Positions 1-35,234 of a stretch of 35,234 nucleotides of DNA are shown in pieces. A program made the translations under genes and the position numbers. Each line of letters opens with the position of its first letter. Position 1 is the stretch's first letter. Under the pieces are notes generated by a model that did no database searches, was not told where the DNA came from, and worked only from the letters and a program-made list of their open reading frames with translations. Origin of the DNA: Nostoc sp. TH1S01 (lineage in GTDB: Bacteria > Cyanobacteriota > Cyanobacteriia > Cyanobacteriales > Nostocaceae); contig JAGKSW010000008.1 of NCBI GenBank assembly GCA_018993265.1, forward strand, positions 1 through 35,234, given 5' to 3'.

Positions 1-2
1 GG

Positions 3-101
3 TTTGGGGAATTCGCCAACGGTATCAAAATCTTATCACAGCCTGACCAATGGAGAGGTAGTTTTGAGCTTATCTCCCATTGGGTTCCGCAGTTTATCTG
101 A
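3..101 (+). CDS. possible C-terminal end of a gene cut by the window edge
   Basis: Frame 3 is open from the left edge to a TGA at 99-101 and encodes about 32 residues that end in the residues HWVPQFI. The composition looks protein-like, but frame 1 is also open here to a TAA at 109-111, so the choice of frame is not secure. I do not recognise the family. Confidence 0.25.
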   Translation, partial: FGEFANGIKILSQPDQWRGSFELISHWVPQFI

Positions 102-783
102 CTGGGATTAATGCTTGAGCAAGGTGAATTGCTGGAAAATCATCGAAGTGAATGATCTGCTATTACGTAAGTAACAGGCATCAACTGCGACACTCTAACA
201 GCAAGATAACAACCGCGCTGCATTGGAACGCCCGCGTATGCTCGGTTAAGTTGCAAAGGTTGTCTGCGTCCGGTGAGCGCGAACGTTTTAAATATTTTTT
301 GATATCCTTTCTTTCAAATTATGACCCTTCGAGAAGCTCAGGGCATCGCTTATGACTCCTGAGTGCTAAATTCTTACGCAGTAGGAATATTATTTTTGAG
401 TGCAATTTTTTAGTGTCAATTTAAGTTATCTTCCGAAAAACTGTCATCAGTAATTCATCAAAAAAGTACAATTCTAAAAATAATTTGTAATGTAGTATTA
501 AGCAAGTTGCAGGACTAAGCTGATAAATTTGCCTCAAATATTTAAAAATTTAGCAAAATAATTCATTGACAAAAGTAGTATTATCTGAATTCACAATAAT
601 CTCGATTTCTGAATTAAAGTCGGCTTCCTATACCCGCAACTTTATTACCAAATTTATAGCAGTCGAAGTAAAGGTGAGGACAAAAACCAATCATCAAACA
701 TAAAAACTAAGCAGCTTTTAAACCTTTTGCCTGTTACCTAGTATACATGGCAGTTCTCATCAATCCTAGGAAAGATTTGATCT
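102..783. other. non-coding leader before the GAF-domain receptor gene
   Basis: This stretch of about 680 bases is AT-rich. I see no convincing gene in it: a 67-codon open frame at 152-355 has no family resemblance and no clear ribosome site. The last bases before the ATG at 784 contain AGGAAAG with about nine bases of spacing, a reasonable ribosome binding site. A long 5' leader or distal promoter may lie here, but no specific element could be assigned. Confidence 0.4.
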
Positions 784-3700
784 ATGACTCAGCATTCTAC
801 CAAGAAACCCAATAGTAATATTGCTAATACTGAAGTTGAACCACTCCTAGCCAAAGCCAGTAATTATCAAAATAATATTAATCTCAATAGGGAAAACAGT
901 AGCAATTCGTTGCGCCGTTCCCAGTCGCTTTTGCCTTGGCAACAAGGACAGCAACAATGGAGCTTAAAATCGAAAGTTACTGGTTGGGCGATCGCTCTCA
1001 GTATGCTACCAGTGTTAGGTATAGGAGCAGCCAGCTACTTTGGCAGCCAGTCAATCACTCAGCAAATTAACCAAGCCAAGTCAGCCAGCACCGCAGATTT
1101 AGAACCAGCACAAACTAGCCTCCAGCAATATCAAACAGCTTTATTATGGGGAACTGGGATGATTGCTGTCTTATCAGGTGCGATCGCATCTCTCATTTCC
1201 CATCGTCTGACGCGACCTGTTTTGTCGGCGGCGGAGATTTCTACAGTTTTAGTTAATAGATTAAGTCGTCGAGAAGAAGTAGAAACTCAAACTGATATTA
1301 CAGAACAAGATGAATTAGTTGCGCTCAAAGCCAACATTAACCAGCTACAACTTCAGTTACCCGCCTTACTCTCTAAACAAGAAACGGAAACAGAACGTTC
1401 TCAATTGTTAATTAACCTGACTCGCCGAATGCAGGAAGCACTTTCGCAAGAAGACCTGCTCAGGACTACAGTAGAAGAAGTTCGTAAAGCTTTGAGAATC
1501 GACCGTGTAGTTATTTTTCACTTTGACTCTAATTGGAATGGCTCATTTTTAGAAGAATCAGCCGCACCTGGTTTACCCAAAATATTATGGGCGACTGTGA
1601 CTGATCCCTGTTTTCAAGAAAGATACATTGAACAGTACCGCCAAGGACGTGTCCGCGCCATCAATAACATTTACCAAGCTGATCTGACAGATTGTCACAT
1701 CGGTTTGCTAGAAAGATTTGGCATTAAAGCCAACTTAGTTGCACCCATCCTCAAAAATAATCAGCTATTCGGCTTGCTCATTGGTCATCAATGTTCTGCA
1801 CCCCGATTTTGGCAACAGGCTGAAATTGATTTATTTGCTCAAGTCGCTACACAACTAGGATTTGCCCTTGACCATACCAGACTTGTAGAACAAATCGACA
1901 AAAGAGCCGACCAAGCGCATTTGGTCATCGATATTACCCGCAAAATTCGGCAATCGCTCAACGAAGAAGATGTGCTGAAAACCACCGTTGAAGAAATTCG
2001 CAAAGCCCTCAGTACAGACCGCGTGTTAGTGTATGGTTTTGATGCTGACTGGTATGGCACAGTCATCGCGGAAGCCGTAGTTCCCGGTTTCCCGAAAGCA
2101 TTGCGTGCCAAAATTAAAGACCCTTGCTTTGCTGAAGGTTATGTAGAGCAATACAGAACAGGTCGAGTTCAAGCAACCAATGATATTTACAAGGCAGGTC
2201 TGAGTGCTTGTCACATCAGCCAACTGGAACCTTTTGCTGTCAAAGCCAACTTAGTTGCACCCATTCTCAAAGATGACAAGTTATTCGGCTTATTGATTGC
2301 CCATCATTGTGCTGCACCGCGCGAATGGCAACAAACCGAGATTGATTTAGTAACTCAGTTAGCTATGCAGGTGGGATTTGCCCTTGACCATGCCAGATTA
2401 CTCCAGCGCATTGATGCTGAAGGAGTACGTACTCAGCTACAGGTAGACATTACCCGCAAGATTCGGCGATCGCTCAACGAAGAAGATGTGCTGAAAACCA
2501 CCGTTGAAGAAATCCGCAAAGCCATCAGCGCCGACCGGGTAATAGTGTATGGTTTTGATGCTGAATGGTACGGTACAGTCATCGCTGAAGCGGTAGTTCC
2601 CGGTTTTCCAAAAGCGTTGCGTGCCAAAATTAAAGATCCTTGCTTTGTGGAAGGCTATGTAGACCAATACAGAGCCGGTCGAGTCAAAGCCACAAATGAT
2701 ATTTACAAGGCAGGTCTAAGTGCTTGTCACATCAGCCAATTAGAGCCTTTCGCTGTCAAAGCCAACTTAGTTGCACCCATTCTCAAAGATGACCAATTAT
2801 TTGGCTTATTAATTGCCCATCAATGTGCTGCACCGCGGGATTGGCAACAGCCAGAAATTGATTTGTTTGCACAGTTGGCAATGCAGGTAGGATTTGCCCT
2901 TGACCATGCCAGGTTGTTAGACCAAGTAGAGCAAGCCTATCAATCTTTAGAATCAGCTTTGACACAGCAAAATCTGCGACAAGGAGTATTGCAAGTTCAA
3001 GTATCTCAATTATTGAAAGATCATCAAACGGTTGTCGAAACAATTTCCACTCAGGCAATTAGCCAAATGGATGCTCTCACAGAGGCTCATCATCAAATTC
3101 AAGCATTAGCTGGCGGAATTCAAGAAATTTTCCGGTGTGTGCAAGAGCTAGAAAACCAAGCCCAGCAAATTTCCGCGCAAGTAGAAACCCGTCAGGAAGA
3201 GATGAAGGGAATTTTAGATGAGATTGTGGCGGTAGGGACTACGGCTGTAGAAGCGACTACCAGACTGAATTATTTTGACTCCCCCTCTCAAACACTGTTA
3301 GCTAAAGTTAGTTTGATTAGTCTGGTAGCATCACAAATCAAGCGCCAGGCGATGAAGGTAGTCTTTGATGCTGTACGGACTGAGGAAGCAGATTTGACGA
3401 GTACTGCGGAGCAATTACTTGCTTTGGTGCAGCAGTTAGATGATGAAATGACAGAAATTAAATCTTTAGTGAATGAGGTTGATTTGGCTAATACTGAAGT
3501 CACGGCATTAATGCGCTTAGGAGAACAACAAGCGATCGCCGCTACTCAAGAAGTTACAGTAACTCAGCAAGCACTCAACCACATTACAGCCATGAGCCAG
3601 CAAATCAATGCGCTGCTCAAAGAACTGATGCAAGCTGCTAACAACCAAGTCGAAATTTCTACTACAGTTAGTCAATCTCTGTTGGAAGTTGCTGGGGTTT

Positions 3701-3792
3701 CACAACAGACAACTGCACAAACGGTTAACTTAGCTAAAGATTTAACTAAGTTAACTGCGATCGCCCAAGAATGGGCAGAAAACAATATATGA
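784..3792 (+). CDS. membrane-anchored sensor with three tandem DXCF-type cyanobacteriochrome GAF domains and an MCP-like tail
   Basis: The 1002-residue protein is a candidate light-sensing receptor of the PixJ/chemoreceptor type. Two hydrophobic segments (about residues 65-85 and 120-140) bracket a short periplasmic loop. A HAMP-like stretch follows, then three GAF units. Each GAF carries a DPCF motif (Cys276, Cys448, Cys620) and, exactly 28 residues later, a Cys-His pair (Cys304, Cys476, Cys648). This two-cysteine pattern is known for DXCF cyanobacteriochromes, in which the second Cys binds the bilin. The units repeat every 172 residues, and units 2 and 3 are nearly identical. The tail (about 720-1002) is helical coiled coil and aligns without gaps to the chemoreceptor hairpin ending in EIKSLV (892-897). 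The usual glutamate-rich GEQGRGF tip is absent, being replaced around 867-874. No che genes lie nearby. The photoreceptor role is inferred from motifs. Confidence 0.85.
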   Translation: MTQHSTKKPNSNIANTEVEPLLAKASNYQNNINLNRENSSNSLRRSQSLLPWQQGQQQWSLKSKVTGWAIALSMLPVLGIGAASYFGSQSITQQINQAKSASTADLEPAQTSLQQYQTALLWGTGMIAVLSGAIASLISHRLTRPVLSAAEISTVLVNRLSRREEVETQTDITEQDELVALKANINQLQLQLPALLSKQETETERSQLLINLTRRMQEALSQEDLLRTTVEEVRKALRIDRVVIFHFDSNWNGSFLEESAAPGLPKILWATVTDPCFQERYIEQYRQGRVRAINNIYQADLTDCHIGLLERFGIKANLVAPILKNNQLFGLLIGHQCSAPRFWQQAEIDLFAQVATQLGFALDHTRLVEQIDKRADQAHLVIDITRKIRQSLNEEDVLKTTVEEIRKALSTDRVLVYGFDADWYGTVIAEAVVPGFPKALRAKIKDPCFAEGYVEQYRTGRVQATNDIYKAGLSACHISQLEPFAVKANLVAPILKDDKLFGLLIAHHCAAPREWQQTEIDLVTQLAMQVGFALDHARLLQRIDAEGVRTQLQVDITRKIRRSLNEEDVLKTTVEEIRKAISADRVIVYGFDAEWYGTVIAEAVVPGFPKALRAKIKDPCFVEGYVDQYRAGRVKATNDIYKAGLSACHISQLEPFAVKANLVAPILKDDQLFGLLIAHQCAAPRDWQQPEIDLFAQLAMQVGFALDHARLLDQVEQAYQSLESALTQQNLRQGVLQVQVSQLLKDHQTVVETISTQAISQMDALTEAHHQIQALAGGIQEIFRCVQELENQAQQISAQVETRQEEMKGILDEIVAVGTTAVEATTRLNYFDSPSQTLLAKVSLISLVASQIKRQAMKVVFDAVRTEEADLTSTAEQLLALVQQLDDEMTEIKSLVNEVDLANTEVTALMRLGEQQAIAATQEVTVTQQALNHITAMSQQINALLKELMQAANNQVEISTTVSQSLLEVAGVSQQTTAQTVNLAKDLTKLTAIAQEWAENNI

Positions 3793-3845
3793 GGTGTAAA
3801 GGTGTAGGTGAGCAAAAATCCTGACACCCCTACACCCTTACACCC
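3793..3845. terminator. large stem-loop between convergent genes
   Basis: GGTGTAAAGGTGTAGG at 3793-3808 pairs, with a few wobbles, with CACCCCTACACCCTTACACC at 3825-3844. It lies directly after the receptor stop codon and before the end of the convergent fasciclin gene, so it could end transcription from both sides. The arms are built from GGTGTAR-type short repeats. Confidence 0.5.
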
Positions 3846-3856
3846 TGATAAATAAA

Positions 3857-4714
3857 CTACAAGCTAGGCGGCAAAATCACATTGTCGATCCCATGAATCA
3901 CACCGTTGCTGCCTTGAATATCTGCCTGAGTCACCTGAGCATCATTCACCATTACCCCATTGCTATCAACTTTCACTGCAATGGAATCACCTTGCAAGCT
4001 TTTAACTTCACCAGATTTCAAATCGGAAGACAATACTTTGCCTTGTACAACATGGTAAGTCAATATCTTCACCAGAACTTCTTTGTTTTCTGGCTTTAGC
4101 AAGTCTTTTAAAGCGTCTGGGGGTAGTTTAGCAAAGGCGGCATCCGTTGGGGCAAAAATGGTGAAAGGCCCTGCACCTTGTAAAGTTTCTATCAATCCAG
4201 CCGCTTTTAAAGCTGCGGTCAGAGTTTTAAAAGAACTGCTCGATTCAGCTATTGCTACAACAGTTTTGTTTGGATTGCTGGTTTCGCTTGTCGAAGGTTT
4301 AGCTGGTGTTGCGGGAGGTTGGACTGTGGGTGCAGGTGGTTTAACTGGTGTTTCAGCAGGTGGAGTCACCGGAGTAGGAGCAGTTTCGCTAGGCGCAGTC
4401 TGACTACCACGGTTATAAGGAGGCTCATTAAAAATGCTAGGGCGAGGATTTAGACCTCTGTTTGGGTTTTTTTGCGCTACTAAATTTCTGTTACGCACGT
4501 TGTTTTTATCTGTGGCGATCGCAGGCTCAACAGGTGTATAACTGGCATTGGCCTGTATTCGTTGACTCCGGTTATAGGGAGCTTCATTAAAAATGCTGGG
4601 GTTGGGATTTAATACTTCTTTAGCTTGTGATGGTAAAGTAACCAGGAGACTCATCCCTGCTACTCCTGCCACACTTGCTATATTAGTCAATAACTTGCTG
4701 TAATTCCCCTTCAT
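3857..4714 (-). CDS. secreted fasciclin (FAS1) domain protein
   Basis: The 285-residue protein starts at ATG 4714. An upstream in-frame GTG at 4747 would add 11 residues in front of an otherwise normal signal peptide, so I prefer the ATG. The signal peptide runs to about SQA at residue 31. Next come two copies of an NPxPSIFNExPYNR motif (about 36-49 and 89-102), a Pro/Thr/Ala-rich linker (about 105-147) and one FAS1 domain (about 150-285). The FAS1 domain shows the FTIFAPTDAAF box and the YHVVQGK and GVIHGIDNVILPP boxes of the family. FAS1 domains mediate adhesion or carbohydrate and surface contacts; the target here is unknown. The protein is expected in the periplasm or cell envelope. The gene is convergent with the receptor gene. 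Confidence 0.88.
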   Translation of the reverse strand: MKGNYSKLLTNIASVAGVAGMSLLVTLPSQAKEVLNPNPSIFNEAPYNRSQRIQANASYTPVEPAIATDKNNVRNRNLVAQKNPNRGLNPRPSIFNEPPYNRGSQTAPSETAPTPVTPPAETPVKPPAPTVQPPATPAKPSTSETSNPNKTVVAIAESSSSFKTLTAALKAAGLIETLQGAGPFTIFAPTDAAFAKLPPDALKDLLKPENKEVLVKILTYHVVQGKVLSSDLKSGEVKSLQGDSIAVKVDSNGVMVNDAQVTQADIQGSNGVIHGIDNVILPPSL

Positions 4715-5117
4715 AAATTTTGTTTGTTTTGATTTAACACAGTTCACATAAAAACTTATATCACTTTGCTACACAAAAAATCTCAATACAATAGTAATAT
4801 CTTTGCCAAAAATATTTCCTATCCTGATAATTTTAAATATTTTGGTATTTATCGTATCCTGGTAATTTAAATTGCTAAATTTTTTCGTTTTGATTATCTA
4901 TTACAATTGCATAAATTCTTATCTTTGCTAATCTCTGATTCGCTATCAGAGTATCCGATTTAATCATCAATAACCTTGATTAATAAATAACTAGATTCTC
5001 ATTGGCAAAAATTAATACTAAAATTTCAGTAAATCTATTTATTATTACATTAATGACCAATTATGTATATTATTCTCACGACTTAAAAATTTATTGATCA
5101 TGTCCGCAAAAAACAAA

Positions 5118-5151
5118 GTGACTTATCTTGATGAGATGATCACTAAGTCAC
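5118..5151. promoter_or_regulatory. inverted repeat in the fasciclin/GST divergent spacer
   Basis: GTGACTTA (5118-5125) and TAAGTCAC (5144-5151) form perfect 8-base arms around an 18-base loop. It lies about 120 bases before the GST start in an otherwise AT-rich 550-base spacer (4715-5268) where I see nothing else. It could be an operator or an RNA hairpin; neither can be decided from sequence alone. Confidence 0.3.
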
Positions 5152-5268
5152 AAATCTGAGATTTAAAGCAATATTTTTGGCATAAAGCTGGTTTTTTTCT
5201 GCGAAAATTCTGGGAGTACATATACAATGAGAGAGTTATTCCATCACCCCGTTATTCAGGTATAGAAG

Positions 5269-6060
5269 ATGCTGGAATTATACCAATGGGAACTTTCTCA
5301 ATATTCGGAAAAAGTGCGGCTAATTCTAGATTACAAAGGGTTAGAATACCGCAAAATCGAAGTCACTCCTGGTATCGGACAGATAGAACTATTTCGGCTC
5401 ACTGGTCAAAAACAAGTGCCAGTATTAAAGGATGGTAATCGCTACATTGCAGATTCTACAGAAATAGCTAAGTATTTAGACTTAAAATATCCGGAACGTC
5501 CCCTGATACCACAAAATCCCAAGCAAAAAGCTTTAACCTTATTAATTGAAGAATGGGCAGATGAATCAATCGGAATTAAAGGTAGAAAAGCTCTTTTTGC
5601 CGCTATCAGTCAGGATCAAAACTTTCGCAAATCCTTATTACCCACATCAACACCAGATATATTCAGGAATTTAGTTGAAGGAGTACCCAGCGATATTTTA
5701 ACAGTCTTGGGTTTGGGTGTAGGATATAGCCCAGATGTGGTGAAAGCAGCGATCGCTGATTTAAAACAAGACCTAGAAGCACTAACTTTATTATTGGCAG
5801 ATAGTCCTTATCTGACTGGCGACGAACCAACTTTAGCTGACTTAGCCGTAGCTGGGTTATCAATATTATTGAAGTTTCCCGAAGGCGCTTATCTAGATTT
5901 ACCAGCAAGTCTGAGAGGTCAAGGAGTGCCAAGCATAGCACATAACCCCGATTATCAATTATTCTTTGAATGGCGCGATCGCCTTTATGCTCAATTTCGT
6001 AAACCATTAATCGGCGCTTCTCCAGCAGGTTCAGCACCAACTTCGATTCAAATTGATTAG
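5269..6060 (+). CDS. glutathione S-transferase family protein
   Basis: The 263-residue protein has an N-terminal thioredoxin-like GST domain (about 1-78) with the early Ser-Gln-Tyr-Ser motif in the place of the catalytic Ser/Cys. It also has the conserved QVPVL loop and the DSTEIAKYL segment that contacts glutathione. The C-terminal helical domain (about 90-250) contains a typical GDEPTLADLAVAG box. This is a soluble cytoplasmic enzyme, probably acting in conjugation, peroxide detoxification or isomerisation; the substrate cannot be told. The start at ATG 5269 matches the normal GST N-terminus, although the ribosome site is weak. The HerA-like ATPase gene follows 73 bases later, separated by heptamer repeats, so co-transcription is possible but unproven. 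Confidence 0.88.
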   Translation: MLELYQWELSQYSEKVRLILDYKGLEYRKIEVTPGIGQIELFRLTGQKQVPVLKDGNRYIADSTEIAKYLDLKYPERPLIPQNPKQKALTLLIEEWADESIGIKGRKALFAAISQDQNFRKSLLPTSTPDIFRNLVEGVPSDILTVLGLGVGYSPDVVKAAIADLKQDLEALTLLLADSPYLTGDEPTLADLAVAGLSILLKFPEGAYLDLPASLRGQGVPSIAHNPDYQLFFEWRDRLYAQFRKPLIGASPAGSAPTSIQID

Positions 6061-6062
6061 TG

Positions 6063-6097
6063 TGAAGTATGAAGTATGAAGTCTGAAGTCTGAAATT
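6063..6097. repeat. heptamer tandem repeat (TGAAGTN, five units)
   Basis: Consecutive units TGAAGTA, TGAAGTA, TGAAGTC, TGAAGTC and TGAAATT fill most of the spacer after the GST gene. This is the short tandemly repeated heptamer type known from heterocystous cyanobacteria. Confidence 0.85.
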
Positions 6098-6133
6098 TCA
6101 TCGTTCTGCCTCCTGCCTTCTGACTATTAACAA

Positions 6134-7873
6134 ATGACAAATGACAAATTGGTAAAACCATTAGGTTCGGTAATCCAAGGCTCACTAACTGGCGGATTAG
6201 AAGTAAGACTACACCCGGATATTTCTGTAGAAGATATGCGGGTGGGTAAGTTTTTAGTAGTCCAAGGGATGCGATCGCGGTTTTTTTGTATGCTGACAGA
6301 TGTATCCCTCGGTACAGCTAACGCCCGGATTATTGCTAATCCGCCCAGTTGGGAAGACACTTTTTTACGGGAAGTCTTAGCCGGAAGTGGTACTTATGGA
6401 ACCATCGCCTTAGCGCCGATGTTGATGTTTACCCCCGAATCTAATGAGTCTTTTTCTTCTACTAACGGCAAATCTGCAAATCCTTTTGTTCCGTCAACTA
6501 CGGGTTTGGCTTCATTTCAACCCCAAACTAGTACGACGATGGAATTATTACCAGTCAAAACTATTCCCAGTCACTTTAGTCAGGTTTTTGACGCAAGTGA
6601 AGAAGATTTTCGCCGCGTCTTTGGTTGGGAAGATGACATCCAAAGAAAGAATTTTGCCATTGGTAAACCATTAGATATGGATGTACCTGTGTGCATTGAT
6701 TTAAATCGATTTGTTGAACGCAGCAACGGCGTTTTTGGTAAATCTGGTACAGGTAAATCCTTTCTCACCCGCTTGCTGTTGGCTGGTGTGATTCGCAAAA
6801 ATGCAGCGGTAAACTTGATTTTTGATATGCACTCAGAATACGGTTGGGAAGCCGTAGCTGAAGGTAAGAATGTTAATACTGTTAAAGGTTTAAAGCAATT
6901 ATTTCCGGGGAAGGTGGAAGTCTACACCCTTGACCCTGAATCAACTAAACGGCGGGGTGTGCGCGATTCTCAAGAACTATATCTCAGTTATGAACAAATC
7001 GAAGTTGAAGATATTAAATTATGTAGCCGCGATTTAGGACTGTCAGAAGCCGCATTAGATAACGCCAACATTCTTTATAGTGAATTCAACAAAGCTTGGA
7101 TTGTGCAACTGCTGAACATGACGAACGAAGAAATCGAAATGTTCTGTGAAGAAAAGCGGGGACACAAAGGCTCAATTATGGCTTTGCAACGCAAACTCTT
7201 GCGCCTAGACGGTTTGAAGTATATGCGGGCAGTTTGTCCTCAAAATTATATTAATAAAATCTTACAATCCCTAGAGGCTGGTAAGAATGTAGTGGTAGAA
7301 TTTGGTTCCCAGTCAAATATGCTCTCTTATATGTTGGTGACAAATATGATCACCAGACGTATTCATGAGCATTATGTCAAAAAAGCTGATAAGTTCTTGC
7401 AAAGCAAAAACCCCAACGATCGCCCGACACCTTTGATGATTACCATTGAAGAGGCGCATCGTTTTCTCGACCCGGCCATTGTCCAAAGTACTATCTTCGG
7501 GACGATCGCGCGGGAACTGCGGAAATATTTCGTAACGTTGCTAGTAGTTGATCAACGACCGTCGGGCATAGATAATGAAGTTATGTCCCAGATTGGTACT
7601 CGAATCACAGCCTTACTCAACGACGAAAAAGACATCGATGCCATTTTTACGGGTGTATCTGGTTCAGGTGGACTGCGATCTGTACTGGCAAAATTAGACT
7701 CCAAACAACAAGCCTTGATTTTAGGTCATGCTGTTCCCATGCCAGTAGTTGTTCGTACTCGTCCTTACGATGCTACTTTCTACACTGAAATCGGTGATCC
7801 AGCTTGGGACGAAAAGCCAGACGCAGAAGTATTCGCTGCTGCGGAACTAGCTAAAGCTGATTTGGGATTTTAA
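6134..7873 (+). CDS. HerA/DUF87-type ATP-binding protein
   Basis: The 579-residue protein begins with a small beta-barrel-like HerA N-domain (about 1-95). A FtsK/HerA-type P-loop ATPase core follows, with Walker A GKSGTGKS at about 202-209 and a Walker B of hydrophobic residues followed by EEAH at about 434-442. HerA enzymes are hexameric DNA translocases that in archaea pair with the NurA nuclease in end resection; related bacterial DUF87 proteins have varied roles. No NurA-like gene lies beside it, so a resection role is not supported by context. The start at ATG 6134 has an alternative ATG about nine codons upstream only outside this frame. Heptamer repeats lie on both sides, so it is probably its own unit or weakly linked to the GST gene. 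Confidence 0.85.
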   Translation: MTNDKLVKPLGSVIQGSLTGGLEVRLHPDISVEDMRVGKFLVVQGMRSRFFCMLTDVSLGTANARIIANPPSWEDTFLREVLAGSGTYGTIALAPMLMFTPESNESFSSTNGKSANPFVPSTTGLASFQPQTSTTMELLPVKTIPSHFSQVFDASEEDFRRVFGWEDDIQRKNFAIGKPLDMDVPVCIDLNRFVERSNGVFGKSGTGKSFLTRLLLAGVIRKNAAVNLIFDMHSEYGWEAVAEGKNVNTVKGLKQLFPGKVEVYTLDPESTKRRGVRDSQELYLSYEQIEVEDIKLCSRDLGLSEAALDNANILYSEFNKAWIVQLLNMTNEEIEMFCEEKRGHKGSIMALQRKLLRLDGLKYMRAVCPQNYINKILQSLEAGKNVVVEFGSQSNMLSYMLVTNMITRRIHEHYVKKADKFLQSKNPNDRPTPLMITIEEAHRFLDPAIVQSTIFGTIARELRKYFVTLLVVDQRPSGIDNEVMSQIGTRITALLNDEKDIDAIFTGVSGSGGLRSVLAKLDSKQQALILGHAVPMPVVVRTRPYDATFYTEIGDPAWDEKPDAEVFAAAELAKADLGF

Positions 7874-7879
7874 AAAGTC

Positions 7880-7907
7880 TGATGTCTGATGTCTGAAGTC
7901 TGAAATG
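7880..7907. repeat. heptamer tandem repeat (TGATGTC/TGAAGTC)
   Basis: Four adjacent 7-base units (TGATGTC twice, TGAAGTC, TGAAATG) start seven bases after the ATPase stop codon. They belong to the same sequence family as the repeat at 6063. Confidence 0.8.
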
Positions 7908-8008
7908 AATATGAGGAAAAAAGTTGAAAGACTTACCAAATCTAGGTCTTGATGTATAACGATATGGCTTTTAGGGCTGGAGCGTTGAATTTTCAGTATG
8001 ATGACGAA

Positions 8009-8048
8009 ACTTCACACTTCATACTTCATACTTCACACTTCATACTTC
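8009..8048. repeat. heptamer tandem repeat (ACTTCAN), opposite orientation
   Basis: Units ACTTCAC and ACTTCAT alternate for about five to six copies. They are the reverse complement of the TGAAGTN family at 6063 and 7880. Because the two orientations lie about 110 bases apart, a transcript crossing both could fold into a long stem. Confidence 0.8.
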
Positions 8049-8624
8049 CATTCGTAACTTCCCTCCACAAATATGCCCAGAGAGTTCGGTTTTCTCCCTA
8101 CCGATAGGCAACATAAGAGGGGGTTTTGCCGTCACTATAGATATAGTAAGCACTCTAAGGAAGTTTAAAATTTTTTTTGTAATTAAACACTTTTAGTTTA
8201 TAATTTCTCCTTCTCTAGACTACTTTACTATCCACCTGATTTGTCCTAAGATAAAAGCAAGTAAAACTCATACCGACTTCGGATTTACCAGTCGCCGAAC
8301 GCGACTGAAGATAAAGAAGAATTCTTGAAAACCAACCCAGTGTGCTTTTAAAAGACCTAACAATTTAGGAAGGGTAGGGGAACCTATCTCAAACACTTAT
8401 CTTCTGGAATCTCAAGTATGTGAACTGATTATTTTTATATAGCTGTTCATCAACTATGAAAGCCAGAACGAGGAAGCAGCAAGTAGAGGAGCAAGGGGAA
8501 CAAATTTCTAAATCAGCCATCCCTAGAAACCACCTGAGTTCGGTTTTTATAGATAGCCTTTCCTAATTAATTTTTTTAGTTATTAAAGATTCATTGTGTT
8601 TACGGAGTAGAGGACAACGCACCA
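8049..8624 (+). other. long leader before the group-2 sigma gene
   Basis: The roughly 575 bases before the sigma gene hold no gene I can support. The stretch is AT-rich and shows a T-run at 8170-8180. A GAGTTCGGTTTT-like word occurs twice (about 8091 and 8537). Group-2 sigma genes often have several promoters, so promoters or a structured leader are likely, but no -10/-35 pair is convincing enough to place. Confidence 0.35.
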
Positions 8625-9608
8625 ATGCCTACTGTTAACACCCAAACTGAAAACCTGAACACCAAATTCACGGCTGATATGGTGCGAACCTATCTGCGGG
8701 AAATTGGTCGTGTGCCACTGCTAACCCGTGAGCAAGAAATTGTCTATGGGAAGCAGGTGCAACAAATGATGACGTTAGTTGAAGCGAAAGAAGCTTTGGC
8801 GAAAAAATTGCACCGCGAACCAAGCTTACCAGAATGGGCAAACCATGTTAAACAATCAGAAACCGATGTGAAACAAACGGTAGCTCAAGGTAAACGCGCC
8901 AAGCAAAAAATGATTGAGGCGAACTTACGTTTAGTAGTGGCGATCGCCAAGAAATACCAAAAGCGTAACATGGAATTTCTCGATTTAATTCAAGAAGGCA
9001 CACTTGGGTTAGAACGAGGTGTAGAGAAGTTTGACCCCACACGCGGTTATAAATTCTCAACCTACGCTTACTGGTGGATTCGCCAAGCAATTACCCGTGC
9101 GATCGCTCAACAAGGCCGCACCATTCGCTTACCGATTCATATTACCGAAAAACTGAACAAAATCAAAAAAGTGCAGCGGGAATTAGCCCAAACATTGGGT
9201 CGTTCTCCTACACCCGCCGAAATCGCCAAAGAACTGGAATTAGAACCAGCCCAAATTCGGGAATATCTGAATATGGCACGTCAACCAGTTTCTTTAGATG
9301 TTCGTGTTGGTGATAACCAAGACACCGAACTGCAAGAAATGTTGGAAGATGAAGGCCCATCACCAGAGTATTACACCACCCAAGAGTTCTTGCGCCAAGA
9401 CCTCAACACCTTGCTAGCCGAACTCACACCCCAACAGCGTGAAGTGTTAGCCCTGCGCTTTGGCTTAGAGGATGGTAACGAATTGTCCTTGGCGAAAGTT
9501 GGTGAAAGATTAAATCTCAGCCGCGAACGTGTTCGTCAACTCGAACATCAAGCCTTAGCTCATCTGCGCCGTCGTCGCGCCAACGTTAAAGAATACGTTG
9601 CTAGCTAA
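8625..9608 (+). CDS. sigB2: group 2 RNA polymerase sigma factor (SigB/SigB2-like)
   Basis: The 327-residue protein is a sigma-70 family factor. Region 1.2 begins at [16 protein letters not shown] (about 19-34). Region 2 contains [22 protein letters not shown] and the -10-recognising [17 protein letters not shown] (about 147-163). Region 3 follows, and region 4.2 has the helix-turn-helix around [14 protein letters not shown] near the C-terminus. It lacks the long N-terminal extension of the primary sigma factor, which marks it as group 2. Such factors are known to redirect transcription under stress, carbon or nitrogen shifts. The subtype name rests on the [14 protein letters not shown] end and on recalled Anabaena gene order, so it is tentative. 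Overlap with the second sigma gene's protein (26423) is strong throughout. Confidence 0.9.
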
Positions 9609-9625
9609 TAATCGATAACGGTGAT

Positions 9626-9655
9626 GCGCCTCCTGAATTCAGGGGGCGATTTTTT
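9626..9655 (+). terminator. rho-independent terminator of the sigma gene
   Basis: CGCCTCCTGAA (9627-9637) pairs with TTCAGGGGGCG (9638-9648) with one wobble, followed by A and seven T residues. It sits 18 bases after the sigma stop codon and is the clearest intrinsic terminator in the window. Confidence 0.88.
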
Positions 9656-9668
9656 GTTGTTAGGGGTA

Positions 9669-10796
9669 TTAGACTTTGAGAAACCAGCGTTGTCTGTACA
9701 TTAAAACCGCAACAGCCCACCATAATAAGACTGTGACGAGGGCGAATAATAGTGAACCGTTGAAAGTTCCTGCCCAGGATGCGAAGATGTTTTGATAAAT
9801 CCAGTTATATGTGCTGGGGGCGGTTTCACCGATGCCAATTTTGGTTTTGACGAGGATTTTAATTAATAATACAGATGCAACGAAAAGAGCGATCGCATTT
9901 AAGCCCATAATCTCAAATGGTTTACTCCAGCGTTTAATTAATCGCACTTCGATCAGTTCGTAACACGCAGCGAGTAAAAGTAATGCCCAACCACTAGTAA
10001 AAATAACGTAAGAACTTGTCCACAGTTTTTTGTTAATGGGGAATACCCAACCCCAAGCCCAACCAAGAATTAAGCAACCAATACCAAATAAAGCTAAACC
10101 TATACTTGTGCGTGTTTGCACTGGCTGTTTACGTATCCATTGTCCTGTAAAGTAACCAGCGAGGACGCTAACAACAGCAGGAATCGTACTAAAAAGTCCC
10201 TCTGGATCTCCCATGTTTTTGAAACCATCGCCAGCATATAGATGAGCGTTCGGTATAATTAGGCGATCGATATATGCACCAAAGTTACCTTCTCGTGTCA
10301 GCACTCCAGCACCATATTCGGGAACTGGAACATACATCATTGTTAGCCAATAACCGATGAGTAAAACTGCGGCGAGTATCCATTGTCCTTTGCGTGGGAG
10401 GTTGAGAACAGCCAGAGAAGCTAACAGGTAAGTTAAGCTGATGCGCTGTAAAACTCCCATAATGCGAATGCTGCTGAAATCAAAAGTCCAGACCCCTTTA
10501 TTCCAAAAGCCGTTTAATAATAAACCTAAAGCAAATAAAATGGCTGCACGGCGGAAGATACGCCAATAAACTGCGGAATTTGGTTTATTATCGGCTGTGT
10601 ATTTTGACAAGGAAAATGTCATTGCTACACCAACAATAAATAAAAAGAAAGGAAATACTAAATCTGTTGGTGTGCAACCATGCCAGTCAGCATGGGCAAG
10701 GGGAGGGTAAACATCATCTGCTACTCCTGCCAGATTGACAAGAATCATACCAGCAATCGTGATGCCACGAAAAACATCCAGTGAGGTCAGGCGCAT
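9669..10796 (-). CDS. multi-pass membrane protein, HGSNAT/NagX-like (DUF5009)
   Basis: The 375-residue protein has about ten predicted membrane helices. The N-terminus reads LTSLDVFRGITIAGMILVN and is followed by the DWHGCTPTDLVFPFFLFIVG segment that is typical of the HGSNAT/NagX acyltransferase-like family. In animals this family transfers acetyl groups across a membrane to terminal glucosamine; bacterial members are linked to amino-sugar use or cell-wall sugars. The substrate in cyanobacteria is not known. The ATG start at 10796 agrees with the family N-terminus. It is convergent with the upstream sigma gene, whose terminator lies between them, and divergent from the nucleotidyltransferase gene at 11301. 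Confidence 0.82.
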   Translation of the reverse strand: MRLTSLDVFRGITIAGMILVNLAGVADDVYPPLAHADWHGCTPTDLVFPFFLFIVGVAMTFSLSKYTADNKPNSAVYWRIFRRAAILFALGLLLNGFWNKGVWTFDFSSIRIMGVLQRISLTYLLASLAVLNLPRKGQWILAAVLLIGYWLTMMYVPVPEYGAGVLTREGNFGAYIDRLIIPNAHLYAGDGFKNMGDPEGLFSTIPAVVSVLAGYFTGQWIRKQPVQTRTSIGLALFGIGCLILGWAWGWVFPINKKLWTSSYVIFTSGWALLLLAACYELIEVRLIKRWSKPFEIMGLNAIALFVASVLLIKILVKTKIGIGETAPSTYNWIYQNIFASWAGTFNGSLLFALVTVLLWWAVAVLMYRQRWFLKV

Positions 10797-10926
10797 AGGT
10801 GGAATGTTGTGTTAATCAGTGTCTAAACGGTTGTTTGCTATGATACTTCAGTGGCAATAGAGACTTGACAATATTTACCCAGCATTTTGTTAAACAACAA
10901 AAAATGAATGATCGCATTTTTGCACA

Positions 10927-10965
10927 AAAAAGCACTTAAGGATTTTGCTGACTTAAGTGCTTTTT
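10927..10965. terminator. symmetric terminator-like hairpin in a divergent spacer
   Basis: AAAAAGCACTTAAG (10927-10940) and CTTAAGTGCTTTTT (10952-10965) are perfect 14-base arms around an 11-base loop. Both strands end in a T-run. Both flanking protein genes point away from it, so it ends no known gene; a short RNA on either strand is possible. Confidence 0.6.
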
Positions 10966-11134
10966 CGGTTAATTTTGAACCAGTTCACTTGATTGCTACA
11001 ATATTTAGCAAAAACAATAAATCTATCTTTAGATAGATTGTGAAAATTAATTGTAACTAATGTTTCGTGAAGTGGTATCACTCCTTGCAATAGGTAAGGA
11101 TACCTCTGATATGACAAAATTGAATATGTGGTGA

Positions 11135-11170
11135 GTGACAGTTGGGCAACTGACACTATTACAAAGTGTC
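11135..11170. promoter_or_regulatory. two overlapping inverted repeats before the nucleotidyltransferase gene
   Basis: GTGACAGTTG (11135-11144) pairs with CAACTGACAC (11147-11156) with one mismatch. GACACT (11152-11157) pairs with AGTGTC (11165-11170). The overlap means only one structure or site can be used at a time. The rest of the 504-base spacer holds a GCGATCGC octamer at about 11249 and no gene I can support. Confidence 0.35.
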
Positions 11171-11300
11171 GTATTAATAGAGTTAAATTAGGTAGAACAT
11201 AGCTATAGTAACTTGGTAAATGTATTAGAAAAGCTTAGTTAGTCTGAGCGATCGCTAACTTAACAAAATTTCAAGAGTTAATCATTAAAAGTGCTGAACT

Positions 11301-12188
11301 ATGCCACAAGATAAAGTCAGAAAAGCTGTGATTCCGGCTGCTGGGTTTGGCACTCGCTTGTTTCCAGCTACCAAAGTTGTCAAAAAAGAACTGTTCCCAA
11401 TTATTGACCGAGATGGCAGAGCAAAACCTGTAATTCTAGCAATTGTCGAAGAGGCTATAAGTGCAGGAATTACAGAAATCGCCATTGTAGTACAACCAGA
11501 TGATGTAGAAATTTTTGCAGATTTATTTAAAAATCCGCCACACCCAGAACTTCTACAAAAGCTTTCTCCGGAAAATCAAAAATATAGTCAATACTTGCAA
11601 GATATCGGTGAAAAAATTACGATTCTTACCCAAAATCAGCAAGAAGGCTATGGTCATGCAGTATTCTGTGCTAAAGATTGGGTACAAGATGAGCCATTTT
11701 TATTAATGTTAGGCGACCATGTTTACGCATCGGATACTGACAAATCTTGTGCTAGTCAACTTTTAAATATTTACGCACAAGTCAATCAAAGTGTCGTAAG
11801 TTTAACTACTATGCCAGCAGCAATAATTCATAAAGCTGGATGTGTCACTGGTGTGTGGCAACAAACTAATTCTATTTTGCAAGTAACACAACTTGCAGAA
11901 AAACCAACTATTGATTACGCACGTCAACATTTGCGGGTAGCAGGTGTTGCTGAAGATGAGTTTTTATGTATATTTGGTTTGTATGTACTTACACCAAAGA
12001 TTTTTGATTGTTTAGCAGAAGAAATAGCAAAAAATTTACGCTATCGCGGCGAATTTCAGTTAACAACCTGTCTTGATAGCTTATGTCAAGTTGAAGGTAT
12101 GGCTGGCTATGTTATGCAAGGAAATTGTTTCGATACAGGTTTACCAGATGCTTATCGGCAAACAATGATTGATTTTAGAACCATCTAA
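11301..12188 (+). CDS. sugar-1-phosphate nucleotidyltransferase, GalU-like (UTP-glucose-1-phosphate uridylyltransferase family)
   Basis: The 295-residue protein has the nucleotidyltransferase fold. The N-terminal signature AAGFGTRLFPATK (about 13-25) matches the NTP-binding loop. Next comes a KKELFPI segment where GalU normally has PKE-x-x-P. LGDHVYASD (about 138-146) matches the metal-binding LGDD region, and AEKP (about 201-204) also fits the family. A roughly five-residue insertion (DRDGRAK) follows the signature. GalU makes UDP-glucose for polysaccharides and glycolipids, but the altered signature leaves the sugar and nucleotide uncertain. Many cyanobacteria use a different main enzyme (CugP) for UDP-glucose. 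The protein is cytosolic. A strong hairpin follows at 12267. Confidence 0.8.
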   Translation: MPQDKVRKAVIPAAGFGTRLFPATKVVKKELFPIIDRDGRAKPVILAIVEEAISAGITEIAIVVQPDDVEIFADLFKNPPHPELLQKLSPENQKYSQYLQDIGEKITILTQNQQEGYGHAVFCAKDWVQDEPFLLMLGDHVYASDTDKSCASQLLNIYAQVNQSVVSLTTMPAAIIHKAGCVTGVWQQTNSILQVTQLAEKPTIDYARQHLRVAGVAEDEFLCIFGLYVLTPKIFDCLAEEIAKNLRYRGEFQLTTCLDSLCQVEGMAGYVMQGNCFDTGLPDAYRQTMIDFRTI

Positions 12189-12266
12189 AAATACTCAGAA
12201 TTCAGGAGCCAGAATTCAGAATTTACTTGAATGCGATTGGCGGATGAATAAACGGCGTTTTTGCAC

Positions 12267-12293
12267 CACCACCAAATATTCAATTTGGTGGTG
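12267..12293 (+). terminator. stem-loop after the nucleotidyltransferase gene
   Basis: CACCACCAAAT (12267-12277) and ATTTGGTGGTG (12283-12293) are perfect 11-base arms with a 5-base loop. The T-run after it is weak (TTCT), so it may be a processing or attenuating hairpin rather than a full terminator. Direct and inverted copies of a GAATTC-containing short repeat lie on both sides (12197-12222 and 12335-12361). Confidence 0.5.
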
Positions 12294-12372
12294 CTTCTAG
12301 GTGACGGGTATTTTCTCCTACTGATTGCATTCTGACTCCTGAATTCTAACTTCTGAATTCTTCAATAATTAT

Positions 12373-12603
12373 TTATGAATTAGATGATTTTTCTTTTTCT
12401 GGCTTAGATTTTTTGATTATTTCCATATATATATTAATTTCACTAACTTCTATATCATGTTCAATTCTAGTTACCTTCCAATTTTCCTTATTGATGTAAA
12501 TTTCTTCTCCTATTCTTGGAACAAATTGTAAATCATAGAATTTCCTGAGATAATCTTTTTGTTTTTCTTCCCATAAAATTACTTTGACTGCATCTCTATT
12601 CAT
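12373..12603 (-). CDS. small conserved-looking hypothetical protein (76 aa)
   Basis: I do not recognise this family. The 76-residue product has an acidic/aromatic core with a VPRIGEEIYI stretch followed by a WKVTRIEHDIEVSEINIYMEI pattern, which reads like a small all-beta domain. It ends in a Lys/Glu/Ser-rich tail. The ATG at 12603 is preceded by AGGAGA with five-base spacing, a strong ribosome site, which makes a real gene likely. It stands alone between the nucleotidyltransferase gene and the MITE-like element. No membrane segment or signal peptide is visible. Confidence 0.65.
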   Translation of the reverse strand: MNRDAVKVILWEEKQKDYLRKFYDLQFVPRIGEEIYINKENWKVTRIEHDIEVSEINIYMEIIKKSKPEKEKSSNS

Positions 12604-12791
12604 AGCTTCTCCTGTTTTGTGACTAAATAAAAGTCAGTATTTAATGACATTGATTTAGTCAGTTTATCTCACTTATCTCACCCCATAGCGTAGTTAAAAC
12701 CACATTATTCATAATCATAAAGTTAAATTAGGGATAATTTTTTAGTGTTATATTCTGTTTAAATTGGCGATCGCATCTGTGTGTTATTTAA

Positions 12792-13050
12792 GAGGATGTT
12801 TGAAAAGTATTGGGCGAATAGAATTCGCTACTACACAAGCAAAGTCCACCTGCGTGGACTAACACAAAATCAAGATTTTCCAACCCACGTAGGTGGTGAG
12901 ACCAGTGCTGCGGGAGGGTTTCCCTCCACAGGCAACTGGCGTTAGCGCAGCGTTAGCGACGTTAGGAGCGTCACCCGGAGGGGTTTCGTCTGTGTAGCCG
13001 CGATTTCCAATCGCCCGGTGAGTAATAATTTAGACTTTTCAAACAGCCTC
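12792..13050. mobile_element. MITE-like element with 17-base terminal inverted repeats and TAA duplication
   Basis: GAGGATGTTTGAAAAGT (12792-12808) and ACTTTTCAAACAGCCTC (13034-13050) are inverted repeats with one mismatch. TAA lies directly outside both ends, which fits a 3-base target duplication. The 259-base inside has no transposase frame but carries hairpins: GCGAAT/ATTCGC (12814-12828) and AGTCCAC/GTGGACT (12843-12860). The TNA-type duplication suggests an IS5-family relative, which is inference. Confidence 0.7.
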
Positions 13051-13243
13051 TAACCCTATTCTGTCTTTTATTGTGTTTTGATACTAAGTTGCTTTCAGAA
13101 ATAGTATTCCTACTCCCACCCCAAGTAACTATCTTTGACTGCAACTTGGTATGAGTCAGCCAGAACCAAAAAAGCAAAAAGCGATCACCTAAAGTAGATC
13201 GCTCAATTATGGGAGTTAACAACTTAAATTTTTGTAGGTAGGT

Positions 13244-13468
13244 TTACACTTGAGACAAACAAGATTCAACTAATTTTTTAAATTTCATGTATGCTTCTGG
13301 TGCTGTTAGAGGACAGGAAGTGCTGTCTTCAGCAAGATAAAATTCTTGACTGTCTGAGTAGTAACGAATACTAAAAGAAGAAATCAGTCCCAAATTTACG
13401 GCTTTTTTTCCTAGTTGTTCTGCTTGTTCTGCTAGGCTTGTTGGATCATGAAACAATGCCTTACTCAT
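13244..13468 (-). CDS. small hypothetical protein (74 aa)
   Basis: The family is not recognised. The 74-residue product starts MSKALFHDPTSLAEQAEQLG and looks like a short helix, then a beta stretch (SFSIRYYSDSQEFYLAED), then a C-terminal helix with a Cys. GAGGAG lies ten bases before the ATG at 13468, a good ribosome site. There is no signal peptide or membrane segment. It stands between the MITE-like element and the Uma2 gene, all in low-density accessory DNA. About 150 bases upstream is a 21-base word that recurs before the porin gene. Confidence 0.62.
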   Translation of the reverse strand: MSKALFHDPTSLAEQAEQLGKKAVNLGLISSFSIRYYSDSQEFYLAEDSTSCPLTAPEAYMKFKKLVESCLSQV

Positions 13469-13691
13469 AAAATTTCTTGCTCCTCATTTATCTTCATATA
13501 ACTTTACTGGGCTAGGAGTTGAGCGATTTTTAATTTGCCTCATCTCCGTTAAACCTGTTATATGCGAGGAATGTGAGGAACTTGTGAGGAATACTCTGAA
13601 TTTATATTAAAAAAAAAGTATTGTAGGCTACATTTTACAGATTAGGCGCAAGATGCGTAATAATTAAGCGAACAACTTCACTTCAAAATAT

Positions 13692-14255
13692 TTATGGTAT
13701 TCCTGCTTGTTGAAAAAGTTGTGTGGCTGTAATTTGCAGTTCTTCAAATAAAGAATCTTCTAAACTATCTTCACCAGTTTTTGTTTGGGGTCTTGCATCT
13801 GGATAAAAAACAGTAATTGTTTTAGCTTTTGCATCCACAACCCAAACTCTCAACACACCTGCTTCTAGATAGTCTGTAGCTTTGGCACTCATTTCACCAA
13901 AAGTTTGGTCAGGTGAGATAATTTCAATTGCTAAATCTGGAGGAATGGGACAGGGTTCATCTTCAATGACATCACTGTCTAGGCGAGAGTAAGAAACATA
14001 AAGTAAGTCTGGTACAGGAACCCAGTCTCGGCCTTTGCGTTTTAAAGTAACTGCCCATTCAATACCAACTTCACCACGATTTTTTGCCCACGGCGTTAAA
14101 AGTTGACTCAGAGCCAATGTTAAACGTGAGTGAAATCTTTTTGGTGCCATTTTGGGTTTTGCCTCTCCATTCACTAATTCATAGGTAATATCGCCTGGCG
14201 GTAGGGCGAAGAATTCTAGGAGTGTCAGTTGAGATTTGATTTGAGTCATAAACAT
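13692..14255 (-). CDS. Uma2 family (DUF820) endonuclease-like protein
   Basis: The 187-residue protein shows the Uma2 pattern: an N-terminal LTLLEFFALP helix, a YELVNGE box (about 25-31), and the PD-(D/E)XK-like nuclease core. In the core, VPDLLYVS (about 82-89) supplies the Asp and LAIEIISP (about 107-114) the Glu. YLEAGVLRVWVVD follows (about 129-141). Uma2 proteins are very numerous in cyanobacteria; their biological role is not settled. The start at 14255 is fixed by AAGGAG five bases upstream; a second ATG lies two codons in. A truncated Uma2 remnant lies at 18552. Confidence 0.88.
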   Translation of the reverse strand: MFMTQIKSQLTLLEFFALPPGDITYELVNGEAKPKMAPKRFHSRLTLALSQLLTPWAKNRGEVGIEWAVTLKRKGRDWVPVPDLLYVSYSRLDSDVIEDEPCPIPPDLAIEIISPDQTFGEMSAKATDYLEAGVLRVWVVDAKAKTITVFYPDARPQTKTGEDSLEDSLFEELQITATQLFQQAGIP

Positions 14256-14441
14256 CGCATCTCCTTGGCAGTTAAGCTTATTATGTCTTTTCTCATCTAC
14301 CCGCGATCGCTTACAAGTAGGAATTGTATTAATCCGCCTTGTATAAATTTTAACTAATTTATTTTTTCTAAGAATATTACAACATTTTTAATGCCAAGAT
14401 AATTAATATAAAACGGTTAAACCAAGAGTTTATACTGAGAA

Positions 14442-14468
14442 TGTCAAAAAAATATGGCGATTTTGACA
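14442..14468. promoter_or_regulatory. TGTCAAAA / TTTTGACA inverted repeat before the porin gene
   Basis: TGTCAAAA (14442-14449) and TTTTGACA (14461-14468) are perfect 8-base arms with an 11-base centre, about 100 bases before the porin ATG. The size and symmetry suit a dimeric regulator, but the regulator is unknown and the site does not read as a standard Fur box. Confidence 0.4.
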
Positions 14469-14571
14469 CAATACAACCTAAATAAGCCAAACTGAAGATA
14501 AAGTATTATGGGCTACATTTAGAAGACCGCGATCGCGTCATTCTAACAAAACAGTGTGAGGAAAAAAGAAC

Positions 14572-16221
14572 ATGTCTCATTTATTGTGGAAAACACTGGT
14601 GTTATCTCCAGTCTGCTTAGGATTAGCTGTTTTATGTTCCGCGAAGGTAGTAGCGGCTGAGATGGAAACAGCATCTCCAACACCTCAACAGCAGTTACTT
14701 TCTCAAGCTACAACAGAAGAAAATCCAGTATTAGAACAAGTCAACCAATACAACCTGGAAGGTAAAAACCAAAATTCCCTATCGCAAGTCACATCAGTTT
14801 CGCAATTTTCCGACGTACAGCCAACAGATTGGGCATTCCAAGCATTGCAATCTTTAGTTGAACGCTACGGATGTATTGCTGGTTATCCTAACGGTACTTA
14901 CCGTGGTAATCGTGCTTTGACTCGTTATGAATTTGCCGCAGGTTTAAATGCTTGTTTGGATAGAGTTAATGAACTGATTGCTACAGCAACCGCCGACTTA
15001 GTGACCAAAGAAGACTTGGCTACACTTCAGCGTTTGCAAGAAGAATTTTCCGCAGAACTCGCAACTTTACGCGGTAGAGTAGACGCACTAGAAGCACGCA
15101 CCGCCGAGTTGGAAGCCAATCAATTTTCCACTACTACCAAACTCGTTGGTGAGGCAATTTTTGCTGTTACCGATAGCTTTGGTGATAACGACAACAACAA
15201 CACTGTCTTTCAAGATAGGGTACGTCTCGACTTCCAAAGCAGTTTCACAGGTAAAGATATCCTACATACTCGGATTGCTGCTGGTAATGCCAGTGTCTTA
15301 CCTTTAGCAAACGGCACTTCTGAAGCAACGCAAACATTTAACCTGGGTAATACTGGCAATAGTGCATTTATCGATTGGTTAGCGTATTACTTCCCCGTAG
15401 GTAACTCGCAAGTTTATGTTGCAGCCACTGGAGGTATTCACAGTGATTACGTTCCTACCGTCAATCCCTACTTTGAGGATTATGACAATGGTAATGGAGC
15501 TTTATCTACCTTTGCTTCCGAAAGCCCGATTTATCGTATCGGCGGCGGTGCAGGTGCTGCAATTAACTTAGCCTTTGGTGGTAATGGTACTTTTAAACCT
15601 TCATTAACTTTGGGTTACTTGGCTTCTCAAGCTAATGATCCCGGTTCCGATAGAGGTTTATTTGGTGGTAACTATGCAGCCTTAGCGCAATTAACATTGA
15701 ATGTTGGCGATCGCCTGACCTTAGCTGGCACCTACGTTAACGGCTATCATGATGCAAATAGTGCTTTATTCGATTTTGGCTCAGTCACCACTGGTGTAGT
15801 AGGTACTCAACAAGCTAACCGCCAAGGCCTAGCTGTCAACAGCGCCTACGTTAGTAATTCCTATGGTTTTGAAGCAGCTTTCAAACCTAGCGATAAACTT
15901 TCAATTAGTGGTTTTGTGCTGTATAGCCAAATTACAGGCTTTGGGGCTAATGATGATGATGATGTTTGGAGCTATGGATTAGGCGTAGCTTTGCCTGATT
16001 TCGGTAAAAGAGGCAACGTTTTAGGCATTTTTGCAGGCGCTCAACCCTATGCAGGTAGTAACCCTAATAATAATCCATACCACATTGAAGGCTTTTATAA
16101 ATACCGTGTTAGCGAGAACATTTCGATTACACCTGGTGTAATTTGGTTAACAAATCCTGGTCAAACTGCTAGTAGCGATGATGCGATTATCGGTACTTTG
16201 AGAACTACCTTTACTTTCTAA
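14572..16221 (+). CDS. SLH-domain outer-membrane porin, OprB family (iron uptake porin type)
   Basis: The 549-residue protein has a signal peptide (about 1-29, ending in VVAA). An SLH domain follows (about 75-135) with FSDVQPTDWAFQALQSLVER and the TRYEFAAGLNACL box. A coiled-coil segment at about 145-185 (LQRLQEEFSAELATLRGRVD) is followed by a beta-barrel that ends in the aromatic TFTF, as outer-membrane proteins do. In cyanobacteria the SLH domain anchors such porins to peptidoglycan and the barrel passes small solutes, including inorganic iron in characterised members. GAGGAAAAAAGAAC before ATG 14572 gives a clear ribosome site. Two hairpins follow the gene. It is divergent from the Uma2 gene. 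Confidence 0.92.
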   Translation: MSHLLWKTLVLSPVCLGLAVLCSAKVVAAEMETASPTPQQQLLSQATTEENPVLEQVNQYNLEGKNQNSLSQVTSVSQFSDVQPTDWAFQALQSLVERYGCIAGYPNGTYRGNRALTRYEFAAGLNACLDRVNELIATATADLVTKEDLATLQRLQEEFSAELATLRGRVDALEARTAELEANQFSTTTKLVGEAIFAVTDSFGDNDNNNTVFQDRVRLDFQSSFTGKDILHTRIAAGNASVLPLANGTSEATQTFNLGNTGNSAFIDWLAYYFPVGNSQVYVAATGGIHSDYVPTVNPYFEDYDNGNGALSTFASESPIYRIGGGAGAAINLAFGGNGTFKPSLTLGYLASQANDPGSDRGLFGGNYAALAQLTLNVGDRLTLAGTYVNGYHDANSALFDFGSVTTGVVGTQQANRQGLAVNSAYVSNSYGFEAAFKPSDKLSISGFVLYSQITGFGANDDDDVWSYGLGVALPDFGKRGNVLGIFAGAQPYAGSNPNNNPYHIEGFYKYRVSENISITPGVIWLTNPGQTASSDDAIIGTLRTTFTF

Positions 16222-16249
16222 AAACTTTCATTAGTTCAAGGTATTTCTT

Positions 16250-16281
16250 GTCCAAGGAGCAAAATAGACGGCTTCTTGGAC
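16250..16281 (+). terminator. first stem-loop after the porin gene
   Basis: GTCCAAGGAGC (16250-16260) pairs with GCTTCTTGGAC (16271-16281) with one wobble and a ten-base loop. It is 28 bases after the porin stop codon. No strong T-run follows. Confidence 0.5.
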
Positions 16282-16305
16282 TCGACTTTAGTCCAATTCA
16301 CAAGA

Positions 16306-16338
16306 GAAAGCCAGTAGTTAACTCAACTGCTGGCTTTC
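16306..16338 (+). terminator. second stem-loop after the porin gene
   Basis: GAAAGCCAGTAGTT (16306-16319) pairs with AACTGCTGGCTTTC (16325-16338) with one wobble. Together with the hairpin 25 bases upstream it probably protects or ends the porin transcript. The remaining spacer to 16657 has purine-rich short repeats and no gene. Confidence 0.6.
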
Positions 16339-16657
16339 TGGCTAAGAAAACAAGCTGATAATAGATAGGACTTACGTATGAAAACGAAACATCAAGGTTT
16401 GGGCAAGGGTGTAAGGGTGTAGAGGTAAGCTGTTAATCACCTACAGTTTAGACCGTAGGGGAGCAGAGGGCAGAAGAAGCAGAGGAGGAAAAATACAATT
16501 ATGGTCTTCGCTCCGAAAAATGGATAATCTAATTTCTGGAAGTCCCTAACTTGTATTGAGGAAAATAACAAATCTTAAAAGGCTGTGAGTTAACTGTGCA
16601 ATCAGTTACCTTCAAGGTAGCCTAGTATTCACCGAGAAAAGTTTGAGGCGTAAGTGT

Positions 16658-17317
16658 ATGACTAGTGTTGTACAATCTCCATACAGTAACGAACAAATTG
16701 CAGCTTGGTTACGTGGACTGCTAACAATTGCTTGGGCAGATGGCAACTTTGATGACCATGAACAGCAATTTATTGCCAGTCTTACCAAAGAAGAATTAGC
16801 ACCTAGCTTAAAATGGGAATCTTTAGAGGTAATTACACCAGAGGACTTAGCCGCAGCCTTGGGTAAAGGTACACCCGCAGCCGAAAATTTTTTACGTACA
16901 GCGGTGATGGTAGCGATCGCTGATGGTACATATTCTCCTAGCGAAGATCAAGTTCTCCATCAATTTTGCCAAGCTTTAGAACAACCAGAAGATATTATCC
17001 AAGCCCTGCGTCATACTCTAGAAATCCAAGACCCGCTAGTTTCACCCAAAGCACCACCCCACTTACCACTCAACTCTCTGCGCGACTGGTTAGATGGGTT
17101 AGATGTTCAAGACCCCAGAGTTGCTCGCTTTTTATGTAAAATGATTCCCTCTCAATGTCCTTTTGAACGAGATGTCACCTTATTTGGACGCAAAATAGTT
17201 CACATTCCACCTTTGTGTAAAATTAATCCACTTTATGAACAATTAGTTGGTTTACGTTTCCGCGCCCTCTCCTATTTAGCAGATGAATGTGGTGAGGATG
17301 TTACGCCATATATTTGA
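16658..17317 (+). CDS. Mo-dependent nitrogenase C-terminal-domain protein with TerB-like N-terminus
   Basis: The 219-residue protein has two parts. Residues about 10-120 form a TerB-like all-helical domain, with IAWADGNFDDHEQQFI and VAIADGTYSPSEDQVL as the paired acidic, metal-binding-like motifs. Residues about 132-215 match the small Mo-nitro_C domain, with LRDWLDGLDVQDPRVARFLC, PSQCPFERDVT and the CKINPLYEQLVGLRFRAL box. Despite the domain name it is not a nitrogenase subunit. The domain is widespread in cyanobacteria, including as stand-alone proteins, and its function is not established. ATG 16658 is chosen over a TTG five codons upstream because GAGG lies nine bases before it. ObgE follows 135 bases later. 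Confidence 0.85.
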   Translation: MTSVVQSPYSNEQIAAWLRGLLTIAWADGNFDDHEQQFIASLTKEELAPSLKWESLEVITPEDLAAALGKGTPAAENFLRTAVMVAIADGTYSPSEDQVLHQFCQALEQPEDIIQALRHTLEIQDPLVSPKAPPHLPLNSLRDWLDGLDVQDPRVARFLCKMIPSQCPFERDVTLFGRKIVHIPPLCKINPLYEQLVGLRFRALSYLADECGEDVTPYI

Positions 17318-17452
17318 GTGCTGAGTTAACTATACTTGTCTAGCTCCTGATTTTAACAAAGTGCTGGGTACTGAGTTAAAAGTAGAAAATAAGAGTAAAG
17401 CATTGATTAAAAAATTTATAATTTAGAACTCACAACTCAGCACTGTAGAAAT

Positions 17453-18481
17453 ATGCAATTCATTGATCAAGTAGAAATTGAAGTTGAAGCTGGTAAAGGT
17501 GGCGATGGTATTGTCGCCTTCCGTAGAGAGAAATATGTGCCGGCTGGCGGCCCTTCTGGTGGAAATGGCGGACGAGGCGGTTCCGTGATTTTCCAGGCTG
17601 TAGAAAACCTCCAAACCCTCCTAGACTTTAAATATAACCACCTGTTTAAGGCAGAAAATGGTGGCCGAGGCGGCCCTAATAACCGTACTGGCGCATCTGG
17701 TAAAGATTTAATCATCGAAGTTCCCTGCGGTACAATGATTTATGATGCGGAAACTGATGAAATTATCGGCGATTTAATTGAACCAGAACAAACTTTAGTA
17801 ATTGCTGAAGGTGGTAAAGGTGGACTAGGAAATCAATATTTTTTAAGTAACCGCAACCGCGCCCCAGAATACGCTCTTCCAGGTTTAGAAGGGGAAAGAA
17901 AAATGCTCCGTTTGGAGTTAAAACTATTAGCAGAAGTCGGAATTATTGGTTTGCCAAATGCTGGTAAATCTACTTTGATTTCCTCATTATCAGCAGCAAG
18001 ACCAAAAATTGCCGATTATCCTTTTACTACCCTTGTACCAAATTTGGGCGTAGTACGAAAACCCACTGGAGATGGTACAGTTTTTGCCGACATTCCCGGA
18101 CTAATTGAAGGTGCAGCCCAAGGTGCAGGTTTGGGACATGATTTTTTACGTCATATTGAACGCACGCGGGTGCTATTACACTTGATTGACGCAACTAGTG
18201 ATGATGTCATCAGAGATTACAATACCATTCAACAAGAATTGCAAGCTTATGGACGTGGTTTAGCAGAGCGTCCACAAATTTTAGCACTGAATAAAATTGA
18301 CGCAGTTGATAGAGAAGAAGTTGATTTAGAAGCCTTGGCTACCCAATTAAATCATCTTGCTTATGCTCCGGTTTTCTTGATTTCTGCGGTTACTCGCATT
18401 GGGTTAGAGCCAATGTTACAAGAAGTTTGGAATATTATTGACCAAATAAATGCTATTGCAGCAGAGCAGGTGTTGAGTTGA
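17453..18481 (+). CDS. obgE: GTPase ObgE/CgtA
   Basis: The 342-residue GTPase works in late large-ribosomal-subunit assembly and stress control. The glycine-rich Obg fold (about 1-158) has the typical [19 protein letters not shown] start and GGxGG repeats. The G domain carries G1 GLPNAGKST (about 165), the switch segment [13 protein letters not shown]3 DIPGLIEGA (about 213), G4 NKID (about 280) and G5 SAVT (about 311). It lacks the C-terminal OCT extension seen in some bacteria; a short form is usual in cyanobacteria. The ATG start at 17453 matches the family MQFIDxVxIxVxAGxGG start, although the ribosome site is weak. The spacer before it contains TGCTGAGT-type repeats. Confidence 0.97.
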
Positions 18482-18551
18482 GTTAACTTAAAATAAATAA
18501 CCAATAAACCCAGATAAATTATTTGTGTTTATCTGCGGTTAATTACTCTCC

Positions 18552-18653
18552 TTAATTCAATTCTGCTTTTTTCAAATTCGGTATGGCGTGGTAGCGGCGC
18601 TCAAATTCAGCACGGGTGAGTCTGTCGCCGTTTTCTAAAGGCGGAGTTGTCAA
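18552..18653 (-). pseudogene. truncated remnant of a Uma2 family gene
   Basis: On the minus strand a 34-codon stretch reads [21 protein letters not shown] and on to K-K-A-E-L, then stops at 18554-18552. This is the N-terminus typical of a Uma2 protein, cut just before the region where the conserved core would start. An in-frame TGA lies a few codons upstream and there is no ATG, so it is a fragment. Confidence 0.6.
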
Positions 18654-18873
18654 TTTTGCCAGCAGATATCATATAAGTAATTTCCTTAGCCTCTAACCTC
18701 TAGCCTCTGCTTTTCCGTGACTCTACACCTGAGAGATGAAATTTTCATCTTTTGCGGAATCAAGAGCTTGGCTGTTGTAGCTGATTATAGTTAACTGAAT
18801 CGACAACGAAAATATCAATATTTGTAAAGGAAAAGCTAGCAAAGGTTATTTGAAGATTGCAATTCATAGTTAC

Positions 18874-18891
18874 ATCACCCGATTGGGTGAT
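18874..18891. promoter_or_regulatory. ATCACCC / GGGTGAT inverted repeat
   Basis: ATCACCC (18874-18880) and GGGTGAT (18885-18891) are perfect 7-base arms with a 4-base centre, about 200 bases before the exported-protein gene. A half-site GGGTGA follows at 18898. It may be an operator; nothing else in this 440-base stretch (18654-19092) could be assigned. Confidence 0.35.
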
Positions 18892-19092
18892 TCTGTTGGG
18901 TGAAGAGTAAATTCTTTAAGTGATGATACTGTGAGATTATCGTCAAATATTCTAAAAAGCTTCTTTTTTTGACGAATTTTTAATTTGATAAATCTAAATC
19001 AAACCATTGACGGAATCTTGAACGATAGACAATTGGTTATGGTTTAAGTGAGTCGTAGAGGAGACAGTTAATTTCGTAACAGGAGTGGTCGG

Positions 19093-19809
19093 GTGCTTAA
19101 CAATATTTCTAAATTCTTATCCCCTCGGCAGTTAACAATTTCTATTGTTGGCTTAGTTTTAACCGTTGGTTTTGTAAGTGAGCAGACTAAACCTGTATTC
19201 AGCAAACAGTTACAAAATGTAACTAGTTCTGCATCTTTGAATGGTGATTTTTCTAGATTAACAAATCATCACTATGTTAGTTCTAATAATTCTTTGTTGT
19301 CGCGCTTGAGAGAAATTCGGGAACAGCGTAGTCAACAGCAAACAGTAGCTTTTGAGAGTGAAATTATAGAACCTGAATCTAGAGATTTGTATCCTATAAA
19401 CTATCAAAAAGCAACCAAAGAAGCAGGAGTAATGCCTAAGAGAAATATTCCGACAAAAGATGGAGTATATCTCTATGGACAATCACCAACCCCAAACCAA
19501 ATTGGTCAAGGTTATATTGTATTCCAGAAGCGGCAAGGTAGAGTTACTGGCGCTTTATATATGCCTAGCTCTGAGTTTAGTTGTTTTCAAGGCACAATTG
19601 ATAAATCGGGTGAGTTAGCAATGACTGTTAATGGTTCACCAGATGAAGTGGGTGCTTCAGATGTGGCTACGACCAGTACAATTCCATCAGTTTCTGATGA
19701 TGAATTCAATAATTATGCTTACTCTGTAGCCTTACAAGACTATCATGCTATTCAATCTATCAGTGCTAGCGATCGCCGCATTTTACAGATGTGTCAAAAT
19801 GAAATATAG
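19093..19809 (+). CDS. exported or membrane-anchored hypothetical protein (238 aa)
   Basis: The family is not recognised. The N-terminus (about 15-33, LTISIVGLVLTVGFVSEQ) is a hydrophobic segment after a basic start, so the product is likely exported or anchored. A low-complexity Ser/Asn and Gln/Arg region follows (about 40-90). A compact C-terminal domain (about 115-238) has YLYGQSPTPNQIGQGYIVFQ, GRVTGALYMPSSEFSCFQG and a final RILQMCQ; its two Cys residues could pair outside the cytoplasm. The start is GTG 19093, supported by AGGAG seven bases upstream. The gene is convergent with cobO, with heptamer repeats between them. Confidence 0.78.
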   Translation: MLNNISKFLSPRQLTISIVGLVLTVGFVSEQTKPVFSKQLQNVTSSASLNGDFSRLTNHHYVSSNNSLLSRLREIREQRSQQQTVAFESEIIEPESRDLYPINYQKATKEAGVMPKRNIPTKDGVYLYGQSPTPNQIGQGYIVFQKRQGRVTGALYMPSSEFSCFQGTIDKSGELAMTVNGSPDEVGASDVATTSTIPSVSDDEFNNYAYSVALQDYHAIQSISASDRRILQMCQNEI

Positions 19810-19814
19810 AAGTA

Positions 19815-19842
19815 TGAAGTATGAAGTCTGAAGTATGAAATT
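19815..19842. repeat. heptamer tandem repeat (TGAAGTN)
   Basis: Units TGAAGTA, TGAAGTC, TGAAGTA and TGAAATT follow the exported-protein stop codon. The family is the same as at 6063 and 7880. A degenerate inverted copy follows at 19860-19880. Confidence 0.8.
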
Positions 19843-19884
19843 TTTGATGTCATAAACATTTCAGACTTCAGGTTTCACACTTAA

Positions 19885-20586
19885 TTAAAATTCGATTCCT
19901 GGTTGAGCTTTCACGCCTTGGTCACGGAATGGATGTTTAATTAAAGTCATCTCTGTTACTAAGTCTGCACGTTCAATTAAAGCTGCGGGTGCGCCTCTAC
20001 CTGTAAGAATTACGTGTTTATGAGGCGGTTTCTCTGCTAAACCTGCTAAAACTTCTTCTACTTGTAAATAAGCCATTTTTAAAGCAATATTAATTTCGTC
20101 TAACAGCACCAGATGAAAATCTGGGTTGCGGATATATTCTAAAGATTTTTCCCAAGCTGCTTGCGCTTTTTCGAGATCGCGATCGCGGTCTTGAGTTTCC
20201 CAGGTAAAGCCTTCACCCATTGCGTGAAATTCTATTTGCTCTTCCCAATCACTGAACACCCGTTTTTCTGAGGGTTCCCACGCGCCTTTGATAAATTGGA
20301 CGATCGCTACTTTATAGCCATGACCAAGCGATCGCATCACCATTCCTAACGCCGCAGTGGTTTTGCCTTTACCGTTACCAGTATGGACAATAATTAACCC
20401 TTTCTCTGGGACAGCTTGTGCTATGCGCCGATCCTGGATTTCTTTGCGGCGCTGCATCTTTTGGCGGTACTGTTCATCAGTCAGTTTAAAATCATTATTT
20501 ATGGATGAGGACATTACTTCATCAATCAAGCGTTCGATTTCTTTATCTGATTCTAATTCTTCTGGTGTATCTTTACTCATCAGCAT
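19885..20586 (-). CDS. cobO: cob(I)yrinic acid a,c-diamide adenosyltransferase
   Basis: The 233-residue enzyme transfers the adenosyl group of ATP to the reduced cobalt of corrinoids in the cobalamin and pseudocobalamin pathway. A P-loop of the family reads HTGNGKGKTTAALG (about 68-81), with YKVAIVQFIKGAW after it. The conserved FHAMGEGFTW, LVLLDEIN (about 159-166) and VILTGRGAP segments are all present, so the active site looks complete. The first 55 residues form an acidic helical extension. The ATG at 20586 is used; an ATG two codons later is equally possible. No cobalamin-riboswitch consensus was seen upstream. The gene stands alone. Confidence 0.93.
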   Translation of the reverse strand: MLMSKDTPEELESDKEIERLIDEVMSSSINNDFKLTDEQYRQKMQRRKEIQDRRIAQAVPEKGLIIVHTGNGKGKTTAALGMVMRSLGHGYKVAIVQFIKGAWEPSEKRVFSDWEEQIEFHAMGEGFTWETQDRDRDLEKAQAAWEKSLEYIRNPDFHLVLLDEINIALKMAYLQVEEVLAGLAEKPPHKHVILTGRGAPAALIERADLVTEMTLIKHPFRDQGVKAQPGIEF

Positions 20587-21084
20587 TTTATTAAAGTAAC
20601 TACTAGAGGAAATAGGAATGTGGCGAATAAGGGAGGTAAGGGGACAAGGGAGACAAGGAGGACAAGGGAGAGATGTTTATAAATCATTTACGACTGCTGT
20701 AGGACTCATATTTGATTCATAAAAAAAAACGGTACACCCACCATTCCCTATTCCCTGTCTACACAACAAGATTCGGAAATCAAACCGGATTCCGATATAC
20801 AAAGCTTTACTAATAGAAGCGGACGCAGAGATTTTATCTAAAATGGCATTAAACTTCTAATTGATTTGACAATAATCCTTTAAAATTCACTACGATTATT
20901 AGTCATAGAAGTCTAATTTTACGGCTATTATCAATAATTCAATAGTTTTATTAAAGCATTTTTAATATAAAGTTTTGTAGTAACTTTGACGAGAGTTATA
21001 GCCTCAACTTTCTTAAGAATTTGGGTGATTGTTATTAACAACTGATATATGTGGAAAATAGTTACTGGCTAACAATTTTAGAAC
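20587..21084. other. gene-free spacer between cobO and the macrodomain remnant
   Basis: This 498-base stretch contains a purine-rich tandem repeat at about 20630-20675 (GGACAAGGGAGACAAGGAGG type) and an A-run at 20721. The remainder is AT-rich. I find no gene, RNA gene or convincing regulatory site. Confidence 0.4.
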
Positions 21085-21138
21085 TTGACGCTAAATTCTG
21101 AAAAAATTAACCGCAGATGGACGCGGATGGACGCGGAT

Positions 21139-21324
21139 GGAATTTCGGCTAGTAGTACAGGTGTTTATGGTTTCCCGATGGAACCTGCTTGTAAAATTGC
21201 GATCGCTGAAGTCAAAAAGTTTTTTCAACAGTCAAACTCCCTAGAACAAGTGATTTTCGTCTATTTTGGACAAAATGCATTCGATTTGTACACTAAGAGG
21301 ATGCAAGAAGTTAGTGGAAATTAG
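21139..21324 (+). pseudogene. C-terminal fragment of a macrodomain (ADP-ribose-binding) gene
   Basis: About 61 residues match the end of a macrodomain: SSTGVYGFPMEPACKIA corresponds to the conserved STGVYGYP loop and helix, followed by VIFVYFGQNAFDLYTKRM. The N-terminal two thirds, including the ADP-ribose pocket start, are missing. The fragment is joined directly to a GGATGGACGC tandem repeat (21115-21140), which probably marks the break point. An ATG inside the repeat (21127) could still start a 65-residue product, but the domain could not fold normally. Confidence 0.7.
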
Positions 21325-21421
21325 GTGACAGGTGACAGAGTAAAAAGTCTTGTAATTTCCTCACTGCATTGGTTGTTGCTATAACATTAGATTCGGCGCG
21401 TTTACTGTTCGGGAGTGCAAA

Positions 21422-22597
21422 ATGTCAAAACAGCGTGGTCAAAAAATCGCACCTACACCCATACCATCTAATATCGGCATAGTAGATTTAATCAATAATT
21501 ACTTCACAGCCTACAACTCTGCACGTTTGCGCGAAGTTTGCCAACTACTGAGTAAAGATGTACTTCAGGATGGCGTAACGGTGGGAGTTAGTCTTTCTGG
21601 TGCAATGACACCAGCCGGATTTGGGGTTTCTGCATTAGCACCCTTAATTCGCAACGGTTTTATCGACTGGATGATTAGCACAGGTGCAAATCTTTACCAT
21701 GATATGCACTATGGCTTAGGTTTTGAATTATTTGCTGGTAATCCATTTGTGGATGATGTCAAACTGCGGGAAGAAGGAACTATCCGCATTTATGACATTG
21801 TATTTGGCTACGATGTATTGTTAGAAACTGATGCTTTCATTCGCAAAATTTTGCAAGCTGAACCTTTCCAAAAGCGGATGGGAACAGCAGAATTTCATTA
21901 TCTTTTAGGTAAGTATGTGCGGGAAGTCGAAAAGCAATTGGGTGTGCAGCATTCTTGCTTGCTGGCGACAGCTTATGAGTGTGGCGTACCAATTTACACT
22001 TCTTCCCCTGGGGACAGTTCTATTGGGATGAACGTTGCAGCTTTGGCGTTAGAAGGTTCGCAATTAATCTTAGATCCCGCCATTGATGTGAACGAGACAG
22101 CTGCGATCGCCTACAATGCACGAGAAGGTGATGGTAAAAGTGCGGCGGTAATTATTGGTGGTGGTAGTCCCAAGAACTTCTTACTGCAAACCCAACCGCA
22201 AATTCATGAAGTACTAGGATTAGAAGAACGCGGACATGATTTCTTTGTCCAGTTTACTGATGCACGTCCTGATACTGGCGGTTTGTCTGGGGCGACCCCA
22301 TCAGAAGCCGTTAGCTGGGGTAAGATTGACCCCGAAGAGTTACCCAGCACAATTGTTTGTTATACCGATAGCACGATTGCTTTACCGTTAGTGACAGCTT
22401 ACGTATTGAGTCAATGTTCGCCTCGCCCATTAAAACGGTTGTACGATCAACGGGAAACAATGTTAGCCACTCTGCAAAAAGATTATCTCGCAGCGAAAAC
22501 GCAACCATCTGATCAAGTACCTGCGGCTATGGTTGAAGATGCAGAACAAGGTGTTGCAACTTATCCTTGCGGTAGATTGATTCCGAATAGTCCATAA
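21422..22597 (+). CDS. speY: deoxyhypusine-synthase-like homospermidine biosynthesis protein
   Basis: The 391-residue protein belongs to the deoxyhypusine synthase family. Cyanobacteria lack eIF5A, so the family instead makes polyamines: in Anabaena a homologue is required for homospermidine. The NAD-dependent enzyme transfers an aminobutyl group from spermidine or putrescine through a lysine. The sequence shows [20 protein letters not shown] (about 59-78), a [15 protein letters not shown] segment, the central [19 protein letters not shown] region, and [15 protein letters not shown] with the catalytic-type Lys (about 301). The full core is intact. The start at ATG 21422 fits the family. It stands alone behind the macrodomain remnant. 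Confidence 0.92.
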
Positions 22598-22599
22598 GT

Positions 22600-22627
22600 A
22601 GAGGCTAGAGGTTAGGGGTTAGAGGCT
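22600..22627. repeat. heptamer tandem repeat (AGAGGYT)
   Basis: Units AGAGGCT, AGAGGTT, AGGGGTT and AGAGGCT sit directly after the homospermidine gene. A different heptamer family from TGAAGTN; related words occur in inverse form at about 18691-18710. Confidence 0.8.
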
Positions 22628-22647
22628 AGAAAAGAATTTATCCAACC

Positions 22648-24990
22648 TCAATCCCTATTCCTTTCTTTTTGTCCAAGTAATAGATAAGTTGCTATTTTCT
22701 TTTGATGGGGAATTTCTATTTCATGCTGTGGTGTTAGGACAAATTCATCATGTATTTGTTCGTAAGCCGTGGCGCTGACTTGGATCGTATCAGCTAAACT
22801 TTGAGTTTGGAGGACTCTAGCAATATTGATAGTGTCTATTAAACCAACTGCTGCTGCTGTAACAACTCCAGTATGGATACCAATACAAATTTTCAGGTTT
22901 TGTTGATTTTCTATATTATATGTGGCGATCGCAGCTTGCATATCCAGCGCCATTTGGGCTATAGCTTGTGTATGATCTGGGCGTTTTATGGGTAATCCTC
23001 CAATCACTATATATGCTTCATTGATGGTTTTGACTTTTTCTAAACCGTAGCGAGTGCAGAGGCGATCAAAATTTGTAAAAATTGGACAAAGTAAATTAAC
23101 TAATTGCATCGCACTTCCCGATATAGAAATTTCATTTAAACCGACAATATCAGCACATAAAACCGTCACGTTGATTAAATCTACTTCTGTAGTGTCTATT
23201 GGTGATTGTAAAGTTTTAGATGTTAATGCTGGTATTCTTGCTTGCCAGAATTGTTCTGTTTGGGCTTGCTGTTGCTGCAATGCTGTTTCTAAAGCGACTC
23301 GCTGTGTAATATTGCGAAAAATTCCGCGAGTTGCCACTGGCAGACCATTAGCAAATTTACAGTTTATATTACCTTCCACAAAAATTGTTTCACCATTTTT
23401 GGCAATAAAAGCTGCCTTCACTTGCTCTAGTTGTTCTCCGGACATTAACCGATAAAACATTTGCCGACAATGTTCTTTAAAATCGGGATGTATAATGTCA
23501 AAGATATTCATTTGCTCAACTTCGGTGGCGCTGTATCCTAATGTTTTACACCACATGCGATTAACATATAAAAACCGCCCATAAGGATTAACAGACTGAA
23601 TTAGCTCATTAGCATTTTCACAAATATCTCGATATCGAGATTCACTTTCTAACAAATTTTCTTCTGCTTGTTTGCGTTTCATAAATTGCGCGATTTGACT
23701 GCCTACAGACACCATCATTTGTAATAAATCTGCGTCTTTAGGTTGCACATCACGGCTAAAAAAAGTCATTACTCCTAAAATTTTATTGTCATCTAGGATC
23801 GGGAACCCAAATGCTGAACGTAATCCAGCCGCGACAGCAGTTGGCGATCGCAGTGAATCTCCATAGTCTAAAATATTTTTAATCCATAAAGCCGAACGTC
23901 TGCTCCAAATTTGTCCTGGTAATCCGACATTTGGCAAATATGTAGTCTGCCATGTCACGGCTTTAAATTCCCGCGCAGATACAAGTCGGCTTGACCAAAT
24001 TTCCACACATCTTAATACTGCATTGTTACTTTCTGCCGGCACATCAGTACTAATATATTCACTGATTGTCCATAATTCTCCTACATCCCACTCTAAACTT
24101 TGGCAAATTGCCTGTAAAATTTCTGGCATTGCCTGTTTAATACTTTGCGATTCAGAGAGAATTCGGGTAATTTCATACTGGGCAACATTACGTTGTTCTC
24201 GACGCTGGCGACTGGTAATATCTCGACCAATATAGATAATATCTTCTAGAATTTCATTCTTCTTTTGCATGACTGTACAAGAAAAAGCTACTAAGACTTT
24301 TTCTCGTGTTTTTTTGCGACAGACAACTTCAAATTGCTGCAAATCTCGGTTGATTTTACTATAGTGATTAATAATTCTGAGCAATAAAAAATTATCTTCA
24401 AATATCAAAGATATGGGTTGGTTAATTAACTCTGCTTCTGAGAAATCAAATAATTTTTGTGCTGCCCGATTAACTTTCTTAATTTTTCCTGTATTTGTAG
24501 TTATTAATAAGGCATCTGCCATTGAACTGATAACTGTTTCCATATAATTTTGATATGTTACCAGTGTCATCGACAACAGATTGGTAGTATTGGTAATTTT
24601 TAATAACTCTTGTTTTATTTTGATTTTATCTGTAACATCTTCAAAAAAAATCATCAATTTTCTATCAGATAATTTTTCTTGAGTTTCACCAATAATATAT
24701 ATATTAATATAGATATCGGGTTGATTTTCCCGATTCCGCCTAATTGCCTCTAATTCAAATATTTCTTGTTGCCCTTGAATGATAGATTGTAATATATCTT
24801 CTTGCCCTACAAATTCGGGAAAACCGATGCGAATATCTGTGCCGAACTTCACTGCTGTTGGTTGCAGTGCAAAGCGCTGTACTTGCTCAGATTTATCGAT
24901 AATACAAAAATGAACATCTAGTTCTAGGTATTCAAATTTACGTAAAATCGAATATTTGTTAAAAATCTGCTCGACTACCTCGTATTTCAT
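22648..24990 (-). CDS. multi-domain PAS/GAF sensor with a degenerate class III nucleotide cyclase domain
   Basis: The 780-residue cytoplasmic protein reads from ATG 24990; a TTG eight codons upstream is less likely. The order is a PAS-like domain (about 15-130), a PAS domain (about 150-265), a GAF domain (about 280-435), a third PAS domain (about 450-570) and a class III cyclase domain (about 605-760). In the cyclase part, TVLCADIVG keeps the first metal Asp. The second motif is KTINEAY instead of KTIGDAY, so the second metal Asp is a Glu. The segment that normally reads DLWGDTVNTASR is shortened to DTINIAR, shifting the Asn-Arg spacing. Catalysis is therefore doubtful. The gene has no close partner; the product may bind nucleotide or act as a scaffold. 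Confidence 0.85.
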   Translation of the reverse strand: MKYEVVEQIFNKYSILRKFEYLELDVHFCIIDKSEQVQRFALQPTAVKFGTDIRIGFPEFVGQEDILQSIIQGQQEIFELEAIRRNRENQPDIYINIYIIGETQEKLSDRKLMIFFEDVTDKIKIKQELLKITNTTNLLSMTLVTYQNYMETVISSMADALLITTNTGKIKKVNRAAQKLFDFSEAELINQPISLIFEDNFLLLRIINHYSKINRDLQQFEVVCRKKTREKVLVAFSCTVMQKKNEILEDIIYIGRDITSRQRREQRNVAQYEITRILSESQSIKQAMPEILQAICQSLEWDVGELWTISEYISTDVPAESNNAVLRCVEIWSSRLVSAREFKAVTWQTTYLPNVGLPGQIWSRRSALWIKNILDYGDSLRSPTAVAAGLRSAFGFPILDDNKILGVMTFFSRDVQPKDADLLQMMVSVGSQIAQFMKRKQAEENLLESESRYRDICENANELIQSVNPYGRFLYVNRMWCKTLGYSATEVEQMNIFDIIHPDFKEHCRQMFYRLMSGEQLEQVKAAFIAKNGETIFVEGNINCKFANGLPVATRGIFRNITQRVALETALQQQQAQTEQFWQARIPALTSKTLQSPIDTTEVDLINVTVLCADIVGLNEISISGSAMQLVNLLCPIFTNFDRLCTRYGLEKVKTINEAYIVIGGLPIKRPDHTQAIAQMALDMQAAIATYNIENQQNLKICIGIHTGVVTAAAVGLIDTINIARVLQTQSLADTIQVSATAYEQIHDEFVLTPQHEIEIPHQKKIATYLLLGQKERNRD

Positions 24991-25310
24991 TATATTCTTG
25001 AGTAAGTGATGCAATTATTTTGACAACAACTTTCAATTGCAAGCGGCGAAACCAATAGAGAAAAACTTAAAAAACCACTTTTTGTTGGATAAATATTTTA
25101 TCCTTGATGGACTCAAGACTAAAGTCTCTAGTCTTAGTATTTAATGTCAGTACCAGTTATAATTCTATAGTTTATTTTGGCAAAAATTCACTCTCAAATA
25201 CAGTTAATTAACAGCCAGTACCAACAATAAGTGGCTTAAAAGATCCAGCGTTTTGGTAAAGAATAAAATTTTGCAACAAACAGCAAAATTTTCAGAAAAT
25301 ATTATATAAA
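24991..25310. other. gene-free spacer upstream of the PAS/GAF/cyclase-like gene
   Basis: The only structure seen is an inverted repeat, AAGACTA (25115-25121) and TAGTCTT (25129-25135), with a 7-base loop about 125 bases before the sensor gene start. The rest is AT-rich without an open frame of interest. Confidence 0.35.
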
Positions 25311-25528
25311 TTAACAAAATGCAGGGAAGCGATCGCACAACCAGCGGAACCGACCTTCTAGCCGTTCCAGACTCTCTGGATGCTGTTGTCCAATAATAAA
25401 ATTCCACAGCACGCCTTGAAAAGTCCGCGCTTCGATAAACAAATCTAATACTTACTGATCTATGGCTAGTCCATACAAGCAGCATTGATGGCATTTTCCA
25501 GACGAGCTTTTTCTGGTGGACTAGTCAT
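25311..25528 (-). pseudogene. frameshifted and stop-interrupted small gene
   Basis: From ATG 25528 the frame reads M-T-S-P-P-E-K-A-R-L-E-N-A-I-N-A-A-C-M-D and then meets TAG. In another frame a coherent protein resumes: VLDLFIEARTFQGVLWNF, then LERLEGRFRWLCDRFPAFC and a stop at 25313-25311. The span is 218 bases, not a multiple of three, so at least one indel and one or two stop mutations separate the halves. I do not know the family. The gene lies 35 bases after the unknown gene at 25564 on the same strand. Confidence 0.6.
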
Positions 25529-25563
25529 AATAGGGGGAACAGAAAACTTCAGTTAGCTGGATG

Positions 25564-25941
25564 CTATTTCAGTATTTCGTCTAATAAGTTTCTTGCAGGT
25601 TGAGCTTTTGTTAGTGCAGCTTGATGATCACTGTAAGCCCGAACTAAACGTACTAGACCACTGACCCCAGTTTTGAGCAGTTCTAGTTCTTCACCAGCCA
25701 ATAATTCACCATCCAGCATTCTTTGGACTAAGGGTTTGATATCGCCAACTTCCTGACGCACCTTTTGCAGTTTTTCCACGCTACTGAGTAAAGCTTTCAG
25801 CGAGTTGAGAATTTCATCAATATCTTGGGTGTTTTCCACTGGTTCAGGTGCATCTTGCACCTTATCTGTATCTTCCGTATTGGTAACTACATCTGGTTCT
25901 TGAGCAGTTGTTTCCCCTTTAGCCCCATTTGACTTTGCCAT
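25564..25941 (-). CDS. acidic, helical hypothetical protein (125 aa)
   Basis: The family is not recognised. Residues 1-45 are low-complexity and acidic (Glu/Asp/Thr-rich). Residues about 46-125 are predominantly helical, with heptad-like spacing (LNSLKALLSSVEKLQKVRQE and LLKTGVSGLVRLVRAY), which suggests a coiled coil or helical bundle. GGAG lies nine bases before ATG 25941. There is no signal peptide or membrane segment. It is directly upstream of the broken small gene and may once have formed an operon with it. Confidence 0.7.
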   Translation of the reverse strand: MAKSNGAKGETTAQEPDVVTNTEDTDKVQDAPEPVENTQDIDEILNSLKALLSSVEKLQKVRQEVGDIKPLVQRMLDGELLAGEELELLKTGVSGLVRLVRAYSDHQAALTKAQPARNLLDEILK

Positions 25942-26080
25942 GAATGTTGTCTCCAGAATTTTTCCCCAGTCTATCGTTAAAACCCCTTGTCTAGTTTGGG
26001 AACTTATGCAAAGTTCAGCTAGGAATTACGTAGTGAGACGAAAAATCAAGGGTGTAAGAGTGTAGGGGCTTCGTCACCCG

Positions 26081-26199
26081 CCTTGAACTCAAGTTCAAGG
26101 CTAATAGCTCAAGTCTACTTAAGTAGACTCAAAGATTTGGGGTATATTTAGTCATCTTCAGATGACTTTTGCTATGAGCAAGGGACTTGAGTTCCTTGC
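26081..26199. repeat. array of four hairpins upstream of the second sigma gene
   Basis: Four adjacent near-perfect hairpins with 2-base loops are present: CCTTGAACT arms (26081-26100), AGTCTACT arms (26112-26129), AGTCATCT arms (26150-26167) and GCAAGGGACT arms (26178-26199, one wobble). A mirrored array lies on the far side of the sigma gene at 27704-27816. Confidence 0.75.
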
Positions 26200-26422
26200 G
26201 GGACACGAGTTTTACCTTAAGTTGACACTAATGAGGGGTGTATGTATCCAAAACCCTTACACCCCCATACCCGTTCTCAACAGACAATTTTTTTGCATGA
26301 TTGGGCTAGAAGAGCGATCGCAGCACAAAATGGCTTGTCTAAATTGGCATTTTTTCCGAGTCTATTTGATTTATACTTTTAGATTCGTCTGAAATTATCA
26401 ATAAGAACAGTTTGAAAGTTGT

Positions 26423-27373
26423 ATGTCCAGCCTAAGTCCTGACATGGTACGCGTTTATTTACGAGAGATTGGCCAGTTCCCTTTACTCACCTCAGACCAA
26501 GAAATCACTTATGGCAGGCAAGTACAGCAAATGATGGCCATTGAGGAGCAAAAACAACAGCTGAGTGAACAATTGGATCGGGAACCAACATTATCAGAAT
26601 TAGCGAATTTTGTAAACAAAAGCGAATCTGAAATCACTCAAATCCTCCAGCTTGGTCAGCGAGCCAAGCAAAAAATGGTGACAGCAAACCTCCGACTGGT
26701 GGTTTCCATTGCCAAAAAATATCAGCGTCGCAATCTAGAATTATTAGATTTGATTCAAGAAGGTGCAATTGGTTTACAACGAGGCATAGAAAAATTCGAC
26801 CCCAATCGCGGTTATAAGTTGTCAACCTATGCCTACTGGTGGATTAGCCAAGCTATTACCAGAGCGATCGCTGAAAAATCCCGCACTGTTAGGCTACCAA
26901 TTCACGTTAACGAAAAACTCAATCAAATCAAAAAAGTCCAACGAGAATTATTTCAAACTCTTGGTCGTCGTCCTTCGGTGGCAGAAATTGGTCAAAAATT
27001 GGACATCGAACCCAGCCAAATTCGAGAATATCTCAGTGCTGCTAGTTCGACAATTTCTTTAGATTTAAAAGTTGGCGATAACCAAGACACAGAACTCAGT
27101 GAACTTTTAAGTGATGATGGTGTCTCCCCCAATGACCAAATTACCCAAGAAATGCTGCGTCAAGACTTGGATAACTGGTTATCATCACTGAAACCTGTGC
27201 AACGTGAAGTATTAATTTTGCGTTTTGGACTGCTAGATAATCAAGAACGGAGTTTGGCACAGATTGGCGAAAAGCTCAATGTCAGCCGCGAACGTGTTCG
27301 TCAAATTCAGCAGCAAGCCATGAATGTTCTGCGTCGTCAACAACCAGAAATGGGACAATATCTATCTTCTTGA
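26423..27373 (+). CDS. sigD: group 2 RNA polymerase sigma factor (SigD-like)
   Basis: The 316-residue protein has the same layout as the sigma factor at 8625. Region 1.2 starts SPDMVRVYLREIGQFPLL, region 2 contains NLRLVVSIAKKY and [17 protein letters not shown] (about 134-150), and region 4.2 contains LNVSRERVRQIQQQAMNVLRR. It has Ser instead of Arg in the WWIRQ position (WWISQ) of region 2.4, the part that reads the -10 box, which may alter promoter choice. No long N-terminus is present, so it is group 2. The SigD name is tentative, based on recalled Anabaena gene order and the RQIQQQA end. The ribosome site is weak. The gene is bracketed by hairpin arrays. Confidence 0.9.
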   Translation: MSSLSPDMVRVYLREIGQFPLLTSDQEITYGRQVQQMMAIEEQKQQLSEQLDREPTLSELANFVNKSESEITQILQLGQRAKQKMVTANLRLVVSIAKKYQRRNLELLDLIQEGAIGLQRGIEKFDPNRGYKLSTYAYWWISQAITRAIAEKSRTVRLPIHVNEKLNQIKKVQRELFQTLGRRPSVAEIGQKLDIEPSQIREYLSAASSTISLDLKVGDNQDTELSELLSDDGVSPNDQITQEMLRQDLDNWLSSLKPVQREVLILRFGLLDNQERSLAQIGEKLNVSRERVRQIQQQAMNVLRRQQPEMGQYLSS

Positions 27374-27378
27374 GCAAG

Positions 27379-27427
27379 TGCTGAGTGCTGAGTGCTGAGT
27401 GCTGAGTGCTGAGTTTTAAGTGCTGAG
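27379..27427. repeat. heptamer tandem repeat (TGCTGAG, five plus one units)
   Basis: TGCTGAG is repeated five times without interruption from 27379 to 27413, then once more at 27421 after TTTTAAG. It lies just behind the sigma gene. Single copies of the same word occur before obgE (17320, 17434 in inverse). Confidence 0.9.
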
Positions 27428-27544
27428 TGAGAAAAAGGATACTCAGTTTTTGAGAATGTTACCCATTTTGGCTTTATAAGGTTCAGTTAAGACTCAAAAC
27501 CAATTTTGGCGTAGTAACTATCTTGAAAATCAAGAAAACAAAAT

Positions 27545-27574
27545 TGTAGGGGTGAACGGCTGTTCACCCCTACA
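27545..27574. repeat. perfect 13-base-arm palindromic repeat
   Basis: TGTAGGGGTGAAC (27545-27557) and GTTCACCCCTACA (27562-27574) flank GGCT. It lies 170 bases after the sigma stop codon and is not followed by a T-run, so a dispersed palindromic repeat is likelier than a terminator. Confidence 0.7.
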
Positions 27575-27703
27575 GTTGTATTTGTAAGAGGATGTTTTAA
27601 AAGTCATGACTGATGTATCAAATATTTTTTACCTCACCCTAACCATCCTCTTGGAAAGGCTGCGGTGTACACATAAATCTGAGTTAAGTGCATCTATCCC
27701 ACC

Positions 27704-27816
27704 TCGGAATTAATTCCGATTCTCACAGCACAAGTCCTCTTCAGAGGACTCAACTAGAAATTTATGAGTCCACTTGAGTGGACTTTGGCTATTAGCCTGG
27801 AACTTTAGTTCAAGGC
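27704..27816. repeat. hairpin array mirrored to the one at 26081
   Basis: Hairpins in order: TCGGAATT/AATTCCGA (27704-27719), AGTCCTCT arms (27733-27750), AGTCCACT arms (27767-27784) and a CCTGGAACT/AGTTCAAGG pair ending at 27816. Read on the minus strand the order and linker words (GCTATTAGCC) match the upstream array. A single MITE-type end (GAGGATGTTTTAAAAGT) lies before it at 27598-27614. Confidence 0.75.
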
Positions 27817-27881
27817 GGGATAGGGTTTCATACTACTGGCGTGCGAATTCCATTCGTCGGGGCTGGGTGCAAGAATAGAAT

Positions 27882-28721
27882 CTATTGCGGTGGCAAGTTG
27901 ACATCTTGTGCCAAACGCAGGTTTTTCAATAATTTAATTGCCCACCAAGTCATATCAATTTCCCACCAGCGCCAACCACACCTCGCTACATGAGGATAGG
28001 CATGGTGATTGTTGTGCCATCCCTCGCCATAGGTGAGAATCGCCGCCCACCAGAGATTACGCGAATTATCATTACACTCAAATGTGCGATATCCCCACAT
28101 GTGGGTTACTGAGTTAATAAACCAAGTTGTATGCCACAAAATTACACATCTCAAAAACACACCATAGATGACAAATGACCAACCGCCGAGGGCATACAAC
28201 AACAAGGCGACTGGAATTTGTAATAGTAAAAAGTAGCGATTCAGCCAACGGTAAAAAGCATCTCGCGCTAAATCAGGAGCATATCTTTGGTAGCAGTCAT
28301 AATCAAAGAACTCTTTGTTGGGGTAGAAAATCCATAACATATGACTCCACCAAAAACCCCTGCGGGCAGAGTAGGGATCTTTGTATTCGTCTTCTGTGTG
28401 AGCATGATGTAACCGATGTCCTGCTACCCAAAATATTGGCCCACCTTGCAAAGATAGCGCCCCCAAAATTGCGATCGCATATTCCAACCACTTAGGCACA
28501 CGCAAGCTACGATGGCTCAACATTCGGTGATAGCCCAGGCAAACTCCAATACTGCCAAATAGCCAATGCAGCAAAACCATCACACCCAACGCAGACCAAG
28601 AAAAAAACCACGGTGCTAACAATGCCAGAGCATGAATTATCGCAAAAAAAGCGACAGTTAGCCAATCAAGACGTAATGATTGGGGATTATCTGACCAAGT
28701 TTTCATGGAATTAAATTTCAC
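27882..28721 (-). CDS. desC: acyl-lipid/acyl-CoA delta-9-type fatty acid desaturase
   Basis: The roughly 280-residue membrane di-iron enzyme introduces a double bond into saturated acyl chains, using O2. The three histidine boxes are complete: HRMLSH (about 65-70), HRLHH (about 102-106) and HNNHH (about 236-240). Four hydrophobic helices flank them (LTVAFFAIIHALALLAPW and others). The start is uncertain: GTG 28721 sits five bases after GAGGAG and is preferred; ATG 28706 lies 15 bases further in, and GTG 28727 would overlap the ribosome site. It ends the minus-strand group hemF-ho-hemN-desC with a 97-base gap after hemN, and shares their need to respond to oxygen. The exact regiospecificity is inferred from family resemblance. 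Confidence 0.88.
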   Translation of the reverse strand: MKFNSMKTWSDNPQSLRLDWLTVAFFAIIHALALLAPWFFSWSALGVMVLLHWLFGSIGVCLGYHRMLSHRSLRVPKWLEYAIAILGALSLQGGPIFWVAGHRLHHAHTEDEYKDPYSARRGFWWSHMLWIFYPNKEFFDYDCYQRYAPDLARDAFYRWLNRYFLLLQIPVALLLYALGGWSFVIYGVFLRCVILWHTTWFINSVTHMWGYRTFECNDNSRNLWWAAILTYGEGWHNNHHAYPHVARCGWRWWEIDMTWWAIKLLKNLRLAQDVNLPPQ

Positions 28722-28818
28722 AAACACTCCTCATACCAATTCAAAAGCCAAAATTCGGGGAGTCAAAACTAAAAAATTAAATATTTTTCTGAATTTTTCA
28801 CACCCAGTTGCTAATTCT

Positions 28819-30216
28819 TCAAATCGCTTTAGAATAACCAAGATTTGCTCTTTCCCGCAGATAAACATCAAATACAGCCGCAATGTTGCGAATGAGTAAT
28901 CTGCCGCTTGGTGTCACTTCAATTTGATTAGGAGAAAGTTTAATCAAACCATCAGCTTCTAATAACCGTAATTGTAATTGCTCTGTTTGGAAATATTCAG
29001 CAAAATCACTATCAAAGTGTAGATGATATTTTTCTTCTATTTTGTCTGGGGAAAGCTGGACTTGACACATTAATTCCATAATGATTGTCCTACGCACAAC
29101 ATCATCTTGATTGAGTTTCACTCCTTTTTCGATTGGTAATTCATCATTATTAATCGCTTGATAATAATTTTTGAGTCGTTTATGATTCTGCACATACACA
29201 TCATGCAGCATACTAATTGAACTCATTCCAAATGCTAACAAATCAGATTCTGGTTTGGTGGTATAGCCTTGGAAGTTGCGATGTAGTTGCCCTTGTTGTT
29301 GGGCGATCGCTAATTCATCATTTGGTTTCGCAAAATGATCCATACCGATAAAAACATAGCCATTGTTGCTTAATTCTTCAATTGACATCTGCAAAATTCG
29401 CAATTTTTCTTCAGCTAATGGCAAAGCCTCTTGCGGAATTAAACGTTGAATTGGTTTTAACCAAGGTACATAAGCAAAGTTAAACACTGCAATCCGGTCT
29501 GGATTGAGTTGAATTGTCTTGTTAACTGTGCTTTTAAAAGTCTCTAAAGTTTGATAAGGCAAGCCATAAATTAAATCAACATTCACACTCGTAAAACCAG
29601 CATCCCGCACCCAATCCATCACCTGAAACAGCATTTCTTCCGGCTGAATTCGGTTAACAGCTTGTTGTACTTGCAAATTAAAATCTTGAATGCCAAAACT
29701 AATGCGATTAAAACCTAAATCTTTTAAAGTAAACAAGTAATCTCTATCTAAAAATCGTGGGTTGACTTCAATAGAAATTTCTGCATCATCATCAAAATCA
29801 AAACAATGATTGAGTGCGTACCATAAAGCCTCAACTTGACGTAGTGATAAATAATTTGGAGTACCACCACCCCAATGTAATTGTTGAACAGTCCGTTCGT
29901 GATGAATTAAAGACGCTACTCGTTGAATATCCCGAATCAAATAATTTAAATAAGGTTCAGCAAGTATTTTATTGGGAGTAATAACAGTATTACAACCGCA
30001 GAAATAACAAGCACTTTCACAAAAGGGAATATGACAATATAGTGATAGGGGTGTTTTTTTGTAATTGCCAACTGCGATCGCTGCTTTAAAATCAGCTTGT
30101 TCAAAATCCTCTGTTAACTCTGTAGCGGGAGGATAACTAGTGTAGCGCGGTAAAGGCTGATCATATTTTCTCAGCAAGTCAGCATCAAATCTCACATTTT
30201 GCGACAAAACGTTCAT
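28819..30216 (-). CDS. hemN: oxygen-independent coproporphyrinogen III oxidase
   Basis: The 465-residue radical-SAM enzyme converts coproporphyrinogen III to protoporphyrinogen IX without O2. PRYTSYPPA (about 23-31) and SLYCHIPFCESACYFCGC (about 58-75) carry the CxxxCxxC cluster (Cys66, Cys70, Cys73) and the extra Cys75 found in true HemN. HWGGGTPNYL, EVNPRFL, FNRISFGIQDF and VDLIYGLPYQT follow as in the family, with the C-terminal HemN domain to the end, so it is likely a genuine HemN rather than HemW. No ribosome site is obvious before ATG 30216. It lies 89 bases after the heme oxygenase gene with a palindromic repeat between, and 98 bases before desC, in a low-oxygen context. Confidence 0.95.
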   Translation of the reverse strand: MNVLSQNVRFDADLLRKYDQPLPRYTSYPPATELTEDFEQADFKAAIAVGNYKKTPLSLYCHIPFCESACYFCGCNTVITPNKILAEPYLNYLIRDIQRVASLIHHERTVQQLHWGGGTPNYLSLRQVEALWYALNHCFDFDDDAEISIEVNPRFLDRDYLFTLKDLGFNRISFGIQDFNLQVQQAVNRIQPEEMLFQVMDWVRDAGFTSVNVDLIYGLPYQTLETFKSTVNKTIQLNPDRIAVFNFAYVPWLKPIQRLIPQEALPLAEEKLRILQMSIEELSNNGYVFIGMDHFAKPNDELAIAQQQGQLHRNFQGYTTKPESDLLAFGMSSISMLHDVYVQNHKRLKNYYQAINNDELPIEKGVKLNQDDVVRRTIIMELMCQVQLSPDKIEEKYHLHFDSDFAEYFQTEQLQLRLLEADGLIKLSPNQIEVTPSGRLLIRNIAAVFDVYLRERANLGYSKAI

Positions 30217-30255
30217 AAAAATTCGGAATTACAAATCTTGTATTTACAGGTTTTT

Positions 30256-30288
30256 AGATCCTCGACTTCTTGAAGAAGTCGGGGATCT
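30256..30288. repeat. palindromic repeat between heme oxygenase and hemN
   Basis: AGATCCTCGACTTCTT (30256-30271) pairs with AAGAAGTCGGGGATCT (30273-30288) with one wobble and almost no loop. No T-run follows on the minus strand. It may stabilise or attenuate the message between the two genes. Confidence 0.7.
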
Positions 30289-30305
30289 GTTCATTTTGCA
30301 GCACT

Positions 30306-31055
30306 TCAAATACTGTAATTAAGTACCTTATTTTGTTCAGCCCTATTTTCTGTGCTACCTGGTTTATCTTGGCGAGTCATCAAATCAAAAACATGATCAC
30401 CAACAACAGCTTTCACATCTGCTTCTAGTTCATGAACGACATCCCGGTTGAGGGCAAAAGCATAGTTAGCTTCGTCTACAATTTTCTGAACTGTAGCTTC
30501 ATCTATCGCCAAAGAATTCAATGCTTGACGGTATTGTTCTTTAAATGCTCGTTTGGCTTCTGGGGTAGGAATTTGTTCAAATTCGTGCATTGCAGTTCCT
30601 TGCTCTGATGGTAAATCCATTGCCGAACGGGCAATATTTCGCAGTGCTTGTCCACCAGATAAATCTCCCATATAGCGGGTGTAAGCATGAGCAATTAATA
30701 ACTCAGGTTGTGTGTTAGCAATTTCCCGCAGCCGATTTACATAAATTTTTCCAGATGGCGAAGGTTTAATTTCTTCTTGCCAATTTTCACCGTAATAATA
30801 TGCTAAATCTTTCTCTAAATTGGCTTGACGATTCAATTCCGGAAAATAAATCAACCCCACAATTGGATGATTTTGATATCGTTGTAATTCCGCTTCTAAA
30901 ACAGAATAGACAAAGTAAAGATCCGCCAACAATTTCCTAAAAAAGCTCTTTTCGACAATCCCTTTCAGGAAACATTTCATAAACGCAGTATTTTCCGCCA
31001 AGGTATGGGAATGTTTTGTTCCTTCCCGTAAACGCACATCTAAATGGCTACTCAT
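30306..31055 (-). CDS. ho2: biliverdin-producing heme oxygenase (HO2-like)
   Basis: The 249-residue enzyme opens heme to biliverdin, CO and iron, using ferredoxin and O2; biliverdin feeds phycobilin and phytochrome chromophores. The N-terminus MSSHLDVRLREGTKHSHTLAE carries the proximal heme-ligand His at residue 17. The distal-helix motif GDLSGGQALR is at about 133-142. The start at ATG 31055 is supported by GAGG eight bases upstream; an ATG six codons earlier is less likely. The HO2 assignment rests on its position beside hemN and hemF rather than on a diagnostic residue. It is 106 bases after hemF, separated by CTGCTCC-type repeats. Confidence 0.93.
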   Translation of the reverse strand: MSSHLDVRLREGTKHSHTLAENTAFMKCFLKGIVEKSFFRKLLADLYFVYSVLEAELQRYQNHPIVGLIYFPELNRQANLEKDLAYYYGENWQEEIKPSPSGKIYVNRLREIANTQPELLIAHAYTRYMGDLSGGQALRNIARSAMDLPSEQGTAMHEFEQIPTPEAKRAFKEQYRQALNSLAIDEATVQKIVDEANYAFALNRDVVHELEADVKAVVGDHVFDLMTRQDKPGSTENRAEQNKVLNYSI

Positions 31056-31161
31056 AGCGAATACCTCATTCATTATTAAAAAGTTTTGGTTATCTTTTTG
31101 GGATTGGGGTAAATAAAAATCTTCCTCTGCTCCCCTGCTCCCTTGCTCCCTCTGCTTTCTT

Positions 31162-32205
31162 CTACACCCAATCTCTAGGCTGAAGAAAAACTTTCGTCAG
31201 TTCTGCTTCTGGGGTTCCTGCTTCTGGTTCATAGCAATATTCCCAGCGTGCTAAAGGTGGTAATGACATCAGGATAGATTCTGTTCTGCCCTTGGTTTGT
31301 AACCCAAACACTGTGCCTCGGTCGTAAACTAAATTAAACTCGACGTAACGACCCCGACGGTACAGTTGGAAATTACGCTGGCGATCGCCATACTCTGTTT
31401 CTTGTCGCCGTTCTACAATGGGCAAGTAAGCAGGTAAAAAAGCTTTACCGCAAGACTGCACAAACGCAAAGATATCTTCCCAATTGCGATCGACATTTCC
31501 CACTTTTTGGCTGTAAATAGCGGCTGGAGTATCTGTTTGAGAACCGACGTAAAGCTTACCACTAGCATCTTGATAATCAAAGAAAATACCGCCAATACCT
31601 CGCTGTTCTTGACGATGGCGCAAATAAAAGTATTCATCGCACCAACGCTTAAAAGTTGGGTAATACTCTGGATGGTGGGAATCACAAGCATTTTTCAACG
31701 TTTGATGAAAGTGAACAGCATCTTCAGCAAAAGCATAATATGGCGTTAAATCTGCGCCACCACCAAACCACCAAATCGGCCCAGCTTCAAAGTAGCGATA
31801 GTTAAGATGTACTGTTGGCACATAGGGATTGCGGGGGTGCAACACCATTGAAGTTCCTGTGGCGAAAAACTCATGCCCTGCTGCTTCTGGACGTTGCGCC
31901 AAAATCGAAGCTGGTAAGCTTTTTCCCCAGACTGCGGAAAAGTTCACACCGCCTTGTTCAAACACCCGCCCTTCTCGAATCACGCGGGTACGTCCTTCTC
32001 CACCTTCTTCTCGCTCCCAGTAATCTTGTTGAAAGCGTGCTTCTCCGTCAATTTGCTCTAACCCTGTGCAAATCTCATCCTGGATGTTTTGCATAAATTG
32101 CAGCACCCGCGACCGTGAATCCTTGGGTATGGTGTTATTGGGTGATGCGAGGAATGTTGTGTGATTTGGATATTCTTGCAGAGACTTATCGAAATGACGG
32201 CGCAT
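31162..32205 (-). CDS. hemF: oxygen-dependent coproporphyrinogen III oxidase
   Basis: The 347-residue soluble enzyme performs the same two decarboxylations as HemN but with O2. Family signatures are complete: [25 protein letters not shown] split by its conserved His residues, the [13 protein letters not shown] box, and [29 protein letters not shown] forms the C-terminal active-site strand. The start at ATG 32205 has GAGG seven bases upstream; a GTG 14 codons further out is rejected. It is the first gene of the minus-strand group hemF-ho-hemN-desC. Its promoter region is shared with acsF, with a palindrome 46 bases before the start. Confidence 0.96.
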
Positions 32206-32250
32206 GGTAAAACCTCTAAAATTTCGGGTCGGTGAAATTATCACCACTTA

Positions 32251-32266
32251 ATAACTCTATAGTTAT
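32251..32266. promoter_or_regulatory. proposed operator A, ATAACT-CTAT-AGTTAT (hemF side)
   Basis: A perfect 6-base-arm palindrome 46 bases upstream of the hemF start. The same arms occur in site B on the acsF side, and both are followed by GAA. Size and symmetry suit a MarR-type dimer; ChlR, a MarR-family activator of the low-oxygen tetrapyrrole genes in Synechocystis, is a candidate, but the match is inference. Confidence 0.55.
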
Positions 32267-32425
32267 GAATTGACTTTGCAACAGAGAAGTTTCAAAACTT
32301 AATAAACTATCTCAACCCCAGCCCTCTAAGGCTTTGATATAGTCTGCTCTGGTATCTATAGTCTGGGTGATTTCCGACTTTACTCAAGGATTGTAAAGAG
32401 GTCTAGCCAAAGAATCCCACTTATC

Positions 32426-32441
32426 ATAACTTGATAGTTAT
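32426..32441. promoter_or_regulatory. proposed operator B, ATAACT-TGAT-AGTTAT (acsF side)
   Basis: The same palindrome as site A, 31 bases before the acsF start. Here the arms extend to eight perfect bases (TCATAACT and AGTTATGA, 32424-32443). The central four bases differ from site A while the arms are kept, as expected of a protein-binding site. Confidence 0.58.
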
Positions 32442-32471
32442 GAAATTATTTACTTGATTACCGCATTACTT

Positions 32472-33527
32472 ATGGTTAATACTCTGCCCAAGCCAGGAAT
32501 TAAAACCCCCAGCAAAGAAACTGTACTCACTCCCCGCTTTTATACAACAGATTTTGAAAAAGCAGCCAACTTAGATTTGTCTTGTCAAGATACAGAATTG
32601 CAGGCGATGTTGGCAGAGATGCGAGCCGACTATAACCGCCACCACTTTGTTAGAGATGAAGCATTTGAACAGTCCTGGGAACACATTGAAGGTGAAGCGA
32701 GACAGGCGTTTATTGATTATTTAGAACGCTCTTGCATTTCCGAATTTTCTGGTTTTTTACTGTTTAAGGAGTTGTCCCGCAAGCTGAAAAATCGCAGTCC
32801 ATTACTAGCAGAGATGTTTCAACTCATGGCGCGTGATGAAGCCCGCCACGCCGGATTTCTCAACAAAGCAATGGGAGATTTTAAACTCTCCCTAGATTTA
32901 GCAACGGTGACGAAAACCCGCACCTATACGTTTTTCCCAATAGAATGGGTACTTTACACCGTCTACCTATCAGAAAAAATCGGCTATTGGCGTTACATCA
33001 TTATTTACAGACATTTAGAAAAGCACCCGGAAAACCAGTTTTACCCCATCTTCCGCTACTTTGAGAGTTGGTGTCAGGACGAAAACCGCCACGGAGATAT
33101 ATTTAAGGCGCTGTTACGTTCTCAACCGCAACTTTGGAAGACCTGGAAAGCTAAACTGTGGAGTCGCTTTTTCTTGCTGTCGGTATTTGCTACCCATACA
33201 ATGACAGTTCATGAACGGTCTGGTTTTTACAAAACTTTAGGACTAGATGCTACAGAATTTGACCGCCAAGTGGTTTACAACACTAACGAAACAGCCGGAC
33301 GGGCTTTTCCTGTGATGTTAGATACCGAACATCCCCAATTTTTCCCCCGCTTACAACGCTGCGCGGCTTACAACTTACAAATTGCAGAAATTGAACGTAG
33401 TTCTCAGCCCAAATTTATCAAGCTGATGCGTAAACTACCTTTAATCACAGCTATTATTTGGAATTTACTATTGCTTTATCTCATCAAGCCCATTGATGCT
33501 GAAGCTTTGCGTGAAACCGTGCGTTAG
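32472..33527 (+). CDS. acsF: aerobic Mg-protoporphyrin IX monomethyl ester cyclase
   Basis: The 351-residue di-iron oxygenase forms the fifth ring of chlorophyll, making divinyl protochlorophyllide. Glu/His ligands are visible in the segments SGFLLFKELS, MARDEARHAGFLNKAMGD (about 121-138) and CQDENRHGDIFKALL (about 201-215), each with the ExxH-type pattern of the family. A hydrophobic segment lies near the C-terminus (about 321-337, LPLITAIIWNLLLLYLI). The first ATG (32472) is used; a TTG six codons earlier is possible. Proximity to heme oxygenase and hemN suggests it is the low-oxygen paralogue (acsF2/chlAII type), but no residue proves that. The promoter region contains operator B. BciB follows on the same strand. 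Confidence 0.94.
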   Translation: MVNTLPKPGIKTPSKETVLTPRFYTTDFEKAANLDLSCQDTELQAMLAEMRADYNRHHFVRDEAFEQSWEHIEGEARQAFIDYLERSCISEFSGFLLFKELSRKLKNRSPLLAEMFQLMARDEARHAGFLNKAMGDFKLSLDLATVTKTRTYTFFPIEWVLYTVYLSEKIGYWRYIIIYRHLEKHPENQFYPIFRYFESWCQDENRHGDIFKALLRSQPQLWKTWKAKLWSRFFLLSVFATHTMTVHERSGFYKTLGLDATEFDRQVVYNTNETAGRAFPVMLDTEHPQFFPRLQRCAAYNLQIAEIERSSQPKFIKLMRKLPLITAIIWNLLLLYLIKPIDAEALRETVR

Positions 33528-33643
33528 TTTTGGGTTGTAATGTCTGAAGACAAGCCATTGCTACTGTTCCAATACCAAAAGCCAAACCGATTTTTGGTGT
33601 AACTGATTCCATTCGTATATTCTTCGTGTTCTATCCTTCGGAA

Positions 33644-33685
33644 AACCGCTGAAGCGTCTATGTACCCTTTGCGGTTCTTTTTTAT
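33644..33685 (+). terminator. weak terminator-like hairpin after acsF
   Basis: AACCGC (33644-33649) pairs with GCGGTT (33671-33676) across a long 21-base loop, followed by CTTTTTT. It is the only candidate in the 319-base spacer between acsF and bciB, which otherwise shows no gene. Confidence 0.3.
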
Positions 33686-33846
33686 TATTTATGTTATTTT
33701 TAGTAGCTTTAATTACTTCCAAGCTAAACAAAGCCAGTTTTGATCACCTCATAATTATCAATGAAATCTAATTTTTTGCTCTTAAATTTTGTGGAATGTG
33801 CAGCCTTCCGCTATCTTAAGTTTTGAGATAACAAATTGCGCTTAAC

Positions 33847-35040
33847 ATGACTTCAGTTTCTCCTCACCAAAAAGCCAAAGCCTTAAAACCCGGTAGCCGT
33901 CGCCCAGCCAAAGAACTGTGCAGCGAATGTGGGCTATGTGATACATACTATATTCACTATGTCAAGGAAGCCTGCGCGTTTATCACCCAGCAGATAGACA
34001 CCCTGGAAACACAAGCTCATAGTCGTTCTCGGAATCTCGACAACCCGGATGAACTTTACTTTGGCGTGCATCAAGAAATGATGGCAGCGCGGAAACAACA
34101 GCCCATCGAAGGCGCACAATGGACAGGCATAGTCAGCACCATTGCCATCGAAATGCTGAATCGCGGCTTAGTGGAAGGCGTGGTCTGCGTCCAAAATACT
34201 AAAGAAGACCGCTTTCAACCCATGCCTGTGATTGCTCGCACTCCAGAAGAAATACTGGCAGCACGAGTAAATAAACCAACACTCTCACCCAACCTTTCTA
34301 TTTTGGAAGAAGTAGAAAAATCCGGGATGAAGCGACTATTAGTAATTGGCGTTGGTTGCCAAATTCAGGCACTCAGGGCAGTAGAAAAGCAACTAGGTCT
34401 AGAAAAGTTATACGTTTTAGGTACACCCTGTGTAGATAACGTTACCCGTGCCGGACTGAAAAAATTTCTAGAAACCACCAGTCGATCGCCTGAGACAGTA
34501 GTACACTACGAATTCATGCAAGACTTCCGTATTCACTTCAAACACGAAGACGGTTCAATAGAGAAAGTACCATTCTTTGGCTTAAAAACCAACCAACTCA
34601 AAGATGTCTTCGCACCCTCCTGTATGAGTTGCTTTGATTACGTCAACTCCCTAGCTGATTTAGTCGTTGGTTACATGGGCGCACCCTTCGGCTGGCAGTG
34701 GATTGTCGTGAGAAATGATACAGGTAAAGAAATGCTGGACTTAGTAAAAGACCAGATAGACACTCAACCAGTAATGTCCCAAGGAAACCGCAAAGAAGCC
34801 GTACAGCAGGGGATTCCGGCTTATGACAAAGGCGTAACCTTACCGATGTGGGTGGCGAAAATGATGGGTGTGGTGATTGATAAAATCGGCCCCAAAGGTT
34901 TGGAATATGCACGCTTCTCCATTGATTCGCACTTTACACGCAATTATTTGTATGTGAAGCGGAATCATCCTGAGAAGTTGGAAGCGCACGTGCCGGAGTT
35001 TGCTAAACGGATTGTTGGGCAGTATAAGTTACCGGATTAA
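33847..35040 (+). CDS. bciB: ferredoxin-dependent divinyl (proto)chlorophyllide 8-vinyl reductase
   Basis: The 397-residue protein belongs to the F420-hydrogenase beta-subunit-like family (FrhB_N and FrhB_C domains), which includes BciB and the plant 7-hydroxymethyl-chlorophyll reductase. In cyanobacteria this type reduces the 8-vinyl group on the way to chlorophyll a, using FAD, [4Fe-4S] clusters and ferredoxin. Cys clusters are visible at CSECGLC (about 25-31), GVGCQIQ, GTPCVDN and APSCMSCFDYVN (about 256-267), and the flavin-type segment GYMGAPFGWQW is present. The protein is full length. ATG 33847 begins the family-like N-terminus. It is 319 bases behind acsF, so it may have its own promoter. 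Its enzyme acts near AcsF in the pathway. Confidence 0.92.
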   Translation: MTSVSPHQKAKALKPGSRRPAKELCSECGLCDTYYIHYVKEACAFITQQIDTLETQAHSRSRNLDNPDELYFGVHQEMMAARKQQPIEGAQWTGIVSTIAIEMLNRGLVEGVVCVQNTKEDRFQPMPVIARTPEEILAARVNKPTLSPNLSILEEVEKSGMKRLLVIGVGCQIQALRAVEKQLGLEKLYVLGTPCVDNVTRAGLKKFLETTSRSPETVVHYEFMQDFRIHFKHEDGSIEKVPFFGLKTNQLKDVFAPSCMSCFDYVNSLADLVVGYMGAPFGWQWIVVRNDTGKEMLDLVKDQIDTQPVMSQGNRKEAVQQGIPAYDKGVTLPMWVAKMMGVVIDKIGPKGLEYARFSIDSHFTRNYLYVKRNHPEKLEAHVPEFAKRIVGQYKLPD

Positions 35041-35049
35041 AGCCTCACG

Positions 35050-35116
35050 CAGAGGAGCCACTGCGTTGGGCGGGTTTCCCGACTTGAAGCAAGTGGCGTG
35101 CGCGGAGGCGCAGAGA
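35050..35116. repeat. dispersed GC-rich palindromic repeat
   Basis: A stretch with GCGGGTTTCCCG and CTTGAAGCAAG hairpins followed by GCGGAGGCGCAGAG. Similar GGGAGGGTTTCCCTCC and CAACTGGCG words occur inside the MITE-like element (about 12911-12945), so it is likely the same repeat class. Confidence 0.55.
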
Positions 35117-35121
35117 GTTTT

Positions 35122-35234
35122 TTAGAGGTTGTTGACTACGCGGGAGATTCCATCTTTGATGAGTGTGACGTTGAAGTTGATGAGTAATCCGACTCGTTTA
35201 TCAGCAAGACGGAGTTGAGCCACTCCCCCGTTTT
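35122..35234 (-). CDS. partial GxxExxY family protein (C-terminal end)
   Basis: The minus-strand frame ending at TAA 35124-35122 encodes about 36 residues with RLADKRVGLLINFNVTLIKDG followed by RVVNNL. This matches the C-terminus of GxxExxY proteins, a small PD-(D/E)XK-related nuclease-like family that is common and often multi-copy in cyanobacteria. The rest lies beyond the right edge, so the start and intactness cannot be judged. Its function is not known. Confidence 0.72.
   Translation of the reverse strand, partial: NGGVAQLRLADKRVGLLINFNVTLIKDGISRVVNNL

Follow-up and report, generated by a model that had tools for sequence, protein, structure and literature searches.

On a reading that we hold with somewhat more than even confidence, a gene of Nostoc sp. 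TH1S01 encodes a membrane-anchored receptor that carries three DXCF GAF domains, derives from a chemoreceptor, is uncoupled from CheA kinase and, in lineages that still have one, signals by way of a CheW-fold adaptor. The gene lies in the 35,234-nucleotide stretch of DNA analyzed here (the window), which is the start of a contig in a 7.65 Mb genome. It occupies positions 784-3792 of the forward strand as a single ORF of 1002 aa with an ATG start. The features assigned to it are as follows, with the basis of each in parentheses.

784..3792, + strand: photoreceptor gene, TM-TM-(HAMP-like)-GAF-GAF-GAF-chemoreceptor-derived hairpin with rewritten tip (ORF, Pfam, Cys positions)
973..1047, + strand: membrane helix 1, aa ~64-88 (Kyte-Doolittle peak)
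1132..1212, + strand: membrane helix 2, aa ~117-143 (Kyte-Doolittle peak)
1204..1368, + strand: HAMP-like linker, aa ~141-195 (inferred from sequence by eye)
1399..1899, + strand: GAF1, aa ~206-372, DXCF Cys276 and canonical Cys304 (Pfam; ends by eye)
1900..2415, + strand: GAF2, aa ~373-544, Cys448 and Cys476 (Pfam; ends by eye)
2416..2931, + strand: GAF3, aa ~545-716, Cys620 and Cys648 (Pfam; ends by eye)
2935..3333, + strand: descending hairpin helix, aa 718-850 (AlphaFold2 model, dN/dS)
3334..3498, + strand: rewritten tip region, aa 851-905 (tail alignment, AlphaFold2 model)
3499..3789, + strand: ascending hairpin helix, aa 906-1002 (AlphaFold2 model)

The Pfam search of the 1002-aa receptor returned no HAMP match for the linker.

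The receptor carries three DXCF GAF units

Pfam recognized three GAF stretches in the receptor (198.7 bits), each of which holds a DXCF cysteine (Cys 276, 448, and 620) and a canonical Cys-His cysteine (Cys 304, 476, and 648). The members of each pair lie 28 residues apart and the units repeat every 172 residues, just as the initial annotation had described its three two-cysteine units. GAF2 and GAF3 are 84% identical, and GAF1 is 58-59% identical to either. The top PDB sequence matches of the receptor were entries named methyl-accepting chemotaxis proteins, the best of them being 3vv4 (E 7e-47), the GAF of the cyanobacteriochrome TePixJ. By sequence, the receptor GAFs are of the DXCF cyanobacteriochrome type and probably sense blue and green light, and the photosensor role that had been proposed for the protein is supported by the sequence, with GAFs predicted to be of the bilin type. 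They resemble TePixJ-type DXCF cyanobacteriochromes in the 28-residue spacing of the DXCF and canonical Cys and in the strong match to solved GAFs, but differ in that three stand in tandem on a tail that is apparently not coupled to a kinase.

The chemoreceptor hairpin is retained but its tip is rewritten

The tail had also been described as chemoreceptor-like, and a search with MCPsignal (PF00015) agreed with this, although every match fell below the curated cut-off of 34.6 bits: 18.4 bits for the whole receptor, 24.8 for the tail alone, and 22.1 in the genome search. By score, the receptor does not qualify as a methyl-accepting chemotaxis protein, and the strong full-length match with an intact tip that would have contradicted the initial annotation was not seen for the tail. 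AlphaFold2, run with 17 aligned tails, retained an antiparallel helical hairpin (pLDDT 84.7, pTM 0.48) that turns at the two Glu of EEADL (aa 867-871), tail residues 150-151, and a Foldseek search with this model returned chemoreceptors as its best matches, in keeping with a long hairpin of that kind.

The conserved residues of a chemoreceptor tip include ones that dock CheA and CheW. For the comparison of tips, tails were divided into two sets by their score against an HMM of 12 intact tails (<200 or >200 bits), and residues were counted in 25 family rows and 22 intact rows, with the tip letters checked in the fetched loci; three tails without a tip (L068, L069, and L071) and a duplicate (L062, the same gene as L130) were excluded. 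The T of the intact tip (22/22 intact rows) is replaced by I, M, L, or V in 24/25 family rows and the N (21/22) by K in 22/25, while changes at three further positions run through all 25: L (22/22) to Q, H, K, E, or D, G (22/22) to E, K, D, Q, Y, or R, and S (21/22) to L. Part of the usual tip is retained in the family (E in 20/25 rows, A in 21/25, R in 21/25, and F in 15/25), so that the original docking surface may persist in part.

The window receptor and 24 other family members can be aligned with intact tips position by position across the tip. In the window receptor, the tip reads QIK instead of QTN at aa 851, has no GRG, and is altered at three residues (T, L, and G) shared by all 22 intact rows, while R and A are retained; much of the consensus of QTN, GRGF, and their neighbors is gone, and the family motif QQL stands at aa 883-885. 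Two residues that most relatives retain are deleted in the turn, contrary to the gapless alignment with an MCP hairpin that had been reported. Judged by the alignment, this tip is a homologous one that has been rewritten, with a two-residue deletion, and the model suggests that the receptor fold has been kept while the sequence of its docking end has changed. The initial annotation had taken the tip for an unrelated acidic stretch, which is right as to its acidity (EEADL, LDDE) but not as to its origin, and had called the signaling tip lost, which is true of much of the usual consensus but not of the hairpin and turn, which are kept in the model and carry a different sequence common to the family. 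EIKSLV, which had been placed at the end of the tail, lies at aa 891-896 with 106 further residues to the C-terminus.

Distribution, phylogeny, and constraint of the receptor family

We searched for the tail across 80 genomes, including that of the window, and in the fetched surroundings of the matches. Members were seen in 20 Nostocaceae genomes besides that of the window, and also in four further families. DXCF motifs were tallied in 21 rows (the window receptor and 20 others), of which 20 are complete and one, L067, is cut by a contig end; among the complete members, 17 have three DXCF/Cys-His pairs and three have two, and all 57 pairs have a spacing of 28. Literal loss of the tip occurs in relatives and not in the window receptor: ~106 residues are missing around the tip in G005 and G006 (L068 and L069), and in G011 (L071) the tail ends before the tip, while all three receptors still hold three DXCF/Cys pairs. 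Symmetrical shortening of the hairpin was considered for G005 and G006 and rejected, as the missing residues (aa ~789-894) are not centered on the turn at 867. The single TAG found inside the family match of each of G042 and G013 is a normal gene end by the ORF frames. A peptide-based DNA-pattern scan of genome contigs found one locus only, in Nostoc sp. CHAB 5844. A rewritten-tip receptor with four DXCF motifs was also observed at a contig end (L119, G071 C409). Among the matches listed in searches of the open literature, none describes the rewritten-tip family.

In an unrooted tree of 47 tails, the rewritten-tip and intact sets are parted by one branch (100/100), and the same split is obtained at 100/100 without the tip columns. 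Long branches lead to L120, L122, L192, and L193, and also to L070 when the tip is included.

Pairwise dN/dS (NG86) was calculated for eight pairs of relatives, six of them for the tip (two pairs are without one). It was 0.03-0.10 in the GAFs, 0.15-0.34 in the tip, 0.10-0.45 in the tail helices, and 0.24-0.40 in the N-terminus. In an intact receptor from overlapping genomes (C62 type, no DXCF; five same-genus pairs), the corresponding values were 0.00-0.02 in the tip, 0.02-0.09 in the tail helices, and 0.08-0.17 before the tail, so that the order of constraint is reversed between the two, single values being rough because the segments are short and some dS are near 1. By these comparisons, the family tip is less constrained than that of a normal receptor, yet not free. 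The GAFs are strongly constrained, which speaks for continued use of light sensing itself.

A kinase-less CheA homologue adjoins the receptor in relatives

Chemoreceptors and CheA are textbook partners. In three relatives (G013, G014, and G017), the next gene downstream of the receptor, on the same strand, encodes a CheA-like protein (554, 426, and 329 aa, respectively) in which CheW and receiver domains are present but the kinase is absent. More kinase-less copies adjoin rewritten-tip receptors in G071 (C175 and C97, the latter with the two genes divergent), G062, G221, and G266 (two loci, with one of the two receptors probably cut by a contig end). In total, a kinase-less CheA homologue adjoins a rewritten-tip receptor in nine fetched loci (tails 70-172 bits, local HMMs), its architecture being Hpt-CheW-REC, CheW-REC or, once, one without receiver, whereas 14 loci hold a kinase-bearing CheA and a normal-tip MCP (346-438 bits) in the same fetched stretch, not always adjoining. 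As the loci were chosen through matches and not at random, this constitutes an association rather than a survey; as they share ancestry, a Fisher test is not taken as proof, and each trait may have arisen once, so that the pattern does not amount to 23 independent events. A tenth kinase-less copy (L117) runs into a contig end and shows no adjoining receptor; the closest MCP of that contig, ~6 kb away, has a normal tip. In L065, a second, normal-tip MCP (322 bits) lies divergently upstream of the rewritten-tip receptor.

A kinase-core HMM, built from two sequences only, found no match at E 1e-3 in the ten kinase-less proteins, and Pfam at E 0.01 found no kinase or dimerization domain in the eight that were scanned, while it recognized CheW in 8/8 and a receiver in 7/8. 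By these searches, the dimerization and kinase domains that characterize CheA are lacking from the relatives' neighbor proteins. A receiver with the acidic pair, Asp, and Lys follows the CheW domain in nine of the ten, L193 ending before it. An Hpt region could be aligned in six of the ten, with the Hpt His kept in L116, L120, and L122 and Gln in its place in L187, L062, and L193; the Hpt of L062 is under the Pfam cut-off (22.1 vs 24.6) and that of L193 was detected only by the local HMM. L065, L067, and L192 show no Hpt, and L117 is cut. When compared with 18 kinase-bearing proteins, nine kinase-less ones form one branch (99/98); L193, which matched the CheW-receiver model only weakly, did not form part of this tree. 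An AlphaFold2 model of a 643-aa copy (pLDDT 70.2) consists of helical bundles, a beta domain, and a receiver, the last matching receiver structures at roughly 1-1.5 A, with a low-confidence stretch (residues 245-323) without secondary structure between the helical and CheW parts.

No kinase-less copy was found in the genome of the window (G000), where the CheW-part matches sit in frames of 1742, 1027, and 1202 aa. The initial annotation's proposal of signaling through another partner is favored by the nine relatives' loci, though this genome yielded no such gene. Among the matches listed to the G013 neighbor, most of those outside its own genome lie within frames of ~900 aa or more, and in 18 of the 21 receptor-bearing Nostocaceae genomes the best of the listed matches is a CheA-size frame (887-1897 aa), although a strongly diverged copy could escape such a comparison. 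By this count, a kinase-less partner cannot be essential to whatever maintains the receptor. As a separate observation, CheA is apparently split in L188, L189, and L191, with Hpt encoded by one gene and kinase-CheW-REC by another, the Hpt match of L191 being weak.

The receptor gene stands alone in its surroundings

Pfam found no other chemotaxis-like gene among the 22 window ORFs scanned, the window beginning at a contig end. Elsewhere in the genome, four other MCPs exceed the MCPsignal cut-off (contigs C196, C62, C77, and C241), and ten CheW places are distributed over these contigs and C174, none being on the window's contig. The genes downstream of the receptor (fasciclin, GST-like, HerA-like, and sigma factor) were considered as partners and set aside, their synteny in eight same-genus loci being uninformative on signaling. 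In five of these eight loci (L052, L053, L054, L055, and L056), an apparent Ser/Thr kinase gene, recognized by eye, lies on the same strand 197-319 bases upstream of the receptor; in the window, a tblastn search of the 783 bases between the receptor and the contig end detected nothing of this gene, and in G005 and G006 the next gene upstream is a different one.

Contig C174 (L207 6118-6831) encodes a solo CheW-domain protein whose N-terminus looks Cys-rich by eye; it lies near an aminotransferase and a SufBD gene, and no chemotaxis domain was found in its five scanned neighbors. A similar protein occurs in 22 of the 80 genomes at E 1e-15. Examined as a replacement partner in 48 Nostocaceae genomes, the solo CheW is present in 14 and the receptor in 21, with both in 10 and the receptor alone in 11.

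The window also contains a tetrapyrrole cluster (28819-33527: HemN, heme oxygenase, aerobic coproporphyrinogen oxidase, and AcsF cyclase), which shares its contig with the bilin-type receptor; heme oxygenase catalyzes a step towards bilins. Two sigma-70 family factors (8625-9608 and 26423-27373) and a 788-aa protein with GAF, PAS, and adenylate/guanylate cyclase domains (22648-25014, - strand) were likewise observed.

Interpretation of the receptor and its partner

PixJ1/TaxD1 and PtxD join a GAF array to a C-terminal chemoreceptor module, PixJ1 with two transmembrane domains, according to one account (PMC5812497), and PixJ and PtxD are also described in another (PMC13383048). The window receptor shares this plan; however, PixJ1/TaxD1 and PtxD are described there as lying in clusters with CheA, CheW, and CheY homologues, whereas the window receptor is encoded alone and has a rewritten tip and a sub-cut-off MCPsignal match. 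For these reasons (tip, score, and lone position), an ordinary phototaxis receptor of the PixJ/PtxD type, still driving CheA and tolerating a divergent tip, is not our main reading, and we consider it very improbable. It would account for the plan shared with PixJ1 and PtxD (PMC5812497), for the retention of the tip E, A, and R in most of the family, and for the four contigs of this genome that hold both a normal MCP and CheW; it accords poorly with a receptor that scores under the MCPsignal cut-off and has no adjoining chemotaxis gene, with the change of several intact-invariant tip positions throughout the family, and with the lack of a kinase in the relatives' neighboring CheA homologues.

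We favor, instead, a receptor uncoupled from CheA kinase, the paired relatives suggesting a receptor-adaptor module without a kinase. Light would alter the GAFs and the signal would run down the coiled coil to the new tip, which would dock the CheW domain of the kinase-less adaptor; docking may then either reposition the adaptor's receiver or change how a different kinase phosphorylates it, the adaptor acting, by analogy, like a private CheV-like adaptor. In the genome of the window, the dedicated adaptor gene would have been lost and the receptor kept for its light-sensing domains, with the tail turned to another function or a lesser one, such as docking a new partner or forming a membrane scaffold. 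CheV itself, a CheW-REC adaptor, has been proposed to work for particular chemoreceptors (PMC4742279), and the relatives' partner is like it in combining CheW with a receiver and in going with receptors of a distinct signaling domain; it differs in grouping with CheA-REC hybrids, in often having an Hpt remnant, and in being encoded beside the receptor. With CheA the partner shares Hpt, CheW, and receiver in the same order, but has no recognizable kinase domain, whereas, in a CheA survey, every CheA homologue of the set had one, with one CheA3 carrying a degenerate, non-functional kinase domain (PMC10782961). Proteins such as the relatives' kinase-less ones lay outside that set.

A broader proposal, which we advance tentatively as possible but somewhat less probable, is that the family represents an old cyanobacterial module, a chemotaxis core that shed its kinase, in which a multi-GAF receptor, its tip purpose-built, would form with a kinase-less Hpt-CheW-REC adaptor derived from CheA a receiver scaffold that is gated by light and supplied by other kinases; in the window's lineage, the receptor would have persisted beyond its adaptor and taken up a new partner.

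Two other explanations, each of which we think unlikely, draw on the same evidence. The receptor may be slowly losing its function, the tip having drifted once the CheA partner had lost its kinase, with the receptor gene persisting by chance or for a residual role. The graded states of the partner (from a retained Hpt His, through its loss and the absence of Hpt, to no partner found), the deleted or truncated tips of three relatives, and a tail dN/dS above that of the intact receptor all fit such a course, but the GAFs are constrained, with their Cys pairs uniformly spaced in the complete members, tip dN/dS lies well under 1 in all six pairs, the tip holds invariant positions of its own, and the flagged stops are ordinary gene ends. 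Alternatively, the protein may be a light-responsive scaffold, a role that the initial annotation had also proposed, or an antenna; its hairpin would only hold the GAFs in membrane dimers or oligomers, or would mix with normal receptors and dilute their arrays in a light-dependent manner. Tip residues also serve in mixing with other receptors. A hairpin fold kept in the model, GAFs that are the most constrained part, and a tip that is dispensable in G005, G006, and G011 would all be expected of a scaffold; yet the tip signature is common to several families, including partner-bearing ones, and a pure spacer needs none.

The natural tip variants and deletions of this family could be used to test which residues let a chemoreceptor drive CheA. 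A clade in which both the receptor tip and the kinase core are altered, while the photosensors are conserved, would show a kinase array turned into a kinase-free signaling or scaffold device.
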